From: Georgenia satyanarayanai
GTDB taxonomy: Bacteria; Actinomycetota; Actinomycetes; Actinomycetales; Actinomycetaceae
Reading direction: 5' to 3'
NCBI RefSeq assembly: GCF_900116375.1
Contig: NZ_UETB01000016.1
Coordinates: 1-64,000, forward strand
Length of the DNA stretch: 64,000 bases
The notes below the pieces were generated by a model. That model did no database searches, was not told the origin of the DNA, and saw only the letters and a program-made list of their open reading frames with translations. Within the stretch, counting starts at the first letter, position 1, and every line of letters begins with the position of its first letter. This document shows, one piece after another, positions 1 through 64,000 of this stretch. The translations under genes were made by a program, and so were the position numbers.

Positions 1-1
1 C

Positions 2-427
2 GCCGACGTGGTGTTCCACTACGGCCGGGAGGCCGACATGGTGCTCGTGGGTGACTGGGACGGCAACGGGACGGACACCTTCGCGGTGCGCCGGGCCGCG
101 ACGTACCACGTGAAGAACTCCCTGCGTGGTGGGGACGCGGACACGGTGTTCACCTACGGCCGGGCCGGTGACGTCACCCTGACCGGTGACTGGGACGGCA
201 ACGGCACCGACACCCTGGCCGTCCAGCGGGGCCGCACGTACTACGTGAACAACTCCCTGCGTGGCGGGGACGCGGACACGGTGCTGACCTTCGGCCGCCT
301 GGGCGACGAGGTGTACGTGGGTGACTGGAACGGTGACGGCACCGACACCCTCGGTGTCCGCCGCCCGGTCGGTGGCCACAGCGCCACCATCACGAAGGAC
401 GTGGCCGGCGTGGCCAAGTCGAGCTGA
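2..427 (+). CDS. C-terminal end of an FG-GAP/VCBS-like repeat protein (5' truncated by window)
   Basis: The frame is open to the left edge, so only the last 141 residues are visible. They consist of 45-residue repeats built around a GDWDGNGTDTxxV core, an Asp/Asn/Gly-rich Ca-binding-like loop typical of FG-GAP or VCBS beta-propeller repeats. Two full units and one partial unit are seen, followed by a short tail ending KSS. In Micrococcales such repeats often form the C-terminal part of secreted hydrolases or surface proteins; that is family knowledge, and the catalytic part is outside the window. A perfect 16-bp stem terminator follows the stop. The frame and repeat are certain; the function of the whole protein is not known. 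Confidence 0.8.
   Translation, partial: ADVVFHYGREADMVLVGDWDGNGTDTFAVRRAATYHVKNSLRGGDADTVFTYGRAGDVTLTGDWDGNGTDTLAVQRGRTYYVNNSLRGGDADTVLTFGRLGDEVYVGDWNGDGTDTLGVRRPVGGHSATITKDVAGVAKSS
11..370 (+). repeat. 135-bp tandem coding repeats (45 aa each)
   Basis: Units run 11-145 and 146-280, with a third partial unit from 281. Units one and two are nearly identical over the segment encoding YVNNSLRGGDADT, which suggests recent duplication or gene conversion. Confidence 0.8.
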
Positions 428-444
428 CCCTCGCCCCTAGCGCT

Positions 445-481
445 GACAGCTGGGTCCCTCACCGCGAGGGACCCAGCTGTC
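445..481 (+). terminator. Intrinsic terminator hairpin after the repeat protein
   Basis: Perfect 16-bp inverted repeat, GACAGCTGGGTCCCTC (445-460) and its complement (466-481), with loop ACCGC. There is no U-tract, which is usual for high-GC actinobacteria. It starts 18 bp after the stop codon. Apart from a second hairpin at 668-700, I see no gene in 428-719. Confidence 0.75.
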
Positions 482-667
482 GGCGTCTGCGGGGGCGGGT
501 GAGCTCAGCTCTCGGGCTCGCGCATGGGTCGGAGGACTGCGCCGGTCCTCCGGGCGGGACGGCAGCGTCGCTGCGGCTCAGCCGCCCCGCGCTCGGCTGC
601 GTGTCCGTCCGCGGCCTGCTCGTGCCCCGGAGGACGCGCACACCTCACGGCCTCGCGGACACAACAG

Positions 668-700
668 TGAGGGCCGCTCCCGAACGGGGAGCGGCCCTCA
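668..700 (-). terminator. Terminator of the mms operon
   Basis: Perfect 14-bp stem TGAGGGCCGCTCCC (668-681) with its complement at 687-700 and a 5-nt loop. It lies 20 bp beyond the mmsB stop on the minus strand. Confidence 0.75.
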
Positions 701-719
701 CGACGGGGACGACGTGGGC

Positions 720-1895
720 TCAGCGAGCCCCGGCGCGGCGCTTGTTGTAGACGTCGAAGGCCACGGCGAGGAGGAGCACGAGACCCTTGACGATCTGCTG
801 CGTGGAGTACGAGACGCCCATGAGCTGCATGCCGTTGGTCATGACGGCCATGATGAGCGCGCCGATCATCGCGCCCGTCACACGCCCCACACCACCGGTG
901 ACGGCCGCGCCACCGATGAAGCAGGCGGCGATGGCGTCGAGCTCGAACATCTCACCCGCGGCCGGCTGGGCGCCGTTCATGCGCGAGGAGTAGACGATGC
1001 CGGCGATCGCGGACAGGAAGCCCATGTTGACGAAGATGAGGAAGTTCACCCGCTTGACCTTGACGCCGGACAGCTGCGCGGCCGGCAGGTTGCCGCCGAT
1101 CGCGTAGACGTGCCGGCCGAAGACCGAGCGCTGGGTGACCACCGTGTACACGATGATGAGGATCGCCAGGAGGATGAGGACGTTCGGCAGGCCTCGCGCG
1201 ACAGCCAGCTGGTAGCCGAACCACATGACGACGGCGCCGACGACGACGATCTTGAGGATGAACAGCGGGAAGGCCTCGACCGCCTGCTTGTAGCGCAGCG
1301 CGGCGCGCCGGTTGCGCACCTGGACGAGGGCGAAGCCGGCCACGGCCAGACCGAAGACGATGAGGGTGAGCGCGTCGTAGCCGTACCCGCCGAGCAGCCC
1401 GTTCTGGAAGCCGTTGGCGATGTTGTAGTACGTGCCGCCGAAGGGGGACAGCGAGACGTTGTCGAGGACCTGGGCGGTCAGGCCGCGGAAGAGCAGCATG
1501 CCGGCCAGGGTGACGATGAACGCCGGGATGCCGACGACAGCCACCCAGAACCCTTGCCACGCACCCACGAGCAGGCCGACCCCCGTCGCAGCGAGGACGC
1601 CGACCCACCACGGGTGGCCGCCCTGGACGACGAGCACGGCCGAGACCGCTCCCGCCAGTGCCACGACCGACCCGACCGACAGGTCGATGTGGCCGCCGAT
1701 GATGACGATGACCATCCCGATCGCCAGGACGAGGATGTAGGAGTACTGCAGGACGATGTTCGTGAGGTTGCCCGGGCTGAGGAAGCTCGGGTGCATGAAC
1801 GAGAACATCGCCACGAGTGCGACCAGGGCGATGAGGATGCCGCTCTGCCGCAGGTTCCGGGTCATGAGCGCCCAGACGTTACTGGTGCCGGTCAT
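720..1895 (-). CDS. mmsB: Multiple-monosaccharide ABC transporter permease
   Basis: Inner-membrane permease of a carbohydrate-uptake-2 (ribose/xylose type) importer, 391 residues, the usual size for MmsB/GguB/XylH. The N-terminus has a short cytoplasmic stretch, then about ten hydrophobic segments. The conserved [20 protein letters not shown] stretch follows the second segment, and the fold continues with [20 protein letters not shown]. The start ATG overlaps the mmsA stop by 4 bp, so the two are translationally coupled. A strong hairpin follows the stop. Substrate range (xylose, arabinose, glucose or galactose) cannot be told from sequence; the mms name follows the similarity of all three subunits. 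Confidence 0.92.
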
Positions 1896-3433
1896 TGTGC
1901 GTTTTCCTTCTCCATGGTCATGAGAGCCATCAGCTCCTCCTGGGTGGCCTGCTCAACCGGCAGCTGCCCGGTGATGCGTCCGAACGCCAGGGTGTAGACG
2001 CGGTCGCAGATGCCGAGCAGCTCGGGCAGCTCGGACGAGATGACGATGACCGCCTTCCCGGACGCGACCATGCGGTTGATGATGGTGTAGATCTCGTACT
2101 TGGCGCCGACGTCGATGCCTCGGGTCGGCTCGTCGAGGATGAGGACCTCCGGCTCGGTGTAGAGCCACTTCGACAGTGCGACCTTCTGCTGGTTGCCGCC
2201 GGAGAGGTTGCCGACGGTGGCGAGCACGGACGGCGTCTTGATGTTGAGGTTGGCCCGGTACTCCTCGGCGACCTTGAGCTCCTCGTTCGCGTCCACCCAG
2301 CCGCGCGGCGCGAGCTTGCGCAGGCCCGCGACGGAGATGTTGCGGCGGATGTTCTCGATGAGGTTGAGCCCGAAGCGCTTGCGGTCCTCGCTCACGTAGG
2401 CGATGCCGTTCTTGATGGCCTCGCTCACCGTGCGGACCTTGATCTCCTTGCCGTGGAGGAAGACCCGCCCGGAGATGTCGCGCCCGTAGCTGCGGCCGAA
2501 CAGGCTCATCGCCAGCTCGGTGCGCCCCGCGCCCATGAGGCCGGCGATGCCGATGACCTCACCGGCCCGGACGTCGAAGCTCGCGTTGTCCACAACGACG
2601 CGCCCGGCCTGCGTGGGGTGGTGGACGGTCCAGTCCTCCACCCGCAGGACCTCGTCACCGATGTCCGGGGTGCGCTCGGGGTAGCGGTGCTCGAGGTCGC
2701 GGCCCACCATGCTGCGGATGATCCGGTCCTGCGTGGCCTCGGGGGAGGCCATGTCGAGGGTCTCGATCGTCTGCCCGTCGCGGATGATGGTCGTGCGGTC
2801 GGCGATGTCGGCGATCTCGTTGAGCTTGTGGGAGATCATGATGCAGCTGATCCCCTGCGCGTTGAGCTGGCGCAGCAGCCCGAGCAGGTGCTCGGAGTCG
2901 GTGTCGTTGAGCGCCGCCGTGGGCTCGTCGAGGATGAGCAGGCGCACGTCCTTGGACAGCGCCTTGGCGATCTCCACCAGCTGCTGCTTGCCGACACCGA
3001 GCTGCCCGACGGGGGTGGTGGGGTTCTCGGTGAGGCCCACACGGTCGAGGAGCTCGGCGGCCCGGGAGTTCGTCTCGTTCCAGTTGATCAGCCCCCCGGT
3101 GCCGCGGGCCTCGTTGCCGAGGAAGATGTTCTCGGCCACGGACAGGTGCGGCACCAGGGCCAGCTCCTGGTGGATGATGACGACACCGTGCGCCTCGGAG
3201 TCGTTGATCGACCCGAATCGCACCTCTGCGCCGTCGTAGTGGATCTCGCCCTCGTAGGTGCCGTGGGGGTAGACGCCCGAGAGGACCTTCATCAGCGTCG
3301 ACTTGCCGGCGCCGTTCTCCCCGCAGATCGCGTGGATCTCACCGCGCCGGACCTCCAGGGTCACGTCCTGGAGCGCCTTGACGCCGGGGAACGTCTTGGT
3401 GATGGAACGCATCTCCAAGATGTTGTCGGTCAT
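1892..3433 (-). CDS. mmsA: Multiple-monosaccharide ABC transporter ATP-binding protein
   Basis: Tandem ATPase of a CUT2 sugar importer, 513 residues, containing two ABC domains as expected for MmsA/XylG/RbsA. The first Walker A is GENGAGKST near residue 40, with Walker [13 protein letters not shown]. The second half has a degenerate nucleotide loop (GLMGAGRTE) but a good signature LSGGNQQKV and [12 protein letters not shown]. Asymmetric sites are normal in this family. The start ATG has GAGG 4-6 nt upstream. It lies 77 bp after chvE, separated by an inverted repeat, and overlaps mmsB by 4 bp. It energises import of the sugar delivered by the upstream lipoprotein. Confidence 0.93.
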
Positions 3434-3470
3434 GCCGCCTCACTTCTCGTGGTTGTGCGGTGTGGAGGGT

Positions 3471-3503
3471 GTGCGGGGCCGGGCGCGCTGCCCGGCCCCG
3501 CAC
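3471..3503 (-). terminator. Intercistronic hairpin between chvE and mmsA
   Basis: Perfect 14-bp inverted repeat GTGCGGGGCCGGGC (3471-3484) with its complement at 3490-3503 and a 5-nt loop. It lies inside the operon, just past the binding-protein stop. Such hairpins usually cause partial termination or protect the upstream mRNA, giving more binding protein than transporter. Confidence 0.7.
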
Positions 3504-3510
3504 CGTCAGG

Positions 3511-4683
3511 TCAGGAGCCCTGCTCGACCTGCTCGGCGGTGTAGTAGCCGGAGTCCACGAGGAGCTCGGTGATGTTGTCGGCGTAGACGATGTCCGACTC
3601 GAGGAGGTAGGACGGGACGACCTTGACGCCGTTGTCGTACGTGTCGGTGTCGTTCGCCTCGGGCTCGTTGCCCTCGAGGAACGCCTCCGCGGCGCGGACG
3701 GACTCGGTGGCGAGCTTGCGGGTGTCCTTGAAGATCGTCGAGAACTGCACACCCTGGTCGATGAGGGCCACCGAGGCGATCTCGGCGTCCTGGCCGGTGA
3801 CGACCGGCATGCCCTCCTCGATGGTCGGGCCGTAGCCCGCACCCTGGAGCGCGGTGATGATGCCGCGGGAGATGCCGTCGAAGGGGGAGAGCACCCCGTG
3901 CAGCTCCTCGCGACCACCGCCGTAGGTGGAGGTGAGAAGGTCCTCCATGCGCCGCTGGGCGGCCTCCTGGCTCCAGCGCAGGGTGGCGACGGTGTCGAAG
4001 TCGGTCTGGCCGGACGTCACGACGAGCGTGCCGTCGTCGAGGAAGGGCTTGAGGGTGTCCATCGCGCCGTTGAAGAAGAATCCGGCGTTGTTGTCGTCCG
4101 GTGAGCCGGCGAAGACCTCGATGTTGAACGGGCCCTCGGGGGCGTCGGGGTTCTCCGAGCCGTCCTGGTTGAGGAGGCCCAGGCCCACGAGCAGCGAGGT
4201 GGCCTGCTGCACGCCGACGTTGTAGTTGTCGAAGGTGACGTAGAAGTCGACGTTCTCGCTGCCGTTGATGAGGCGGTCGTAGGCGATGACCGGGATGCCG
4301 GCGGCGCCGGCGGCGTCGAGCTGGCTGGTCAGCGCGGTGCCGTCGATCGAGGCGATGATGAGGAGGTCGACCTCCTGCAGGATCATCTGGTCGATCTGCT
4401 GGGTCTGCGTGGGGATGTCGTCGTTGGCGAACTGCAGGTCGACCGTGTAGCCGGCCTCCTCGAGCTGGCTCTGGACGGCCTCGCCGTCGGCGATCCAGCG
4501 CTCGGAGGTCTGCGTGGGCATGGCGACGCCGATGGTCTGGTCGCCGGAGGCGGCCGTGTCCCCGCCGTTGCCCGCGGGCTCGGTGGCCTCGTCGCCGCTA
4601 CCGGCGCCGCCGCCGCCGCAGGCAGCGAGGGCGAAGGTCATGGTGAGTCCCGCTGCGACTGCTGCGAACTTCCGTGTGCGCAA
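3511..4683 (-). CDS. chvE: Multiple-monosaccharide ABC transporter substrate-binding lipoprotein
   Basis: Periplasmic-binding-protein (type I fold) lipoprotein, 390 residues. It has a lipoprotein signal with lipobox LAAC at residues 18-21, a Gly/Ser/Glu-rich linker, then the sugar-binding fold beginning TIGVAMPTQTSERWIADGEA. The body matches ChvE/xylose-binding proteins, including IIASIDGTALTSQLDAAGAA and PVIAYDRLINGSENVDFYVT. The start codon is TTG: AAGGAG stands 6 nt upstream and no better ATG or GTG exists before the signal peptide. It is first in the chvE-mmsA-mmsB operon. A LacI-like palindrome at 4801-4820 is the likely control site. Ligand identity is not determined. Confidence 0.92.
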   Translation of the reverse strand: MRTRKFAAVAAGLTMTFALAACGGGGAGSGDEATEPAGNGGDTAASGDQTIGVAMPTQTSERWIADGEAVQSQLEEAGYTVDLQFANDDIPTQTQQIDQMILQEVDLLIIASIDGTALTSQLDAAGAAGIPVIAYDRLINGSENVDFYVTFDNYNVGVQQATSLLVGLGLLNQDGSENPDAPEGPFNIEVFAGSPDDNNAGFFFNGAMDTLKPFLDDGTLVVTSGQTDFDTVATLRWSQEAAQRRMEDLLTSTYGGGREELHGVLSPFDGISRGIITALQGAGYGPTIEEGMPVVTGQDAEIASVALIDQGVQFSTIFKDTRKLATESVRAAEAFLEGNEPEANDTDTYDNGVKVVPSYLLESDIVYADNITELLVDSGYYTAEQVEQGS

Positions 4684-4800
4684 TGTTCTCTCCTTCGAGA
4701 GTGGAGGGTTGTTCGGCCCGCCGGGTGGCGGGCGTTGAGTGCCCGGCCGGATGGTCGGGCGGTGAGGCTGCTGCGCCTCCTCAGGTGCCGCTGGTGCGGC

Positions 4801-4820
4801 GAATGTTCACGCTAACATTC
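4801..4820 (-). promoter_or_regulatory. LacI-type operator upstream of chvE
   Basis: GAATGTTCACGCTAACATTC is an inverted repeat with 7-bp arms (GAATGTT/AACATTC). Read on the minus strand it contains TGTTAGCGTGAACA, close to the TGTTAGCGCTAACA class of sites bound by LacI-family sugar regulators in actinobacteria. It lies 118 bp upstream of the chvE start. No LacI or ROK regulator is encoded nearby. Confidence 0.6.
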
Positions 4821-4837
4821 TGAACCTTCGAGGCGCC

Positions 4838-4850
4838 GGATGTCACATCC
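4838..4850. promoter_or_regulatory. Small palindrome upstream of the sugar operator
   Basis: GGATGTCACATCC is a perfect 13-bp palindrome located 17 bp beyond the LacI-like site. It could be a second regulator site; I do not recognise its regulator. Confidence 0.3.
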
Positions 4851-4867
4851 TTGGTCCTAGGCCGGGT

Positions 4868-5169
4868 TGCTATTCGGTAACACCGGCGGGCCGGCTGTGG
4901 CTCGTCCCGCACGGCCGCCAGGGGCGTCGGTCCGAGCCGCCGAGGGCGGTGCCGGGCGGCCTCGGCCCCGGCGGTGCTCTCGTTGTCGCGACACCGTAGC
5001 CCTCACGCGCACTCGATCACAAGCCCACACACTCGCACGGACGCGGTGTTCCCTCACGGCCGGGCGTTCGGCCTGTCGGCCCAAGGAACGACCGGCGACG
5101 GGAGGACCTTGGGCCCTGGCCGTCCGTGCGGGAGGGGGTCAGCCTGGGGGGAGAGGAGGGGAGGACTCG
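4868..5169. other. Non-coding stretch, no gene seen
   Basis: About 300 bp between the divergent sugar operon and the SRPBCC gene. A plus-strand frame stays open across it, but its translation is Arg/Pro-rich with no family resemblance and no ribosome-binding site. Promoters for the right-hand genes presumably lie here; none stands out. Confidence 0.5.
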
Positions 5170-5817
5170 ATGGCCGGGCGATCCGTGCTCCGGACGGCAC
5201 CGCTGCTCGTGCTCGCCCTCGTGCTCGAGGTGGCCCGCCGGGCCAAGCGTGACTGGGGCGCCACGCGTGCCGAGGCGCGCACCTCGCTCCCCGGCGACGA
5301 CATCCTCGGGCCCGCCGCCGTCGTCGCGACCCGCGCCGTGACCATCGGCGCGTCGCCCGGAGACGTGTGGCCTTGGCTCGCGCAGCTCGGGCAGGGCCGG
5401 GGCGGCTTCTACAGCTACGACCGCCTGCAGTGCGCGCTCGGCCTCGACATCCACAACGCCGAGGAGATCGTGCCGCAGTGGCAGGACCTCGCGCCCGGCG
5501 ATCCGGTCCACCTCGCTGCGGACGTGCCGCTCACCGCCGTCGTCGTCGAGCCCGGGCACGCCCTCGTTCTCCGGGCCCCTGAGGGCCCCACCGGACGGCA
5601 GGTTGTGCCCGGAGGCTTCACCTGGGCCTTCGTCCTGCGGCCTGGTCCGCACGGCACCACCCGGCTGCTCGTCCGCGAGCGCTACGTCTGTCCGGACGTG
5701 TGGAGCCGCCTGGGCGTGGAGCTCCTCCAGGTCGCGAGCTTCGTCATGACCGCCCGCATGCTGCGCGGGATCCAGGAGCGGGCAGGGGGACGGCCGCGCT
5801 GGCCGGTGACGTCCTGA
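5170..5817 (+). CDS. SRPBCC-like protein with N-terminal hydrophobic segment
   Basis: 215 residues. An N-terminal hydrophobic segment (RTAPLLVLALVLEVARRA, residues 7-24) could anchor it in the membrane. The rest resembles SRPBCC/START-like helix-grip proteins: TRAVTIGASPGDVWPWLAQLGQGRGGFYSY is the typical first strand and helix, and it ends in a long amphipathic helix. Such proteins bind hydrophobic ligands, but no ligand can be assigned. The ATG at 5170 is preceded by a purine-rich GGGAGAGGAGGGGAGGA; the open frame upstream lacks coding character. The gene lies 54 bp before a glycosyltransferase in the same direction, and the two may be co-transcribed. Confidence 0.8.
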   Translation: MAGRSVLRTAPLLVLALVLEVARRAKRDWGATRAEARTSLPGDDILGPAAVVATRAVTIGASPGDVWPWLAQLGQGRGGFYSYDRLQCALGLDIHNAEEIVPQWQDLAPGDPVHLAADVPLTAVVVEPGHALVLRAPEGPTGRQVVPGGFTWAFVLRPGPHGTTRLLVRERYVCPDVWSRLGVELLQVASFVMTARMLRGIQERAGGRPRWPVTS

Positions 5818-5871
5818 CTCCGGTGTCCCCGGACCCTGTCGGTGAGGACGCTGGAGCGGGACGATGGTCCC

Positions 5872-7146
5872 GTGGCCTCGATCATGCTGACGGCGATGCC
5901 CTTCGCCGGGCACGCCCGCCCGGTGCGCGCGGTCGCCGGGGAGCTCGTCCGCCGGGGCCACGACGTGCGCGTGTACACCGGCCGCTCGTACACCGCGCTG
6001 TTCGAGGAGGTCGGGGCTCGCACCGTCCCGTGGGACGCGGCCCCGGACGTCGACGAGCGTGACCTCGCCGCCACCTTCCCGCGCATGCGCGGCCGCAAGG
6101 GGTTCCGGCAGGTGCTCGTCAACCTCGAGGACCTCTTCCTCGGGACCGCGCCCGCGCAGGCGCGTGACCTCGAGCGGGCTCACGCGGCCGAGCCCTGGGA
6201 CCTGCTCGCCGGGGACCCGATGGCTCTCGGCACGCGCCTCGCCGCCGAGCGGCTCGGCTCGCGGTGGGCCACGGTCTCCCCGATCGCGGTCTGGCTGCCG
6301 GGCCCCGGGATCCCGCCGACCGGCCTGGGGCTCACCCCGGCCGACGGACCGCTCGGCCGGGCGCGCGACCGCGTGCTCGGCGCGGCCGCGGGCGCCGGCA
6401 CGAGGGTGCTCGCCCGTCGCTACCAGGCCACCCGCCGCCGGGTCGGGCTGCCGGCCGACGCCGAGACCTTCGCGACCATGTGGTACTCCCCGCAGCTCGT
6501 CGTGGCCGCCGGGTCGCCCGGCCTCGACTACCCGCGCAGCGACCTGCCCGGGCACATCCGCTTCGTCGGGGACCTCACCGACGACGGCGCGGCGCCTTCA
6601 CCCGGCCCGCTCCCGGACTGGTGGGACGACGTCCAGCGCGCGACGGTGCCGGTCGTCCACGTCACCCAGGGCACGGCGAGCGTCGACCCCCGCGACCTCG
6701 TCCTGCCCGCTGTCGAGGCGCTCGCGGGGCGCGAGGTGTTCGTCGTCGTCGGGCTCGGGCACCGCACGCCACCGCTGCCCGGGCCGCTGCCCGCCAACGT
6801 GCGTGTCGCGCCGATGGTGCCCTACCCGCACCTGCTGCCCCGGACCGACGTCGTGGTGACGAACGGCGGCTACGGCGGTGTGCTCCAGGCGCTGCGGCAC
6901 GACGTCCCGCTCGTCGTCGCCGGTGGGGACCTCGACAAGCCGGAGATCGCCGCGCGGATCGGCTGGCACGGCGCGGGCGTCAACCTCCGCACCGGGCGCC
7001 CGCGCCCGGCCGCGATCGCCGCGGCCTACGACGCCGTGAGCACCGACCCGCGGTACCGGGCGACGGCCGCCCGCCTCGGCGCCGAGCTGCGCGCGCTCGG
7101 CGGCACCCGGGCGGCCGCGGACCTCCTCGAGGCCCACCTGCGGTAG
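5872..7146 (+). CDS. UGT-like glycosyltransferase (GT1/MGT type)
   Basis: 424 residues of GT-B fold. The N-terminal domain starts SIMLTAMPFAGHARPVRAVA, the usual glycine/histidine loop of macrolide-type transferases. The C-terminal domain carries VVHVTQGT, the ANVRVAPMVPYPHLLPRTDVVVTNGGYGG stretch (His replaced by Tyr in the usual HGG motif) and the DKPEIAARI donor-site region. Such enzymes move a sugar from a nucleotide donor to small lipophilic acceptors. The acceptor is unknown; similar actinobacterial proteins are simply called glycosyltransferases. GTG 5872 was chosen because GGAG lies about 15 nt upstream; GTG 5842 is in frame but lacks a ribosome-binding site. A bidirectional terminator follows. 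Confidence 0.82.
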   Translation: MASIMLTAMPFAGHARPVRAVAGELVRRGHDVRVYTGRSYTALFEEVGARTVPWDAAPDVDERDLAATFPRMRGRKGFRQVLVNLEDLFLGTAPAQARDLERAHAAEPWDLLAGDPMALGTRLAAERLGSRWATVSPIAVWLPGPGIPPTGLGLTPADGPLGRARDRVLGAAAGAGTRVLARRYQATRRRVGLPADAETFATMWYSPQLVVAAGSPGLDYPRSDLPGHIRFVGDLTDDGAAPSPGPLPDWWDDVQRATVPVVHVTQGTASVDPRDLVLPAVEALAGREVFVVVGLGHRTPPLPGPLPANVRVAPMVPYPHLLPRTDVVVTNGGYGGVLQALRHDVPLVVAGGDLDKPEIAARIGWHGAGVNLRTGRPRPAAIAAAYDAVSTDPRYRATAARLGAELRALGGTRAAADLLEAHLR

Positions 7147-7183
7147 GTCGGTCGACACGCTCGTCCCGACGGCGCGCCCGCCC

Positions 7184-7224
7184 GTGCCACGGTGCGCCCG
7201 GTCAGGTCGGACGCACCGTGGTAC
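7184..7224. terminator. Bidirectional terminator
   Basis: 13-bp stem GTGCCACGGTGCG (7184-7196) pairing with 7212-7224 (one G-U pair), 15-nt loop. It lies between convergent genes, the glycosyltransferase and the ABC exporter permease. Confidence 0.65.
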
Positions 7225-7305
7225 CAGCGGGCGCCATCGACGCTCGGCTCGGCTGCCGACGGGCGTGCTCGGGCTCGCGAGCCAGGGGCGAGGCGCCGGT
7301 GCGGC

Positions 7306-8190
7306 TCAGGCGTCGCGCCGGCGCAGCACCACGGCCCCGGCGAGCAGCGGGACGACGGCGTAGGCGGCGACGACGAGGACTCCGGTCCACGCGGTGAGGT
7401 CGCTCGAGTCGGTGAGCGTGGAGTCGCTGACGGTGACGAAGGCGGCCGCCGCCGGCATCGGTAGGTGAGCGACGATCGCCTCCACCCAGTCCAGCGTGAT
7501 GAAGCCGAGGAAGCCGGGCAGGAGCAGCAGGACGGTCAGTGCGATGGTGACCGTCGCCGCGGTCGAGCGCACGAGGGTGCCGATGCCGAGCGCGAACAGG
7601 GCCGCGACGACGAGGACGTAGGTGACGCCACCGTAGATCTGCCACGTCTGGGGGTCGTCGAGGGCGGGGACGAGGTCGTGCCCGGCGAGCAGCGACCGGG
7701 CCACGACCGAGGACAGCAGCAGGCTCAGCACCGAGGTCACGACGGTCAGCACGACGAGGGCAATCGCCTTGGCTGCCAGCACGGGCCACCTGGTGGGCAC
7801 CGCGGTGAGGGAGGAGCGGATCATCCCGGTGGAGTACTCCCCGGTGATGAGCAGGGCACCGAGCACCGCGATCGTCACCATGCCGAGGGGGTAGCCGCCG
7901 GAGACGATCTCGGCGCCGTGGATCATGCCGAGCGCGGCGGCCTCGGGGGAGTCGGCCAGCATGTCGAGAGACATGGACTGGCCGAGGGCGAAGAGCGTCA
8001 TGAGCGCGACGGCGAGGGCCAGCACCCACCACGTCGAGCGCAGGGAGAGCAGCTTGATCCACTCCCCGCGCATCACCCCGGTGAAGCTGAGGTGGGCGCC
8101 CGCCGCGGGAGCGGTGGCCGGCTCGGGCGAGGCCGGCACGGGCGCGGTGGGCTCGGGGGTGCCTGGCTCGGTGCGCAGGACGGTACTCAT
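7306..8190 (-). CDS. ABC-2 type transporter permease
   Basis: 294 residues. A Pro/Ala/Glu-rich N-terminal tail of about 35 residues precedes SFTGVMRGEWIKLLSLRSTWWVL, the standard entry of ABC-2 exporter permeases. Six membrane segments follow, with a large loop after the first. TGEYSTGMIRSSLTAVP in the second third is characteristic of the family. The protein pairs with the ATPase encoded immediately upstream (4-bp overlap). Relatives act in antibiotic or lantibiotic self-protection, or export unknown substrates; nothing here settles which. It is the last gene of the DUF4389-ATPase-permease operon. Confidence 0.88.
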   Translation of the reverse strand: MSTVLRTEPGTPEPTAPVPASPEPATAPAAGAHLSFTGVMRGEWIKLLSLRSTWWVLALAVALMTLFALGQSMSLDMLADSPEAAALGMIHGAEIVSGGYPLGMVTIAVLGALLITGEYSTGMIRSSLTAVPTRWPVLAAKAIALVVLTVVTSVLSLLLSSVVARSLLAGHDLVPALDDPQTWQIYGGVTYVLVVAALFALGIGTLVRSTAATVTIALTVLLLLPGFLGFITLDWVEAIVAHLPMPAAAAFVTVSDSTLTDSSDLTAWTGVLVVAAYAVVPLLAGAVVLRRRDA

Positions 8191-9122
8191 CGGGTGCCGG
8201 CTCTCTGGGTGGTGTGTGGGGTGTCGGAGTGGTACTCCACGGCGTCCTGGGTGAGCCTCATGTAGGCGTCCTCCAGGCTCGCGGACCGTGGACTGAGCTC
8301 GTGCAGGACGATGCCGTGGGCGCCGGCGGCCTCCCCGATCTGCTCGGCTGACAGTCCCTGCACCTCCAGCCGCCCCGCCTCCGTGGCCGTGAGGACGACG
8401 CCGTCCGCTCGCAGGAGGCCGGCGAGCTCGGACAGACGGGGGGAGCGCACGCGCACGGTCGAGCCGGTCACGGACTCGATGACCTCCATGACGGGCCCGG
8501 CGGCGATGATCCTGCCGCGGCCGATGACGAGCAGCTGATCAGCGGTCAGTGCCATCTCGCTCATGAGGTGGGAGGACAGGAAGACCGTCCGTCCCTCGTT
8601 CGCGAGCTCGCGGACGAGGTGGCGCACCCACTGCACGCCCTCCGGGTCGAGCCCGTTGACCGGCTCGTCGAGGATGAGGGTGCGCGGGTCGCCCAGCATC
8701 GCGGCGGCGATCCCCAGGCGCTGCCCCATGCCCAGGGAGAACCCGCCGACGCGCTTGCCGGCGACGCCGGCGAGCCCTGTCATCTCGATGACCTCGTCCA
8801 CCCGCCTCCGAGGGAGGTGGTGGGTGGCGGCCATGGTGCGCAGGTGCGAGCGGGCGGTGCGCCCGGAGTGGAAGGCCTTGGCGTCCAGCAGCACGCCGAC
8901 CTCGCGCAAGGGTGAGCGGTGGTGGGCGTACGGCTTGCCGTTGACCGTCACCGTCCCGGCCGACGGCCGGTCCAGCCCCACGACCATCCGCATCGTGGTG
9001 GACTTCCCCGCCCCGTTGGGACCGAGGAACCCGGTGACTGATCCCGGGGGGATCGTGAAGCTGACGTCGTCGACGGCGGTCTTCTCGCCGTAGCGTTTGG
9101 TGAGTCCGAGTGCCTCGATCAT
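8187..9122 (-). CDS. ABC exporter ATP-binding protein
   Basis: 311 residues starting [20 protein letters not shown]. Walker A is GPNGAGKST, the signature [15 protein letters not shown], Walker [16 protein letters not shown], and the switch His is in [10 protein letters not shown]. This is the CcmA/BcrA-like class that pairs with ABC-2 permeases. The ATG at 9122 overlaps the upstream DUF4389 stop by 4 bp, which fixes the start; a longer in-frame extension to 9239 would lie inside DUF4389. The stop overlaps the permease start by 4 bp. A C-terminal 90-residue domain (after the His switch) is typical for the group. Confidence 0.92.
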
Positions 9123-9829
9123 GGCCGTGGCCCTTCTGGTGCGTGCAGTGTGAGGTCCTCGTGCTCGCCCATGTCCAGGCGGAAGGGCGGGTAGACGTCG
9201 GTCATGAGGCCGGCGTAGGCGGCCACCCGGATGACCCACCGGTTCAGCCCGAGGAGGAGGTCGAAGAGTCCGCGCGGGTACGTGCCGGTGAAGAGCAGGA
9301 CGACGCCGACGACGAGGACGAGGAGACCGATGAGGCCACCGTCCCAGCGCTCGTCACCGTTCGTCACCCGGTGGGTCGCTGTGGCCGCTCCGCCGACGAG
9401 GATCCCGACGACGACGTAGTGAGGGATGGCGAGCAGCCACCACTTCACGAGGGCGAGCCCTCGTGAGAGGTGCTCGGGATAGTCGACCTGCAGGCGGGCC
9501 GGGTAGTCGGCCACCTCGCCGAGGGTGAAGGGCGGGTAGCGGTCCGTGGCCAGTGCGCCGTAGGCGTAGTAGCTCACGCGCCAGTTCCAGCGAAGCACGC
9601 CGACGTTGAAGTCGAAGAGCGCGCGGGGGTACCTGCCGGTGATGACGATGGCCACGAGGGCGACGATGCTGACCGCGACGAACGCGACCCACAAGAAGGC
9701 CAGCACCAGGTAGTGGGGGACGATCAGCACCCACTTCACCAGCCAGAGCCAGCGGGAGAGGGCCGGTGCCCTGACGCCGTCGACATGGACCGGGAAGGGG
9801 CGGGGTGCGAGTGGGGCTGCGGTGGTCAT
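9119..9829 (-). CDS. DUF4389 membrane protein
   Basis: 236 residues with two copies of the DUF4389 unit: [22 protein letters not shown] near residue 25 and [20 protein letters not shown] near residue 130. Each unit is followed by a hydrophobic pair and a YPRALFDF or YPRGLFDL segment, then [18 protein letters not shown] or [16 protein letters not shown]. About four to six membrane segments are predicted. Function is unknown. In actinobacteria the family often sits beside ABC exporters, as here, where it is the first gene of a coupled three-gene operon. It may help anchor or regulate the exporter; that is inference. Confidence 0.85.
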
Positions 9830-9909
9830 GACGACCGCCTGTTCCGCTCCGGTCTCCCGAAGCTGTGCTCGGTGAAACGGTGTGGTGCGGGGGTCCGGCG
9901 TCGCGGCGC

Positions 9910-10926
9910 TCAGACGGTGAGGGCGACCTTTCCGCGGACGTCGCCCGCCTCCAGGCGGCGCATGGCATCGGACGCTTGCTCGAGCGGGTAGGTCCGGTCG
10001 AGGCTCGGTGTCACCGTCCCGGCCTCGATGTACTCGGTGAGCTGCTCGAGCTCCGCGGAGCGCACCGTGCCGACGAAGGTCGTCAGGCGCTGGCGGAGGA
10101 AGGGGGAGAGGGCCACCGCGCGCAGCTGCCGACCCATGCCGGTGATCCGGCCGCCGTCCTCACCGCCGGTGATCACGGCCGTCCCGGTGGGGGTGAGGGC
10201 GCGGCGCAGGCGCGCGATCGAGGGGTTGCCGGCGATGTCGAGGACGAGGTCGTAGCGCCGCGCACCGTCGGCGAAGTCCTCGCGGGTGTAGTCCAGGACG
10301 TGGTCGGCGCCGAGGGAGCGCACGAGGTCGAGCTTGGCGGTGCTCGCGACGGCGGTGACCTCGGCCCCGAGAGCCTTGGCGAGCTGGACGGCGTAGCTGC
10401 CCACGCCGCCGGACGCGCCCGTGATGAGCACGTGCTGGCCCGCCTGGAGCCTCCCGGCGTCGCGCAGGCCCTTGAGGGCGGTGACCGCCGAGACCGGGAC
10501 CACGGCGGCCTGCGCGAAGGACAGGCTGGCGGGCTTGGGCGCGAGGCTGCGCTCCGGCACGACCGCGTACTCGGCGAAGGCCCCCGTGCCGAAGCCGTAC
10601 ACGTCGTCGCCCACGGCGAAGCGTGTCACCGACGAGCCGACGGCGACGACGGTGCCGGCGACGTCGAAGCCGAGCACCGGGTCGCGCGGTCGCCGCAGGC
10701 CGAACGCGAGGCGGCCGGCGTACGGCAGTCCCCGCATGACGTGCCACACCCCGCGGTCCAGGCCCGCGGCCCGCACCCGGACGAGCACCTCGCGGTCGGC
10801 CACCTTCGGGCGCGGGACGCGCGCCAGGTGGAGCACCTCGGCGTTGCCGTACCGGTCGTGCACGATCGCGCGCATCGTGCCGGTGTCGAGGCCTGCGAGC
10901 GACACGTGCTGGCCCTCAGTGGCCAT
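9910..10926 (-). CDS. Zinc-less quinone oxidoreductase-type NAD(P)-dependent alcohol dehydrogenase
   Basis: 338-residue medium-chain dehydrogenase. The catalytic domain has [18 protein letters not shown] and [19 protein letters not shown], but no cysteine-rich structural-zinc loop, so it belongs with the QOR/zinc-free branch. The Rossmann motif is [25 protein letters not shown]. The C-terminal tail ([40 protein letters not shown]) is standard. Start ATG 10926 has GGAAGGAA 6 nt upstream. It is divergently transcribed from a TetR-type gene across two identical palindromes, so it is probably the repressor's target. Substrate unknown; small aldehydes or quinones are plausible. Confidence 0.88.
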
Positions 10927-10956
10927 GTGCGTTCCTTCCGAGCGGAGAGGCGGTGT

Positions 10957-10992
10957 CGTACTTAGTACGGTAAGATTAGCGTACTAAGTACG
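10957..10992. promoter_or_regulatory. Twin TetR operator between dehydrogenase and regulator
   Basis: Two 13-bp near-palindromes, CGTACTTAGTACG (10957-10969) and CGTACTAAGTACG (10980-10992), are exact reverse complements of each other with centres 23 bp apart. They lie in the divergent intergenic region. A possible minus-10 TAAGAT lies between them. Confidence 0.75.
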
Positions 10993-11011
10993 GGAGCGGA
11001 AGGGGCGTGGC

Positions 11012-11722
11012 GTGGCGGAGGTCGGGCGGACGGGCGAGGCAGATCGCGCCCCGCTGAGCAGGGAACGGGTGCTGGACCGCGCCATCGCGGTCGCGGACGC
11101 GGGAGGCCTGGGATCGCTCACCATGCGTTCGCTGGCCACGGAGCTCGGCGTCAAGCCCATGGCGCTGTACCACTACGTGGCGAACAAGAACGAGATCCTC
11201 GACGGCATCGTCGACCGGGTCTTCGGCGAGATCGAGCTTCCCGCGGCCGGCGGTCAGTGGCGGGAGGAGGTCTCCCGCCGGGCGGAGTCCGCACGCAGCG
11301 TCCTGCGGCGCCATCCCTGGGCGATCTCGCTCATGGAGTCGCGGTCCGCCCCCGGCCCCGCCACCCTGCGGCACCACGAGGCCATGCTCGACACCCTCCG
11401 GGGCGCCGGGTTCTCCCTGGCGATGACCGGGCACGCCTACGCCCTGCTGGACGCCTTCGTGTACGGGTTCGCGGTCCAGGAGGCGGCGCTGCCCTTCGAC
11501 CGGGACGCCGCTCCCGAGGTGGTGGCGGGCATCGCGGCACAGCTCCCGGCCGAGGACTATCCGCGCCTGCACGAGTACGCCCACGAGCGCGTGATGACCC
11601 CGGGCTACGACTTCGGCGACGAGTTCACGTTCGGGCTCGGGGTCGTCCTCGACGCCCTCGAGCGGTCCCTGCGCGACGGCGACGGCGAAGCGCCGGCTCC
11701 CGGGACGTCGCCGGCGCGGTAG
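11012..11722 (+). CDS. TetR/AcrR family transcriptional regulator (TetR_C-type)
   Basis: 236 residues. The N-terminal helix-turn-helix is SRERVLDRAIAVADAGGLGS through SLATELGVKPMALYHYVANKNEIL, a classic TetR DNA-binding domain. The C-terminal half resembles the TetR_C ligand-binding domain, with RRHPWAISLMESR and LLDAFVYGFAVQE. The GTG start at 11012 has GGAAGGGG 6 nt upstream. It is divergent from the alcohol dehydrogenase, with two copies of a palindrome between them, so it probably represses both genes until an inducer, perhaps a toxic organic compound, binds. Confidence 0.88.
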   Translation: MAEVGRTGEADRAPLSRERVLDRAIAVADAGGLGSLTMRSLATELGVKPMALYHYVANKNEILDGIVDRVFGEIELPAAGGQWREEVSRRAESARSVLRRHPWAISLMESRSAPGPATLRHHEAMLDTLRGAGFSLAMTGHAYALLDAFVYGFAVQEAALPFDRDAAPEVVAGIAAQLPAEDYPRLHEYAHERVMTPGYDFGDEFTFGLGVVLDALERSLRDGDGEAPAPGTSPAR

Positions 11723-11740
11723 CCCGGGGTGCGGCCTGCC

Positions 11741-12388
11741 TCAGCCGCCGAGGGTGAGGCCGAGCTCGCGGGCCAGGGCGGGGAGCAGGGCGATCGCGTC
11801 CTCCTCGGCGACGCGGGCACCGCGCAGGCCGCTCACCCCGCCGACGCCGTCGAGCCGGCAGCCGCGCAGCTGGACGTCGCGGCAGCGCAGGCCGGACAGC
11901 TGCGCGCCGCTGAGCACGCAGTCCTCGAGGAGGACGCCGTCCATGACGGTGTCGGTGAAGGTCGCCTCGCGCAGGTCGCAGCCCCGCAGGACCACGCCGC
12001 GCAGCTGGGCGCCGTGCCAGCTCGTCAGCGTGCCCTGCACGCCCTCGAGCAGCACCGAGCGCAGCCGCACCCCGGCCAGCAGCGCGCCGGTCATCCGGGC
12101 CTCGCGCAGCGAGCAGCGCAGCAGCGAGCCGTCGCGCCACACGAGGTTGGCGAGGTCCGCGCCGTCGAGCCGGCAGTCCGCGAGCGTCACCCGCTCCCAG
12201 TCCCCGCCGCCCGCCCGCAGGCGCGACAGGTCGCTCTCCTCGATCTGCGCCTCGCGCAGCCCGGGCACGACCGCGCCGGTGAGGTCGACCCCGGCGGTGG
12301 TCGCGTCGTCCAGGGCGGTGACGTCGCCGGGCTCGAGGTGCGGGGGCACGTCCGGCTCGGGCACGGAGCGTGGGGCGGACCGGGTCAC
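11741..12388 (-). CDS. Pentapeptide-repeat protein
   Basis: 215 residues with about 20 consecutive A(D/N)LxX-type pentapeptides from residue 40 to 185, for example LANLVWRDGSLLRCSLREAR and LRGVVLRGCDLREATFTDTV. The repeat predicts a right-handed quadrilateral beta-helix. Some members mimic DNA and protect gyrase from quinolones; others have no known role, and this one lacks decisive features. The GTG start overlaps the ybaK stop by 4 bp (GTGA). It is the last gene of the helicase-ybaK-pentapeptide operon. An open frame upstream in the same frame is antisense noise, since ybaK is the clear gene there. Confidence 0.82.
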   Translation of the reverse strand: MTRSAPRSVPEPDVPPHLEPGDVTALDDATTAGVDLTGAVVPGLREAQIEESDLSRLRAGGGDWERVTLADCRLDGADLANLVWRDGSLLRCSLREARMTGALLAGVRLRSVLLEGVQGTLTSWHGAQLRGVVLRGCDLREATFTDTVMDGVLLEDCVLSGAQLSGLRCRDVQLRGCRLDGVGGVSGLRGARVAEEDAIALLPALARELGLTLGG

Positions 12389-12879
12389 GGCCGCCCGATC
12401 CGCGCCGTGCGCGCGCCGGTGAGGGCGATGAGGTCCGCCGGCGCGAGCTCGACGTCGGCCCCGCGCCGTCCCGCGCTGACGAGCACCGTCCCGTGCTCCA
12501 GGGCGGTCTCGTCGACGACGGTGGTGAGGCGGCGGCGCTGCCCGAGCGGGGAGATGCCGCCGAGGACGTAGCCGGTGGCCCGTTCCGCGGCTGCCGGCTC
12601 GGCCATGGTGGCGCGCTTGCCGCCCACGGCGGCGGCCAGGGCCTTGAGGTCGAGCTCGCCGGTGACCGGCACGACCCCGACGACGAGTGCGCCGTCGACC
12701 TCCGCGACGAGCGTCTTGAGCACCCGGGCGGCATCGACGCCGAGGGCCTGGGCCGCCTCCATGCCGAAGGACAGCTCGCTGCGCGGGTCGTGGGTGTACT
12801 CGCGGACGGTGTGCGTCACCCCGGCCTGCTGGAGGGCGCGCAGGGCGGGCGTGCCCGCCGGTGCCGCGCGGCGGCTCAC
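12385..12879 (-). CDS. ybaK: Cys-tRNA(Pro) deacylase, YbaK/EbsC family
   Basis: 164 residues matching YbaK: TPALRALQQAGVTHTVREYTHDP at the N-terminus, the conserved lysine in ARVLKTLVAEVDGALVVGVVPV, and YVLGGISPLGQRRRLTTVVDE, which holds the GGxSP substrate loop. YbaK hydrolyses Cys-tRNA(Pro) formed by prolyl-tRNA synthetase misacylation, a cytoplasmic proofreading step. The ATG overlaps the helicase stop by 4 bp and the TGA overlaps the next start by 4 bp, so the gene sits in a tightly coupled operon. Confidence 0.92.
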   Translation of the reverse strand: MSRRAAPAGTPALRALQQAGVTHTVREYTHDPRSELSFGMEAAQALGVDAARVLKTLVAEVDGALVVGVVPVTGELDLKALAAAVGGKRATMAEPAAAERATGYVLGGISPLGQRRRLTTVVDETALEHGTVLVSAGRRGADVELAPADLIALTGARTARIGRP

Positions 12880-15539
12880 CGCGGCCCCACGTCCAGCACC
12901 CGCACGACGGCGCCCTGCGCCGCGTCGCTCGCGTCGAGGTCGACGACGGCCCAGACGCCCCAGTCGTGCTCACCCTCCGGGTCGTCCAGGGTCTGGCGCA
13001 CGAGCCAGAGGCGACCGTCGCCCGCCAGGGCGAGGGCGGCGTCGTCGTCCTCGGGCAGGCCGGCGCGGAGGAGGTCCTCGCGCGAGGGCCGCTCGTCGAT
13101 GGTGACGAGGGAGGCGGCGCGGGCGGCGACGTCGGTGCCGAGCCAGTCGTAGTCCTGCCAGTACGGGTCCATCGCCTGCGCCCAGCGCTCGGCGTCCCAG
13201 CCGTCGGCGGCGTGCATGGCCCCGAGCGGCTCGTAGTGCTCCCGCCCGAGGAGCTCCACCCGGGTGAACAGCGCCTTGCGGACCGTCACCCGGAAACCGT
13301 GGCGGTTGCGCGTGAAGGCGACCGGCTCGCCGTCCTCGCCCTCACCGAAGCGACGCTCGACGCCGTCGGCGGAGTCCGCCGGCGCGGCGGGCTCACCGGA
13401 GCCCATGAGGGACTCCCACTCGTCCAGGAGGCTGGAGTCGACCGAGCGGATGTGGTCACCGAGCCAGCCGATGATCTCCTCGACCTCCTCGGTGCGGGCA
13501 CGGTCGGGCACCACCTGGCGCAGCGCCCGGTAGGCGTCGGTGAGGTAGCGCAGGACCACGCCCTCGCTGCGCCCGACGTCGTAGCGGGAGACGAGCTCGG
13601 AGAAGGTCATCGCGTTCTCGACCATCTCGCGCACCACGGACTTCGGCTTGAGCTCCTGGTCCCCGACCCACGGGTTGGTCTGCCGGTAGGTGGCCAGCGC
13701 CGGCTCGAGCATCTCGCCGAGCGGGCGCGGCCAGGTGATCTCCTCCAGCGCCTCCATCCGCTCCTCGTACTCCATGCCCTCGGCCTTCATCGCGCCGATC
13801 GCCTCGCCGCGCGCGTGGCGCTGCTGCCCGTACAGGAGCGGGCGCGGGTCCTCCAGGGTGGCCTCGATGACGGAGACGACGTCGAGGGCGAACTCGGGGG
13901 ACTCGGCGTCGAGCAGGTCGATGGCCGCGAGCGCGAAGGGGGACAGCGGCGCGTTGAGCGCGAACTCGCGCGGCAGGTCCACGGTGAGGCGGACGTACGG
14001 CTCGCCGGGGTGGGCGCGGCGCCAGGCGGCGTCGCGGTGCTCGAGCACCTCCGCCGTCCGCAGGGAGCGGTAGATCTCCGCGGCGCGGCGCAGGTGGGGG
14101 TTCCAGGTGGTGGGCGGCTCGTGGTTGTCGGTGAGCAGGCGGTGCATCGCCTGCACCGGGTCGCCCGGGCGGGCGAGCACCGACAGCACCATCGTGTGGG
14201 TCACGGCGAACTGGCTCGTCAGCGCCTCGGGCTCGGCGTCACGCAGGCGCTCGAAGGTCTTGTCGGTCCAGTTGACGACGCCGGCCGGCGCCTTCTTCCG
14301 GACGATCTTGCGGCGCTTCTTCTCGTCGTCGCCCGCCTTGGCGAGCGCCTTGGCGTTCTCGATGACGTGCTCGGGGGCCTGGACGACGACCTCGCCGGTG
14401 GTGTCGTACCCCGCGCGGCCGGCGCGCCCGGCGATCTGGTGGAACTCCCGCGCCGTGAGGTGGCGGGAGCGCTCGCCGTCGAACTTCGTCAGCGAGGTGA
14501 GCACGACGGTGCGGATCGGCACGTTGATCCCCACGCCGAGGGTGTCGGTGCCGCAGACGACGGCGAGCAGCCCGGACTGGGTGAGCCGCTCGACGAGCCG
14601 CCGGTAGCGCGGCAGCATGCCGGCGTGGTGGACGCCGATGCCCAGACGCAGGAGCCGGGACAGCGTCTGGCCGAAGCCCTTGGCGAAGCGGAAGTCCCCG
14701 ATCGCCGTCGCGATCTGGTCGCGGCGCTCGCGGGAGGCGACGGTGACGGACGTGAGCGACTGGGCCCGCTCGACGGCGTCCTTCTGGGCGAAGTGGACGA
14801 CGTAGACGGGGGAGCGGCCCTGCTCGACGAGCCGCTGGAGGAGGTCCTGGATGGGCTCGAGGGAGTAGTCGAAGGTGAGCGGGACGGGCCGCTCGGCGCC
14901 GGCGACGACGGCGACCTCCCGGCTCGTGCGCCGGGTGAGGTCCCGCTCGAAGAAGGAGACGTCCCCGAGCGTGCCGGACATGAGGACGAACTGGGCGTTC
15001 GTCAGCTCGAGGAGGGGGACCTGCCAGGCCCAGCCGCGCTGCGGGTCGGCGTAGAAGTGGAACTCGTCCATGACGACGACGCCCACGTCCAGCCCGGCGC
15101 CCTCGCGCAGCGCCTGGTTGGCGAGGATCTCGGCGGTGCAGCAGATGATCGGCGCCTCGGGGTTGATCGCGGAGTCGCCCGTGACCATGCCGACGTTGTG
15201 CGAGCCGAAGAGCGCGACGAGGTCGAAGAACTTCTCCGAGACGAGCGCCTTGAGCGGGGCGGTGTAGTACGTGCGCTCACCGCGGGCCAGGGCCACGGTG
15301 TGCGCGGCCAGCGCGATCATCGTCTTCCCTGAGCCGGTGGGCGTGGAGACGATGACGTGGGAGCCGGTGGTGATCTCGAGCAGCGCCTCCTCCTGGTGGG
15401 GGTAGAGCGGGCGCCCGGTTCCCTCGGCCCAGGAGGTGAAGCCCTCGTACAGGGCGTCGGGATCGAGCGCGCCGTCCGGTCCTGACTCGTCCTCGAGGCG
15501 GTCCAGCAGGGCGTTGAGCTCGTGCACCGTGATCGTCAC
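12876..15539 (-). CDS. DEAD/DEAH-box helicase with DUF3516 C-terminus
   Basis: 887 residues. Helicase core: Q-motif-like YPHQEEALLEI, Walker A STPTGSGKT (near residue 65), motif II DEFH, motif III SGTLGD, and motif VI HQIAGRAGRAGYD. This pattern resembles Ski2/Mtr4-like enzymes. The rest, about 400 residues from PEALTSQF onward, matches the actinobacterial DUF3516 architecture. It is predicted to unwind RNA or DNA with ATP; the biological substrate is not known. The gene is first in a coupled operon with ybaK and a pentapeptide protein, which would fit an RNA or translation-quality role. That is inference. Confidence 0.9.
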   Translation of the reverse strand: MTITVHELNALLDRLEDESGPDGALDPDALYEGFTSWAEGTGRPLYPHQEEALLEITTGSHVIVSTPTGSGKTMIALAAHTVALARGERTYYTAPLKALVSEKFFDLVALFGSHNVGMVTGDSAINPEAPIICCTAEILANQALREGAGLDVGVVVMDEFHFYADPQRGWAWQVPLLELTNAQFVLMSGTLGDVSFFERDLTRRTSREVAVVAGAERPVPLTFDYSLEPIQDLLQRLVEQGRSPVYVVHFAQKDAVERAQSLTSVTVASRERRDQIATAIGDFRFAKGFGQTLSRLLRLGIGVHHAGMLPRYRRLVERLTQSGLLAVVCGTDTLGVGINVPIRTVVLTSLTKFDGERSRHLTAREFHQIAGRAGRAGYDTTGEVVVQAPEHVIENAKALAKAGDDEKKRRKIVRKKAPAGVVNWTDKTFERLRDAEPEALTSQFAVTHTMVLSVLARPGDPVQAMHRLLTDNHEPPTTWNPHLRRAAEIYRSLRTAEVLEHRDAAWRRAHPGEPYVRLTVDLPREFALNAPLSPFALAAIDLLDAESPEFALDVVSVIEATLEDPRPLLYGQQRHARGEAIGAMKAEGMEYEERMEALEEITWPRPLGEMLEPALATYRQTNPWVGDQELKPKSVVREMVENAMTFSELVSRYDVGRSEGVVLRYLTDAYRALRQVVPDRARTEEVEEIIGWLGDHIRSVDSSLLDEWESLMGSGEPAAPADSADGVERRFGEGEDGEPVAFTRNRHGFRVTVRKALFTRVELLGREHYEPLGAMHAADGWDAERWAQAMDPYWQDYDWLGTDVAARAASLVTIDERPSREDLLRAGLPEDDDAALALAGDGRLWLVRQTLDDPEGEHDWGVWAVVDLDASDAAQGAVVRVLDVGPR

Positions 15540-15563
15540 GCCGCCAGTCTCGCAGAGGGCACC

Positions 15564-15601
15564 GACGGCGGGCGGCCGGTCGACCCGGCCGACCCGCCGT
15601 C
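15564..15601 (-). terminator. Terminator-like hairpin after the XRE operon
   Basis: 16-bp stem, GACGGCGGGCGGCCGG (15564-15579) with 15585-15601 and a single bulged A at 15592, 5-nt loop. It begins 4 bp past the XRE stop. It also lies 25-62 bp upstream of the helicase start, so it may affect helicase transcription. Confidence 0.6.
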
Positions 15602-15605
15602 CGGC

Positions 15606-15800
15606 TCACTCGTCGGGCTCGAAGATGTCCTCGATGGCACACCCGAAGGTGCGGGCGAGGCGGAAGGCCAGCGGGAGTGAGGGGTCGTGCTTGCCGGTCT
15701 CCACGGCGTTGACGGCCTGCCTGGAGACCTGCAGGTGCTGGGCAAGGTCCTGTTGCGTCCACCCCCGCTCGGCGCGCATGACGCGGAGTCGGTTCCTCAT
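15606..15800 (-). CDS. Short XRE-family transcriptional regulator
   Basis: 64 residues, essentially a lone Cro/C1 helix-turn-helix: MRNRLRVMRAERGWTQQDLA, then VSRQAVNAVETGKHDPSLPL, ending FGCAIEDIFEPDE. This size and ending are typical of the small regulators that accompany a membrane protein gene in many Gram-positive bacteria. The ATG overlaps the upstream membrane-gene stop by 4 bp. The palindrome TGACACGAGCGTGTCA upstream of the operon (16345-16360) is a candidate autoregulatory site. A hairpin follows the stop. Confidence 0.9.
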   Translation of the reverse strand: MRNRLRVMRAERGWTQQDLAQHLQVSRQAVNAVETGKHDPSLPLAFRLARTFGCAIEDIFEPDE

Positions 15801-16159
15801 CGGTAGCGGCCCCGTGCCCAGAGCAGCCCGAGGGCGTAGGAGCCGACGAGCAGCCCGAAGGCGCCGAACGCGCCCAGGCGCGGCAGTCCGACTCCTTCGA
15901 GGAAGCCCCACGTGAACGTCACGACGGTGGTCACCGCGAACGCGACGCAGAGCGCGAGCAGGTGGATGTGCTGCAGGACCTCGTCCATCCGGCGGTACCG
16001 CGCGACCCCGCTGGCGACGATGCCGACGCCGGCGGGGACGGGGAGCAGTGCCACCACGTACCGCCACGCCGGGTCCGTCACGCGGTCCCCGGACAGCAGC
16101 CACAAGGAGAGTGCGAGCAGGGCGGCGTAGGCGAGGACGAGCGCGGCGAACGACCTCAT
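15797..16159 (-). CDS. Four-helix membrane protein
   Basis: 120 residues with four hydrophobic segments: LVLAYAALLALSLWLL, YVVALLPVPAGVGIVASGVA, HIHLLALCVAFAVTTVVTFT and GAFGAFGLLVGSYALGLLWA. A charged cytoplasmic loop RYRRMDEVLQHI follows the second segment. Proteins of this type are commonly encoded just before a short XRE regulator and are of unknown function. It is coupled by 4-bp overlaps to genes on both sides, so the three products are probably made together. Confidence 0.8.
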   Translation of the reverse strand: MRSFAALVLAYAALLALSLWLLSGDRVTDPAWRYVVALLPVPAGVGIVASGVARYRRMDEVLQHIHLLALCVAFAVTTVVTFTWGFLEGVGLPRLGAFGAFGLLVGSYALGLLWARGRYR

Positions 16160-16311
16160 CGGCGGGCGCGAGAGGCCATGACGAGGGCGACGCCGAGCGC
16201 CACCCCGAGCGCGTAGCCGGCCGCGCCCATCGATGCGGCCAGCGCAGCGCCCGCGCCGATGGCGATGGCGACGGCGGCTCCCACCGTGAGTCGCGTGGAT
16301 GTGCGATCCAT
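16156..16311 (-). CDS. Small two-helix membrane protein
   Basis: 51 residues. A charged start, MDRTSTRL, is followed by an almost uninterrupted Ala/Gly/Val hydrophobic hairpin (residues 8-46) and a basic tail SRARR. Start ATG 16311 was chosen because AAGGAG lies 7 nt upstream; a longer frame to 16350 has no such site. The stop overlaps the next start by 4 bp. It is the first gene of the XRE operon. Function unknown; low-complexity composition makes homology calls unsafe, but coupling and the ribosome-binding site support that it is translated. Confidence 0.65.
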   Translation of the reverse strand: MDRTSTRLTVGAAVAIAIGAGAALAASMGAAGYALGVALGVALVMASRARR

Positions 16312-16344
16312 GTCAAGTCTCCTTGTCGAAATGTAAGGTCTACG

Positions 16345-16360
16345 TGACACGAGCGTGTCA
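16345..16360. promoter_or_regulatory. Palindrome upstream of the XRE operon
   Basis: TGACACGAGCGTGTCA is a perfect inverted repeat with 7-bp arms and a 2-bp centre, 34 bp upstream of the first gene. It is a good size for an XRE dimer site. It also lies 125 bp upstream of the divergent S8 protease. Confidence 0.6.
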
Positions 16361-16484
16361 GGGACGGGGAGGGACCGTCAACCCCTGGGCCGGCGTCAGC
16401 CCCGGGACGCCACCCGGCCGCCCGGCGGTTGTCCGTGGTCGGTCCTACGGTTGGTCCATCACCGCACGGAGCGAGGGGGCAGCC

Positions 16485-18311
16485 ATGGTGGGCACGACCG
16501 GTCGGAACTTCCCGGAGCGCGTCTACGCGCTCTGCCAGCCGGGCGGGGCGCCGGCCCCGCTCTTCGCGCCGGGGCAGGTCGTGACGGCCGAGACGGTGGA
16601 GCGGTTCTACGCCACCGACGAGGACGTCGCCCGCACCGCGGCGGCGCTGACGGAGGTGGGCTTCGAGGTGCTCCACACCTCGCGCCTCCTCGTCAACGTC
16701 GCCGGTCCGCCCGAGCTCTTCGAGCGGGTCTTCGGGCGGCGGCTTCACACGCAGGAGCGAGAGGTGGTCAAGCCCGGGTCGGTGCGGGACACCGGGACCT
16801 TCATCGACTCCGAGGGCAGCCCGGTGCCCGGGCTCCTCGAGACCACGGGCTCGCCGCTCGCGGACGTCGTCGCGGCCGTGGCCATCGAGGAGCCGTACTA
16901 CCCGGCGTCGGTGCCGCCCGGCCCGGCGCCGACGGCCGACCCGCCGCCGGTGGACTACTGGCACCTCACGCTCCCGGACCAGCTCGCCGCCGCGCTGCGG
17001 GCCGACGCGCCGCACCGGGACGGCGTGACGGGGCAGGGGGTGCGGGTGGCGATGGTGGACACCGGCTTCCAGGCCCACCCCTTCTTCACCTCCCGTGGGT
17101 ACCGGGTGGAGCCCACCGTGCTCGGGCCCGGCACCGCGGACCCCGAGGTCGACGAGAACGGGCACGGCACCGGTGAGGCCGCCAACGTCTTCGCCGCCGC
17201 CCCGGACGCCACGCTCCTGCCCGTCAAGGCGGCCACCGCCTCCGGCGCGCTCGTCAACGTCACGGCGGCCTTCACGGCAGCCGTCGCCCTGGACCCGGAC
17301 ATCGTGACGAACAGCTGGGGCTCCAGCCAGCCCGGCCCCCCGCTCAGTGCGGCGAACCAGGCGCTGGCGGCGGCGGTCGCGGCGGCGGTGGCCGACGGCG
17401 TCGTCGTCGTGTTCTCCGCGGGCAACGGCTCGTGGGGCTTCCCGGGGCAGCACCCCGACGTCATCTCCGCCGGCGGCGTCTACCAGGGGCCGGACGGCAG
17501 CCTGCGGGCCTCGGACTACGCGAGCGGCTTCGTCTCGCGCGTCTACCCCGGCCGCCGGGTGCCGGACGTCAGCGGGCTCGTCGGGCTGCTGCCCGCGGCC
17601 ATGTACCTCATGCTGCCCGTGCCGCCCGGCTGCACGATCGACCGGGGCAACGCCGGCGGCACCCACCCCGAGGGGGACGAGACGGCGCCCGACGACGGGT
17701 GGGCGGCCTTCAGCGGCACCTCCGCGGCGGCGCCACAGCTCGCCGGGGTGTGCGCGCTGCTCGCCCAGGCCGCGCCCGGGACCACGCCGGGCCGGGTGCG
17801 GGAGGTGCTCGCCGCGACGGCACGCGACGTCACCACCGGCACCAACCACCCCGAGTTCGGCGAGCCCGCCGGGACGGGGCCCGACCTCGCCACCGGTCCC
17901 GGGCTCGTGGACGCCGCCGCGGCCGTCGCGGCCCTGGGGGCCGGGGCCGAGGGGGACACGGCGGTGGCGCTCGTCATGCTCCGCTCGCCGTCGGGGCAGG
18001 AGCCGACCTCCTTCAACGCTGCCACGAGCAGCGAGTGGCTGCCTGCCGCCGGAACGGTACGGGAGGTGGCCGGCGCGCTCGGGCAGGCGGGATTCACGGT
18101 CGGTCCCGCCTCCGGTCCCACCCTGTCCATCGCCGCGCCCCCGGCCGTGTTCGCGCGGGTCTTCGCCGCCGAGCCGGTCCGTGCGGACGACGGCGGGTGG
18201 ACCAGCGCGCAGGGTGACTCGCTGCCCCTGGACGCGCTCCCCGAGAAGCTGAGGGAGGTGGTCCGCGCGGTGGTCCTCGAACGACCGGCCGAGCTCCACA
18301 CGGACCCGTGA
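16485..18311 (+). CDS. Subtilisin-family (S8) serine protease with flanking prodomain-like modules
   Basis: 608 residues. The catalytic triad is visible: Asp192 in VAMVDTGF, His227 in DENGHGT, Ser413 in FSGTSAAAPQ, plus oxyanion Asn314 in FSAGNGS. No signal peptide is present: the chain begins MVGTTGRNFPERVYALCQP, and the frame further upstream is not signal-like. Residues 35-95 (DVARTAAALTEVGFEVLHTS ... FERVFGRR) look like a kumamolisin-type activation domain, and a related module recurs at the C-terminus (VREVAGALGQAGFTV ... FARVFAAEP). Such duplication around an S8 core is unusual. ATG 16485 has GAGGGGGC upstream. Substrates unknown; a hairpin follows the stop. Confidence 0.85.
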   Translation: MVGTTGRNFPERVYALCQPGGAPAPLFAPGQVVTAETVERFYATDEDVARTAAALTEVGFEVLHTSRLLVNVAGPPELFERVFGRRLHTQEREVVKPGSVRDTGTFIDSEGSPVPGLLETTGSPLADVVAAVAIEEPYYPASVPPGPAPTADPPPVDYWHLTLPDQLAAALRADAPHRDGVTGQGVRVAMVDTGFQAHPFFTSRGYRVEPTVLGPGTADPEVDENGHGTGEAANVFAAAPDATLLPVKAATASGALVNVTAAFTAAVALDPDIVTNSWGSSQPGPPLSAANQALAAAVAAAVADGVVVVFSAGNGSWGFPGQHPDVISAGGVYQGPDGSLRASDYASGFVSRVYPGRRVPDVSGLVGLLPAAMYLMLPVPPGCTIDRGNAGGTHPEGDETAPDDGWAAFSGTSAAAPQLAGVCALLAQAAPGTTPGRVREVLAATARDVTTGTNHPEFGEPAGTGPDLATGPGLVDAAAAVAALGAGAEGDTAVALVMLRSPSGQEPTSFNAATSSEWLPAAGTVREVAGALGQAGFTVGPASGPTLSIAAPPAVFARVFAAEPVRADDGGWTSAQGDSLPLDALPEKLREVVRAVVLERPAELHTDP

Positions 18312-18334
18312 GCGGCGCGCCCTCCGCGCGCCGC
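18312..18334 (+). terminator. Hairpin after the S8 protease gene
   Basis: 9-bp perfect stem GCGGCGCGC (18312-18320) with 18326-18334 and a 5-nt loop, directly after the stop codon. Confidence 0.6.
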
Positions 18335-18405
18335 CGTCCCCGCCGGGGAGTAACGTGCCGCCGTCGCGTCACCCGCCGGGGGTGACCACCGCCGGGGGAG
18401 TAGAT

Positions 18406-19863
18406 GTGGACACGCTCAACAACGTCCTGGGGGACGTCAGCGACGGCCTGTACACCTACGTGCTCGTCGCACTGCTCGTCGGCGCCGGCGCGTACTTCAC
18501 CGTCCGCACCCGCGGCGTCCAGGTGCGTCTCTTCACCCGGATGGTCTCGGTCATCGCCCGCTCGCGCGGGGAGAGCCACGGCGGGATCAGCTCCTTCCAG
18601 GCCTTCGCCATCGGCGTCAGCTCGCGTGTGGGGACCGGCAACATCGCGGGGGTGGCGATCGCGCTGACCCTCGGCGGTCCGGGCGCCATCTTCTGGATGT
18701 GGGTCGTCGCGCTCGTCGGCATGGCCACCGCGTTCGTCGAGGCGACGCTCGCCCAGATGTACAAGGTGCGCTGGCGCGACGGCACCTTCCGCGGCGGTCC
18801 GGCCTTCTACATCCAGCAGGGTCTCGGCTCGCGCGGCTGGGGCGCCGTCTTCGCCGTCCTGCTCATCTTCGTCTTCGGCTTCGCCTTCGAGATGGTCCAG
18901 GCCAACACGATCGCCGCCACGCTCGAGTCCGGGCACGGCGTGCCGGCGTGGGTCTCCGCCGCCCTCCTCGTCCTCCTCACCGCGCCGGTCGTGTTCGGTG
19001 GGATCCGTGCGGTGGCGCGGGTCGCCGAGCTCCTCGCACCGCTCATGGCGCTCGTCTACGTCCTCGTCGCGCTCGCGGTCATCGTCCTCAACCTCGGCGC
19101 CCTGCCCGACGTCGTCGGGACGATCGTGCGCGGTGCCTTCGGGCTGGACGAGGCGCTCGCCGGTACCGGCGGGGGACTTCTCGCCGCCGTCCTCAACGGT
19201 GCGCGCCGCGGGCTGTTCTCCAACGAGGCAGGGATGGGCTCGGCCCCCAACGCCGCCGCCACCGCCACCGTGCGTCACCCGGCGCAGCAGGGACTCATCC
19301 AGTCCCTCGGCGTCTTCGTCGACACGATCCTCGTGTGCTCGGCGACCGCGTTCATCGTGCTGCTCGCCGGCCCGTCGGTCTACACGCCCGGTGAGACGAC
19401 CGAGGAGCAGGGCGCGGCCCTCACCCAGGCGGCCGCCGCGGCGTCGCTCGGGGACTGGGTCACGCTGCCGATGACCGTGCTCGTCTTCGTCTTCGCCTTC
19501 TCCTCCATCCTCGGCAACTTCACCTACGCGGAGATCAACGTCGACTTCCTCACCCGTCGACGGTGGGCGCCGTTCGCCCTGCGCACGCTCGTCACCGGCG
19601 CCGTGCTCGTCGGGGCGCTGGCCGAGCTCGCCCTCGTGTGGACCGTCGCGGACATCGCCATGGGGCTCATGGCGATCGTCAACCTCGTCGCGATCCTGCT
19701 CCTCGGCCGCTGGGCGGTGGGGGCGCTGCGCGACTACGAGCAGTTCCGCGGCCGCGAGCTCGGCGTCTTCCTCGGGCGCGGCAACCCGCTGCTGCCCGGC
19801 GACCTGCCGGGTGACGTGTGGGTCGACCGCGACCGGGTCCCGACCGCGGAGCGGTCGAGCTAG
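18406..19863 (+). CDS. Alanine/glycine:cation symporter (AGCS) family protein
   Basis: 485 residues, about ten membrane segments, typical AGCS length. Family stretches include GAYFTVRTRGVQVRLF, SSFQAFAIGVSSRVGTGNIA (the conserved GTGN), AIFWMWVVALVGMATAFVEATLAQMYK and the GLFSNEAGMGSAPNAAATA loop. It imports alanine, glycine or a related amino acid with Na+ or H+. GTG 18406 is chosen because GGGGGAG lies 5 nt upstream; an in-frame extension to 18355 adds a Pro-rich stretch without a site. The stop codon overlaps the convergent VOC gene's stop. Confidence 0.9.
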   Translation: MDTLNNVLGDVSDGLYTYVLVALLVGAGAYFTVRTRGVQVRLFTRMVSVIARSRGESHGGISSFQAFAIGVSSRVGTGNIAGVAIALTLGGPGAIFWMWVVALVGMATAFVEATLAQMYKVRWRDGTFRGGPAFYIQQGLGSRGWGAVFAVLLIFVFGFAFEMVQANTIAATLESGHGVPAWVSAALLVLLTAPVVFGGIRAVARVAELLAPLMALVYVLVALAVIVLNLGALPDVVGTIVRGAFGLDEALAGTGGGLLAAVLNGARRGLFSNEAGMGSAPNAAATATVRHPAQQGLIQSLGVFVDTILVCSATAFIVLLAGPSVYTPGETTEEQGAALTQAAAAASLGDWVTLPMTVLVFVFAFSSILGNFTYAEINVDFLTRRRWAPFALRTLVTGAVLVGALAELALVWTVADIAMGLMAIVNLVAILLLGRWAVGALRDYEQFRGRELGVFLGRGNPLLPGDLPGDVWVDRDRVPTAERSS

Positions 19864-20261
19864 CCCTCCGCCGGCTTCATCATCGCGAGCTGGATGAGGT
19901 TGCCGCACGTGTCGTCGAGGACGGCGACGACGACCGGCCCGTAGTCCGTCGCCTCCTGGGTGAACTGCACCCCGAGGCCCTGGAGGCGCTCGACCTCGGC
20001 GTGGACGTCGTCGACGGCGAACTGGGTCCACGGGATGCCGTCGGCGACGAGCGCCTCCTTGAAGGTCTTCGCAGCCGGGTGCCCGTCCGGCTCGAGCAGC
20101 AGCTCCACGCCGTCGGGGTCGGCGGGGGAGACGACCGTCAGCCAACGGGCCTCGCCCGCGGCGACGTCGGTCTTCTTCGTGAAGCCGAGCTTCTCGGTGT
20201 AGAACTCCAGGGCCTTGGCCTGGTCGTCGACCAGCACGCTGGTCACGGTCACACGGATCAT
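19860..20261 (-). CDS. VOC (glyoxalase-fold) family protein
   Basis: 133 residues of two beta-alpha-beta-beta-beta modules: VTSVLVDDQAKALEFYTEKLGFTKKTDV and FAVDDVHAEVERLQGLGVQFTQEA, ending DTCGNLIQLAMMKP. The family includes glyoxalase I, extradiol dioxygenases and antibiotic-binding proteins; the exact activity cannot be named. The ATG overlaps the ArsR stop by 4 bp. The ArsR-VOC pair is a widespread two-gene operon, which suggests that the regulator controls the VOC gene. It converges on the AGCS gene with overlapping stop codons. Confidence 0.85.
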   Translation of the reverse strand: MIRVTVTSVLVDDQAKALEFYTEKLGFTKKTDVAAGEARWLTVVSPADPDGVELLLEPDGHPAAKTFKEALVADGIPWTQFAVDDVHAEVERLQGLGVQFTQEATDYGPVVVAVLDDTCGNLIQLAMMKPAEG

Positions 20262-20551
20262 GGGACGGGTTCCTCTCGGGTGGGCCAGCGCTCGGTGATC
20301 GAGCGCAACGGCCGGGTGTCGATGTGGTGGAACTTGTAGCGGCCCTCCCGCCGGGTGCGGAGCAGGCCCGCCTCCTCGAGCACCGCGAGGTGCTGGGAGA
20401 TGGCCTGCCGCGAGGAGGTCGAGCCGTGCTTCATGGCCAGCCGGCCGCAGATCTCGAAGAGTGTCTGCCCGTCACGCTCGGTCAGCTCGTCGAGGATCGT
20501 CCGCCGGGTGGGGTCGCTGATCGCCCTGTACAGGACGGCGTCGTCGTCCAC
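20258..20551 (-). CDS. ArsR/SmtB-type winged-helix regulator (SdpR-like)
   Basis: 97 residues: LYRAISDPTRRTILDELTERDGQ, SSRQAISQHLAVLEEAGLLR (recognition helix) and RREGRYKFHHID wing. It lacks the cysteine metal-site motifs of arsenic or zinc sensors, so it belongs with the SdpR/PagR-like branch. GTG 20551 is the start: a near-consensus promoter ends only 6 bp upstream, so the message is probably leaderless. The GGAGG next to the start is too close (1 nt) to act as a ribosome-binding site. A perfect palindrome fills the promoter spacer, so it likely represses itself and the VOC gene. Confidence 0.88.
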   Translation of the reverse strand: MDDDAVLYRAISDPTRRTILDELTERDGQTLFEICGRLAMKHGSTSSRQAISQHLAVLEEAGLLRTRREGRYKFHHIDTRPLRSITERWPTREEPVP

Positions 20552-20557
20552 CCCTCC

Positions 20558-20587
20558 TTTATAGGCAAGTGACAACTTGCCTGTCAA
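20558..20587 (-). promoter_or_regulatory. ArsR promoter with operator between minus-35 and minus-10
   Basis: On the minus strand: TTGACA (20582-20587), an 18-bp spacer that is itself the palindrome GGCAAGT-TGTC-ACTTGCC (20564-20581), then TATAAA (20558-20563). The GTG start follows 6 bp later. The minus-35 overlaps the 3' end of the upstream TetR gene. Confidence 0.85.
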
Positions 20588-21171
20588 GACCCCGTCGTGC
20601 TCGCGGGGTCCACGAGGTGCGCTCGCGCCGCCGACTCGGCCAGACGGCGGCCGACGGTGATGGCCGAGTCCGGGGTGCCGCGCAGGAAGCTGGCGAGCGT
20701 CCCGGTGTAGGCGAGGAGCACCTCGTCGGCCAGCTCCTGGGCCCGGGCGCCGGCGACGGGGCGCGCGAGGTGGAGGAGCCGCTCGGACAGGAGGGCGGTG
20801 TCGGCCGTGACGACGTCGGCGACCTCGCCCTCCTCCAGGTGCTCGGCGGCGGTCGCGAGGAAGGCGCACCAGCGTGCCGTGCGTTCCTCGCGGTAGGCGG
20901 CGAGCGCGTCGAAGAGGGCGAGGAGTCGCGACACGTCGTCGTCCGCGGCCAGGACGTGGGCGTCCCACACCTGCTGCCACCGGCTCAGGCGCCGGCGGAG
21001 CGCCTCGGCGACCAGTGCCTCCTTGCTGCCGAAGTGCGCGTACATCGTCGCCGGCGAGACGTCGGCCTGGCGCAGGAGCTCGTCCACCGGCGTGGTGCGG
21101 ACGCCGCGCTCGAACAGGACGGCGTCGGCCGCCGTGAGGAGGCGGTCGCGGGCAGGGGGTCGGGTGGGCAT
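20584..21171 (-). CDS. TetR/AcrR family transcriptional regulator
   Basis: 195 residues. The DNA-binding domain is ARDRLLTAADAVLFERGVRTTPVDELLRQADVSPATMYAHFGSKEALV. The C-terminal domain, about 140 residues, is all-helical and Ala/Leu-rich with no recognisable ligand signature. It is divergent from an MFS gene; three copies of a GTAACGANCGTT motif lie between them, strongly suggesting that this protein represses the transporter. Its last codons overlap the minus-35 box of the ArsR promoter. Confidence 0.88.
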   Translation of the reverse strand: MPTRPPARDRLLTAADAVLFERGVRTTPVDELLRQADVSPATMYAHFGSKEALVAEALRRRLSRWQQVWDAHVLAADDDVSRLLALFDALAAYREERTARWCAFLATAAEHLEEGEVADVVTADTALLSERLLHLARPVAGARAQELADEVLLAYTGTLASFLRGTPDSAITVGRRLAESAARAHLVDPASTTGS

Positions 21172-21180
21172 GCCCCCACC

Positions 21181-21234
21181 GTAACGAGCGTTTCGGTAGA
21201 ACGATCGTTACGGTTCCACGTAACGAACGTTTCG
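21181..21234. promoter_or_regulatory. Three TetR-type operators between tetR and MFS gene
   Basis: GTAACGAGCGTTTCG (21181-21195) and GTAACGAACGTTTCG (21220-21234) are direct copies differing at one base. AGAACGATCGTTACG (21198-21212) is a related inverted copy centred on AACGATCGTT. Together they cover most of the 80-bp divergent region. Confidence 0.75.
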
Positions 21235-21251
21235 ATATCGGGAGGTGGAGG

Positions 21252-22385
21252 ATGGCTCGCGTCGTGCTCAGCGGCATGGCTCTCATCGCGGCGACCTACG
21301 GCCTCGCGCGCTTCGGCTACGGCCTGTTCCTGCCCCGGCTCGAGGAGTCCTTCGCCCTCGGCCCGGCCGTGGCCGGGGCGGTGCAGGCCGGGAGCTTCCT
21401 CTCCTACAGCGGGGCGGCCCTGCTCGCCTCACGCCTGGGGGCGCACCCACGCGCGGTGGTGGGGGTCGCCGGCCTGACGGCGACCGTCGGAAGCCTCGGG
21501 GTCGCGCTGGCGCCGGGCGCCGGTGCTCTCGCGCTCAGCGTGCTCGTCGCCGGCGCGGGGGCCGGCTTCGCGACGCCGGGTCTCGTGTCCGTCGTCGAGC
21601 GCAACGTGGCGCCCGAGCGCCAGGAGACGGCCCAGACGGCCGTCAACGCGGGAACCGGCGCCGGCATCGTGCTCGCCGGCGCGCTCGCGACGGGCGCCGG
21701 CGCACAGTGGCGCCTCGCCTGGGTGGCCATCGCCGTGCTGGCGGCGACAGCAACAGTCGCGAGCCTGCGCGCCGACCGGGCGCCGGGTCCGTCCGGCGAT
21801 CGCTCGCTGCGCCCGGGACGTGCCACGCTCGGGCGGCTGGCCCGACCGATCGTCGCCGCCGTGCTCGGGGGAGCCTCAAGCGCGGCGGTGTGGACCTTCG
21901 GCCGCTCCGTCATGGAGTCCGCGTCCGAGACGGGATCGGTCGCCGCGTGGATGGTGCTGGGGGCGTTCGGCGTGCTCGGAGCGGTCGCCGGACCGCTCGT
22001 GCAGGCGTGGGACCTGCGGACCGCGTGGATGCTCACGACCGGGACGATGGCGGCCTCCACCGTGGTTCTCGGGCTCGTCCCCGCGGGGGCGCCGGCCGTG
22101 GCCGCCGTGGCCGTGTTCGGTGCGAGCTACACCGCGCTGTCCGGCGTCCTCATCGTCTGGGCGGTCCGCACCGTGCCGGAGGCGTCGGCCGGTGCCACCG
22201 TCCTGCTGTTCGTCGCGCTCGCCCTGGGGCAGGCGGCAGGTGCGGTTCTCGTCGGCGGCCTCCTCGGCGCCACCTCAGCGGTCGTGGCCTTCTCCACGGC
22301 GGGCGCCGTCGGCGGGGTGGCGACGCTCGTCGTCGTCCGACCGCGCGCACGTCCGGGCGCTGACGCCGTGCCGGTCCGCCGCTGA
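21252..22385 (+). CDS. MFS transporter
   Basis: 377 residues, about twelve hydrophobic segments, compact for the family. The N-terminus MARVVLSGMALIAATYGLARFGYGLFLPRLEESFAL resembles YbfB/CynX-like MFS proteins (the AxxYGLARFxYG stretch). A loop containing SVVERNVAPERQETAQTAVNAG between segments four and five is typical of the same group. Substrate unknown; export of a toxic compound would fit control by the divergent TetR gene. ATG 21252 has GGAGGTGGAG upstream. It ends one base before the convergent ligase stop. Confidence 0.88.
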   Translation: MARVVLSGMALIAATYGLARFGYGLFLPRLEESFALGPAVAGAVQAGSFLSYSGAALLASRLGAHPRAVVGVAGLTATVGSLGVALAPGAGALALSVLVAGAGAGFATPGLVSVVERNVAPERQETAQTAVNAGTGAGIVLAGALATGAGAQWRLAWVAIAVLAATATVASLRADRAPGPSGDRSLRPGRATLGRLARPIVAAVLGGASSAAVWTFGRSVMESASETGSVAAWMVLGAFGVLGAVAGPLVQAWDLRTAWMLTTGTMAASTVVLGLVPAGAPAVAAVAVFGASYTALSGVLIVWAVRTVPEASAGATVLLFVALALGQAAGAVLVGGLLGATSAVVAFSTAGAVGGVATLVVVRPRARPGADAVPVRR

Positions 22386-23909
22386 TCAGCCGAGCAGTCC
22401 GCGCACGGACTCGAGGGTGTCCGCCTCGGCCGGTGCCTTGTCGTCGCGGTAGCGCAGCACCCGCGCGAAGCGCAGCGCGACGCCGCCGGGGTAGCGGGTG
22501 GAGCGCTGCACACCGTCGATCGCGATCTCCACGACCTGCTCGGGCCGCACGTGGACGACGTGCCCCTCGCGGCCCGTCTCGAGCGCGAGGAAGCGCTTCG
22601 TCTGCCACTCGAGCATCTCGTCGGTCATGCCCTTGAAGGTCTTGCCGAGCATGACGAAGCCCTCGCCGTCGCGGGCGCCGAGGTGGATGTTGGACAGCTT
22701 CCCCTGGCGCCGCCCGCTGCCCCACTCGACCCCGAGGACGACGAGGTCCAGGGTGTGGCGCGGCTTGACCTTCACCCACGCGGCGCCGCGGCGGCCGGCG
22801 TCGTAGGGGGCCGTGAGGTCCTTGAGCACGAGGCCCTCGTGGCCGAGCGCGAGGATCTCGCGGAAGAAGGCGTCGAGCTCCGCGGCGTCGGCGGTGACCC
22901 GGCGGGGGACGAGCGCGGAGGCGGGGACGACCTCCTCGAGCGCGGCGAGGCGCTCGCTCGCCGGTGCGGTGACGAGCGTCGTCCCGTCGCGGTGGAGGAG
23001 GTCGAAGAAGTAGACGGTGAGGGGTGTGGCCCCCGCGGCGCCGTCGTGGCTGCCGGTGCGTGAGGCCGTCTCCTGGAAGGGGCGCGGACGGCCGGACGGA
23101 CCAAGGGCGATGGCCTCGCCGTCGAGGACGAGCTCGGTGGCGGGCAGGGCGCGCACCACCTCGACGATCTCCGGGACACGCTCGGTGATGTCGTCCAGCG
23201 AGCGGGTGAAGACGGCGACCTCGTCGCCGGCCTTGTGGACCTGGACCCGGATCCCGTCGATCTTGCCGTCGGCGACGACCGGGGCGCCGTCGTCGTCGTC
23301 GCGGAGCTTGGCGAGAGCGGCGGTGAGGTCGGGGGCGGCGGAGGCGAGCATGGGGCGGACCGGCTGGAGCACCGCCGGGCGGAAGTCCTCGAGCGCCTCG
23401 ACGCCGCCGGTGAGGGCGGCGCGGGCGACCGGGCCCGTGACGGCGCTGAACATCGCGGCGCGGCGCACGGCGGTGACGGGCACGCCGGTGGCGTCGGCGA
23501 TCGCCTCGATGAGGAGCGAGTCCAGCGCCCCCTGGCGCACCTCGCCGAGGACGAGCCCGCGCAGGAACAGCTGCTCCGGCTCGGTCAGGGCGCCGAAGAG
23601 ATCGGCGACGGCGGCGGCCCGGCCGGCCTGGGAGCCGGTCCCGGCGAGGGCGGAGACCACCTCGAGCCGCGCGTCGACGTCGGTGGGCGTGAGGGACGGT
23701 GCCGGAGCGGGCCCCGGGAGGCCGGCGAGACTGCGCCACCCGACACCCGTGCGGCGCTGGCGCACCCGGCCGGAGAGGTACGTCGCGACGACGTCGATCT
23801 CCTCCTCCTGCGCCTCCCGCAGCGTCGCCGCGAGCAGCGCACGCTTCTCCAGCCGGGAACGCGTGGCGGCGACGGCCGCGGAGGTCTCGGCGAGGCGCGC
23901 GAAGAGCAT
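22386..23909 (-). CDS. ATP-dependent DNA ligase (LigB type)
   Basis: 507 residues. An N-terminal DNA-binding domain (residues 1-190) is followed by the adenylation domain: the nucleophile is Lys216 in ADGKIDGIRVQVHK, motif III is VYFFDLLH, motif IV LVLDGEAIAL, motif V EGLVLKD, and AWVKVKP. An OB-fold follows, with FVMLGKTFKGMTDEML and VRPEQVVEIAIDGVQRS. The architecture equals actinobacterial LigB-like enzymes, which seal nicks with ATP and serve repair rather than replication. It is separated by 240 bp of repeats from a family-A polymerase on the same strand. The two may act together in repair; that is inference. Confidence 0.92.
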   Translation of the reverse strand: MLFARLAETSAAVAATRSRLEKRALLAATLREAQEEEIDVVATYLSGRVRQRRTGVGWRSLAGLPGPAPAPSLTPTDVDARLEVVSALAGTGSQAGRAAAVADLFGALTEPEQLFLRGLVLGEVRQGALDSLLIEAIADATGVPVTAVRRAAMFSAVTGPVARAALTGGVEALEDFRPAVLQPVRPMLASAAPDLTAALAKLRDDDDGAPVVADGKIDGIRVQVHKAGDEVAVFTRSLDDITERVPEIVEVVRALPATELVLDGEAIALGPSGRPRPFQETASRTGSHDGAAGATPLTVYFFDLLHRDGTTLVTAPASERLAALEEVVPASALVPRRVTADAAELDAFFREILALGHEGLVLKDLTAPYDAGRRGAAWVKVKPRHTLDLVVLGVEWGSGRRQGKLSNIHLGARDGEGFVMLGKTFKGMTDEMLEWQTKRFLALETGREGHVVHVRPEQVVEIAIDGVQRSTRYPGGVALRFARVLRYRDDKAPAEADTLESVRGLLG

Positions 23910-23995
23910 GCGCCGAGTGTGGCAGCGCGGCTCGGCCGACGCGCGGTGTCCGCACGGGGAGCAGCAGCTCGGCCGTCGGCGAGGTCCCCTCGTGC

Positions 23996-24152
23996 GCCGA
24001 GAGGTGAGTTGTTCCTGGCGTGCCGGCTAACAACTCAGCGCTCGGCGATAGGGGTGGGGGCGTGCGGCCGTGCGGCGGGATCCGGCTCTCGGCGATGGGG
24101 GTGGGGCGTGCGGCGGGAGGGGGGACTCTGGGCGCCGAGAGGTGAGTTGTTA
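23996..24152. repeat. Dispersed repeat locus 1 (three copies)
   Basis: Copies of the family core are at 23995-24013 (minus: AACAACTCACCTCTCGGCG), 24028-24047 (plus: TAACAACTCAGCGCTCGGCG) and 24133-24152 (minus: TAACAACTCACCTCTCGGCG). The first two face each other and could pair into a long imperfect hairpin. Two G-rich tails (24048-24075 and 24085-24120) resemble each other. The third copy supplies the polymerase stop codon. Confidence 0.75.
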
Positions 24153-25814
24153 CTCGGCGTCGGCGTAGGTGTCCACGACGGAGACGTCGAGGGGGAAGTC
24201 GACCGGGAACTCGCCGAAGAGGAGCCGGCCGGCGCCGGCGGCGGACTCGCGGACCGCGGCGGCGACGTCCTCGGCCAGGGCGACGGGGGTGTGGACGATG
24301 ACCTCGTCGTGGAGGAAGAACACGAGGTGAGGGCTGTGGCCCGCCCCGCCGTCGCCGCCGAGCGCGCGGAGCCGCGCGCGCAGGTCGGCGAGCCAGCACA
24401 GCGCCCACTCCGCTGCGGTGCCCTGGACGACGAAGTTGCGGGTGAAGCGGCCCCAGTCGCGGGCCAGGCGGCGGGCGCGACGGCGGTCGTCGTCGGTGGC
24501 GTCGCGCTCGTGCTGCTTGTCCTGGACCGCCGTCCACGCCGGTGGAGGCGGCGGGGAGGTGCGGCCCAGCCAGGTGCGGACGGTGCCACCGACCTCCCCG
24601 CGCATGGCCGCGCCCTCGACGACGGAGGTGGCCCGCGGGAAGGCGCGCAGCAGCCGGGGCGCGAGGTCTCCGGCCGCCCCGCTGGTCGCGCCGTACAGCG
24701 CGCCGAGCATGGCGACCTTGGCGTGGGCGCGGGTGTCGATGACGCCCTGGTCCACCAGCCCCTGGTACAGGTCCTGGCCGTGGGCGGCGCGGGCCATCGC
24801 CTCGTCCCGGGCCATCGCGGCGAGGACGCGCGGCTCGAGCTGGGCGACGTCGGCGACGACGAGCGTCCAGCCCGGGTCGGCGACGACGGCGCCGCGCACC
24901 TGCTTGGGCAGCTGCAGCGCACCGCCGCCCCGGGTGGCCCACCGGCCGGTCACCACGCCGCCGGGGACGTAGTCGGGGTGGAAGCGCTCGCGGCCGGCGC
25001 CCGCGGGGCCGGGCCGCACCCACTCGTCGGCCCACGCCCAGCCGTTGGCGCTGTGCAGCCGCGCCAGCTTCTTGTACTCCAGCAGCGGCGCGACGACGGG
25101 GTGGTCGACCTGCTCGAGCTCCCACTTGCGGGTGGTCTGCACGGAGATCCCCGCGCTGTGCAGTGCCCGGAGGAGTGCCTGGCCGGAGTCCGGGTTGAGC
25201 CGTGGCGCGTCCAGTGCGCCGCGGACGTCCTCGGCGAGGGCCTCGAGCACCGGCGGCCGCGCACCGAGCGGCGGGCGAGCGCCGAGCACCTCGGTGAGCA
25301 GCTGGTCGTGGACCGTGCGGTCCCACGGCAGGCCGTCGTGGCGCATCTCCGCGGCGAGCAGCGCACCGGCGGACTCGGCGGCGAGGAGGGCGGCGAGGCG
25401 CCCGGGCTCGCGGCTCGCCGCCACGGCCTCGCGCTGGCGCAGCCGCTCGGCGAGGACCTCCTCGGCGGGCAGGGTGAGGGACTCGAAGAGCGTGGGCGGG
25501 GCGTCGTGCCGGTCCTCGCGCTCCTCGACGTCGTCCCACAGGTCCGACGGCGGGGGCGCACCGACAGCGCGGCGCAGGATCTTGCGGCACAGGCGCAGGT
25601 CGAAGCAGCGCTCCACCCGCGCGCCCGCGCGCAGCAGGCGGCCGTAGGTGGTCGCCGTGTCGGCCCACACCCACCGGGGGCGTGAGGCGGCGTCGAGCTC
25701 GCGCACCCGGGCGGCCAGCTCGGCGACGGGCACGACGGACACGGCCGGGGCGGCGCCGTCGTCGAGGACGGTGAGCCGGACCCCGCCGGTCTCCTCGGCC
25801 ACGACGATCTCCAC
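24150..25814 (-). CDS. Bifunctional 3'-5' exonuclease/DNA polymerase (family A, stand-alone)
   Basis: 554 residues, much shorter than PolA (about 900), matching the actinobacterial 'bifunctional 3'-5' exonuclease/DNA polymerase' family. The N-terminal region (1-200) is a degenerate exonuclease-like fold; no clear DEDD set is visible. The polymerase part has motif A VVADVAQLEPRVLA (PolA DYSQIELR), motif B HAKVAMLGALYG and motif C FLHDEVIVH with the catalytic Asp-Glu. Motif A keeps the first Asp but changes the Ser-Gln-Ile-Glu segment, as in relatives. The C-terminus ends at a repeat that donates the TAA stop. Probable repair polymerase. Confidence 0.88.
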   Translation of the reverse strand: MEIVVAEETGGVRLTVLDDGAAPAVSVVPVAELAARVRELDAASRPRWVWADTATTYGRLLRAGARVERCFDLRLCRKILRRAVGAPPPSDLWDDVEEREDRHDAPPTLFESLTLPAEEVLAERLRQREAVAASREPGRLAALLAAESAGALLAAEMRHDGLPWDRTVHDQLLTEVLGARPPLGARPPVLEALAEDVRGALDAPRLNPDSGQALLRALHSAGISVQTTRKWELEQVDHPVVAPLLEYKKLARLHSANGWAWADEWVRPGPAGAGRERFHPDYVPGGVVTGRWATRGGGALQLPKQVRGAVVADPGWTLVVADVAQLEPRVLAAMARDEAMARAAHGQDLYQGLVDQGVIDTRAHAKVAMLGALYGATSGAAGDLAPRLLRAFPRATSVVEGAAMRGEVGGTVRTWLGRTSPPPPPAWTAVQDKQHERDATDDDRRRARRLARDWGRFTRNFVVQGTAAEWALCWLADLRARLRALGGDGGAGHSPHLVFFLHDEVIVHTPVALAEDVAAAVRESAAGAGRLLFGEFPVDFPLDVSVVDTYADAE

Positions 25815-25864
25815 TCCCTGAGCCTACGGCGGCGTACCCACACCGGGCGCCGTAGGGTGCGGGC

Positions 25865-26692
25865 ATGCTGCAGCGGCGATTCCTCCAGGTGGACGTGTTC
25901 GGGGCCGAGCCCTACGAGGGCAACCCGGTCGCCGTCGTCGTCGATGGCGAGGGGCTGTCCACCGAGCGGATGCAGCGCGTCGCGGCGTGGACGAACCTCT
26001 CGGAGACGACCTTCCTCCTCCCGCCGACCGACCCCGCCGCCGACTACCGGGTGCGGATCTTCACGCCGGGCACCGAGCTGCCCTTCGCCGGCCACCCGAC
26101 GCTCGGGTCCGCGCACGCGTGGCTCGCCGCGGGCAGCACCCCGGCGGCGGAGGGCCGGCTCGTCCAGGAGTGCGGGGTGGGGCTCGTCGAGCTGCGGGAG
26201 TCGGGCGGCCGCTGGTCCTTCGCCGCGCCGGCGCTGCGCCGCTACGAGGCGCCCGACGACGCCACTCTCGCCCGCGCCGTCGACGCTCTGGGGCTGGAGC
26301 CGGCCGACGTCGTGGACGCCTCCTGGCTCGACAACGGCCCGCCGTGGCTCGGCCTGCGGCTGCGCTCGCGGGAGGCCGTCCTCGCCGTGCGGCCGCGCTT
26401 CGCGGACCTCGGTGACCTGCACCTCGGCGTCGTCGCCACCCCCGGCAGCGAGGGGACCGCCGTCGAGGTCCGCGCCTTCGGGACCGACTTCTCCGAGGAC
26501 CCGGTCACCGGAAGCCTCAACGCCGGCCTCGCCCAGTGGCTCACCGACACCGGCGTGGTCAGCGCCCCGTACGTCGCCGCGCAGGGCACCGCGCTCGGCC
26601 GCGCCGGCCGTGTCCACGTCACCGAGGCCGACGGCCGGCTGTGGGTGGGCGGACGGACGACGACGGCGATCGCCGGCACCGTCGCGCTCTGA
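25865..26692 (+). CDS. PhzF family isomerase-like protein
   Basis: 275 residues of the PhzF/diaminopimelate-epimerase-like fold. N-terminus RRFLQVDVFGAEPYEGNPVAVVVDG and WTNLSETTFLLPP (the conserved Glu is the PhzF general acid/base) are diagnostic, followed by VRIFTPGTELPFAGHPTLGSAHAWL. The C-terminal half ends with FSEDPVTGSLNAGLAQWL and AAQGTALGRAGRVHV. PhzF itself isomerises a phenazine precursor, but no other phenazine gene is nearby, so this is a generic homologue of unknown substrate. It is divergent from the polymerase and converges on the P-type ATPase gene. Confidence 0.9.
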   Translation: MLQRRFLQVDVFGAEPYEGNPVAVVVDGEGLSTERMQRVAAWTNLSETTFLLPPTDPAADYRVRIFTPGTELPFAGHPTLGSAHAWLAAGSTPAAEGRLVQECGVGLVELRESGGRWSFAAPALRRYEAPDDATLARAVDALGLEPADVVDASWLDNGPPWLGLRLRSREAVLAVRPRFADLGDLHLGVVATPGSEGTAVEVRAFGTDFSEDPVTGSLNAGLAQWLTDTGVVSAPYVAAQGTALGRAGRVHVTEADGRLWVGGRTTTAIAGTVAL

Positions 26693-26694
26693 GC

Positions 26695-29364
26695 TCAGCG
26701 GCGCCGCAGCGCCTTGTCCACCTCGACGACGGCGAACACCACCACCCCGACGCCCAGCGGCACCAGCCAGTCCGTCAGCCCCACCGCGGTGGAGCCGAAG
26801 GCCGTGTGCATGAAGGGCGCGTAGACGAAGAGCAGCTGCAGGGCGAGCATGACCGCGACGCACACCCAGGAGACCGGGTTGGTCGTGAGGAGCTCGCGGC
26901 GCAGGCTGGACGTGCGGCTGAAGCGGCTCGCGAAGAGGTAGCAGATCTGGGCGACGACGAGGGTGTTGACCGCGACCGTCCGCGACTCCGCCACACCGCG
27001 CCCGGCCTCCTGGCCGAGGAGGAAGACCGCGATCGTCGCGCCACCGATGAGCACGGAGACGTAGCCGATCCGCAGCAGCCCCGAGCGGGGCAGGATCGAG
27101 CCGCCCGGCGTGCGCGGCGGGCGGCGCATGATGTCCGGCTCTGACGGCTCGAAGGCCAGCGCGAGCGCGAGGGTGACCGCGGTGATCGTGTTGACCCACA
27201 GCACCTGGACCGGCGTGAGCGGCAGCGTGAGCCCGAGGAGGACGGCGACGAGGATGACCAGCCCCTGCGCGCCGTTGGTCGGCAGGATGAAGACGATCGC
27301 CTTGCGGAGGTTGTCGTAGATCGTGCGGCCCATCTCGACGGCCGACTCGATCGAGGCGAAGTTGTCGTCGGCGAGGACGACGTCGGCCGCCTCCTTCGTG
27401 GCCTCCGTGCCCTTGATCCCCATGGCAACCCCGACGTCGGCGCGCTTGAGCGACGGCGCGTCGTTGACGCCGTCGCCGGTCATCGACACGACCTCGCCGT
27501 TCGCCTGCAGTGCCTGGACCAGGCGGAGCTTGTGCTCGGGGCTGGTGCGGGCGAAGACGTCGTGCTCCGTCGCGAGGGTGCGCAGCTCCTCGTCGGTGGC
27601 GGTCTCGAGCTCGGCACCGGTGACGGTCGACTCCCCGATCCCCATCTCCCGCGCGATGGCGGTGGCGGTGCCGGCGTGGTCGCCGGTGATCATCTTGACG
27701 CGGATGCCCGCCTGCCGGCAGGCGCGGATCGCGGCGACGGCCTCCTCGCGGGGCGGGTCGATGATGCCGTAGAGGCCGAGGAGGACGAAGCCTCCTGCGT
27801 CGACGTCCTCGGTGCTCACCGAGGTGGCGCCGTCGTCGGCGCGGCGGGCCGCGGCGGCCAGCACCCGCAGCCCGCGGGCGCCGAGCTCGTCGATCTGCGC
27901 CTCCCAGAACGCCCGGTCCAGCGGTGCGGTGTCGTCCGGACCAGTGCCCTGGGAGTCGCAGCGGTCCAGCAGCCGGTCCGGGGCGCCCTTGAGGTGGACG
28001 ACCGTCCCGTGCGCGGTGCGGTCCAGGGTGGCCATGTACTTGTAGGCGGAGTCGAAGGGGACGGCGTCGACCCGGGCGTCGTCGTCGCCGCGCACGCCGG
28101 CCTTGAGCGCGAAGGTGCGCAGCCCGCCGTCGGTCGGCTCACCGGACAGCACCCACGCCTCACCGCGCCGGGAGACGGTCGAGTCGTTGGCCCGCGCCGC
28201 CACCTCCGCGAGGGCGAGGACGTGCTGCGCCGTCGTCGTGCCGGCCGGGAGGATCTCGCCCTCGGGCGCGTACCCGGTGCCGGTGACGTCGACGCGGCCG
28301 GCGGGCGTGACGACGGTGCGCACCGTCATCTCGTTGCGGGTGAGCGTGCCGGTCTTGTCGGTGCAGATGACGGTGACCGAGCCGAGGGTCTCCACCGAGC
28401 TCATCCGCCGGGTGATCGCGTTGCGGCGCGCCATCGTCTGCACACCCAGGGCGAGGGTGATGGTGAGGACGGCGGGCAGGCCCTCGGGGATCGCGGCGAC
28501 CGCGAAACCGATGGCCGCGAGGGTGAGCTCACCGAGCGTGTAGTCGTACAGCAGCGCGCCCAGCCCGAACATCACGACGGCGAGGACGACGACGACGAGC
28601 GACAACGCGCGCCCGAAGGCGTTCATCTGGCGGGTCAGCGGCGTCTCGAGGGACTCGACCTCCTCGAGCATCGTCGTGATGTGGCCGATCTCGGTGTCCT
28701 GGCCGGTGGCCGTGACGACGCCGGTGCCCGAGCCCGCGGCGACGACGGTGCCCGAGAAGGCCATCGACGTCCGGTCCCCGACCCCCGCGTCCGCGGCGAC
28801 CGGGTCGGTGCCCTTGTCCACCGGCACGGACTCGCCGGTGAGCGCCGACTCCTCGATGCGCAGCGCGCTCGCGCGGCTGAGCCGGACGTCGGCGGGCACC
28901 CTGTCCCCGGAGGACAGGCGCACGAGGTCGCCGGGGACGAGGTCCTCGGCGGGGACGGTCTGCCACGCGCCGTCGCGCCGCACCTGCGCGTCCAGCGAGA
29001 GCATCTGACGGATGCCCTCGAGGGCGTCCTCCGCCTTGCCCTCCTGGACGTAGCCGATGACGGCGTTGGTGAGGACGACGGCGGCGATGACGATCGTGTC
29101 GACCCACTCACCGAGCACCGCGGTGAGCACGGCGGCGGCGATGAGGACGTAGATCATCGGGTCGCGGAACTGGCGCAGCAGCCGCCGCAGCGCGGACTCC
29201 CGCTCCGGGTCGGGCAGCCGGTTGGGGCCGTGCCGCGCGAGGCGGGCGGCGGCCTCCGCGCTGCTCAGCCCCTGGTCGCCGGTGGCGAGCTCGGTGAGGA
29301 CGTCGACGGCGGCGCGGGCGTGGGCGTGGGCGTGGGCGGGAGCGGCTTCGGTGGGTGGCGTCAT
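26695..29364 (-). CDS. P2-type cation-transporting ATPase (PacL/CtpF-like)
   Basis: 889 residues. The N-terminal cation-ATPase domain LTELATGDQGLSSAEAAARLARHGPNRLP is followed by the actuator TGES loop, the membrane PEGLPAVLTITLALG motif of P2 ATPases, the phosphorylation site CTDKTGTLTRNEMTV, and MTGDGVNDAPSLKRADVGVAMG. About ten membrane helices are expected, the last six after the hinge. Members pump Ca2+ or other cations. A His-rich start AHAHAHARA (about residues 9-17) may bind metal. ATG 29364 is chosen since the family domain begins just after it; only a weak AGGGA precedes it. Confidence 0.9.
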   Translation of the reverse strand: MTPPTEAAPAHAHAHARAAVDVLTELATGDQGLSSAEAAARLARHGPNRLPDPERESALRRLLRQFRDPMIYVLIAAAVLTAVLGEWVDTIVIAAVVLTNAVIGYVQEGKAEDALEGIRQMLSLDAQVRRDGAWQTVPAEDLVPGDLVRLSSGDRVPADVRLSRASALRIEESALTGESVPVDKGTDPVAADAGVGDRTSMAFSGTVVAAGSGTGVVTATGQDTEIGHITTMLEEVESLETPLTRQMNAFGRALSLVVVVLAVVMFGLGALLYDYTLGELTLAAIGFAVAAIPEGLPAVLTITLALGVQTMARRNAITRRMSSVETLGSVTVICTDKTGTLTRNEMTVRTVVTPAGRVDVTGTGYAPEGEILPAGTTTAQHVLALAEVAARANDSTVSRRGEAWVLSGEPTDGGLRTFALKAGVRGDDDARVDAVPFDSAYKYMATLDRTAHGTVVHLKGAPDRLLDRCDSQGTGPDDTAPLDRAFWEAQIDELGARGLRVLAAAARRADDGATSVSTEDVDAGGFVLLGLYGIIDPPREEAVAAIRACRQAGIRVKMITGDHAGTATAIAREMGIGESTVTGAELETATDEELRTLATEHDVFARTSPEHKLRLVQALQANGEVVSMTGDGVNDAPSLKRADVGVAMGIKGTEATKEAADVVLADDNFASIESAVEMGRTIYDNLRKAIVFILPTNGAQGLVILVAVLLGLTLPLTPVQVLWVNTITAVTLALALAFEPSEPDIMRRPPRTPGGSILPRSGLLRIGYVSVLIGGATIAVFLLGQEAGRGVAESRTVAVNTLVVAQICYLFASRFSRTSSLRRELLTTNPVSWVCVAVMLALQLLFVYAPFMHTAFGSTAVGLTDWLVPLGVGVVVFAVVEVDKALRRR

Positions 29365-29503
29365 GGTCCCTGTCGCATCGGCGAGGCGGTACGGCCGGTC
29401 CCATTCTCGTCCCCGGTCGCGCCGTCCGCCTGGGCCCTGTGGTGCTGGTCTGCTCCCGGGGGGTCGAGGCTGCCGCCGGCCGGCCGGTGGCGCCCTCCGG
29501 TGC

Positions 29504-29580
29504 AACAACTCAGCTGTCGGCGGGGAGGGGGTGCGCCGTGTCGGCGAGGAGAGGGTGCGCGTGTCGGCGGGGAGGGGGCG
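29504..29580 (+). repeat. Dispersed repeat locus 2 with a 23-24 bp tandem tail
   Basis: AACAACTCAGCTGTCGGCG (29504-29522) followed by a G-rich tail. The tail unit TGTCGGCG-G/AGGAG-G/AGGG-T/CGCGC starts at 29515, 29539 and 29562, a threefold tandem. It lies between the P-type ATPase and AMIN-like genes; I see no gene in 29365-29630. Confidence 0.75.
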
Positions 29581-29584
29581 CGCG

Positions 29585-29625
29585 GACGGCGGGTGACCGG
29601 CCGACGTGACCGGCCACCCGCCGTC
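29585..29625 (-). terminator. Terminator of the AMIN-like gene
   Basis: 11-bp perfect stem GACGGCGGGTG (29585-29595) with 29615-29625, 19-nt loop containing a direct repeat ACCGGCC. It lies 6 bp past the stop at 29631. Confidence 0.6.
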
Positions 29626-29630
29626 GGGCC

Positions 29631-30182
29631 CTACCAGCGGTGGGCGACGTCGATGACGAGCCGCGAGCCGGAGCCCGGGCCGTCGAGGACGAACACCCGG
29701 AAGGGCAGCCGGGCCCGCACGCCCAGCCCGATCGTCGTCTGGCCCTCGAAGCTCCCGCCGAAGGCGATCTGGCGGAAGGTCGAGTAGCCGCTGACGTTGC
29801 GCAGCTCCTTGCGATTCGACGGGGTGTAGGTGCTGCGCCCCGTCACGGGGTTGTAGGTCGGGGCGTGCGCCACGACCTCGAGCCTGGCGCCGCCGCGCAG
29901 CGGGACGCGGGCCCCGCTGCCCTCGGCGTACACCTGGTCGACGTAGCGCACCGAGTAGCCGCGCACGTCACCGCGGACGTCGATGACCATGCGGTCGTAG
30001 CAGGAGTGCTCGCCCGCGCGGACGTTCGTGATCGACGTGAGGGACGAGCCGGGGCTCTGCGCCTTGGCGAGCGAGCCCCACGTGATGCCGCAGTAGGGGG
30101 CGGCCTGTGCTGAGGCACCCATCGGGAGGACGAGTGCGAACCCGAGGACGAGTCCGAGGAGGAGCCTGGTCAAGCGCTTCAT
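29631..30182 (-). CDS. Secreted AMIN-like domain protein
   Basis: 183 residues. A clear signal peptide, KRLTRLLLGLVLGFALVLP with an AxA-type cut after SAQAA (about residue 28), leads into YCGITWGSLAKAQSP. The mature part matches actinobacterial AMIN-like proteins: SITNVRAGEHSCYDRMVIDV, GYSVRYVDQVYAEGSG, and a C-terminal FRVFVLDGPGSGSRLVIDVAHRW. AMIN domains often localise to the cell envelope. Two cysteines (in YCG and SCY) may form a disulfide. ATG 30182 has AAGGGG 8 nt upstream. A hairpin follows the stop. The gene is divergent from a TetR gene. Confidence 0.85.
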   Translation of the reverse strand: MKRLTRLLLGLVLGFALVLPMGASAQAAPYCGITWGSLAKAQSPGSSLTSITNVRAGEHSCYDRMVIDVRGDVRGYSVRYVDQVYAEGSGARVPLRGGARLEVVAHAPTYNPVTGRSTYTPSNRKELRNVSGYSTFRQIAFGGSFEGQTTIGLGVRARLPFRVFVLDGPGSGSRLVIDVAHRW

Positions 30183-30299
30183 CGCGATCCCCTTTCCAGG
30201 GAGTGACCGCGGGCGGCAGCGTGCTGCTCGCGTGGTGGCGCGCAACCTACTCCCGGCGGAGGGCCGGCGGAAGAGCCGAACGGGCAGCGTGTGTGCCAC

Positions 30300-30329
30300 T
30301 GCACAGCGGGCAAACTTGCACGCAGTGCA
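30300..30329. promoter_or_regulatory. Operator upstream of the TetR-MMPL pair
   Basis: TGCACAGCGGGCAA (30300-30313) and TTGCACGCAGTGCA (30316-30329) form a 30-bp inverted repeat with 14-bp arms (two mismatches) and a 2-bp centre. It is 22 bp upstream of the TetR gene and suits a TetR dimer pair. Confidence 0.7.
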
Positions 30330-30351
30330 CCAACGACAGACACTCGGTCGT

Positions 30352-30963
30352 ATGTCCGAATCGACCGGTCGCCGCGAGGTCAACAAGGCGCGCACCCGCC
30401 TGGCCCTCGTGGACGCCGCTCGCGAGCTGGCCCGTGAACGTGGGCTCGAGGACGTGACGGCCGAGGACATCGCCGACCGCGCCGGCGTCTCCCGGCGGAC
30501 CTTCTTCAACTACTTCTCCGGCATCGAGGCGGTGGTCGCGGCCGGCCTGGCCGAGCCGCTCGAGCGGATGGCCGACGCGCTGCGCCGTCGTCCCGCCGAG
30601 GAGGAGCCGCTCGTCGCGATCCTCGCCGCCCTGCGCGAAGAGCCGCTCGGGGCGGAGATCCTCCTCGGCTGGCTCCCCACGACACCGGGCAGCTCGCTGC
30701 GCGGCCGCGAGCTCCAGCTGCGGGTCTGGCAGCACCACGAGGACTGGCTCGTCGACGTCCTCCGCGACCGCCTCGGCGACGAGGACGACCTGCGGGTCCG
30801 TTCCCTCGCCGCAGCCGTCATGGCGCTGTTCGAGACGGTCCAGCGAGCCTGGCTGCCGACCGCCGTCGGCCGCGACCCGCACGACGCCGTCGCCGCCTTC
30901 AACACCACCCTCGAGCAGGTCCTCACGCACGCCGACGCCGGATGGCGCCGGCCCACGTCCTGA
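30352..30963 (+). CDS. TetR/AcrR family transcriptional regulator
   Basis: 203 residues. The DNA-binding part is RREVNKARTRLALVDAAREL and VTAEDIADRAGVSRRTFFNYFSGIEAVV, with the typical FFNYF TetR recognition region. The C-terminal domain is the tetracyclin-repressor-like type found with MMPL exporters (LEQVL-type ending). ATG 30352 follows a very short leader. A 30-bp operator lies just upstream. The gene is 45 bp before an MMPL transporter in the same direction, so it likely represses an operon containing itself and the exporter. Confidence 0.88.
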   Translation: MSESTGRREVNKARTRLALVDAARELARERGLEDVTAEDIADRAGVSRRTFFNYFSGIEAVVAAGLAEPLERMADALRRRPAEEEPLVAILAALREEPLGAEILLGWLPTTPGSSLRGRELQLRVWQHHEDWLVDVLRDRLGDEDDLRVRSLAAAVMALFETVQRAWLPTAVGRDPHDAVAAFNTTLEQVLTHADAGWRRPTS

Positions 30964-31008
30964 CGTCACTTCTCTCACGGCACCACCACTCTCCGGAAGG
31001 AACCCCTC

Positions 31009-33582
31009 GTGGCCTCACTCCTGCACCGCCTCGGACGATGGAGCGCCCAGCACCGCTGGGCGACCGTCGTCACGTGGCTCGTCGTCATCGCGCTCGCCGC
31101 GACCGGCGCCGCCACGCTCAGTGAGCCGCTGAGCGACGAGTTCAGCATCCCCGGCAGCCGCTTCCAGGTGGTGCTCGACGACCTCCAGGAGGAGATCCCG
31201 GAGGCCGCCGCGGGCATCGGGACCGTGACCTTCTCCGTGGAGGACGGCTTCACCGACGAGCAGCGCGCCGCCGTCGCCGACGTCACCGAGCGGTGGAGCG
31301 CGCTGGACGGCGTCGTCGGGGCCACCGACCCCTTCGCCACGCAGGAGCAGCTCGACGGCAGCCTCGAGGAGATCGAGGCCGGCCGCGCCGAGCTCGCCGC
31401 GGGGCGGGAGCAGCTCGAGGCGGGCCGCGCCGAGCTCGAGGCGGGACGCGAGCAGCTCGAGGCCGCCGAGGCCGAGCTCGCCGCGGGCCGGGAGCAGCTG
31501 GAGGCCCAGCGCGCCGAGCTCGAGGCCTCGATCGACATGATGCCGCCGGCTATGGCCGCCGGGGCCGAGCAGGAGCTCGCCGCAGCCGAGGCCGAGCTGG
31601 CCGCCGGGGAGGAGCAGCTCGCCGCCAGCCGCGCCGAGCTCGAGGCCGGTGAGGAGGAGCTCGCCGCCGCCGAGGCGGAGATCGCCGCCGGGGAGACCCA
31701 GCTCGACCAGGGCGAGCGGCTCGCCGAGCTCACCGACGGCCTGCGCCAGGTCTCCGAGAACGGCACCGTCGCCATGACGCAGGTGCAGTTCGAGTCCGCG
31801 GGTGGGCAGCTCGACCCCGAGGTCACCGCGGAGGTCCAGGAGATCGGTGACACGCTCGCCGACGAGGGCGTCGAGGTGAACTACAGCGCCGAGATCGTCT
31901 CCGACATCTCCTCCATCCTCGGCCCGGCCGAGGTCGTGGGTGTCGTCGTCGCAGTCGTCGTCCTCCTCGTCCTGCTCGGGTCCCTGCTCGCCGCGGGTCT
32001 GCCGCTGCTCACCGCGCTCGTGGGTGTGGGCGTCGGTGTCGGCGCCTCGCTGGCGCTCAGCGGCGTCGTGGAGATGACGAGCGTGACCCCGGCCCTGGCC
32101 CTCATGCTCGGCATGGCCGTGGGCATCGACTACTCCCTGTTCATCCTCAACCGCCACCGCATGCAGCTGGCCGACGGCATGAGCGTGCGCGACTCGATCG
32201 CCCTCGCCACCGGCACCGCCGGCAACGCCGTCACCTTCGCCGGCGCGACGGTCGTCATCGCGCTCGCCGCGCTCGGCCTCACCGGCATCCCCTTCCTCGG
32301 CGTCATGGGCTACGTCGCGGCGGGCACCGTCGTCGTCGCCGTCCTCGCGTCGGTCACGCTCACCCCGGCACTGCTGTCCTTCCTCGGGGAGCGGGTGCTG
32401 CCGGCCAAGCAGCGCACGCGCCTGGCGCGCAAGAACGGCGCCGACTCCCGCGGCTGGGCCTACAAGGTCCAGCAGCACCCGTGGCTCGCGATCATCGGCG
32501 TCGTCGCCATCACCGGGCTGCTCGCGATCCCCACCACCCAGCTGCGCCTGGGGCTGCCCGACGGCAGCCAGGAGGCGGCCGACTCGACCGCCTACCGCAC
32601 CTACGACCTCATCCGGGACAACTTCGGGGCGGGCGCCAACGGCCCCATCATCGGCGTCGCCACCCTGGAGGAGCCGACGCAGGACGAGGCCGCCCTCACC
32701 GCGACCCAGCTCGACATCGCCGAGGACCTCCTCGCCGTCGACGGCGTCCAGTACGTCGTGCCCTTCGGGACGAGCGAGGACGGCGACACCCTCGCCTTCC
32801 AGGTCATGCCGGCCGACGGCCCGTCGGAGGAGTCCACGGTCGCGCTGGTCAACACGCTCCTGGACAGCGAGGACGAGCTCGGTGCCGCGCACGGCGTCCA
32901 GATGGGCTTCACCGGGCAGACCGTGGCGAACATCGACATCTCCGACCAGCTGGCCGACGCGCTGCCGCTCTACCTGCTCGTCGTCGTCGGGCTCTCGCTC
33001 GTCCTGCTGCTCCTCGTGTTCCGCTCGATCTGGGTGCCGCTGCTCGCCTCGGTGGGCTTCCTCCTCACGGTCGTCGCCTCCTTCGGCGCCGTCGTCGGGG
33101 TGTACCAGCTCGGGTTCCTCTCCGACCTGTTCGGGGTCAACGAGGCGGGGCCCATCCTCAGCTTCCTGCCGGTGCTCCTCATCGGGGTGCTCTTCGGCCT
33201 GGCGATGGACTACCAGGTGTTCCTCGTCTCGGGGATGCGCGAGGCGCACGTCCACGGGGCCGACGCGCGCGTCTCCGTCGTGCGCGGCTTCAACCAGAGC
33301 GCGCGGGTGGTCACGGCCGCGGCGATCATCATGATCTCCGTCTTCGGCGGCTTCATCTTCGCCCACCTCGCGATGATCCGGCCGATCGGCTTCGGCCTGG
33401 CCTTCGGCGTGCTCGTCGACGCCTTCCTCGTGCGGATGACGCTGACCCCGGCCGTGCTCAGCCTGCTCGGGGAGAAGGCGTGGTGGCTGCCGCGCTGGCT
33501 CGACAAGATCCTGCCGAACGTCGACGTCGAGGGCGCCAAGCTCGAGCGTCAGGTGGTCGCCGAGGAGCGCGAGACCGTCTAG
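31009..33582 (+). CDS. MMPL family RND-like transporter with long heptad-repeat domain
   Basis: 857 residues. After the first membrane helix (residues 20-38) a large external domain carries a heptad array (AGREQLE, AGRAELE, AAEAELA, AGEEELA) from about residue 115 to 235, a predicted long coiled coil. Twelve membrane helices are expected: segments include VVGVVVAVVVLLVLLGSLLA and, in the second half, ALPLYLLVVVGLSLVLLLLVF. MMPL signatures include AVGIDYSLFILNRHR and AMDYQVFLVSGMREA (D-Y pairs for proton relay). It probably exports lipids or drugs and is likely controlled by the upstream TetR. GTG 31009 has GGAAGGAA 7 nt upstream. Confidence 0.9.
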   Translation: MASLLHRLGRWSAQHRWATVVTWLVVIALAATGAATLSEPLSDEFSIPGSRFQVVLDDLQEEIPEAAAGIGTVTFSVEDGFTDEQRAAVADVTERWSALDGVVGATDPFATQEQLDGSLEEIEAGRAELAAGREQLEAGRAELEAGREQLEAAEAELAAGREQLEAQRAELEASIDMMPPAMAAGAEQELAAAEAELAAGEEQLAASRAELEAGEEELAAAEAEIAAGETQLDQGERLAELTDGLRQVSENGTVAMTQVQFESAGGQLDPEVTAEVQEIGDTLADEGVEVNYSAEIVSDISSILGPAEVVGVVVAVVVLLVLLGSLLAAGLPLLTALVGVGVGVGASLALSGVVEMTSVTPALALMLGMAVGIDYSLFILNRHRMQLADGMSVRDSIALATGTAGNAVTFAGATVVIALAALGLTGIPFLGVMGYVAAGTVVVAVLASVTLTPALLSFLGERVLPAKQRTRLARKNGADSRGWAYKVQQHPWLAIIGVVAITGLLAIPTTQLRLGLPDGSQEAADSTAYRTYDLIRDNFGAGANGPIIGVATLEEPTQDEAALTATQLDIAEDLLAVDGVQYVVPFGTSEDGDTLAFQVMPADGPSEESTVALVNTLLDSEDELGAAHGVQMGFTGQTVANIDISDQLADALPLYLLVVVGLSLVLLLLVFRSIWVPLLASVGFLLTVVASFGAVVGVYQLGFLSDLFGVNEAGPILSFLPVLLIGVLFGLAMDYQVFLVSGMREAHVHGADARVSVVRGFNQSARVVTAAAIIMISVFGGFIFAHLAMIRPIGFGLAFGVLVDAFLVRMTLTPAVLSLLGEKAWWLPRWLDKILPNVDVEGAKLERQVVAEERETV

Positions 33583-33600
33583 GTCCCCGCCCGCCGCCGA

Positions 33601-33634
33601 GGGTGCGGGTCCCGCCGAGGCGGGGCCCGCACCC
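33601..33634. terminator. Bidirectional terminator
   Basis: 16-bp stem GGGTGCGGGTCCCGCC (33601-33616) with 33619-33634 (one G-U pair). It lies between convergent MMPL and nnrD genes and is followed by CTTGTGCGTGTGT. Confidence 0.75.
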
Positions 33635-33645
33635 TTGTGCGTGTG

Positions 33646-34518
33646 TCAGGTCCCGCCGAGCTCGCCGAGCACGGTGGGCAGCACGCCGAGGAGCTCCCGG
33701 GCGAGGTAGCCGACGTCGCCCACCGTGCCCGCGAGCCGGTCCCCGGCCGCGGAGTGCAGGTGGGTGCCCCAGGCGGCGGCCTGCCCCGGGCCGGCCCCGC
33801 GGGCGAGCAGCCCGGCGACGGCGCCGGCGAGGACGTCGCCGCTGCCCGAGGTGCCGAGCCCGCGGTTGCCCGCCACCTTGCGCCGCAGCCGCCCGTCCGC
33901 GGCGACGACGTCCCCGCAGGTCACCGCGGCGCCGTAGCGCTCGGCGACGGCGCGCACGGCTGCCGGGAGGTCGTCGTCGGCGACGCCGTCGACGTCGAGG
34001 AGGTGGGCGATCTCGTCGGCGTTCGGCGTGAGCACCAGCCGGCCGTGCAGGGACGGGGCGAGGCCGGGCAGACGCGGCAGCACCCCGACGGCGAACGCGT
34101 CGAGGACCAGGGGCACGTCGCCGTCCACCCGCTCGAGCACCCCGGCGAGGAGGGTGACGGTGCTGTCCGGGTCGCTCAGGCCCGGGCCCACGAGCACCGC
34201 GGACGCACGGCCCAGCTTGCGCTCCAGGGGGCCGAGCCCGCCACCGGTGAGCGCGCCGTCGTCGTCCTCCTCGAGGGAGGTCACCCCCGCCTCCGGGACG
34301 GCGACGGCGAGGGCCGGCGCGACCGAGGCGGCGACGGCGAGCGAGAGCTTCCCGGCGCCCACACGCAGGGCCGCGAGCCCGGACAGCAGGACCGCACCGG
34401 GCGAGCCGGCGGACCCGCCGACGACGACGACGGCGCCCCGCGCGTACTTGCCCTGCCCGGGCTCGGGCAGGGGCCACTCCCGCAGGGTGCCGGGCGTGAG
34501 CGCCGGCAGGTCCGTCAC
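33646..34518 (-). CDS. nnrD: ADP/ATP-dependent NAD(P)H-hydrate dehydratase
   Basis: 290 residues. The kinase-like fold is recognised from YARGAVVVVGGSAGSPGAVLLSGLAAL, VLVGPGLSDPDS, LVLTPNADEIAHLL and GLGTSGSGDVLAGAVAGLLARG, which holds the catalytic Asp. It repairs damaged NAD(P)HX in the cytoplasm using ADP or ATP. Only the dehydratase domain is present; the epimerase half (NnrE) found in fused Nnr proteins is absent. The GTG start overlaps the upstream phosphatase stop by 4 bp. Confidence 0.9.
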   Translation of the reverse strand: MTDLPALTPGTLREWPLPEPGQGKYARGAVVVVGGSAGSPGAVLLSGLAALRVGAGKLSLAVAASVAPALAVAVPEAGVTSLEEDDDGALTGGGLGPLERKLGRASAVLVGPGLSDPDSTVTLLAGVLERVDGDVPLVLDAFAVGVLPRLPGLAPSLHGRLVLTPNADEIAHLLDVDGVADDDLPAAVRAVAERYGAAVTCGDVVAADGRLRRKVAGNRGLGTSGSGDVLAGAVAGLLARGAGPGQAAAWGTHLHSAAGDRLAGTVGDVGYLARELLGVLPTVLGELGGT

Positions 34519-35282
34519 CGGGCGTCCCCCGCGCCGTGCTCGGAGGGCACCTGCTCGTCCGACGGCGAGTGCTGGGCGGTCACCGGCACGCCCCGGTCGC
34601 GGAGGTGGTCGGCGGCGTTGAACTCGGCGAGCGTCCAGGTGTCCGCGTCCTCCTCGCGCACGAGCCGGGTGACCGCGGCGTTGCGCACCGTGCTCGTGCG
34701 ACCGACGTCGAGCACGGTCGCCTCGTCCATCCCCTCGCAGACGTAGCGGAAGACGAGGAGCACGGCGTCGTGGCAGGTGATGAGCACCCGGCGGTGGCGG
34801 CGCTGACGCTCGAGGTCGGCGAGCACCGAGCGCACGCGCAGCGCGATGTCGGCCCACGACTCCCCGCCCGAGGGGCGGTAGTAGAACTTCCCGAGCCACT
34901 CGCGGCGCTCGGCCTCCTCCGGGTAGCGGTTGCGGACCCCGGCGTCGGTCAGGGTGTCGGTGATGCCGAGGTCCCGGTCGCGCAGCCGCTCGTCCAGACG
35001 CACCGGCAGGTCGAGGCCGGCGACGTCCAGCGCCGTGCGCGCCGTGTCGTGCGCGCGACGGAACGGGGAGGACCACACGGCGTCGGGGCGCTCCGCCCCG
35101 GGCCGCTCGCGCAGCCACCGGCCCAGCGCCTGCGCCTGCTCCACACCGGTGGGGGAGAGGTCGACGTCGGCGTCCCTGGCCGGGACGTCGATGACCTCGG
35201 CACCGGACTGCCGTGCCTCCGCGGCGGCGACGTTCCCCAGGCTCTCCCCGTGGCGGACGAGTATCAGCTCGGTAGCACCCAT
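34515..35282 (-). CDS. Histidine phosphatase family protein
   Basis: 255 residues with the RHG signature LILVRHGESLGNVAA at residues 6-20, the catalytic His being in RHG. The second catalytic His lies in VLITCHDAVLLVFRYV, and the Arg pair in SPFRRAHDTARTAL. The family includes phosphoglycerate mutases, SixA-type phosphatases and others; length and the C-terminal extension (VTRLVREEDADTWTLAEF) match generic actinobacterial members. Start ATG 35282 lacks a clear ribosome-binding site; a GTG at 35309 is possible but less likely. It is coupled to nnrD. Substrate unknown. Confidence 0.85.
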   Translation of the reverse strand: MGATELILVRHGESLGNVAAAEARQSGAEVIDVPARDADVDLSPTGVEQAQALGRWLRERPGAERPDAVWSSPFRRAHDTARTALDVAGLDLPVRLDERLRDRDLGITDTLTDAGVRNRYPEEAERREWLGKFYYRPSGGESWADIALRVRSVLADLERQRRHRRVLITCHDAVLLVFRYVCEGMDEATVLDVGRTSTVRNAAVTRLVREEDADTWTLAEFNAADHLRDRGVPVTAQHSPSDEQVPSEHGAGDAR

Positions 35283-35435
35283 GGGCGGCAACGTAACCGA
35301 GCCGCCCACCGCCCGCTCGCCGTGGTGGCGCGCGGCCGAGCCTCGAGGAGGACCCGGTCCTGGCCTCGCGGCTGATGGGGCGGCACCGGTTCTTCCCTAG
35401 TCTGGTGGCCGACCCCCGCACACCAAGGAGCCCCT

Positions 35436-35951
35436 GTGCCCGAACCCACCACCCCCGCCGCCGACGACGGTGCACCGCGCCCACCCCGGCACCGCGTCGC
35501 CCCGCGGGCACGGACCTACTGGCTCCTCGCGCGCGCGATCACGCTGGTTCTGGTCTGGGTCCTCACCCTCGTCCCCGCCGCGCTGTGGGAGGGCGGACGG
35601 ACGTGGCTGCTCGTCGCGGCCGGTGTGCTCACCGCGCTGCTGCTCCCCGGCGTCGTCCTGGCGCCGTGGCTGCGGTACCGCACCCACCGGTGGGAGGCGA
35701 CCGGCACCGCCGTCTACTCGCGGACCGGGTGGCTGGGCCGGGAGTGGCGGATCGCGCCGCTCTCGCGCGTGCAGACGGTCGAGGCCAGGCGCAACCTCCT
35801 GCACCGGGCGCTCGGGCTGGCCGCCGTCTCGGTGACGACGGGGTCCGCCCAGGGCGCCGTCGAGATCCAGGGGCTGCGGGCCGACGTCGCCGAGGAGCTC
35901 GTCACCCAGCTCACCGACGCCGTCGCCCGCACCAGGGGGGACGCGACATGA
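35436..35951 (+). CDS. PH domain-containing membrane protein (YdbS-like)
   Basis: 171 residues. Two membrane helices (residues 29-46 and 56-74), then a bacterial PH (bPH2) domain with YRTHRWEATGTAVYSRTGWLGREWRIAPLSRVQTVEARR. It matches the small partner of YdbS/YdbT pairs. GTG 35436 has AAGGAG 5 nt upstream. Its stop overlaps the ATG of the larger YdbT-like gene by 4 bp, consistent with a two-subunit complex. In Bacillus such pairs help resist bacteriocins; that role is not shown here. Confidence 0.88.
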   Translation: MPEPTTPAADDGAPRPPRHRVAPRARTYWLLARAITLVLVWVLTLVPAALWEGGRTWLLVAAGVLTALLLPGVVLAPWLRYRTHRWEATGTAVYSRTGWLGREWRIAPLSRVQTVEARRNLLHRALGLAAVSVTTGSAQGAVEIQGLRADVAEELVTQLTDAVARTRGDAT

Positions 35952-37495
35952 CGGGGGTCGTCGCCGACGAGCACGTCGCCGACGACGGCGGCCCCGACGA
36001 CGAGGGCGCCGTCCCGTGGCAGCGGCTCAGCCTGCGGATCGTCCCGGCCGCGCTCCTGCGCATGCTCGTGCGGCTCGTCCCTGCCGCCGTCGGCTGGTGG
36101 TTCTTCAACACCGACAACGACGCCGCCCGGTACACCGTCATCGCCCTCGCCGTCCTCGCGGTGCTCAACCCGCTGAACCAGGCGCTCAACTACCTCAAGG
36201 TCCGCTACCGGCTCACCGGGGAGGAGCTGCAGCACACGACCGGGCTGCTCGTGCGCCGCAGCAACCGCATCGCCCTGCACCGCATCCGCACCGTCGACAT
36301 CACCGCACCGCTGAGCAACCGCCTGTTCGGGCTGTCCGTGCTCCGGGTGGGCACGGGCGGCAACGCCTTCACCAGCGAGGGGACCGTGGCCCTCGACGGG
36401 CTGCCGCGCGCCACGGCGCTGCGGCTGCGCGCCGAGCTGCTGCGCCGCAGCGAGCAGGACGTCGCCTCCACCGTGGACCCGCGCATGGAGGGGGCCGGCG
36501 GCGAGGAGGTCCAGACGCTGCGCTGGGGCTGGGTCGTCTACCAGATGTTCGGTCTGTGGCTCGTCGCCGGGCCGATGTCCGTCATCGGCACCGTCTACGG
36601 CTTCGCCTCCCTGTTCGGCCGCGAGGAGTGGATCGGGGAGCAGGCGACGAGCGTGGTCGACCGGGTGCCGTGGGGCGCGTGGGCCGCGACCTCGCTCGTG
36701 CTCGTCGTCCTCCTCGGCCTCGGGGCGGGGGCGGTGACCTTCGCCGAGGCGTGGTGGGGCTACCGCCTCGTGCGCGAGCCCGGTGGCCGCTTCCTCGCCA
36801 CCCGCGGCCTGCTCACCACCCGCTCCTTCACCGCCGACCAGGAGCGGCTGCGCGGCGTCACCGTCTCCCGGCCGCTGCTCACCCGGCTGCTCGGCGGTGC
36901 CCGCCTCTCCCCGGTGATGACCGGCGTGAGCCTGGCGCAGATGATGAGCGAGAGCTCCTCGATGCTGCCCGCCACCACCCGTGACGTCGCCGTCCGCGTG
37001 GCCAACGTCCTGCTCGGTGCCAGGGTGCTGGACGACGCCGTCACCCCGGCGAGCGGACCGCTGCTCGCCCACCCGCCGGTCGCCCGCCGTCGGGCGGTCG
37101 TGCGGTGCCTGCTGGCGACGGCGGTGCTCGCGGCGGCGCTCGGTGCCGGCGTCGGGTGGGCCGGGTGGAGCGCGTGGCTGCTCCTCGTGCCCGCGGCGCT
37201 CGTCCCGGTCGCGGTGGCCGCGGGCCACGGGTACTACCGGGCGCTGGGCCACCGGCTGGACGGGGAGTACCTCTACCTCCAGCGCGGGTGGTTCAGCCGC
37301 CGGACCGACGCGATCCAGGTGCGCGGGATCAACGGGGCGCACGTCGCCCAGTCACCCGTCCAGCGGCTGCTCGGGCTGGCGACCCTGACGGTGACGACCG
37401 CCGCGGGGGAGCAGGGCTACGTCGGGGTGGACCTGGCGCTCGGTGACGCCGCGGCGCTCGCGGCCACGGTGACGGGCGAGCGGGTGGTGGCCTGA
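35948..37495 (+). CDS. PH domain-containing membrane protein (YdbT-like)
   Basis: 515 residues. Three bPH2 domains alternate with membrane helix pairs: YRLTGEELQHTTGLLVRRSNRIALHRIRTVDI near residue 85; FLATRGLLTTRSFTADQERLRGV near 280; LDGEYLYLQRGWFSRRTDAIQVRGI near 440. Membrane helices lie near residues 45-80, 195-270 and 390-430. This is the large partner of a YdbS/YdbT pair, coupled to the small partner by an ATGA overlap. It has an acidic N-terminal tail VADEHVADDGGPDDEGA. Role unknown in detail; envelope homeostasis is likely. Confidence 0.88.
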   Translation: MTGVVADEHVADDGGPDDEGAVPWQRLSLRIVPAALLRMLVRLVPAAVGWWFFNTDNDAARYTVIALAVLAVLNPLNQALNYLKVRYRLTGEELQHTTGLLVRRSNRIALHRIRTVDITAPLSNRLFGLSVLRVGTGGNAFTSEGTVALDGLPRATALRLRAELLRRSEQDVASTVDPRMEGAGGEEVQTLRWGWVVYQMFGLWLVAGPMSVIGTVYGFASLFGREEWIGEQATSVVDRVPWGAWAATSLVLVVLLGLGAGAVTFAEAWWGYRLVREPGGRFLATRGLLTTRSFTADQERLRGVTVSRPLLTRLLGGARLSPVMTGVSLAQMMSESSSMLPATTRDVAVRVANVLLGARVLDDAVTPASGPLLAHPPVARRRAVVRCLLATAVLAAALGAGVGWAGWSAWLLLVPAALVPVAVAAGHGYYRALGHRLDGEYLYLQRGWFSRRTDAIQVRGINGAHVAQSPVQRLLGLATLTVTTAAGEQGYVGVDLALGDAAALAATVTGERVVA

Positions 37496-37561
37496 GCGGC
37501 CCTTCCCGTGACGGCCGCGCGGTGACACACTGCGGGCTCCGGGACCTCGAGGAGGAGAGCC

Positions 37562-37966
37562 ATGGCCCTGCGCTGGTACAGCGTCGTCGTCGACTGCCGG
37601 GACCCGCGGTCCCTCGCCGCCTGGTGGGCGCAGGTGCTCGGGTGGCACACCGTGTACGAGGCCGACGACGAGGTGGTCATCATCCCGCCGCACATGGTCG
37701 AGGACGGGTTCGCCGAGCGCGTCCCGGCACGTGAGCGCGGTCAGGGACTGGTCTTCGTCCCCGTGCCCGAGGGGAGGACTGTGAAGAACCGTCTCCACAT
37801 CGACCTCGCCCCCGAGGCCGACGACGACCAGGAGGCCGAGGTGCAGCGGCTGCTCGACGCCGGTGCCCGGCGCGTGGACGTGGGGCAGGGGCCGGACGTC
37901 TCGTGGGTCGTCCTCGCCGACCCGGAGGGCAACGAGTTCTGCGTCCTCAGCCCACGGGACCTCTAG
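37562..37966 (+). CDS. VOC family protein (Glyoxalase_6 type)
   Basis: 134 residues of the VOC fold: WYSVVVDCRDPRSLAAWWAQVLGWHTVYEADDEVVIIPP at the N-terminus; NRLHIDLAPEADDDQEAEVQRLLDAGARRVDVGQ and WVVLADPEGNEFCVLS at the end. This arrangement (HxDL and PEGNEFCVL) is the Glyoxalase_6/CalC-like group often annotated as glyoxalase family. Substrate unknown. ATG 37562 has GAGGAGGAGA just upstream. It lies 66 bp past the PH-domain pair, and a composite palindrome follows 5 bp after the stop. Confidence 0.85.
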   Translation: MALRWYSVVVDCRDPRSLAAWWAQVLGWHTVYEADDEVVIIPPHMVEDGFAERVPARERGQGLVFVPVPEGRTVKNRLHIDLAPEADDDQEAEVQRLLDAGARRVDVGQGPDVSWVVLADPEGNEFCVLSPRDL

Positions 37967-37971
37967 CGCGA

Positions 37972-38060
37972 GATCCCGCCACAACCCCGAGCCCGCAAGG
38001 GCGACACGCCGAGCTGTGACGTGAGCACACTGGCGTGTCGCCGGCGGTTGTGGCGGGATC
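37972..38060. repeat. Composite palindrome (outer 14-bp, inner 9-bp arms)
   Basis: Outer arms GATCCCGCCACAAC (37972-37985) and GTTGTGGCGGGATC (38047-38060) are perfect complements. Inner arms CGACACGCC (38002-38010) and GGCGTGTCG (38032-38040) are too. The 16-bp and 6-bp spacers between the arms are unequal. This looks like a REP- or MITE-type element rather than only a terminator, though it sits between two convergent genes. Confidence 0.7.
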
Positions 38061-38069
38061 CGCGGCGGG

Positions 38070-40184
38070 TCAGCCCACCGGCACCGCCTCGCGCACGAGG
38101 GCGAGCACCTGCGCCGCGGCGCGGTCTGCCCCCGCGATGAGCGGGGAGGGCACGCCCGGCGTCGCACCGATCGCCGAGCCGGGCTGGACGTCGCCGGCCG
38201 GGATGCCGATGACGACGACGCGCGGGTCGGGCCGGCCCGCGGCGTCGAGGAGGTGGAACTCCTCGGGCGTCACGTCCAGGGTGCGCGTCGCGGCCACCGT
38301 GCCGTCCGGGCCGGTGCGCGCGTGCAGGCGGGCCCGGCCGGAGTCGAGCAGCGAGCGCAGCAGCGGGTCGTCGGTGACGTCGGCGTGGCCCTTGGACATG
38401 CGGGTCTCGACGAAGGCCCGCACCCGGTGCTCGCGCCCGATCACCTGGGTGCGGGCGACGAAGCGTCCGCGTTCCACGGTGACGGACAGCCCCTCGCCGA
38501 GGAGCTCGACGACGCCGGCCCGCACGAGGGCGAGCAGCTGGGCCGTGCGCTCGGGCGGCGGGCCGGACGCGAGCGCGAGGCCCAGCGTGCCGAACCAGCC
38601 GTTGACGTCGCGGACGGCCGACGCCGGGTGGATGGCCCCGGCGCGCACGAGCCCGGCGACCTGCCCGCGCAGCACCGCCATCGCGCGGTTGACCTCCGCG
38701 CGCGGGCTGGCGAGCGGCCGGGTGATCGACTCGTGCTCCGCGGCGACCCAGCGCTCGGTCCACGCCCGCCACGCCTCGGGCGAGGGGAGGCGGACGTCGG
38801 GCCGGTCGAGGCGCTCGACGTCGAGGTGGCGGGCGGGGTCGACGACGACGTCACGGACGAGGCCGTCGAGCTCGCTCACGTCCGCGGCGGCGAGGCGAGC
38901 GAGCAGGCCCGCGGGGAGCTCGCCGTCGTCGGCGGTGAGGGAGGGAACGGTGGCGGGGTGGTGCCGGACCAGGGTGGTGAGGTGGGCGACGACGAACTCG
39001 CGGGCGAGCTGGGGCCACACGTCGCGCGCGAAGTCCTGGTCGGGGACCGTCGCGGCCGCGGCGAACCACTCGGGGGTGGCGAGACGCGGCGTGTAGCGGG
39101 GCGGCAAGGCGCCGTACCAGGACTTCGATCGGTAGGGCAGGCCGCGACGCGAGCCGACGAGCAGGCGCGGCTCGCGTCCGGAGGGGAGGTAGGTGAGATC
39201 GAAGGGGGAGTCGCCGGGGACGAAGCGGCCGCCGCGGCCGGCGGTGAGGACGGCGACGACGTCGAAGAAGTTCGCGCCGAGCCCGGCGACGACGACGTCC
39301 TGCCCGCCCGGCACGACGTCCCAGTCCCGCTCGGCCGGCATGCCCGGCTCGACGTAGACGAGCCCGTGGTCCTCCGCGGCCGCGACGCGCTCCTCGGTCT
39401 GCCGGGACCGCTCGGCCTGGACCATCCCCTGCGCGAGCACGACGGCGGCGGCGGAGAACGCCCGCCCGTCCGCGAGCCGCACGACGCGCCGACTCTCACT
39501 CCCCGCCGACAGCGCCCCCTCTTCCGCCGACAGCTCACGTGTTGCGGGCGCCCCCTCTTCCGCCGACAGCTCAGCTGTTACTGGCTCGATGTCGACGACG
39601 GTGCCCACCACTGCGGTCAGCTCCACACCACCGCGCGCGAGGATCGCCTCGAGCTGCTCGCGGAAGTACACGCCCTGCAGACGTCGGGTCGGGTAGGACC
39701 AGGGCTGGACGGCCGCCGCCTCCTCGGCCACCCAGTCGGGGCGAGATCCTGCGCTCCAGCCGGCGGACGCGGGCGCCGTCGGGCGCGGGACGCCGGCGAC
39801 GACGTCGCGCGCCCACTGCACGAGGTCGGGCCCGGTCGTCACCGGTCCGGACATCGGGGTGGAGTCGTCGGGGTAGATGGTCGTGTGCGCGCTGTAGGTG
39901 TTGTTGAGGAGCTGCGGGCTCTGGTCGGTGCGCCAGGTCGCACCGGCACCGACCTCGAAGCGGTCGACGACGACGACGCGCACCGGCCGCTCGGGCGTCC
40001 CTCGGGCCGTGAGCCGTTCGACGACGGAGGCCGCGCGCGGACCCCCGCCGACGATGACGACGTCGGCGCTCAGGGCACCGTCAGTAACAACTGAGCTGTC
40101 GGCGAAAGTGGGGGCGCCCGTAACAACTGAGCTGTCGGCGGGGAGGGGGGTCGGGGGAAGGGGGGTCGGGGTGGGACGGGTCAT
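38070..40184 (-). CDS. Large FAD/NAD(P)-binding protein with in-frame repeat insertions
   Basis: 704 residues. A Rossmann start ADVVIVGGGPRAASVVERLTARG (from residue 40) and LLNNTYSAHTTIYPDDS (NAD_binding_9-type) point to an FAD-dependent monooxygenase-like enzyme; a second nucleotide motif is VVVAGLGANFFDVVAVL. The first 39 residues include two copies of ADSSVVT, and residues 202-225 are two 12-mers AELSAEEGA/RELSAEEGA. Both are translations of a dispersed DNA repeat and are probably not part of the ancestral enzyme. Last gene of the leader-controlled operon, coupled to the ATPase gene. Substrate unknown; it may modify the imported compound. Confidence 0.82.
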   Translation of the reverse strand: MTRPTPTPLPPTPLPADSSVVTGAPTFADSSVVTDGALSADVVIVGGGPRAASVVERLTARGTPERPVRVVVVDRFEVGAGATWRTDQSPQLLNNTYSAHTTIYPDDSTPMSGPVTTGPDLVQWARDVVAGVPRPTAPASAGWSAGSRPDWVAEEAAAVQPWSYPTRRLQGVYFREQLEAILARGGVELTAVVGTVVDIEPVTAELSAEEGAPATRELSAEEGALSAGSESRRVVRLADGRAFSAAAVVLAQGMVQAERSRQTEERVAAAEDHGLVYVEPGMPAERDWDVVPGGQDVVVAGLGANFFDVVAVLTAGRGGRFVPGDSPFDLTYLPSGREPRLLVGSRRGLPYRSKSWYGALPPRYTPRLATPEWFAAAATVPDQDFARDVWPQLAREFVVAHLTTLVRHHPATVPSLTADDGELPAGLLARLAAADVSELDGLVRDVVVDPARHLDVERLDRPDVRLPSPEAWRAWTERWVAAEHESITRPLASPRAEVNRAMAVLRGQVAGLVRAGAIHPASAVRDVNGWFGTLGLALASGPPPERTAQLLALVRAGVVELLGEGLSVTVERGRFVARTQVIGREHRVRAFVETRMSKGHADVTDDPLLRSLLDSGRARLHARTGPDGTVAATRTLDVTPEEFHLLDAAGRPDPRVVVIGIPAGDVQPGSAIGATPGVPSPLIAGADRAAAQVLALVREAVPVG
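39500..39581 (-). repeat. Dispersed repeat locus 3, inside the flavoprotein gene
   Basis: Two 36-bp units on the minus strand, starting GTAACAGCTGAGCTGTCGGCG (39546-39581) and GCAACACGTGAGCTGTCGGCG (39510-39545), followed by a partial CTGTCGGCGG unit down to about 39500. The first unit is 33/36 identical to the unit at 40084-40119. Translated as VTAELSAEEGAP and ATRELSAEEGAL, in frame. Confidence 0.85.
40084..40156 (+). repeat. Dispersed repeat locus 4, at the flavoprotein N-terminus
   Basis: Two direct 36-bp units, 40084-40119 and 40120-40155, each starting GTAACAACTGAGCTGTCGGCG. Orientation is opposite to locus 3, so the host gene reads the other strand (ADSSVVT). The frame is kept because the unit is a multiple of three. 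Confidence 0.85.
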
Positions 40185-41014
40185 GCGAGGGAGTCCTTCG
40201 CCAGGACGGGGCGGACCTGGGTCTGGCCGGCGTCGTGGAGGACCTCGACGGGCAGGCCGTAGACCTCACCGAGCAGCTCGGCGTCGTAGGCCTCCGGCGC
40301 GGGACCGTCCGCCACGAGACGGCCGCCGCTGAGGAGCACCACCTGCTGGCAGAAGGTCGCCGCGTGGTTGAGGTCGTGGATCGCGATGAGCGCCGCGACC
40401 CCTTCCTCGCGTGCCACCTGCCGCACGATCTGCAGCGTCTCCACCTGGTAGCGAAGGTCCAGGGCGGAGGTCGGCTCGTCGAGGAGGAGCACCCGCGGCT
40501 GCTGCGCCAGGGCCCGGGCGATGAGCACGCGCTGGGCCTGCCCGCCGGACATGTCCGAGAGCCGCCGCTCGGCGAGCTCGGCCAGGCCGAGCCGCGCGAT
40601 CGCGTCCTCGACCACCGCGACGTCCTGCGCGCTCGGCCGCATGCCCATGTGCGGGGTGCGGCCCAGCGTCACGGCCTCACGGACGGTCAGCTCGAAGGGC
40701 ACCTCGCTGGACTGCGGCACGTAGGCCACGACCTTGGCCCGCTCACGCGGCTTCATCGCCAGCAGGTCGCGGTCCCCGAGCCGCACCGCGCCCTGCCTGG
40801 TCCGCAGCACGCCGGCGAGGATCTTCGTCAGCGTCGACTTGCCCGAGCCGTTGGGCCCGAGCAGCGCGCACAGCGTGCCCGCCGCGACGTCGAGGTCGAT
40901 CCCGCGCAGCACCTGGTGCTTGCCGTAGGCGAACTCCACGTCACGGACGCTCAGCGCCGGGATCGGTGCCGTGGCCGCTCCCGCCGTCGTCGCCTGTTCC
41001 TGGACTGCAGTCAC
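40181..41014 (-). CDS. FecCD-type ABC importer ATP-binding protein
   Basis: 277 residues of the iron-siderophore/B12-class ATPase. Walker A GPNGSGKST, signature MSGGQAQRVLIARAL, Walker [14 protein letters not shown], His switch IAIHDLNHAA. A 20-residue Ala/Thr-rich N-terminal tail precedes the fold. GTG 41014 overlaps the permease stop by 4 bp, and its stop overlaps the flavoprotein ATG by 4 bp. It powers the importer made with the adjacent permease and binding protein. Leader context suggests a sulfur-linked substrate instead of iron; see the leader entry. Confidence 0.92.
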   Translation of the reverse strand: MTAVQEQATTAGAATAPIPALSVRDVEFAYGKHQVLRGIDLDVAAGTLCALLGPNGSGKSTLTKILAGVLRTRQGAVRLGDRDLLAMKPRERAKVVAYVPQSSEVPFELTVREAVTLGRTPHMGMRPSAQDVAVVEDAIARLGLAELAERRLSDMSGGQAQRVLIARALAQQPRVLLLDEPTSALDLRYQVETLQIVRQVAREEGVAALIAIHDLNHAATFCQQVVLLSGGRLVADGPAPEAYDAELLGEVYGLPVEVLHDAGQTQVRPVLAKDSLA

Positions 41015-42126
41015 TTCGAGGCCCTCCGCGTCATGATGAGGTAGATGAAGACGGGCGCGCCGAGCATCGCGACGACGATCCCCACGGGCACGACCGACGG
41101 CGCGACGACCGTGCGGCCGATGGTGTCCGCCGCGACGAGCAGCACGCCGCCCGACAGCGCCGACATCGGCAGCAGGTACTGGTGGTTGGCGCCGATGATG
41201 AGCCGGGCGATGTGCGGCCCGACCAGCCCGACGAAGCCGATCACCCCGCACAGGGACACCGCGACGGACGCGAGCAGCACCGACACGAGGATGAGCCCCA
41301 CCCGGACCACGGTGACGTTGACGCCGAGGGAGCGGGCGGCGTCGTCGCCGGCGAAGGCGATGGCGTTCATGTCCTTGGCGAACCACAGGAGCAGCGGCAG
41401 GAGCACGACGACGACGGCGCCCATGACCCGCACCTCGGTCCACGACGCGTCGTTGACCGACCCGAGGGTCCAGCGGACGATCGCCTGCAGGGTGTTCTCG
41501 TTGGCCACGTACTGCAGGCCGGCGGTCAGCGCCTCGAAGAGCTGGGTGACGGCGATGCCGAGGAGCAGCAGCGTCGCGACGGCCATCTTGCGCGCGGAGG
41601 CGAGCCCGAGGACGAGCATCGTCACCAGGCCGGCGCAGGCGAGCGCGGAGAGGATGACGAGCGGGTTGGACGAGGCGACCCCACCGCCGCCCAGGAGGAT
41701 CGCCAGCGACGCGCCGAAGGCCGCCGCGGGGGAGACCCCGAGGGTGAAGGGGCTGACGAGCGGGTTGCGCAGCAGTCCCTGCATGACGGCGCCGGCCACC
41801 GACAGCGCCGCGCCGGCGGCCAGCGCGAGCAGGGCGCGCGGCAGGCGCAGGTCGGCGACGATCGCGTAGGCCTGGGCGAAGTCCGGGTCGATCGTCCCGC
41901 CGGCCACGCGCAGCCACAGGATGCGCATGGCGTCGGCGAAGGTCACCCCCGAGGTCCCCACCGCCGTCGAGCCCGCGACGACGGCGACGGTCACCACCGC
42001 GGCGACGACGAGCACGAGCAGGCGGTGGTTGCCCAGCGCCCGCCGCAGCCCGCCGGGCTGGGACGCGGGCTGGACCGGGGCGGGTGCGGTGCGGGCGCCG
42101 GGGCGCGCGGGGGCGTCGGTGGTCAC
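41011..42126 (-). CDS. FecCD-type ABC importer permease
   Basis: 371 residues with a cytoplasmic Pro/Ala tail of about 35 residues, then about ten helices. Family landmarks: RLPRALLALAAGAALSVAGAVMQGLLRNPL, the conserved GxxxQGxxRNPLxxP region, TLGVSPAAAFGASLAIL, and CGVIGFVGLVGPHIARLIIGANHQYLLP near the end. Such permeases act with TroA/FhuD-like binding proteins on siderophores, cobalamin, haem or other bulky ligands. GTG 42126 overlaps the binding-protein stop by 4 bp; the longer open frame upstream overlaps that gene and is not used. Confidence 0.92.
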   Translation of the reverse strand: MTTDAPARPGARTAPAPVQPASQPGGLRRALGNHRLLVLVVAAVVTVAVVAGSTAVGTSGVTFADAMRILWLRVAGGTIDPDFAQAYAIVADLRLPRALLALAAGAALSVAGAVMQGLLRNPLVSPFTLGVSPAAAFGASLAILLGGGGVASSNPLVILSALACAGLVTMLVLGLASARKMAVATLLLLGIAVTQLFEALTAGLQYVANENTLQAIVRWTLGSVNDASWTEVRVMGAVVVVLLPLLLWFAKDMNAIAFAGDDAARSLGVNVTVVRVGLILVSVLLASVAVSLCGVIGFVGLVGPHIARLIIGANHQYLLPMSALSGGVLLVAADTIGRTVVAPSVVPVGIVVAMLGAPVFIYLIMTRRASK

Positions 42127-43226
42127 TGCGTGCCGCCGACGCTGACGTAGGCGTCCTCGCCCGGGTAGTCGGTGACGCCCTGGAACTCGGTGGCCCAGCG
42201 CTCGAGGTAACCGGCCGGGTCGAGGTCGGCCGTCTCCTCCGGGTGCAGCCAGGTGGCGAGGTAGGCGGTGGCGATCGCCTTGGCCAGCCCCGACGTCGCC
42301 CACCCGTTCGTCACGTAGACCTCACCGTTCTCGACGGCGCTGATCCCGGACCAGCCCGGCCGTGCGGGGATGCCGGCGACGATCTCGTCGACCTGCTCGG
42401 CCGGGTACGGGTCGGCCGACGGCGGCATCTCGTGGACGACGACGGCCGGGTCGCGCTCGACGACGGCGGCCGGGTCGACCGTGATCTCGTGCTGGGCGTC
42501 ACCGCCGGTGATGTCGCCGAAGACGTTGGTGCCGCCGGCGCCGGTGATGACCTGGTCGAAGCCCGAGCCGGGCAGCGCGGTGATGTAGGGCTGGTCGGTC
42601 TCCCAGTAGACCGGGACCGGCTCGAGGCCCGCGACGCTCTCCTCGACGGAGGTGACGATCTCGTCGTGGAAGTCCTTGACGGCCTGGGCGCCCTCGGGCT
42701 CCTCGAAGACCTCCCCGAGGATGCTGATCGTCTCCTCGAAGACGTCGACGTCCCAGGAGGTGACGACGACGACCGGGATGTCGAACTCCTCCAGCCGCTC
42801 CGAGGCCTCCTGCCAGGCGCCGTTGCGGGGGATGATCGCGACGTCCGGGTCGAGGGCGACGATCGCCTCGTAGTTGAGCTCGCCGATGCTCTCCCCGACG
42901 ACGTCCTCCTCGGTGAGCCCGAGGTAGGGCGCGCGCTGGACCGTGCCGCGGTCGACGCCGACGACGCGGTCGCCCGCGCCGATCGCCTCGACGAACTCGT
43001 TGTTGTAGGAGAGGGCGACGACGGCGCGGTCGACCGGGCCCTCGATCGTCACCTCCCGGTCCTGGTCGTCGACGACGGTGATCTCGCTCGCCCCGTCGGT
43101 GGTGGCGGCGTCGGAGGTCGCGCCGTCGTCGCCGTCGTCGCCGTCGGCGACCTCGACCTGGCCGCACGCCGCCAGCGTGAGGGCGGAGGCGGCGAGGACG
43201 GCGGCGGTGCGGGTGGTGCGGGTCAT
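42123..43226 (-). CDS. FecB/TroA-like ABC substrate-binding lipoprotein
   Basis: 367 residues. Signal peptide and lipobox LAAC at residues 18-21, an Asp/Gly-rich linker, then TVVDDQDREVTIEGPVDRAVVALSYNNEFVEAIGAGDRVVGVD, the entry of PF01497-type binding proteins. EAIVALDPDVAII and LDPAGYLERWATEFQG near the C-terminus agree. No feature fixes the ligand. ATG 43226 overlaps the upstream stop by 4 bp. This is the specificity subunit of the importer in the leader-controlled operon. Confidence 0.9.
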   Translation of the reverse strand: MTRTTRTAAVLAASALTLAACGQVEVADGDDGDDGATSDAATTDGASEITVVDDQDREVTIEGPVDRAVVALSYNNEFVEAIGAGDRVVGVDRGTVQRAPYLGLTEEDVVGESIGELNYEAIVALDPDVAIIPRNGAWQEASERLEEFDIPVVVVTSWDVDVFEETISILGEVFEEPEGAQAVKDFHDEIVTSVEESVAGLEPVPVYWETDQPYITALPGSGFDQVITGAGGTNVFGDITGGDAQHEITVDPAAVVERDPAVVVHEMPPSADPYPAEQVDEIVAGIPARPGWSGISAVENGEVYVTNGWATSGLAKAIATAYLATWLHPEETADLDPAGYLERWATEFQGVTDYPGEDAYVSVGGTQ

Positions 43227-44470
43227 CGGGTCTCTCCGGTGGTGGGGTCGGTAACTGCGCTGTCGGCGGCAAGTGCGCTGTCGGCGGCAAGTGCGCTGTC
43301 GGCGGTAAGTGGGGTGTCGGCGGGGAGGTGGGGCTCGCCGAGGGTGAGCATGAGGCGGTTGGCCCACGAGAAGAAGGCGACCGAGGCGACGAGGTCGACG
43401 AGCTCGACCGGCTCGAGGCCGAGCTCCCGCAGCCGCGTGACGTGCGCGGCGGTGGCGCGGGAGGGTGAGGCGGCCAGCGCGGCGGAGAGGTCGACGACCG
43501 CCGCCCAGCGCTCGTCCTGGCCGGCGCTCAGCGCGGTCAGGTCGGCCGGGGCCCACCCCGGTCCGCGGGGGACGTCGGCGGCGAGGAGGCGGTCGACGTC
43601 CTCGGGGCGCTTGCTCAGCTGCGCGGCCTTCCGGGCGTGGACGGAGGCGCAGAAGAGGCAGTCGTTGACCTTGCTCGTCACGGCGGCGGCGAGCTCGCGC
43701 TCGGCCCGCGGCAGTCCCACGCGGGTGAGGAAGACGGCGTGGTCGATCTGCGTGCGGGCGGCCAGCACGCCGGTCTCGCGGGCGAGGAGACGGAAGTAGG
43801 AGCCGTCGCTCTTGCCGGCGAAGGCGGCGCGGTGCTCGTCGGTCAGCTCCTCCGCGGGGATCGGCTCGACCCAGGGCAGCCAGCCGAGCAGCTCGCGGGT
43901 GTAGACGCGGGGCACGGGCAGCCCGTTCGGGGCGACGTCGGGGGCGTACTTCCCGCGCGCGGGCAGGTCTGCCGCCGGGGCGGGGGTGGCGCCATCGTCG
44001 TGGCCGGCGAGCAGTCGCAGCCCGGTGACGAGGCGGGCCTCGTAGGCGGTGACGGCGACGACCTGGGAGAGCAGGACGATGCCGTCCGCGTCGAGGCCGA
44101 CGGCGGTGAGCGCGGCGACGTCCTGCGGGGTGACGAGCGCGGGGGCGAGGGAGAGCAGGTCCGCGTGGCGCACGAGGGCGGCGACGGACTCGTCGGCCGT
44201 GGCGACGGTGAGGTCGACGGGGTCGTGCCGGTGGTGCTCCTGCGCCAGTCCCGGCGCGCCGTGCTGCTCGGCGACGCGCGCGGCCAGCGCCCGACGCAGC
44301 GCCGGGGACAGACGGCCGGGGTCGGTGAAGAGGTGGTCGTGGGCGCGCTGGGTGTGCTCGATGACCTCGGGCTTGGCGAGGCGTGCCTCGGCGGTGGCCG
44401 GGTCGAGCTCCGCGAGGACGCCGACGAGGTCCTCGCGGGCGGTGGGCGGGCGGTGGGCGGTGGCGGTCAT
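43223..44470 (-). CDS. CMD/alkylhydroperoxidase (AhpD-like) fusion protein
   Basis: 415 residues, apparently two carboxymuconolactone-decarboxylase-fold halves fused. Residues 1-170 (EVIEHTQRAHDHLFTDPGRLSP, LSQVVAVTAYEARLVTGLRLL) resemble the Cys-less CMD proteins of the Avi_7170 type. Residues 190-390 resemble the alkylhydroperoxidase-domain Avi_7169 type and hold the CxxC-x2-H site in NDCLFCASVHARKAAQLSK. The two are usually separate neighbours; family naming is from memory. The C-terminal tail consists of 6-residue repeats ADSALA made by a DNA repeat array. ATG 44470 has GGAG 9 nt upstream. It is the first structural gene behind the Cys-rich leader. Confidence 0.82.
   Translation of the reverse strand: MTATAHRPPTAREDLVGVLAELDPATAEARLAKPEVIEHTQRAHDHLFTDPGRLSPALRRALAARVAEQHGAPGLAQEHHRHDPVDLTVATADESVAALVRHADLLSLAPALVTPQDVAALTAVGLDADGIVLLSQVVAVTAYEARLVTGLRLLAGHDDGATPAPAADLPARGKYAPDVAPNGLPVPRVYTRELLGWLPWVEPIPAEELTDEHRAAFAGKSDGSYFRLLARETGVLAARTQIDHAVFLTRVGLPRAERELAAAVTSKVNDCLFCASVHARKAAQLSKRPEDVDRLLAADVPRGPGWAPADLTALSAGQDERWAAVVDLSAALAASPSRATAAHVTRLRELGLEPVELVDLVASVAFFSWANRLMLTLGEPHLPADTPLTADSALAADSALAADSAVTDPTTGETR
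43251..43322 (+). repeat. Dispersed repeat locus 5: four 18-bp units at the 3' end of the CMD gene
   Basis: Units 43251-43268 (GTAACTGCGCTGTCGGCG), 43269-43286 and 43287-43304 (GCAAGTGCGCTGTCGGCG, identical), 43305-43322 (GTAAGTGGGGTGTCGGCG), followed by GGGGAGGTGGGG. Each is 6 codons and keeps the frame of the host gene. Confidence 0.85.
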
Positions 44471-44624
44471 GGGTGCTCCAGGACTGGGTACGCGGCAGCG
44501 CCGCAGTGGTGAGGGTGAGCTCCCGCGTCCCGCGTGCGACGGCACGACGAGGAAGGGAGGTCAGCGCCGGGACGGCCGGCGGGGGTGGGCGGCGGCGGGC
44601 TCAGCGGCCCGCGGGATCAACGCC

Positions 44625-44726
44625 TCAGGCGGGACAACAACACATGCACGCCGAGGCGCGCATGCACATGCACAGGGTGGTGCTCGGCGCGAGACGCGTC
44701 CCCACACTCGTGTGCATGCTCATCAT
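44625..44726 (-). CDS. Cysteine-rich leader ORF (putative attenuator peptide)
   Basis: 33 codons on the minus strand, starting ATGATG at 44726 with GGGAGG 3 nt upstream. The product ends LCMCMRASACMCCCPA: six Cys in the last 15 residues, including three consecutive TGT codons, rare in a genome that otherwise prefers TGC. The stop lies 154 bp before the CMD/AhpD start, and the interval is GC-rich and could fold. Cys-rich upstream ORFs that sense charged tRNA-Cys are known before sulfur-metabolism genes in mycobacteria and other actinobacteria. I infer that cysteine shortage stalls ribosomes here and induces the operon. Not seen in the longer ORFs because of its length. Confidence 0.75.
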   Translation of the reverse strand: MMSMHTSVGTRLAPSTTLCMCMRASACMCCCPA

Positions 44727-44762
44727 GGTCCTCCCAGCTCGCGGCGGGCGCCGCGATCGTTC

Positions 44763-44780
44763 GGGCACGCGAGCGTGCCC
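44763..44780. promoter_or_regulatory. Hairpin in the leader 5' UTR
   Basis: GGGCACGC (44763-44770) and GCGTGCCC (44773-44780) form a perfect 8-bp stem with a 2-nt centre, about 36 nt upstream of the leader ATG. It may be part of the control RNA. Confidence 0.5.
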
Positions 44781-44792
44781 CCGACGTCGACG

Positions 44793-44821
44793 ACGCTACG
44801 CCTCGCTGGTTGAAGATCCAA
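44793..44821 (-). promoter_or_regulatory. Candidate promoter of the leader operon
   Basis: Minus strand TTGGAT (44816-44821), 17-bp spacer, TAGCGT (44793-44798). The minus-35 overlaps an inverted repeat GGTTGAAGATCCAACC (44808-44823) that could bind a regulator. The predicted start gives a leader of about 60 nt before the ATG. Confidence 0.5.
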
Positions 44822-44899
44822 CCACCTGCCGGCGTCCGTCCCAGCCCGTGGGACGGACGCCGCCGCGGTGTCCGGCCCGTGGCCCGCGCCGGTGACGAC

Positions 44900-44935
44900 G
44901 ACGGGGCCACTGCCGGCTGCGGCAGTGGCCCCGTC
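44900..44935 (-). terminator. Terminator of the glp operon
   Basis: Perfect 15-bp stem GACGGGGCCACTGCC (44900-44914) with 44921-44935 and a 6-nt loop, 14 bp past the glpK stop. Confidence 0.8.
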
Positions 44936-44949
44936 GGGTGTGCGTCGGG

Positions 44950-46464
44950 TCAGTCGACGTCCTCGTCGACCCAGTCGAAGGTCTTCGTCACGGCCTTCTT
45001 CCAGTTGCGGTAGAGGCGCTCACGCTCGGCCTCGTCCATCGACGGGGTCCAGCGCTTGTCCTCACCCCAGTTGTCGACGACGTCCTGCTCACCGTTCCAG
45101 AAGCCCACGGCGATGCCGGCCGCGTAGGCGGCGCCGAGCGCCGTCGTCTCGGTGACCTTGGGCCGCACGACGTCGACGCCGAGGATGTCGGCCTGGAACT
45201 GCATGAGCGCCTCGTTGGCGACCATGCCGCCGTCGACCTTGAGCTCGGTGAGGTCCACGCCGGAGTCGGCGTTCATCGCGTCGACCACCTCACGCGACTG
45301 GTACGCCGTCGCCTCGAGCACGGCCCGGGCGATGTGGCCCTTGTTGACGTACCGGGTGAGCCCGACCAGCGCCCCGCGCGCGTCGGCCCGCCAGTACGGG
45401 GCGAAGAGCCCGGAGAACGCCGGCACGAAGTAGGCGCCGCCGTTGTCGTCGACGGTCTCGGCGAGCTTCTCGATCTCCGGGGCGCTCTTGATGATCCCGA
45501 GGTTGTCGCGCAGCCACTGGACCAGCGAGCCCGTGACGGCGATCGAGCCCTCGAGGCAGTACACCTGCGGCTGGTCGCCGATCTTGTAGCCCACCGTGGT
45601 GAGCAGCCCGTTCTCGCTGTGGACGAGCTCGGTGCCGGTGTTGAGGAGCAAGAAGTTGCCGGTGCCGTAGGTGTTCTTCGCGGCGCCGACCTCGAAGGCG
45701 GCCTGGCCGAAGGTCGCGGCCTGCTGGTCACCGAGGATGCCCGCGATCGGCACGCCGGGCACCATCCCGCCCTCCCGGCCCTTGCCGTAGACCTCGGAGG
45801 AGGAGCGGATCTCGGGGAGCATGGACATCGGGATGCCCATGTCCGCCGCGATCTCCTCGTTCCACGTGAGGGAGTCGATGTTCATGAGCATCGTGCGCGA
45901 GGCGTTGGTGACGTCGGTGACGTGCACGCCGCCCTCGGGCCCGCCGGTCATGTTCCACAGCACCCAGGAGTCGGTGGTGCCGAAGAGCAGCTCGCCGGCC
46001 TCCGCCTTCTCCCGGGCGCCGTCGACGTTGTCGAGGATCCACTTGACCTTGGGCCCGGCGAAGTAGGTGGCCAGCGGCAGGCCGACCTTCCTCTTGTACT
46101 TCTCCGCGCCCTCGCTGCCGCCGAGCTCCTCGACGATCTTCTGGGTGCGGGTGTCCTGCCAGACGATCGCGTTGTGGACGGGCTTGCCCGTGCTCTTCTC
46201 CCACACGACGGTGGTCTCGCGCTGGTTGGTGATGCCGACGGCGGCGATGTCGCGGTGGGTGAGGTTGCCGCGCGTGAGTGCCAGGCCCACGACCTCCCGG
46301 ACGTTGCGCCAGATCTCGACGGGGTCGTGCTCCACCCAGCCGGCGCGGGGCAGGATCTGCTCGTGCTCCATCTGGCCGGTGGAGTGGATGGTGCCCGCGT
46401 GGTCGAAGACGATCGCGCGCGAGCTCGTGGTGCCTTGGTCGATGGCGAGGACGTAGTCAGCCAT
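44950..46464 (-). CDS. glpK: Glycerol kinase
   Basis: 504 residues, standard for GlpK. FGGY signatures: [21 protein letters not shown] at the N-terminus, [33 protein letters not shown], and [20 protein letters not shown]; the ATP site includes [11 protein letters not shown]. It phosphorylates glycerol to glycerol-3-phosphate in the cytoplasm. ATG 46464 has AAAGGA 6 nt upstream; the open frame further 5' is not used. It is last in the glpD-glpF-glpK operon, with glpF 29 bp upstream. Confidence 0.96.
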
Positions 46465-46493
46465 GTCGGTCCTTTCGTGTGCCGGGACGGCGG

Positions 46494-47243
46494 TCAGAGG
46501 AGGTTGGCGGCGGCGAAGCCGCCGAGGGCGCCACCGATGAGGGGGCCGACGATCGGCACCCACGAGTAGCCCCAGTCGCTGGGGCCCTTTCCGCGGATCG
46601 GGAGGATCGCGTGGGCGATGCGCGGGCCGAGGTCACGGGCGGGGTTGATGGCGTAGCCGGTGGGACCACCGAGGCTGGCGCCGATGCCGACGACGAGGAG
46701 GGCCACGGCCAGCGGACCGAGCCCGGACGGCGTGTAGCCGAAGGCGACGATGACGAACACGAGGACGAAGGTGCCGATGATCTCGGTGACGGTGTTCCAG
46801 CCGTAGCTGCGGATCTCGGGGCCGGTGGAGAAGACGCCGAGCTTCGCCGGGGCAGGGAGCTCGCGGTCGAAGTGCTGCTTGTAGGCGACCCACATGACGA
46901 CGGCGCCGAGGAAGGCGCCGAGGATCTGCGCGCCGAAGTAGACGAGCGCGTTGCCCAGGCTCGCCTCGATGACGGGCAGCCCGAGGTCCTCGTTGCCGGG
47001 GAAGAAGGGCTCGCCGGTGGCCCACAGCCCCACCGTGACGGCAGGGTTGATGTGGGCGCCGGTGGAGTAGGCGACGAAGACGCCGGCGAAGACCGCCAGG
47101 CCCCACCCGAAGTTGATGAGCAACCAGCCGCCGCCGTTGCCCTTGGTCCCGGCCAGGAGGTGGTTGGCGACGACGCCGCAACCCAGCAGGGTGAGCATCG
47201 CCGTCCCCAGCACCTCGGGCAGGAAGATCAGGGAGAAGTCCAC
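46494..47243 (-). CDS. glpF: Glycerol facilitator (MIP/aquaglyceroporin)
   Basis: 249 residues, six membrane helices and the two half-helix NPA boxes: [11 protein letters not shown] and [12 protein letters not shown]. The Asp after the second NPAR is the mark of glycerol facilitators as opposed to water channels. The N-terminus [21 protein letters not shown] is typical. It lets glycerol enter for glpK and glpD, its operon partners. The order glpD-glpF-glpK is common in actinobacteria. Confidence 0.95.
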
Positions 47244-47306
47244 GTTGTCCTCTCTTTCACAGGGAAGTACCTGACGGCGCGGCAGTGCGACGCCAGGGGT
47301 ATGGGG

Positions 47307-49037
47307 TTACTTCAGCGGCACCATCGGCACGATGTCCGGGGCCTGCTGGCGCGCACGCTCGCCGGCCTCGTCGTCGGGCGCCTCCGCCGCGGCGCGCTCG
47401 GCCTCGCAGCGGGCGGTGTAGGCGTCGATCTCCGCCTGCCGGCGCTCCTCGTCCCAGCCGAGGACCGGGGCGACGACGTCGACGATCTCGGGGACGGCGG
47501 CGAGGCCGCTGTCCCGTACCTCGTAGACGAGGCGGGTGCGGCGCACCATGACGTCCTCCAGGTGGAGGACGCCCTCGCGCGCGGCGGCGTAGGCGACCTC
47601 GACGCGCAGGTACGCGGGGGCGTGCTCGAGGGGCCGGCCGAGGTCGGGCTGCTCCTCGACCATCGTCACGAGCTCCTCGAGCATCGAGCCGTAGCGGTGC
47701 AGGAGGTGGTCGACCATGGCCGAGGACCAGCCGAAGCGCGAGGCGTGGCGCTGGGCGCGGCGGCGCACGGCCTGCAGGCCCACGGCGCCGAGCAGCGGGA
47801 TGCGCTCGGTGATCGAGGGCAGCCGCCCGGCCTCGTCCCCGAGGGCGAAGTCGACGGCGTCCTTGGCCATGACCCGGTAGGTGGTGAGCTTGCCGCCGGC
47901 GATGACGGTGAGACCGGGGGCGGGGGAGGCGACGGTGTGCTCGCGGGAGACCTTCGCCGAGGACGTGCCCTCCTTGGTGCCGGGCTGCAGGAGGGGCCGC
48001 AGGCCGGCGTAGGTGCCGATGACGTCCTCCCGGGTGAGGGGCGTCCTGAGGACCGTGTTGGCGTGCTCGATGACGTAGTCGATGTCCGCCTTGGTGGCCA
48101 CGGGGTGGCGCAGGTCCTGCTCGTAGGGGGTGTCGGTGGTCCCGATGATCCAGTAGCGCGACCACGGGATGATGAACAGGACGCTCTTCTCGGTCTGGAG
48201 GATCAAGCCGACGTCGCCGCGGATCCGCTCACGCGGCACGACGATGTGGATCCCCTTGGACGCCAGGACACGCAGGCCGCCGTCGTCGCCGGCCAGCTCC
48301 TCGGTCTCCTCGGTCCACACGCCGGTGGCGTTGATGACGTGGCGGGCCTTGACGTCGAGGACCTCACCGGTCTCGAGGTCCTTGACCTGGGCCCCGTCGA
48401 CGCGTCCCGAGGCGTCCTTGTGCAGGCCGACGACCTGCGTGCGGTTCGCGGCCAGCGCCCCGTACGCGGCGGCGGTGCGCACGAGCGTGGCGACGAGCCG
48501 CGAGTCGTCGACGCTCGCGTCCCAGTACTGGACGGCGCCGATGGCGGCGTCGTGGCGGAAGTCGGGGAAGAGCTGCTCCATCCGCGAGCGGCTGCGGTGG
48601 CGGTGCAGCGGCATGGCGCGCTTGCCCGGGGCGAGCCCGGCGAGGGTGTCGTAGAGCGCGATGCCGGCGCCGACGTAGGCGCGCTCCCAGACCCGGTGCT
48701 CGAGCGGGTAGAGGAAGGGCACCCGCTTCACCAGGTGGGGTGCCAGGTGCTTGAGGAGGAGGTCGCGCTCGGTGAGGGCCTCGTGGACCAGGCTGAAGTC
48801 GAGCATCTGGAGGTAGCGCAGGCCGCCGTGGACGAGCTTGCTCGACCAGCTGGAGGTGCCGGAGGACCAGTCCTGGGCCTCGACGATGCCGGTGCGCAGG
48901 CCGCGCGTGGCGGCGTCGAGGGCGATGCCCGCGCCCGTCACCCCGCCGCCGATGACGAGGACGTCCAGGCCTTCGTCCCCGCTCATCTCGGCGAGGGCCG
49001 AGAGTCGTGTGTCCGCGGTCAGGGTGCTCGATGCCAC
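47307..49037 (-). CDS. glpD: Glycerol-3-phosphate dehydrogenase, FAD-dependent
   Basis: 576 residues. FAD Rossmann motif DVLVIGGGVTGAGIALDAATRG; family stretches SSWSSKLVHGGLRYLQMLDF, HVINATGVWTEETE and VIAGGKLTTYRVMAKDAVDF; a C-terminal GlpD domain (RYGSMLEELVTMV, AYAAAREGVLHLEDVMVRRTRL). It oxidises glycerol-3-phosphate to dihydroxyacetone phosphate at the membrane, feeding electrons to the quinone pool. GTG 49037 is chosen because GAAGGGA lies 6 nt upstream; an ATG at 49076 is possible but has no site. It is the first gene of the glp operon. Confidence 0.94.
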   Translation of the reverse strand: MASSTLTADTRLSALAEMSGDEGLDVLVIGGGVTGAGIALDAATRGLRTGIVEAQDWSSGTSSWSSKLVHGGLRYLQMLDFSLVHEALTERDLLLKHLAPHLVKRVPFLYPLEHRVWERAYVGAGIALYDTLAGLAPGKRAMPLHRHRSRSRMEQLFPDFRHDAAIGAVQYWDASVDDSRLVATLVRTAAAYGALAANRTQVVGLHKDASGRVDGAQVKDLETGEVLDVKARHVINATGVWTEETEELAGDDGGLRVLASKGIHIVVPRERIRGDVGLILQTEKSVLFIIPWSRYWIIGTTDTPYEQDLRHPVATKADIDYVIEHANTVLRTPLTREDVIGTYAGLRPLLQPGTKEGTSSAKVSREHTVASPAPGLTVIAGGKLTTYRVMAKDAVDFALGDEAGRLPSITERIPLLGAVGLQAVRRRAQRHASRFGWSSAMVDHLLHRYGSMLEELVTMVEEQPDLGRPLEHAPAYLRVEVAYAAAREGVLHLEDVMVRRTRLVYEVRDSGLAAVPEIVDVVAPVLGWDEERRQAEIDAYTARCEAERAAAEAPDDEAGERARQQAPDIVPMVPLK

Positions 49038-49190
49038 AGGGATTCCCTTCGATCGTGCGTCGGCGTTGCCCGTCATGCTTCCCGCCCGCAGGGTGCCCCG
49101 CAAGCGAGCCCCCGACGGGCTGTGCCGTACGTCACTCTAGGCCCTCACGGGGTGCGCCGAGGGAGGTTTCGTGAGTCGGCGCGGGTGCCC

Positions 49191-50264
49191 TCAGACCGCT
49201 GCGCCCACCGGGCGGTAGGACCCGACGGTGACGCGGCGCATGAGCCACTCGAGCGGCCCGCGCCCCACGAGCCGCATCCACAGGGTGCAGGCGACGAGGG
49301 TGACGACGACGAACCACGCGAGGACGGCGTTGGACTCGGGGAACCAGACGACGTCGTTGCCCAGGATCGCGATCACGACGATGTGGACGGAGTAGGCGGT
49401 GAGCGCCATCGCCCCGGTCGCGGCCAGCGGCTGGAGCAGGAGGCGCGCCCCCCGGGCCACGGGCGGCAGGGTGGTGACGGCGAGGAGGACGGCGAGCACG
49501 GCGAGGGTCACGCCGGCGTTGCCGACGAGCTCGAGGGTGGCGTCGGAGTGCGGGTCGGAGCGGATGAGCTGGGCGGTGAGCTCGGAGTCCGGGACGACCG
49601 TCCCCCGGAGGTAGGTGCCCCCGCCGTAGCCGACGAGCGCGAGCCCCACACCGGTGAGCCCGAGCAGCCCCTGGACGCGGGGCGAGCGCAGGTCGAGGCG
49701 GCCCACGCACAGGCCGAGCAGCATGTAGGCGATCCACACGAGCGCGGGGTAGTAGCCGGTGAGCACGAGGTCGAGGAGGTAGTTCTCGTGGACCTCCGAC
49801 TCGACCGGCGCGCTGCCGTCGGCGCCGGGGGAGAGCAGGACCGCGAGCAGCGTGGGACCGACGACGGCGGCGACGACGGCGAGCACCCCCACCAGCCAGG
49901 GCCGCAGCCCGATGAAGAGTGCGACGAGGAGGAAGGTCACCGCGTAGGACGGCAGGATGACCGCCACAGGCGTGCCGAGCGCCTCGAGGAGCAGGCCGAC
50001 GACGAGGACGACACCGGCGCGCGTGGCGACCCGCAGCCAGCCGTGGGTGAGGGCCGGGCCGCGCGGCACCATGCGCCCGCCGGTGAACAGGGCGATCGAC
50101 AGGCCGGCGAGGATCGCGAACGTCGCCGACGGTCGCCCGTCCGCGACGACGAACCACGACGGCGAGTGCGAGCCGTCGGGGCCCGAGTTGCCCAGGTGGG
50201 CGACGAACATCCCGATGACGGCCAGCCCACGGGCGATGTCGACCCCGACGATCCGTTGGTTCAC
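49191..50264 (-). CDS. DUF418-type multi-helix membrane protein
   Basis: 357 residues with nine or ten hydrophobic segments. The start NQRIVGVDIARGLAVIGMFVAHL is the conserved entry of the DUF418/DUF1624 (acyltransferase-like) superfamily, and the C-terminus GRGPLEWLMRRVTVGS fits DUF418. TAYSVHIVVIAILG near the end is a family motif. Biochemical activity is not established for the family; transfer of acyl groups across the membrane is one idea. GTG 50264 is the start: the conserved motif begins right after it, though the ribosome-binding site is weak. Confidence 0.8.
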   Translation of the reverse strand: MNQRIVGVDIARGLAVIGMFVAHLGNSGPDGSHSPSWFVVADGRPSATFAILAGLSIALFTGGRMVPRGPALTHGWLRVATRAGVVLVVGLLLEALGTPVAVILPSYAVTFLLVALFIGLRPWLVGVLAVVAAVVGPTLLAVLLSPGADGSAPVESEVHENYLLDLVLTGYYPALVWIAYMLLGLCVGRLDLRSPRVQGLLGLTGVGLALVGYGGGTYLRGTVVPDSELTAQLIRSDPHSDATLELVGNAGVTLAVLAVLLAVTTLPPVARGARLLLQPLAATGAMALTAYSVHIVVIAILGNDVVWFPESNAVLAWFVVVTLVACTLWMRLVGRGPLEWLMRRVTVGSYRPVGAAV

Positions 50265-50303
50265 GCGCCCAGCGTAGGGCGCCCACCCCGGCGGATCGTC
50301 GTG

Positions 50304-50347
50304 CTTGCGTCGCACTTCTCGATCTTCGGTCGCCAGTCCCTGCACGC
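50304..50347 (+). repeat. Second dispersed repeat, copy A (before the propeller gene)
   Basis: CTTGCGTCGCACTTCTCG and following sequence through GCCAGTCCCTGCACGC. It is 39/44 identical to 51781-51824, in direct orientation. The two copies flank the propeller gene at 50427-51773. Confidence 0.8.
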
Positions 50348-50426
50348 CCGGACGAGTGGAGGGAGCGACTCGTCGTGGCTGCCGCGTTCCGTCCCGCGGC
50401 CGGCCCTCCGCTGCTACCGTCCGCGC

Positions 50427-51773
50427 ATGAGGTCACCGGCACCGTCGCCGGGGACGATCGGTCTCGGCGTGCTCGTCGTCGGTGTCGTCCTCGCGCTGCT
50501 CCCTGGCTGGCTGCTGCCGGGGCGGTGGTTCGGGCCCGACGCGGGCACGGGTCCGGCGACCGTCCCCGCGCGCTTCGCGGACTACTCCTACCTCACCGGC
50601 AGCGTCTCGGCCTCGGCGCCCGGCCGGGCGATCGCCGTCTACCAGCACGGTTTCGGCGTCGAGCTCATGGACTTCCCGCAGGCGGTCGTCGCGGGTGCCG
50701 ACGGCGGTGCGTACCGCCGTCTCGACGTCGCCGAGGGGCGCGGCGCCTCCCAGGGCGACCCCGGCCCGATGCTCCTCTCCCCGGACGGCACCCGGGTGGC
50801 CGTGGGCCGGTGGCACACGTCCCGGCCGGACGTCGCCGTCGTCGACCTCACCACCGGGGGCACGGACGAGCTCGCCGTGCCCGGCGACGGCAGCGCGCTC
50901 CCGCTCGCCTGGTCGCCCGACTCCACGCTGCTCGCCTACGTCGTGACCGACGGACCCGCGGACCCGTACACCGGGTCGGCCCTCTCCGGTGAGCTCGGTC
51001 TGCTCGACGTCACGACGGGCGAGGAGCAGCGGCTGCCCGCCGACCTCGACGCGCGGGAGGCGGCGTTCTCCCCGGACGGCACCGAGCTGGCCGTCCACCG
51101 CATCGAGACCGACGACGGAACGCTCAGCGGGCAGGACGGCATCCCGCGGATGGGAGGCGGGACCGTCGACGTCGTCGCGCTCGACGGCACACTGCGGCGC
51201 ACTCTCCCGATGCCCGAGAACGACTACCTCGACGGCCCGAACGCCTGGTCGCCCGACGGCGCGCTCCTCGCGACCGCCGCGCAGTGGGTGCCCGACTGTG
51301 ACCACCTCGAGGCGGGCGGGGAGGCGTGGGCGGACTGCTTCAACACCTACGAGGGCCCCGGCCACGGGGTCGCCTTCCTCGACGCCTCCGGCGGCGACGG
51401 CAGCGTCCCCGCGCCGATCCCGGCGGCTCACGTGGGCTGGAACGGCGTGCTCGGGTGGACGACCGACGGGGAGCCCCTGTTCCTCGACGAGCCCGAGGAC
51501 CCCGAGACGGCGGACAGCGACCTGTACTGGCTCACCGCGGTCCCGCTCGACGGCAGCGAGCCGCGCCCGCTCAGCGCGATCGCCGGCGGCGGGAACTACG
51601 GGGTCGGTGACTTCCAGCTGGCCACGGGCCTGCTCACGGAGGCGGAGGTCCGCGACGCCGACGCGGCCACGCGCGGGCTGTGGCCGACCTGGGTGCGCCT
51701 CGTCGCAGCGGCGGCGGGCGCCGCCACCGTCACGCTGACCGTCGGGGTGCTCGCCCGGAGGAGAGCGGCTTAG
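50427..51773 (+). CDS. Membrane-anchored TolB/WD40-like beta-propeller protein
   Basis: 448 residues. One membrane helix near the N-terminus ([20 protein letters not shown], residues 11-30) and one at the C-terminus (VRLVAAAAGAATVTLTVGVL) followed by RRR frame an extracytoplasmic domain. That domain has propeller blades with LLSPDGTRVAVGRWHTS, LAWSPDSTLLAYVVTDGP, AAFSPDGTELAVHRIETDDG and NAWSPDGALLATAAQW, the SPDG beta-propeller signature. Such proteins act as scaffolds; no partner can be named. The gene is flanked by direct copies of a repeat. The ribosome-binding site is weak. Confidence 0.82.
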   Translation: MRSPAPSPGTIGLGVLVVGVVLALLPGWLLPGRWFGPDAGTGPATVPARFADYSYLTGSVSASAPGRAIAVYQHGFGVELMDFPQAVVAGADGGAYRRLDVAEGRGASQGDPGPMLLSPDGTRVAVGRWHTSRPDVAVVDLTTGGTDELAVPGDGSALPLAWSPDSTLLAYVVTDGPADPYTGSALSGELGLLDVTTGEEQRLPADLDAREAAFSPDGTELAVHRIETDDGTLSGQDGIPRMGGGTVDVVALDGTLRRTLPMPENDYLDGPNAWSPDGALLATAAQWVPDCDHLEAGGEAWADCFNTYEGPGHGVAFLDASGGDGSVPAPIPAAHVGWNGVLGWTTDGEPLFLDEPEDPETADSDLYWLTAVPLDGSEPRPLSAIAGGGNYGVGDFQLATGLLTEAEVRDADAATRGLWPTWVRLVAAAAGAATVTLTVGVLARRRAA

Positions 51774-51780
51774 GCCGCCT

Positions 51781-51850
51781 CTTGCGTCGCACCTGTCGAT
51801 CGTCGGCCGCCAGTCCCGGCACGCTCCGGGGCAGGGGAAGGTGCGACGCA
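51781..51850 (+). repeat. Second dispersed repeat, copy B (after the propeller gene) with hairpin
   Basis: 51781-51824 matches copy A at 39/44 positions. Here the element also has a right arm: TGCGTCGCACCT (51783-51794) and AGGTGCGACGCA (51839-51850) are perfect 12-bp complements. It may serve as a terminator for the propeller gene. Confidence 0.8.
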
Positions 51851-51878
51851 GGCGCACGTCCCGACGCGGCCGAGCGGC

Positions 51879-51908
51879 TTGACGAGAACGATTCTCATTC
51901 TCTAGGGT
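51879..51908 (+). promoter_or_regulatory. Zur-box promoter of the aztD-like gene
   Basis: TTGACG (51879-51884), 18-bp spacer, TAGGGT (51903-51908). Within it CGAGAACGATTCTCA (51883-51897) matches the actinobacterial Zur box TGANAANGATTNTCA except for the first base. Predicted repression by Zur when zinc is plentiful. Confidence 0.8.
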
Positions 51909-51956
51909 GTGACCCGCGCCTCCGCCTGGACGCACCCCGACGAAGGAGACCAGCCC

Positions 51957-53309
51957 ATGCCCACCAGTTCCCGCCGCGCACGTCCCGCGCTCGGCCTGCT
52001 CGCGACCCTCGCCCTGGCGGCGTGCGGGTCCGGAGACGCCACCCCGGCGGACGACGACGCCACCACCACGCCCGCGACGGACGCGGCGACGACGAGCAGC
52101 GAGCCGGTCGAGGTGGCCACCCTCGACCCTCGCGTCGTGCTCAGCTACGACGGCGGTGTCATGACGCTGGACACCGGCTCGGGGGAGATCCTCGACGACG
52201 TCGAGATGGAGGGCTTCCTGCGGCTCAACCCGGCGGGCGACGGCCGCCACGTGTTCATCTCCACCCCGGAGGGCTTCCAGGCCTACGACGCTGGTCTCGT
52301 GGCCGAGGGGCACGGCGACCACGACCACTACTTCGCGGCGGCCCCCTCGATCACCGACACCGTCATGGCCGCTGACACCCCCGGCCACGTGGTCACCCGC
52401 GCCGGCCGCACCGTCCTCTTCGCCGACGGCACCGGCGAGGTCCAGGTCATCGACCCGACCGAGCTCGCCGAGGGCACGCCCGACGCCGAGACCTGGACCG
52501 CGCCCGCCGCGCACCACGGGGTCGCCGTCGAGCTGTCCGACGGCACCATGGTCGTGAGCGTCGGCGACGAGGAAGGCCGGACGGGTGCCGCGCTCCTCGA
52601 CGCGGACGGCAACGAGATCGCCGGCGCCGACAACTGCCCCGGCCTGCACGGCGAGGCGACCGCCGCCGGCGAGGCCGTCGCCCTCGGCTGTGAGGACGGC
52701 CCGCTCGTCCTCAAGGACGGCGAGTTCCACAAGCTGTCGGTCGAGGACGAGTACGCCCGCTCGGGCAACCTCGCGGGATCGCACGACTCCGCCGTCGTCC
52801 TCGGCGACTACAAGGTCGACCGGGACGCCGAGCTCGAGCGGCCCGAGCGAGTGGCGCTCATCGACACCGAGAGCCTCAGCGTGCAGCTCGTCGACCTCGG
52901 CGCCAGCTACAGCTTCCGCTCACTCGGCCGCGGCCTGGAAGGACACGCCCTCGTGCTGACGACGGACGGCAGCCTGCGGCTCATCGACGACGCCAACGGC
53001 GAGGAGCTCGGCCGGATCGACGTCGTCGAGCCGTGGGAGGAGCCCGAGGTCTGGCAGGAGCCCCGCCCGACCCTCAAGGTGGCCGATGGTGTCGCCTACG
53101 TCACCGAGCCGGCGTCCCAGCAGCTGCACGCCGTCGACATCGCCTCCGGCCAGGTGCTCCGCACCTACGACCTGCCGCACGTCCCGAACGAGGTCGCCGT
53201 GGCCACCGGGTTCCCGCCGGCCGCCGCGGAGGCTGACGCCGGTAGCGAGGAGGAGCACGCGGACGACGAGGAGCACGCCCACGAGGACGAGCACGAGCAC
53301 GACCACTGA
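51957..53309 (+). CDS. aztD: AztD-like zinc metallochaperone lipoprotein
   Basis: 450 residues. Lipoprotein signal with lipobox LAAC (residues 18-21), Thr/Asp-rich linker, then a beta-propeller: LSYDGGVMTLDTGSGEIL, HGDHDHYFAAAP, GLHGEATAAGEAVALGCEDGP and HDSAVVLGDYKV. The His-rich loop HGDHDHYF and the C-terminal tail EEEHADDEEHAHEDEHEHDH are the zinc-binding parts expected of AztD, which hands Zn2+ to the AztABC importer. No aztABC genes lie in this window. ATG 51957 has AAGGAG 8 nt upstream. A Zur box overlaps the promoter. Confidence 0.88.
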   Translation: MPTSSRRARPALGLLATLALAACGSGDATPADDDATTTPATDAATTSSEPVEVATLDPRVVLSYDGGVMTLDTGSGEILDDVEMEGFLRLNPAGDGRHVFISTPEGFQAYDAGLVAEGHGDHDHYFAAAPSITDTVMAADTPGHVVTRAGRTVLFADGTGEVQVIDPTELAEGTPDAETWTAPAAHHGVAVELSDGTMVVSVGDEEGRTGAALLDADGNEIAGADNCPGLHGEATAAGEAVALGCEDGPLVLKDGEFHKLSVEDEYARSGNLAGSHDSAVVLGDYKVDRDAELERPERVALIDTESLSVQLVDLGASYSFRSLGRGLEGHALVLTTDGSLRLIDDANGEELGRIDVVEPWEEPEVWQEPRPTLKVADGVAYVTEPASQQLHAVDIASGQVLRTYDLPHVPNEVAVATGFPPAAAEADAGSEEEHADDEEHAHEDEHEHDH

Positions 53310-53325
53310 CGCACCAGCGTCCCCG

Positions 53326-53366
53326 GCCGCCCGGGTGCCCGTCGACCGACGGAGCACCCGGGCGGC
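53326..53366 (+). terminator. Terminator of the aztD-like gene
   Basis: 13-bp stem GCCGCCCGGGTGC (53326-53338) with 53354-53366; the loop contains a further CCGTCG/CGACGG stem, making a long strong hairpin. Confidence 0.8.
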
Positions 53367-53415
53367 TCTCGTCACCCCGACCGGGACGCCGCGGGCTGGC
53401 AGTACCGTGGGTCCC

Positions 53416-54186
53416 ATGCGCATCGCACGGTTCACCACGGGTGACAGCCCCCGCTACGGCATCCTCGAGGACGGCTCCACCGACCTGGTGGTGCTCAAGG
53501 GGGACCCCCTGTTCATGCCGGTCGCCACGACCGGTGAGCGCGTCGCGCTCGACGACGTGCGCCTCCTCTCGCCCGTCATCCCGCGCTCCAAGGTCGTGGG
53601 CGTGGGCCGCAACTACGCCGAGCACGCCGCGGAGATGGGCAGCGACGTCCCGGACGAGCCGATCCTCTTCCTCAAGCCGAACACCTCGGTCACCGGCCCG
53701 GACGACCCGATCGTCGTCCCCGGCTACGCGCAGGAGGTGGACCACGAGGCCGAGCTCGCCGTCGTCGTCTCCCGCATGGCGAAGAACGTGAGCGCGGAGC
53801 AGGCCCTGGACCACGTCTTCGGGTACACGGTGGCCAACGACGTCACCGCCCGCGCCGCCCAGCGCTCGGACACGACGTGGACGCGCGGCAAGGCCTTCGA
53901 CACCTCCTGCCCCACCGGCCCGTTCCTCGCGCTGGACCTCGACGTCTCCGACGTCGCGGTGCGGGCGTGGGTGGACGGGGAGCTGCGGCAGGACGGGCGC
54001 ACCTCCCAGATGGTGCGCGGCGTCCCCGAGCTCGTCGCCTACGTCTCGACGATCTTCACCCTGCTGCCCGGCGACATCATCCTCACCGGCACGCCCGCCG
54101 GTGTCGGGCCGGTGCGCCCGGGGCAGCGCGTGGAGGTCGAGGTCGAGGGCATCGGCCGCTTCGGCAACAACGTCGTCAAGCGGTAG
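53416..54186 (+). CDS. Fumarylacetoacetate hydrolase family protein
   Basis: 256 residues. FAH fold from LLSPVIPRSKVVGVGRNYAEHAAEMGSD (the conserved G-x-NYxxHxxE) through ILFLKPNTSVTGPDDPI, VDHEAELAVVVSRMAKNVS (metal-binding Glu pair) and FGYTVANDVTARAAQ. The ending GDIILTGTPAGVGPVRPGQRVEVEVEGIG is diagnostic. The family includes 2-hydroxyhepta-2,4-diene-1,7-dioate isomerases and acylpyruvases; the exact reaction is unknown. It is followed after 2 bp by a HIT gene, so the pair is co-transcribed. Confidence 0.9.
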   Translation: MRIARFTTGDSPRYGILEDGSTDLVVLKGDPLFMPVATTGERVALDDVRLLSPVIPRSKVVGVGRNYAEHAAEMGSDVPDEPILFLKPNTSVTGPDDPIVVPGYAQEVDHEAELAVVVSRMAKNVSAEQALDHVFGYTVANDVTARAAQRSDTTWTRGKAFDTSCPTGPFLALDLDVSDVAVRAWVDGELRQDGRTSQMVRGVPELVAYVSTIFTLLPGDIILTGTPAGVGPVRPGQRVEVEVEGIGRFGNNVVKR

Positions 54187-54188
54187 CC

Positions 54189-54614
54189 GTGGCCGACGAC
54201 GGCGCGTGCGTGTTCTGCCGGATCGTCGCGGGTGGCGAGCCGGCCGAGATCGTCCTGGACGGTGACGACGTCGTCGCCTTCCTCGACGTGCGCCCCGTGT
54301 TCAAGGGGCACGTCCTCGTCGTCCCGCGCGCGCACGTCGTCACGCTGCCGGACCTGCCCGACGAGCTGGTCGGGCCGTTCTTCGCGCAGGTGCGCCGGGT
54401 GGCCGCCGTGGTGCCCGGGGCGCTGGGAGCGCAGGGCACCTTCGTCGCGATGAACAACGTCGTCAGCCAGAGCGTGGCGCACCTGCACGCCCACGTCGTC
54501 CCGCGGACGAGGGGTGACGGGCTGCGAGGCTTCTTCTGGCCGCGCGCCCGCTACGCCGAGGGTGAGGCGGCCGGCTACGCCGAGCGGCTGCGGGAGGCGC
54601 TCACCCCGGCCTGA
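54189..54614 (+). CDS. HIT family protein
   Basis: 141 residues. N-terminal zinc-like CVFCRIVAGGEPAEIVLDG and the histidine triad SVAHLHAHVVPR define the HIT family (Hint/Fhit-like nucleotide hydrolases or transferases). The order and length match bacterial HIT proteins of the diadenosine tetraphosphate hydrolase group. GTG 54189 is used because it starts two bases after the FAH stop and directly before the conserved CVFC block. Likely cleaves a nucleotide conjugate; substrate unknown. Confidence 0.9.
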   Translation: MADDGACVFCRIVAGGEPAEIVLDGDDVVAFLDVRPVFKGHVLVVPRAHVVTLPDLPDELVGPFFAQVRRVAAVVPGALGAQGTFVAMNNVVSQSVAHLHAHVVPRTRGDGLRGFFWPRARYAEGEAAGYAERLREALTPA

Positions 54615-54711
54615 TCTCTGTGGCGTGCGTCACACCCGGCTGCTACGGTCTGGGTGGCACCGCTCCTCGCGCGCGACCGGCCGTGGAGCTGGTGACGGGG
54701 AGGAGGCGCGG

Positions 54712-55764
54712 GTGCGTCCGCAGCCCGAGGTGTCCGCCGCGGCTCGTGGCCGGGCCACCGTGACGATCCGCGCCCTCGTCGGCCTGGGCGCCGCCCTCCT
54801 CGCCGTCGGTGCGTGCGGCTACCGCGCCGGGCCGGACGTCGAGGGTGCCGAGCACGTCCTCATCGCCAGCCACCAGCTCGCCGCCGGGACGACCTTCGAC
54901 GAGGGCCTGCACGAGTTCGCCGACCTCGTCGCCGAGAAGTCCGACGGGCGGGTCCAGGTGGAGGTCTACCCGAGCGCCCAGCTCGGCAGCGAGACCGACC
55001 TGTTCGAGAACATGCGCCGTGGCCTGGTGGACGTCGCCGTCGTCTCGCCTGGCTTCATCGCCGAGTTCGTCCCCGAGATGAGCATCCTGTCGATGCCGTT
55101 CCTCGTCACCACGCGCGAGCAGCGCGACGCCATCATCGACAGCGAGGTGGCCGAGCGGCTGGAGCGGCTGATGAAGGACCGGACCGGCAACGAGGTGCTC
55201 ACCTACTTCGGCGGCGGGGTGCGCCAGATGTTCTTCAACGCGCCGGTCGAGGACCCCTCCGACCTCACCGGCCGTCTCTTCCGCACCCAGCCGAGCCAGG
55301 TCCTGGCCGACTCCTTCGGCGCCCTGGGCATGCACGCCTCGAACGTCTCCTACGGCGAGCTGTACTCGGCGCTCCAGCAGGACGTCGTCTCCGGGGCGGA
55401 CAACGAGGCCGTCTTCATCGTCGCGGAGAACTTCCAGGAGGCGGCGCCCTACCTCTACCTCACCGGCCACGAGGTGACGATCCGCCCGGCCGTCATCTCC
55501 GGCCACACGTTGGAGCGCCTGCCGGAGGACCTCCGGGAGGTCGTGCTGGAGGCCGGCGAGGAGGCCGGGGAGTTCGCGCGGGAGCTGGAGGCGCAGACCG
55601 ACGACGCCGCCCTCGAGGAGCTGCGCTCGGACCCGGACGTCACGGTGGTCGAGGCGGACACCGAGGCGCTCGCGGCGATGGTCGAGCCCGTCTGGGAGCG
55701 GTACGCGGCCCGGTGGGGGCTGGAGGACATGCTCGCGGAGATCCGCGCGACGGGGGAGGGGTGA
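54712..55764 (+). CDS. dctP: TRAP transporter substrate-binding protein (DctP)
   Basis: 350 residues. Lipoprotein-type signal (LVGLGAALLAVGACG, Cys near residue 36) then the DctP fold: VLIASHQLAAGTTFDEGLHEFADLVAEKSDGRV, VYPSAQLGSETDLFENMRRG, RTQPSQVLADSFGALGMHAS and QDVVSGADNEAVFI. It binds a small carboxylate (sialic acid, succinate, keto acids are examples in the family); the ligand is not determined. GTG 54712 has AGGAGG 5 nt upstream. Followed by the membrane subunits 4 bp and then immediately after. Confidence 0.9.
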   Translation: MRPQPEVSAAARGRATVTIRALVGLGAALLAVGACGYRAGPDVEGAEHVLIASHQLAAGTTFDEGLHEFADLVAEKSDGRVQVEVYPSAQLGSETDLFENMRRGLVDVAVVSPGFIAEFVPEMSILSMPFLVTTREQRDAIIDSEVAERLERLMKDRTGNEVLTYFGGGVRQMFFNAPVEDPSDLTGRLFRTQPSQVLADSFGALGMHASNVSYGELYSALQQDVVSGADNEAVFIVAENFQEAAPYLYLTGHEVTIRPAVISGHTLERLPEDLREVVLEAGEEAGEFARELEAQTDDAALEELRSDPDVTVVEADTEALAAMVEPVWERYAARWGLEDMLAEIRATGEG

Positions 55765-55768
55765 GGAG

Positions 55769-56338
55769 ATGACGTCCGTGCTCGACCGGATCGACCGGGT
55801 GCTGGCCGCCGTCACCGGGGCGCTGCTCGCGGCGCTGACCCTCGTCGTCACCTTCCAGGTGCTCGGGCGCTACGTCCCCTTCATCCCGCGTCCGCTGTGG
55901 ACGGAGGAGATCGCGCGCCTGCTGCTCGCCTGGATGGTGTTCCTCGGCGCGGCGGTGGTCCTGCGGCGCAGCGACCACTTCGTCATCGACCTCATCCCGC
56001 GGCGCGTCGACGCGCGGGTGGGCCGCCTCCTGCAGCTGCTCGTGCTCGTGCTCGTCGCGGCCGTGTCGGTCGTGCTCGTCGTCGGTGGGCTGGTCATGGC
56101 CCAGGGCGGGCTCACCCGCGTCTCCACGGCCTCCGGCCTGCACCGGGCGTGGGGCTTCGCCGCGCTTCCGGTCGGTGGTCTGTTCATGGTGGTGTTCAGC
56201 GTCGAGCTCGCCGTGCGGGTGCTGCGGCGCCGTCCGCTCCCCGAGCAGGCCTCCATCGGCGCCTCCGGGGCGCCCCCGCGTCCCGACGCCGGCGGGCGGG
56301 ACGCCGCGACGGGGCCGGACGAGGAGCGGGGTCGCTGA
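55769..56338 (+). CDS. dctQ: TRAP transporter small permease (DctQ)
   Basis: 189 residues with four helices: AAVTGALLAALTLVVTFQVL, LLLAWMVFLGAAVVLRRSDHFVID (with the typical RRxDHFVID loop), LLVLVLVAAVSVVLVVGGLVM and ALPVGGLFMVVFSVELAVRV. A C-terminal Pro/Gly tail of 40 residues lies in the cytoplasm. It forms the membrane complex with DctM. ATG follows the dctP stop by 4 bp; the stop shares one base with the dctM start. Confidence 0.9.
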   Translation: MTSVLDRIDRVLAAVTGALLAALTLVVTFQVLGRYVPFIPRPLWTEEIARLLLAWMVFLGAAVVLRRSDHFVIDLIPRRVDARVGRLLQLLVLVLVAAVSVVLVVGGLVMAQGGLTRVSTASGLHRAWGFAALPVGGLFMVVFSVELAVRVLRRRPLPEQASIGASGAPPRPDAGGRDAATGPDEERGR

Positions 56339-57621
56339 TGGACACCGGCCTCGTCGCGCTCATCCTCCTGGGACTGTTCGTCACCTTCATCGTCCTGCGT
56401 GTGCCCATCGCCTTCGCGCTCCTGCTCGCGTGCCTGCCCTTCTTCCTCGTCGACCCTCGGGCGGACCAGGCCCTGCTCGCCCAGCAGGTGTACTCCGGGA
56501 TCGACTCCTTCGTCCTGCTCGCCGTGCCGTTCTTCATCCTCGCGGCGGCGATCATGAACGCGTCGCAAGTGACCGACCGGCTCATCGTGCTGGCCCAGGC
56601 GCTCGTCGGCTGGGTCCGCGGCGGCCTCGGCATCACGAACGTCGTGGCCTCGATGGGCTTCGGCGGTGTCTCGGGCTCCTCCAACGCCGACGTCGCCGGG
56701 CTCGGCTCGGTGCTCATCCCGCAGATGGAGCGGCGCGGGTACCCGGTCGGCTACGCCGTCGGGGTCACGGCGGCCTCGGCGGTCATCGGCTCGGTCATCC
56801 CGCCGAGCATCCAGATGGTCGTGTGGGGCTCGCTCAGCGGCACCTCCATCGGCGCGCTGTTCCTCGCCGGGGTGGTCCCGGGCGTGCTCATCGGCGGCGG
56901 GATGATGACGGTCGCCTACCTCGTGGCCCGCCGCAACGACTTCCCCCGGGAGGAGCGCCCGCCCTTCCGGGAGGTCCTCGTCGCGCTGCGCGACTCCCTC
57001 CTGGCGCTCGGCATCATCGTCCTCGTCCTCGGCGGCATCCTCGGCGGCTTCGTCACGGCGACGGAGGCCGCGGTGATCGCGGTCCTGTACGCCCTGTTCC
57101 TCGGGATGGTCGTCTACCGGACGATCTCCTGGCGGGACCTGCCCGCGATCCTGCGCGAGAGCGCCCTGTTCGCCGTGCTGCCGCTCTTCGCGCTCGCCGC
57201 CGCCGGTGCCCTCGCCCACCTCATGGCCTACTACCGGATCCCGCTCGTGCTGCAGAGCGTCGTCGAGGGCGTCCCGGCCTGGGCCCTGCTGTGGGTCGTG
57301 GCGATCGTCTTCCTCGTCGTCGGCATCTTCCTCGACGCCCTGCCGGCGATGGCCATCATGATCCCGGTGCTCGCCCCGGCCGTCACGGCGGCGGGCCTGG
57401 ACCCGGTCCACTACGGGGTCGTCGCCGTGATGTCCCTGGCCATGGGGCTCATCACCCCGCCGTACGGGCTGTCGCTGCTGCTCGCCGCGCGCATCGGCAA
57501 CATCCCCATCCACCGGGCGGTGCCGGCCACCGTCCCCTTCGCGCTCGTCATCCTCGTGACGATCGCCCTCGTCGTCCTCGTGCCGCAGGTGGCGCTCTGG
57601 CTGCCCTCGCTGACCGAGTGA
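56338..57621 (+). CDS. dctM: TRAP transporter large permease (DctM)
   Basis: 427 residues, about twelve helices. Family landmarks: LFVTFIVLRVPIAFALLLACL, FGGVSGSSNADVAGLGSVLIPQME, the VTAASAVIGSVIPPSIQMVVWG stretch, and AMGLITPPYGLSLLLAARIGN near the end. It forms the Na+-coupled translocation channel with DctQ. ATG 56338 overlaps the dctQ stop by one base (TGATG). A two-codon frame with a strong ribosome-binding site follows the stop (57631-57647), perhaps a relic. Confidence 0.92.
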   Translation: MDTGLVALILLGLFVTFIVLRVPIAFALLLACLPFFLVDPRADQALLAQQVYSGIDSFVLLAVPFFILAAAIMNASQVTDRLIVLAQALVGWVRGGLGITNVVASMGFGGVSGSSNADVAGLGSVLIPQMERRGYPVGYAVGVTAASAVIGSVIPPSIQMVVWGSLSGTSIGALFLAGVVPGVLIGGGMMTVAYLVARRNDFPREERPPFREVLVALRDSLLALGIIVLVLGGILGGFVTATEAAVIAVLYALFLGMVVYRTISWRDLPAILRESALFAVLPLFALAAAGALAHLMAYYRIPLVLQSVVEGVPAWALLWVVAIVFLVVGIFLDALPAMAIMIPVLAPAVTAAGLDPVHYGVVAVMSLAMGLITPPYGLSLLLAARIGNIPIHRAVPATVPFALVILVTIALVVLVPQVALWLPSLTE

Positions 57622-57713
57622 CCGACGTGGAAGGAGCCGTGGCGTGAGCCGGTGCGGCACCCACCGGAGCGAGGCTTCCGAGGTGGCGCGGTTCGGACCG
57701 GCTGCCGGCGCCG

Positions 57714-58295
57714 TCAGTGCAGTGCGGCGTCCGCGTCGGTGCGGCGGTAGCCGGTGAAGCGCACGGTGAGGCCGGTGCGCGTGGGAGCGGCGCAGAAGAG
57801 ACCGGCCGTGACGACGGCGCCCGGGTCGAGGTGCGCGACGCGGACCAGCCGGAAGGCCTCGCCGTCGACGCGGGCCCGGACGGTCACCGCGTCCCCCGAC
57901 CGGCTGGCGCGCACGGTCACCCGCCGCCCGACCCACTCGGGCACGGGGGCGACCGACCAGTCCGAGGTGCCGTGGGTGACGACGGCGCCGAGCTGGGCGA
58001 CGCCGTCGGACACCTCGACGCCCGCCTTGACCCACTCCTCGGGCGAGACGCGGAGGAACAGCCCGGCCTGGTCGAACTGCTCGGCGAAGTCGAGGACGAG
58101 GTCGACCTCGAGCGCCCCCGAGGCGGGCAGCGGCTCGAGCAGGGCGTGCTCGGTGTCGTGGACGAAGCCGTAGGAGGTGTGGCGCCACGCGTCGCTGCCC
58201 TCGGCCGCGGCGACGTGCAGCTCCTCCTCGACGACGACGGCGGAGACGGGCGGTGTGGTCCACGTGCCCTCGTGCAGGAGACGACTGAGTCTCAT
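57714..58295 (-). CDS. DUF1349 domain-containing protein
   Basis: 193 residues. Matches DUF1349 (a concanavalin-like lectin/glucanase fold): LEVDLVLDFAEQFDQAGLFLRVSPEEWVKAGVEVSDG, the YGFVHDTEHALLEPLPASGAL entry, SDWSVAPVPEWVGRRVTVRASRSGD and FRLVRVAHLDPGAVVTAGLFCAAP. It has no signal peptide. Function is unknown; distant relatives bind carbohydrates. It stands 32 bp upstream of the GNAT stop, on the same strand, so the two may share an operon. Confidence 0.88.
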   Translation of the reverse strand: MRLSRLLHEGTWTTPPVSAVVVEEELHVAAAEGSDAWRHTSYGFVHDTEHALLEPLPASGALEVDLVLDFAEQFDQAGLFLRVSPEEWVKAGVEVSDGVAQLGAVVTHGTSDWSVAPVPEWVGRRVTVRASRSGDAVTVRARVDGEAFRLVRVAHLDPGAVVTAGLFCAAPTRTGLTVRFTGYRRTDADAALH

Positions 58296-58327
58296 CCCGG
58301 AACCGTACCGGGCGGAGCGGGGACGGT

Positions 58328-58795
58328 TCAGGCGCCGATCTGGGGGTGCAGCTCACGCTCGTAGTAGAAGGCGCGCTCCCACGGCCCCGTGCCGGTGGCG
58401 AAGCCGTGGCGCTCGTAGAAGCGTCGGGTGTCGACGTCCTCCTCGTCGACGTTGATCTCGATGAGCGACACGCCCTCGGCGGTCGCGTCGGCGACGAGAC
58501 GCTCGATGATGGCGGTCCCGATGCCCCGGTCACGCAGCTCGGGCACGACGTACAGCTCGTCGAGGAGCAGGACCGGCCCGTCGTACCAGATGTTCGGGCG
58601 GGAGGTGAGGAGCGCGACGCCGACGGCCGGGTCGCCGGCGACCAGTGCCGACGTCCTTCCGGCCGGGAGCAGCTCCTCCAGCCGCGCGGTGAGGACCGCG
58701 ACGCCGGGGGAGTGGCTGTCGAACTCGACGTTGAAGTCGTGCAGGAGCTGCGCCACCACAGGCGCGTCGCAGACGTGGGCCCAGCGGACATCCAT
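58328..58795 (-). CDS. GNAT family N-acetyltransferase
   Basis: 155 residues. Acetyl-CoA motif A is LLDELYVVPELRDRGIGTAIIERLVADATAEG (the R/Q-x-x-G-x-G/A loop is RDRGIGT), followed by ININVDEEDVDTRRFYERHGF. N-terminal stretch VRWAHVCDAPVVAQLLHDFN is the usual strand-helix. The acceptor cannot be inferred. ATG at 58795. The intergenic array of the dispersed repeat begins 39 bp upstream. Confidence 0.88.
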   Translation of the reverse strand: MDVRWAHVCDAPVVAQLLHDFNVEFDSHSPGVAVLTARLEELLPAGRTSALVAGDPAVGVALLTSRPNIWYDGPVLLLDELYVVPELRDRGIGTAIIERLVADATAEGVSLIEINVDEEDVDTRRFYERHGFATGTGPWERAFYYERELHPQIGA

Positions 58796-58834
58796 GGGGG
58801 AACGGTACGGAGGGGCCCGCGTGCCTCGCGACGG

Positions 58835-58998
58835 AATAACTCAGCTCTCGACGCGGGAGGGGGAGCCGTCGACGGGACGGGGGGAGCCGTCGGCGGGACG
58901 GGGGAGCCGTACGCGGGACGGGGGAGCCGTCGGCGGCACGGGGGAGCCGTCGGCGGGACGGGGGAGCCGTCGGCGGGAGGGGGGAGCCGTCGGCGGGA
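58835..58998 (+). repeat. Dispersed repeat locus 6: seven-unit 20-bp G-rich tandem array
   Basis: A divergent core copy (ATAACTCAGCTCTCGACGC, 58835-58853) leads into units containing GAGCCGT at 58863, 58884, 58904, 58924, 58944, 58964 and 58984 (20-21 bp apart), each GAGCCGTCGGCGGGACGGGG with small changes. It is intergenic between the GNAT and CNNM genes; no gene is seen in 58796-59023. Many G-runs on the plus strand suggest a G-quadruplex-prone stretch. Confidence 0.85.
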
Positions 58999-59023
58999 GA
59001 GGCGTCCCGCTCCCGCCGAGGTG

Positions 59024-60079
59024 CTACCGGCCGCCGGGGACGGGGCTGCTCGCGCCGCCCTGGGCCGCCGCGGTGGTGCGCGGGAACAGGTGCGCGAGGA
59101 CGTCGGCCAGCGTGACGACCGCGGTGCCGCGCTCGGCGGTCCGGACGACCGCGAGGTGGGTGGACGTCTCCCGCATCCTGGTCAGCGCGGTGTGGAGCGG
59201 CGTGCTCGCCTCGAGCTCGAAGACCGGCGTGACGAGCTCGGCGACCGGGGCGTCGTCGTCGAGCAGGAGCGTGTCCCGCACGTGGACGACGCCGGTGGGC
59301 GCGACGGCGCCCCGGGCCCGGACGAGGAGGCGCAGGTGCCCGGTCTCGTGGGCCACCCGCCGCACGTCACCGGCCGTCGCGGCCACCGACACGGTCACCG
59401 GGGCCGTGCGGCCGGCGACGAGGTCGGCCACGGTGAGCCGGCGCAGGTCCAGCGCCCCGGAGAGCTGCGCGGAGTACGCGAGCTCCAGCGCCCCGACGCT
59501 CGCGGAGTGCTCGACGAGGTGGCGCAGGTCGTCCGGGTTCTGCCCGGAGCCGACGGACTCGACCGGCTCGACACCGACCCTGCGCAGGCACCAGTTCGCC
59601 GCGCTGTTGAGCGCGACGAGGATCGGGCGGGTGGGGACCATGAACGCCCGCATCGGCAGCGCGAGCATCGTCGCGGACCTCTCCGGGTGGGCGATGGCCC
59701 ACGACTTGGGCGCCATCTCCCCGACCACGAGGTGGAGGAAGGTGACGACGACGAGCGCGAGGACGAAGCCGACGACGTCGGCCACCCAGTACGGCGCGCC
59801 GAGGTCGCTGACGACCGGGGTGATCCAGTGGTGGACCGCCGGCTTGGTGATCGCGCCCAGGGCCAGGGTGCACACGGTGATGCCGAGCTGGGAGCCGGCG
59901 AGCAGGACGGTGAGCTCGGTGGAGCTGCGCAGCGCCGCGCGGGCGGCGCGGCTCTCGGCGGCGGCGTCCTCGAGACGGTGCCGCTTGGCGGCGAGGAGCG
60001 CGAACTCCACGGCGACGAAGAACGCGCTGAGCGCGATGATGACGACGGTCGCGGTCGCGACGACCCAGGGGTTGCTCAT
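59024..60079 (-). CDS. CNNM/CBS-domain hemolysin-family protein (short form)
   Basis: 351 residues. CNNM (DUF21) membrane domain with a first helix VVATATVVIIALSAFFVAVEFALLAAKRHRLEDAAAES, the conserved GSQLGITVCTLALGAITKP, and helix LVVVTFLHLVVGEMAPKSWAIA. Two CBS domains follow (from about residue 200). It lacks the C-terminal CorC_HlyC domain of its partner. Relatives transport or sense Mg2+ or other divalent ions. The ATG overlaps the partner gene's stop by 4 bp, so a paired complex is likely. Confidence 0.88.
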   Translation of the reverse strand: MSNPWVVATATVVIIALSAFFVAVEFALLAAKRHRLEDAAAESRAARAALRSSTELTVLLAGSQLGITVCTLALGAITKPAVHHWITPVVSDLGAPYWVADVVGFVLALVVVTFLHLVVGEMAPKSWAIAHPERSATMLALPMRAFMVPTRPILVALNSAANWCLRRVGVEPVESVGSGQNPDDLRHLVEHSASVGALELAYSAQLSGALDLRRLTVADLVAGRTAPVTVSVAATAGDVRRVAHETGHLRLLVRARGAVAPTGVVHVRDTLLLDDDAPVAELVTPVFELEASTPLHTALTRMRETSTHLAVVRTAERGTAVVTLADVLAHLFPRTTAAAQGGASSPVPGGR

Positions 60080-61455
60080 CGGCCGGCCTCCTCGTCCTCG
60101 TGCGCGGGCCGGTCGGCGAGCCTCACCCGCACGAGCGAGGGCACGTGCCGCTCGACGTCCAGCACCTCCACGTGCAGCTGCTTGTCCGGTGGGGCCTCGG
60201 GCAGGGCGAGGTGGGCCGGGTCGGGCGGGAGGTCGACGACGACGGCGGTGCCCACCTCGGGCAGCGAGCCGTGGACCTCGATGGCGAGGCCGGCCACGGT
60301 CTCGTAGTCCCCGCGGGGCAGGTCGTGGTCGATGGCGCGCTCCACCTCGTCGATGTGGACGTCCCCGGCCATGGTCCAGCTGCCGTCCTCCTGCGGGGTG
60401 AGCGAGGGCGCCTCCGCCTCGTCGTGCTCGTCGGTGATCTCCCCGACGACCTCCTCGGCGAGGTCCTCGAGGGTGAGGACGCCGGTGAAGCTGCCGTACT
60501 CGTCGACGACGCAGGCCATCTCGTTGCGGCTGGCCGACAGCTCGCGCAGGGCGTCGGGCAGCGCCATCGACGTCGGCAGGACGAGGGCGGGACGCTGCAT
60601 CTCGGCGGCGGTCGCGTCGTCGGGGAGGGTGCCGGTGAGCAGGTCGACGAGGTGGACCACGCCGACGACGTCGTCCTCCTCGTCCAGCACCGGGTAGCGG
60701 GAGTGGCCGGTCGCCATGAGCGTGCGGACCTCCGCGACGGTCTGGTCGGCGCGGACGGCGCCGACGCGCGCGCGGGGGATCATCGCGTGCTCGACGTCCT
60801 GGCGGGGGAAGTCGAGGATGCGGTCGAGGAGCACCGAGAGGTCGGCCGGCAGGTCACCGCTGGCACGGGAGTCGGCGACGATGTGCTCGAGGTCGCGGGC
60901 CGTGGCCGAGTGCTCGACGTCGTGGACGGGCTCGATCCGCAGCAGGCGCAGCAGCGCGTTGGACGCGGCGTCGAAGACCGTGATGAGCCAGCCGAAGGCG
61001 GCGAGGTAGAGGTTCGTCGAGCGCGCCAGCCACAGGGCGACGGGCTCGGGCTTGGCGATGGCGAGGTTCTTGGGGAAGAGCTCGCCGAAGAGCATCTGGA
61101 CGAGCGTCGACAGCACCAGGGCGAGAACGGTGCCGACGGCGACACCCACGCCCGTGGAGACGCCGACACCGCCGAGCGCGTCGCCCAGCGCCTGGCCCAC
61201 GAGCGGCTCGGCGACGTAGCCGACGAGCAGCCCGGTGACGGTGATCCCGAGCTGTGCGCCCGAGAGCATGAAGGAGGTGCGGCGGGTGACCTTCAGGGCA
61301 CGCTGCGCGGGCTCGTCACCGGCCTCCGCGCGGGCGGCGAGCCGTGAGCGGTCCACCGCCATGTAGGCGAACTCCTGGGCCACGAAGTAGCCCGTCACCG
61401 CGGTGATGGCGAGGATGACGAGGATCCCCAGCAGGAGGGAGAGCACCCAGATCAT
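60076..61455 (-). CDS. CNNM/CBS/CorC-type hemolysin-family transporter
   Basis: 459 residues. Order: CNNM membrane domain (FVAQEFAYMAVDRSRLAARAEAGDEPAQ, GAQLGITVTGLLVGYVAEP, GELFPKNLAIAKPEPVALW), two CBS domains (IPRARVGAVRADQTVAEVRTLMATGHSRYPVLDEEDD and VLPTSMALPDALREL), and a C-terminal CorC_HlyC domain (GDVHIDEVERAIDHDLPRGDYETVAG). It is predicted to move Mg2+ or Co2+. ATG 61455 has AGGGGG 8 nt upstream; a GTG 9 bp upstream is too close to that site. It is coupled to the short partner. Confidence 0.9.
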   Translation of the reverse strand: MIWVLSLLLGILVILAITAVTGYFVAQEFAYMAVDRSRLAARAEAGDEPAQRALKVTRRTSFMLSGAQLGITVTGLLVGYVAEPLVGQALGDALGGVGVSTGVGVAVGTVLALVLSTLVQMLFGELFPKNLAIAKPEPVALWLARSTNLYLAAFGWLITVFDAASNALLRLLRIEPVHDVEHSATARDLEHIVADSRASGDLPADLSVLLDRILDFPRQDVEHAMIPRARVGAVRADQTVAEVRTLMATGHSRYPVLDEEDDVVGVVHLVDLLTGTLPDDATAAEMQRPALVLPTSMALPDALRELSASRNEMACVVDEYGSFTGVLTLEDLAEEVVGEITDEHDEAEAPSLTPQEDGSWTMAGDVHIDEVERAIDHDLPRGDYETVAGLAIEVHGSLPEVGTAVVVDLPPDPAHLALPEAPPDKQLHVEVLDVERHVPSLVRVRLADRPAHEDEEAGR

Positions 61456-61668
61456 CGAGTGCACCCCCTGGTGGCGGTGCTGACGGTCTGGGTGCTGGTA
61501 CTACAGGAGTCGTCCATGGTCCTTCGCAGGCTGGGGTCAGGTAGGCGCCATGCTAGAGGAGCACGCCGCGAGAGGCTCAACGTGGGCCGCAGGGCAGAAG
61601 TTCCCGCGGCGGGCCCAGCACGTCGCCGCCGGGCCGGACGCGGAGGGGTCCGGCCTGCCCTGGTCGCG

Positions 61669-61696
61669 TTGACACTCTCATTCCAGCCTCTATAGG
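61669..61696 (+). promoter_or_regulatory. Promoter of the polar amino-acid importer
   Basis: TTGACA (61669-61674), 16-bp spacer, TATAGG (61691-61696), 60 bp upstream of the binding-protein start. Between the CNNM gene start and this promoter (61456-61668) I see no gene. Confidence 0.7.
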
Positions 61697-61756
61697 TTGC
61701 TTTGACGCAATGAGCACGGCACGGAACCAGACGCACACGACGAGGTAGGCATCCAC

Positions 61757-62575
61757 GTGATCAAGAGCAACCACAGGACGAGGGCGATCGCCGCGCTCGG
61801 CGTGACGACGCTGGCCCTCGGGCTGGCCGCCTGCGGGGACAGTGACGACGGCGGGGAGGGCGGGATCGCCGACACCTACACCGTCGCCTCCGACACCTCC
61901 TTCGTCCCCTTCGAGTTCGAGGAGGACGGCGAGTACGTCGGCTTCGACATCGACATCATCAACGCCATCGCCGACGAGGTCGGCTTCGAGGTCGACCTGG
62001 CGACGACGAACTTCGACGGGATCATCCCCGGCCTGCAGACGGGCACCTTCGACATCGCGATCGCGGGCATCACCATCACCGAGGACCGCGCCCAGACGGT
62101 CGATTTCACCAACCCGTACTACAAGTCGGGCCTGCGCATCGGCGTCGCCGCGGACAACACCGAGATCCAGGGCGTGGAGGACCTCGAGGGCAAGCGCGTG
62201 GCCAGCCGGCTCGGCTCCACGAGCGCTGCCTACATCGAGGAGAACATCGAGGGCGCCACCGCCAACACCTACGAGCAGCTCGACCAGATGTACCTGTCGG
62301 TCGAGGGCGGCGGCTCGGACGCGGTCCTCTACGACGCGCCGAACGTCGAGTACTACATCCTCACCACCGGTGAGGACAGCCTCAAGGTGGTCGGCGACCT
62401 GCTCGAGGCGCAGGACTACGGCATCGCCGTGGCCCAGGGCAACGACGAGCTCCTCGCCGCGATGAACGAGGCGCTCGCGGGAATGATCGAGGACGGCACG
62501 TACGCGGAGATCTTCGAGAAGTGGTTCGGCAGCGAGCCGGAATGGCTGGACGAGCTGGCCGAGTCCGCTAGCTGA
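61757..62575 (+). CDS. Polar amino-acid ABC transporter substrate-binding lipoprotein
   Basis: 272 residues of the glutamine/polar amino-acid class (SBP family 3). Lipobox LAAC near residue 24, Asp/Gly linker, then [41 protein letters not shown] and [33 protein letters not shown], the standard family core; EIFEKWFG near the end is also typical. It likely binds glutamine, glutamate or a related amino acid. GTG start with GAGG about 11 nt upstream. A strong hairpin separates it from the permease gene. Confidence 0.93.
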
Positions 62576-62592
62576 TCCTCCACCAACGACGC

Positions 62593-62624
62593 ACGAGGCG
62601 GGCGCCGCAGGGCGCCCGCCTCGT
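62593..62624 (+). terminator. Intercistronic hairpin after the amino-acid binding-protein gene
   Basis: Perfect 14-bp stem ACGAGGCGGGCGCC (62593-62606) with 62611-62624 and a GCAG loop, 20 bp before the permease start. Parallel to the chvE-mmsA hairpin: likely partial terminator or mRNA stabiliser that favours the binding protein. Confidence 0.75.
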
Positions 62625-62644
62625 GACGGGAAGGCACTTGTCCA

Positions 62645-63316
62645 ATGGACGCCATACTCGGTTTCGACTGGGCGGGAGTCGTCGACTTCCTGCCGGCCCT
62701 CGGACGAGGGCTCTACTACACGCTGCTGGTCTCGGTCGGTGGCCTCCTCATCGGCTTCGTCATCGGAGCCGTCGCGGGCCTGGGCCGGATCAGCCGCTTC
62801 AAGATCGTCTACTGGCTGTCCAGCATCTACATCGAGGCGGTCCGCGGGACCCCGGTGCTCGTGCAGGCGATCTGGATCTACTTCGCGCTGCCGCTCATCA
62901 TCGGCTCCACGCTGCCCTCGGTCGTGGCAGGCATCATCGTCATCGCCCTCAACTCCGGCGCCTACATCGCCGAGATCGTCCGCGGCTCGGTGAAGTCCAT
63001 CGCCAAGGGGCAGAGCGAGGCGGGCCGCTCCCTGGGCCTGAGCCGCCGCACGACGATGCGCCACGTCATCTGGCCGCAGGCCTTCAAGCGGATGATCCCG
63101 CCGCTGGGCAACCAGTTCATCATCAGCATCAAGGACACCTCGCTGCTGTCGGTCATCCTCGTGCCCGAGCTCATCTTCCAGGGCCGCCTGGTGGTGGCCA
63201 ACCACTTCAACGCGGTGGAGATCTACACGACGGTCGCGCTGTTCTACCTCGCGATCACCCTGAGCCTGTCGCTGGTCCTCAGGCTCATCGAGCGCCGATT
63301 GGAGAACTGGGCATGA
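62645..63316 (+). CDS. Polar amino-acid ABC transporter permease
   Basis: 223 residues, five or so helices of the HisM/GlnP class. Conserved stretch [50 protein letters not shown] (the EAA loop) is diagnostic, as is FRGTPVLVQ-type [22 protein letters not shown] 62645 is 69 bp after the binding-protein stop; its own stop overlaps the ATPase ATG by 4 bp. Confidence 0.93.
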
Positions 63317-64000
63317 TCATCGAGGTCACGGACCTGCACAAGTCCTTCGGCGACCACGAGGTGCTCTCCGGCATCGACCTCAGCGTGGCCGAGCAGGAGG
63401 TGGTCTGCATCATCGGCCCGTCGGGCTCGGGCAAGAGCACCTTCCTGCGCTGCCTCAACCTCCTCGAGGACGTCACGAGCGGCGAGGTCGTCATCGACGG
63501 CCACTCCCTCACCGACAAGCGGACGGACATCGACGGCGTCCGGGCCGAGATCGGCATGGTCTTCCAGCAGTTCAACCTGTTCCCGCACAAGTCGGTCGTC
63601 GAGAACATCATGCTCGCGCCGGTCAAGGTGCGCGGGCTGAGCAAGGCTGCGGCGCGCGAGCGGGCCCTGGCGCTGCTGGAGAAGGTCGGCCTGCAGGACA
63701 AGGCGAGCGCCTATCCCTCGAGCCTGTCCGGCGGCCAGCAGCAGCGCGTGGCGATCGCCCGGGCGCTGGCGATGGAGCCGAAGATCATGCTCTTCGACGA
63801 GCCCACCTCCGCTCTCGACCCCGAGCTCGTGGGCGAGGTCCTGGCCGTCATGAAGGACCTGGCCCAGGAGGGCATGACGATGGTCGTGGTCACGCACGAG
63901 ATGGGCTTCGCCCGCGAGGTGGGTGACCGTGTCTGCTTCATGGACAACGGGCTGCTCGTCGAGCAAGGCACGCCGGAAGCCATCTTCGACAGCCCTCAGG
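63313..64000 (+). CDS. Polar amino-acid ABC transporter ATP-binding protein (3' truncated by window)
   Basis: About 229 residues are visible before the right edge, from a typical length of 240-250. [20 protein letters not shown] start, Walker [11 protein letters not shown]-loop [11 protein letters not shown], signature [15 protein letters not shown], Walker [14 protein letters not shown] and the switch [13 protein letters not shown] 63313 overlaps the permease stop by 4 bp. This is the GlnQ/HisP-type ATPase of the importer. Confidence 0.93.

Follow-up and report, generated by a model that had tools for sequence, protein, structure and literature searches.

A genus-specific family of dispersed short repeats with in-frame arrays at two sites of a flavoprotein gene in Georgenia

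The gene for a 704-aa FAD/NAD(P) protein of Georgenia satyanarayanai (38070..40184, minus strand, in the 64,000-nucleotide stretch of DNA that was analysed, here called the window) carries two tandem 36-bp repeat units after its start codon and two inverted units ~500 bp away, all of them in frame. These units probably belong to a genus-specific family of dispersed short repeats, similar in kind to REPs and to Rickettsia palindromic elements (RPEs), in which species dialects turn over; on this reading the arrays are ancestral in two tolerant segments of the host gene, and copies that break the frame have been purged. The family was followed through six genomes of the genus, namely the genome of the window, Oceanitalea stevensii (G065; L001), G. 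satyanarayanai P7 (G041; L002), G. satyanarayanai NBRC 107612 (G008; L011), a MAG (G101; L003) and the most distant of the six, G084 (L072).

Repeat units within the host gene

A sequence-only reading of the window had reported unit pairs of 36 bp at the N-terminus of the protein, reading ADSSVVT, and at an internal site reading AELSAEEGA, in opposite orientations and in frame; the sequence and the open reading frame both agree. N-terminal unit 1 (N1; 40084..40119; 36 bp, residues about 22-33) and N-terminal unit 2 (N2; 40120..40155; residues about 10-21, with a G-rich tail) lie on the plus strand, antisense to the gene, and ADSSVVT is read at residues 16 and 28. Internal unit 1 (I1; 39546..39581) and internal unit 2 (I2; 39510..39545) lie on the minus strand, in the sense of the gene, and encode AELSAEE or RELSAEE at residues about 203-227. 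A partial third internal unit, GCGCTGTCGGCGGGG, is found on the minus strand at about 39498..39513. The identity of 33/36 across the inversion that had been claimed for the units holds for N1 and I1 but not for the other cross pairs, at 25-29/36 (N1/I2 29, N2/I1 26, N2/I2 25). Within the arrays, N1 and N2 agree at 26 positions and I1 and I2 at 31, and the best 36-mer elsewhere in the window reaches 26/36. The 22-mer GTAACAACTGAGCTGTCGGCGG has 5 matches in the window at no more than 3 mismatches and none in 100 shuffles, so the repeat of the host gene is beyond chance.

The two arrays form inverted arms of 69 nt that are 86% complementary and 498 nt apart in a repeat search. A 72-base query taken from the internal array finds 69 places in its own genome and, itself apart, scores highest on the N-terminal array of the host gene (86 bits, with 88% identity across 69 bp), well ahead of the place that follows, at 58 bits. 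In this genome, then, the two inverted arrays have been homogenised with each other, by a mechanism that we can only infer. For the other genomes homogenisation is no more than suggested. The match between the reversed N-terminal array and the internal array is best within species for the genome of the window, for O. stevensii and for the MAG; in NBRC 107612 it scores 79 within the genome and 122 to the MAG, and in P7 it scores 41 within and 53 and 56 to others, with uncomplemented controls at 12-29.

The host gene and its protein

The protein is an aspartate N-hydroxylase-like flavoprotein. A Pfam search assigns it the domain NAD_binding_9, and the nearest solved structure is that of the aspartate N-hydroxylase FzmM (8cp2), residue 4 of which aligns with residue 41 of the host protein. 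The adjoining genes encode an ABC ATPase, an FecCD permease and a periplasmic binding protein, and from these neighbours its role may lie in a siderophore-like pathway. The assigned start codon seems secure. This ATG overlaps the stop codon of the ABC gene upstream, and no in-frame ATG, GTG or TTG follows it before the FAD fold reaches its first strand, the sole alternative being a CTG at codon 38; the N-terminal units are therefore translated, unless that CTG is the start.

Both inserts coincide with segments of pLDDT <50 (1-36 and 204-229) in a structure model that is itself modest, with a mean pLDDT of 64.7 and further low segments. The second of these segments sits between strands 187-201 and 233-237. 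The earlier proposal that the inserts are tolerated as flexible segments is borne out to this extent, that they are in frame and fall where model confidence is low. Inserts in low-confidence segments would also be expected of an ordinary low-complexity linker or a local minisatellite of the host gene, unrelated to other loci, but that reading is refuted by the occurrence of the same core at hundreds of other places, mostly non-coding. The window also contains other tandem repeats, among them coding repeats of 21/42 bp at 31344-31695, which are Glu/Leu/Ala-rich, coiled-coil-like by eye and unrelated to the repeat family, and a 135-bp repeat of 2.4 copies at 46-363.

Core, copies and range of the family

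The core of the family is 21 bp long with abrupt ends, has the consensus GKAACAASTSAGCTSTCGGCG and is followed by a short purine/G-rich tail. This description comes from 181 aligned copies in 54 stretches which, except for the window, were picked around the matches listed, and the sample is thus not a random one. Both strands carry the core about equally. A replication-strand polarity in G084, with the units of each chromosome half on a single strand, was suggested among the matches listed and was dropped, as the strands are mixed in twenty evenly spaced 20-kb stretches plus four.

The sequence-only reading was right that the repeat also occurs outside the host gene, for its own genome holds hundreds of copies: 46 of ACTGAGCTGTCGGCG at no more than 1 mismatch and 269 of AACAAGTGAGCTSTCGGCG at no more than 3, the reversed patterns giving 0 in each case. 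Copies of AACAASTSAGCKSTCGGCG at no more than 2 mismatches number 307 in this genome, 242 in G065, 117 in G008, 68 in G041, 10 in G101 and 3 in G084, and the reversed control yields a single match, in G065, and 0 in each of the other five. The core in its own dialect is present in 4/200 genomes of the taxonomic family, all 4 of the host genus, and in 5/396 genomes of the order, the fifth with one copy. A broader form of the core gives 108 copies in the genome of the window, 276 in G008, 17 in G041, 73 in G065, 118 in G084 and 9 in G101; it also occurs in 8/115 other genomes of the taxonomic family, with one copy each, which does not exceed the reversed control there. The repeat family is genus-specific: all 6/6 genomes of the genus have it, and in the 115 others it does not exceed chance.

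No match at the Rfam gathering score lies within the window, which rules out a known RNA family for the repeat there. We found no published report of such repeats in Georgenia or Oceanitalea, or of intergenic repeats in high-GC relatives, although this does not in itself show the family to be unpublished. At about 24080-24110 of the window the main core takes turns with another unit related to it, GCGGRATCCGGCTSTCGGCG, an alternation that is clearest in the syntenic stretch of P7 (L086-L089). The assembly of O. stevensii seems to break inside an array in a SpoU methylase gene (L117, L121; contigs C13, C8), so draft genomes may undercount arrays.

Placement and folding of the copies

The core occurs alone, in inverted dimers just after genes, and in tandem arrays whose units recur every 18 to about 77 bp. 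Most of the sampled copies, 208/243, are intergenic, and 35 are coding. The window itself has an intergenic cluster at 23995..24151 (orientations - + -) and a solitary intergenic unit on the plus strand at 29502..29522. Another solitary intergenic unit lies at 58835..58853 (plus), and in G065 and G008 this site also holds an inverted partner. Next to the unit, at 58853-58998, a 20-bp G-rich tandem repeat (GCGGGACGGGGGAGCCGTCG) runs for about seven copies; the corresponding site of G065, G008 and G041 does not show it. An 18-bp tandem variant on the plus strand occupies 43250..43322, at the 3' end of the gene 43223-44470.

The 57 intergenic clusters of the sample lie between convergent genes in 25 cases, co-directed genes in 27 and divergent genes in 5, against 5, 19 and 9 for the window's own gaps of at least 40 bp (Fisher p 0.006 for the convergent excess). 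Co-directed clusters are closer to the 3' end of the upstream gene in 22/27 cases, a count in which the 5' distance is inflated because the purpose-built scorer used for these gene calls tends to trim starts.

Neighbours of opposite orientation within 300 bp are arranged (-)(+) in 38 cases and (+)(-) in 16. Tight inverted pairs make hairpins of 43-44 bp that are close to perfect, two of which gave -25.4 and -25.7 kcal/mol when folded as DNA, and seven dimers with their flanks gave -52.7 to -68.4 kcal/mol when folded as RNA. Four single units folded as DNA formed no hairpin, at -0.6 kcal/mol, no better than shuffles. The arms of 37 close pairs covary, with a mean identity of 22.76/30 against a mean of 21.68 and a maximum of 22.59 in 2000 shuffles.

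At 300-2500 bp the order (-)...(+) prevails by 15 to 3, or by 12 to 3 if the host gene is counted once. This order could mean that the inverted arrays of the host gene are kept for pairing in the mRNA, where a long-range stem closing about 500 nt would control translation of the enzyme. In the predicted fold of the first 705 nt (-420.2 kcal/mol; z -9.5, from 20 shuffles) the arrays do pair as a single long stem, and the opposite orientations are kept in all six genomes. Pairing comes free with any inverted repeat, however, translating ribosomes would break the stem, and P7 has only one internal unit, so that we regard such a role as unlikely. That the unit is the terminal repeat of a transposon was also rejected, since by eye the seven loci read between (-) and (+) arrays hold what we take to be ordinary cellular genes. 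The sole unrecognised gene among them (L049:3013-3726) has no Pfam match. In the surrounding stretch (L049:2491-3809) it lies between four (-) and three (+) units, and its TAA stop falls within the first (+) unit, where it is provided by the GTAAC of the repeat.

Reading frame and selection

The 35 coding units of the sample include a few weak matches that possibly lie outside the family. Twenty-four run antisense to the gene that carries them, all but one of them (23/24) in a single codon phase, that of ADS. Core position 7 is C in 165/208 non-coding units and, when followed by A, then reads TGA in the ADS phase; 21/24 coding antisense units have G at this position. The spacing of coding units is a multiple of three in 19/19 cases with 18-bp steps and in 7/7 without, and that of non-coding units, 18-bp steps left out, in 24/60. 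Units in one gene are not independent, and both the spacing and the position-7 counts overstate significance for this reason. With multiples of three in only 24/60 of the intergenic cases, against 7/7 in genes, a length in multiples of three does not survive as a feature of the element, as the sequence-only reading had taken it to be; the keeping of frame is selection at coding sites.

Other genes carry units in frame, those for a SpoU-family methylase, GT9 and GT1 glycosyltransferases, an RNase H/His_Phos fusion, an FGE-domain protein and an HTH regulator. Their inserts fall in linkers or tails.

Orthologues, dialects and empty sites

The host gene is present in all six genomes of the genus, and both of its sites hold units in 6/6, with both orientations conserved; their occupation therefore dates back at least to the split of the six. 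A comparison of orthologues had been expected to reveal genomes that lack the inserts. Among the six none was found for the host gene. The orthologue of Georgenia subflava (L004) carries a repetitive tail of another kind, and the internal insert is missing from it as well as from nine orthologues of other genera (L005-L010, L012-L014). An empty site does exist in the genus for the SpoU methylase. The insert is present there in the genome of the window, P7, NBRC 107612 and O. stevensii (split by a contig end in the last) with differing peptides, and in G084 it is absent, with a short linker between the flanks; the MAG was left out of this count, its match being a weak paralogue. The array at 43250-43322, compared between genomes over 43251-43311, is likewise missing in G065 and G041 (13-14 bp); G008 has a longer array there and G084 one in a different dialect. 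Together, these differences mean gain or loss over genus time.

The number and sequence of units differ among relatives, with a single internal unit in P7 as an example, so the orthologues do not simply share the same residues with ordinary codon variation. The description of the repeat as recently mobile or amplified is partly upheld by this variation but not for the occupation of the two host-gene sites, which is old. Judged from these comparisons, what is recent there is the rewriting and recounting of units.

The dialect form of G084, GYGSRVAASTCSGCTSTCGYG, has 559 copies in G084 and 0 in the other five genomes, and that of G008 has 103 copies in G008, 2 in the genome of the window and 0 in the other four. 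Scored on unit profiles built from units outside the host gene, the two host-gene arrays of the genome of the window fit its own profile best (34.7 and 27.7 bits against at most 19.8), and those of G084 fit the G084 profile best (31.0 and 29.0 bits against at most 21.1). In G008 the N-terminal array favours the G008 profile and the internal array that of the genome of the window, by 34.0 to 26.0. Both arrays of G065 favour the latter profile too, that of G065 itself being made from 12 units only, and the internal unit of G041 fits none, the G041 profile having 7 units only. Only the arrays of the window's genome and of G084 clearly match the dialect of their genome, and elsewhere the picture is mixed.

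Dialects recall DNA uptake sequences, for which lineage-specific variants of one dispersed motif are described in the excerpt of PMC3630211. A DNA uptake signal (DUS/USS-like), built up by biased transformation, would account for the sharp core, the near-equal use of the strands, the species dialects and the inverted pairs near gene ends. Copies in the present family are, unlike uptake sequences, insertions that change length and form tandem arrays, and sites can be empty in sister genomes; the predominance of intergenic copies also speaks against a signal of this kind, which we consider improbable.

Comparison with known repeats

Mycobacterial MIRUs are variable-number interspersed units near gene ends, longer than the present units and not known to be made of inverted dimers. 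The present family shares with them the variable-number units near gene ends in an actinobacterium, but its units are shorter and form inverted dimers. A REPIN is an inverted pair of short units that forms a hairpin; the inverted pairs described here are similar as hairpins, but no RAYT was found in the genus and many copies are single or tandem.

REPs, as described in the part of PMC3733652 consulted, lie near the 3' ends of genes, enter genes in frame and hit some genes twice (O. terrae, R. conorii). The present family has the habits given there for intragenic REPs (GTAG/CGTC), with hundreds of dispersed copies, convergent or unidirectional intergenic sites, dimers, in-frame copies and a gene hit twice, and in that excerpt a REP also supplies a stop codon, TAG rather than the TAA of L049. 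Mobilisation by a RAYT (Y1 tyrosine transposase), as in a classical REP/REPIN system, would explain these habits, the short loops of the inverted dimers included. The monomer, though, is not a 20-40 bp palindrome and makes no hairpin, neither a GTAG nor a CGTC terminal tag occurs in the consensus of the 181 copies, and tandem arrays and species dialects are prominent. PF01797, the domain of the REP-type Y1 transposase (RAYT), which accompanies REPs of the GTAG type only, was found in 0/6 genomes of the genus, against 5/14 positive in the control. A classical system is accordingly very improbable.

RPEs are in-frame inserts that enter unstructured segments of unrelated proteins, according to the excerpts of PMC10969869 and PMC2996958. 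The present family is also in frame in unrelated genes, and in the FAD protein, the one modelled, its inserts fall in segments of low confidence. RPEs, about 150 bp and palindromic, are set apart by their description in those excerpts from the tandem cores of 18-21 bp found here in an actinobacterium of high GC content.

A proposed course of events

On the preferred reading, a REP/RPE-like dispersed family with dialect turnover, arrays would have entered the disordered N-terminal tail and an inter-strand loop of the enzyme gene before the genus split. Units would afterwards have been recounted and rewritten, largely following the repeat dialect of each lineage, and the inverted arrays of the host gene would have been homogenised with each other, for which the genome of the window gives the direct case. 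Selection would remove copies that break the frame or put TGA in the ADS frame, as the counts suggest. Spread and homogenisation would most likely proceed by hairpin-prone single-strand copying or by gene conversion between arms, with no resident Y1/RAYT transposase.

More tentatively, a homogenising molecular drive that needs no Y1 transposase may act on hairpin-forming repeats and overwrite hundreds of copies with the dialect of the lineage, so that protein linkers evolve in concert with non-coding repeats and inverted arrays in one gene copy each other. We consider this possibility less likely than not.

Selfish-looking repeats that genes tolerate are a known kind, of which this family is a new example, and it extends the range of such in-frame repeats to a genus of high-GC actinobacteria. 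Six genomes with differing units at two shared protein sites, together with a further gene that has an empty site, make up a clean comparative set, in which RAYT-free homogenisation of dispersed short repeats and the feeding of protein linkers by non-coding repeats become testable. If homogenisation is indeed concerted, the amino-acid sequence of the linkers would track the non-coding repeats of the whole genome.

Follow-up and report, generated by a model that had tools for sequence, protein, structure and literature searches.

Short cysteine-rich leader ORFs have been described upstream of cys operons in actinobacteria, where no obvious terminators were present and Rho was suggested to terminate transcription (PMC1262725). 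Leaders of this type show ribosome occupancy in Mycobacterium smegmatis (PMC4633059), and cysteine-dependent function is credited to Canestrari et al. (2020) in PMC9031893 and PMC13236596. The two earlier papers (PMC1262725, PMC4633059) bear out the premise of the sequence-only reading that preceded this analysis, namely that Cys-rich leader ORFs are known in actinobacteria. That reading was made on 64,000 nucleotides of a Georgenia satyanarayanai contig (NZ_UETB01000016.1), here called the window, and proposed that a leader ORF of this kind places an operon for an importer and redox enzymes under cysteine control.

The leader ORF, which predicts the peptide MMSMHTSVGTRLAPSTTLCMCMRASACMCCCPA, is on the minus strand at 44726..44625 and comprises 33 codons and a stop, exactly where it had been placed. 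Its own SD sequence, GGGAGGACC, is before the ATG, and it includes six Cys codons, the final three being TGT TGT TGT (44634..44642, minus strand), all as previously claimed. Alignments indicate that the conserved start is probably the second ATG (44723), the first being found in this genome alone, and codons are numbered below from the conserved start, which makes the TGT run codons 28–30. TGC is indeed the normal Cys codon: 36 ORFs of the window, selected by GC3, use it 46 times and TGT 5 times (∼90% TGC), and three consecutive TGT codons are therefore unusual. The CCC run is unique to this ORF among the 269 short ORFs (10–60 codons) in the six frames of the window. The leader peptide has no match in Pfam or NCBIfam and could not be placed in a leader peptide family, no significant second copy was found elsewhere in the genome, and no defence systems were found. 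The Cys-rich leader ORF is real and conserved, and it occupies part of the operon's 5′ region.

Five genes follow in one direction with a 4-nt overlap at each junction, which agrees with the earlier description of a coupled operon. All are on the minus strand. The first gene (43223..44470) predicts a two-domain carboxymuconolactone decarboxylase (CMD)/alkylhydroperoxidase-like protein that matches part of TIGR04029 together with TIGR04030. It is followed by genes for a FecB/BtuF-type substrate-binding lipoprotein (42123..43226; PF01497), a FecCD-family permease (41011..42126; PF01032), an ABC transporter ATPase of the FecE/BtuD type (40181..41014), and an FAD/NAD(P)-binding monooxygenase-like flavoprotein (38070..40184), for which PF13454 is the only family match.

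The CMD protein was searched for in 213 genomes of the family. The leader ORF was found upstream of the CMD gene in the genome of the window (G000), in four further genomes of the genus (G137, G138, G140 and G141; the Georgenia genomes are G000 and G137–G141), and in one genome of a second genus (G108). Length, frame, start, SD and stop are the same in all six loci with zero indels, and a leader profile search of the family recovered exactly these six loci at E < 1e-16, with the next best at 0.004. Between G000 and G108, the comparison that crosses genera, the leader ORF is 88% identical without indels, while identity is 64% in the 5′ UTR, 56% in the 45 nt past the leader stop, 24% in the remaining spacer, and 64% at the start of the CMD gene. 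The conserved block is therefore confined to the ORF, and judged by these alignments its conservation across the genus boundary is far beyond chance.

Conservation of the Cys run had been named as a point on which the proposal could fall, and codons 28–29 (TGT TGT) are invariant in the six loci. The entire TGT run is invariant in five of them, and in G141 codon 30 is Arg (CGT) instead of Cys. Cys codons 18 and 26 are each kept in five of six loci, codon 20 is Cys in all six, and Met does not vary at codons 19 and 27. The expectation that the Cys run is kept while the rest varies was only partly correct: the run is kept, but nucleotide-level conservation extends over the entire ORF, with pN/pS of 0.88 overall. 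Codons 18–33 show a peptide-like pattern (pS 0.22, pN 0.09), and codons 1–17 show one that is not peptide-like (pS 0.08, pN 0.15) and resembles nucleotide conservation. Leader conservation is for the most part of the nucleotide kind, and we conclude that constraint acts on both the Cys codons and the surrounding RNA. The Cys-rich leaders of Mycobacterium tuberculosis likewise are without ordinary coding signatures (PMC9094748).

These values bear on two alternatives. A functional small Cys-rich peptide, either metal-binding or a RiPP precursor, could partner the importer and the oxygenase, and the Cys-rich C terminus next to genes for a FecBCD-type importer and an N-hydroxylase-like flavoprotein would suit such a role. 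However, pN/pS of 0.88 does not indicate peptide-type selection across the entire ORF, and a peptide that matches no Pfam or NCBIfam entry and is missing from the orthologous operons in other genera makes this role highly improbable. Alternatively, the conserved block could be a structured RNA element or DNA site in which the ORF and its Cys run are incidental. Conservation that extends to the synonymous sites of codons 1–17 is consistent with this, as is a hairpin between codons 3–7 and 17–20 that is formed in 97% of cells, where variation is too little for proof. Yet the block edges coincide with the ORF edges, and the frame, length and SD are kept without indels. Covariation in the block is barely above that of shuffles, and neither the window nor nine related loci contained an Rfam family or known riboswitch, so that an element of this type is very unlikely.

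The promoter and hairpin that had been reported upstream of the leader are both present. The predicted promoter (44793..44821, minus strand) consists of a −35 TTGGAT (44821–44816), a 17-nt spacer and a −10 TAGCGT (44798–44793). TAGCGT is kept in all six loci, 68–79 nt ahead of the leader, with a recognisable −35 and diverging flanks; a promoter scan with an E. coli-type consensus gave no match at this site. The −10 ends 69 nt before the conserved leader start, which predicts a 5′ UTR of ∼60 nt from sequence only, and with the SD this suggests that the transcript is not leaderless. An inverted repeat, GGTTGgatcttCAACC (44808..44823, minus strand), overlaps the −35 and was also found in G137, G138 and G141, with one arm degenerate in G140. 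It may be an operator. The genome has a single copy of GGTTGNNNNNTCAACC, and the operator-like repeat was not found elsewhere.

Two 5′ UTR hairpins (44739..44780, minus strand; GGGCACG..CGTGCCC and TCGCGGC..GCCGCGA) precede the leader SD. They fold in five of six loci, and in G141 the arms are changed yet still pair, with energies in the range of composition-matched shuffles. In the consensus fold the TGT run pairs with the SD of the leader, but in most species this pairing was no stronger than in shuffles, and it was rejected.

A short terminator-like hairpin formed by codons 21–27 and followed by UGUGUUGUUGU is located inside the ORF. Transcription attenuation could occur at this hairpin if the position of the ribosome decides its folding, and TGT would then have been chosen for its U content. 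No other terminator-like site was found in the region. The hairpin is present in most species, though in a different register in G141, and the choice of TGT runs against codon usage. Nevertheless, a helix of about six pairs with a mixed G/U tail and zero compensatory changes makes attenuation at this position quite unlikely. A terminator scan of the region found no intrinsic terminator between the leader and the CMD gene, and because the sole terminator-like site sits within the leader ORF, the locus lacks what a classical trp-type attenuator requires.

The spacer between the leader and the CMD gene (44471..44624, minus strand) is C-rich (C 0.47, G 0.31) and is a candidate Rho entry region. 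Its excess of C over G is in the top 1–2.5% of windows on either strand. Spacer length ranges from 154 to 407 nt across relatives, and the sequence is poorly conserved; the 407-nt spacer of G108 (L051) holds repeated units like GGGGTCAGCTGAACGCCGATCA.

In mycobacterial polycysteine leaders, a ribosome stalled on the Cys codons is reported to open a structure by which the RBS of the first gene is otherwise hidden. Translational attenuation of this kind would need no terminator and has the closest described actinobacterial precedent. However, folding with the ribosome at six positions in six species revealed no consistent change in exposure of the CMD SD. Accessibility of the SD and start barely shifts with ribosome position, and the direction is inconsistent. 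Together with a spacer that varies in length and is poorly conserved, this renders translational attenuation unlikely. Rho-dependent termination in the C-rich spacer fits best as the output. Rho is preferred mainly by elimination, since no terminator and no change in SD accessibility were found, and positive support for it is weak.

The sulfur metabolism of Georgenia provides further context. No CysH was detected in the six Georgenia genomes (G139 is only 57% complete), in a search that detected it in 11 of 14 reference genomes used as a control. Assimilatory sulfite reductase was also not found in the Georgenia genomes, where NirB is the sole PF01077 protein. Georgenia therefore seem unable to reduce sulfate, which is no more than a hint that the operon serves cysteine or sulfur metabolism. 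CysH is present in 206 of 396 genomes of the order and in three (G255, G466 and G572) of the 19 in the order that carry this CMD protein, an association that is merely suggestive because the 19 genomes cluster in few genera.

Other candidate leaders were found in the genus. A conserved mini-ORF with an SD and a GTG or ATG start lies ∼130–210 nt upstream of cysK in Georgenia (L060–L065), and after it comes an inverted repeat that is GC-rich and also conserved. It includes four Cys in G141 and G139, where it ends in CCCRPCQ or CCCSCL, and one or two Cys in the remaining four of the six genomes. In G138 (L066) and G140 (L067), an SD and the ORF MAQTCC[R/L][C/F]PGFVPPG[P/L]PHAA, which includes TGT TGT and ends in a stop, are located between ∼200 and ∼90 nt upstream of metN, with permease and lipoprotein genes after metN. 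A textbook intrinsic terminator, ACGAGGCACGAGTCCGTGCCTCGTTTTTTT, separates this leader from metN in both genomes, and the arrangement resembles classical transcription attenuation by Cys codons, here of metNIQ.

The best solved relative of the flavoprotein is a Streptomyces L-aspartate N-hydroxylase (PDB 8cp2, E 5.8e-70) from a nitrosuccinate-forming family (PMC10404684), and the flavoprotein is therefore probably an NADPH-dependent monooxygenase that acts on an amino compound. The type of importer suggests a large or chelating substrate, and the leader suggests that the substrate includes sulfur. A sulfur-containing substrate, which we infer, is plausible but weak, because relatives outside the six-locus group have this operon but not its leader and because the flavoprotein is nearest to an aspartate N-hydroxylase. 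The whole operon is kept without a Cys-rich leader in G449, G548, G483 and G387, and no convincing Cys-rich leader was found at orthologous operons in genera outside the six-locus group. G058, G514 and G480 have the CMD and flavoprotein genes, and FecBCD genes are not nearby. In G058 and G514 the two genes are near a Dpp-type importer, which in G058 includes a TIGR04028 substrate-binding protein, and a gene resembling glutamate-cysteine ligase comes next in G514 and G480. The literature search found no described function for this operon and no paper on the TIGR04029/TIGR04030 cassette.

The reading that we prefer, with a probability of roughly 0.7, is that the leader is a translated uORF in which the Cys codons sense charged tRNA-Cys and thereby control the CMD-FecB-FecCD-ATPase-flavoprotein operon, probably via Rho. 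We infer that the leader is transcribed and translated, that ribosomes stall in it and that Rho is the terminator. When cysteine is plentiful, the ribosome would complete the leader and depart, exposing at least 150 nt of C-rich untranslated spacer, and most transcription would end before it reaches the first gene, with Rho as the likeliest cause. When cysteine is scarce, the ribosome would stall at CMC or CCC, there would be refolding or masking of the structured ORF and the region past its stop, and more transcripts would reach the operon. In this reading, a compound taken up and oxidised by the operon's products would provide reduced sulfur to cells that apparently cannot reduce sulfate, which is the weakest step.

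Sensing of cysteine is favoured because CysH and sulfite reductase were not found, leaders are also present at cysK and metN, and Cys-rich leaders are known in actinobacteria. The operon is thus probably under cysteine control via the leader. Against this, conservation in codons 1–17 is not peptide-like, the cysK leader is Cys-poor in four of six genomes, and the operons of G449 and of family f11 genomes lack the leader. The output step is unproven, because there is no downstream terminator and no consistent change in SD accessibility. A broader proposal is possible but doubtful, namely that in bacteria lacking sulfate assimilation a Cys leader with ORF-internal hairpins runs a FecBCD importer and an N-hydroxylase-like flavoprotein as an unrecognised organic-sulfur route, possibly for a compound that can be N- or S-oxidised.

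A regulatory leader reveals what the cell lacks when the operon is switched on. If this leader is cysteine-responsive, an operon combining TIGR04029/04030 with an aspartate N-hydroxylase-related flavoprotein would be assigned to sulfur supply in organisms that apparently cannot reduce sulfate, and its substrate would become searchable by growth tests. The known range of Cys-rich leaders would also widen to genes other than those of cysteine biosynthesis and to transcripts that are not leaderless.

Compared with described systems, the operon resembles the TIGR04029/TIGR04030 cassette (Avi_7170/Avi_7169, with a TIGR04028 substrate-binding protein) in its first gene, but uses a FecBCD-type importer instead. 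The S. lividans metL leader, MSTTSDRTPATEATTTPGARCMCRRMCAF, precedes metNIQ (PMC8079986) and shares a CMC..C motif at the leader end and a position before a sulfur amino acid importer, though it is described as Met- and Thr-rich and leaderless (PMC8079986). A wider CMCRR.C leader class derived from metL matched 19 of 346 genomes, mostly without a start codon or within other genes, and was set aside as chance-like. The mycobacterial leaderless attenuators of Canestrari et al. (2020), as described in papers that cite the work, are also polycysteine sORFs before an operon and conserved between species. The Georgenia leader differs in that it has an SD and is predicted to follow a 5′ UTR, and stall-dependent exposure of a downstream RBS was not supported by folding here. 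The Seliverstov-type leaders (2005, PMC1262725) have several features in common with it, namely a short conserved ORF upstream of an operon with clustered Cys near the stop, here conserved in six loci of two genera, and the absence of a clear terminator with Rho as the suggested factor. The likeness is one of layout, and importer and oxidoreductase genes are downstream here where cysteine biosynthesis genes are found there. Overall, the leader probably acts as an attenuator that responds to cysteine, a kind of device for which actinobacteria already provide examples.
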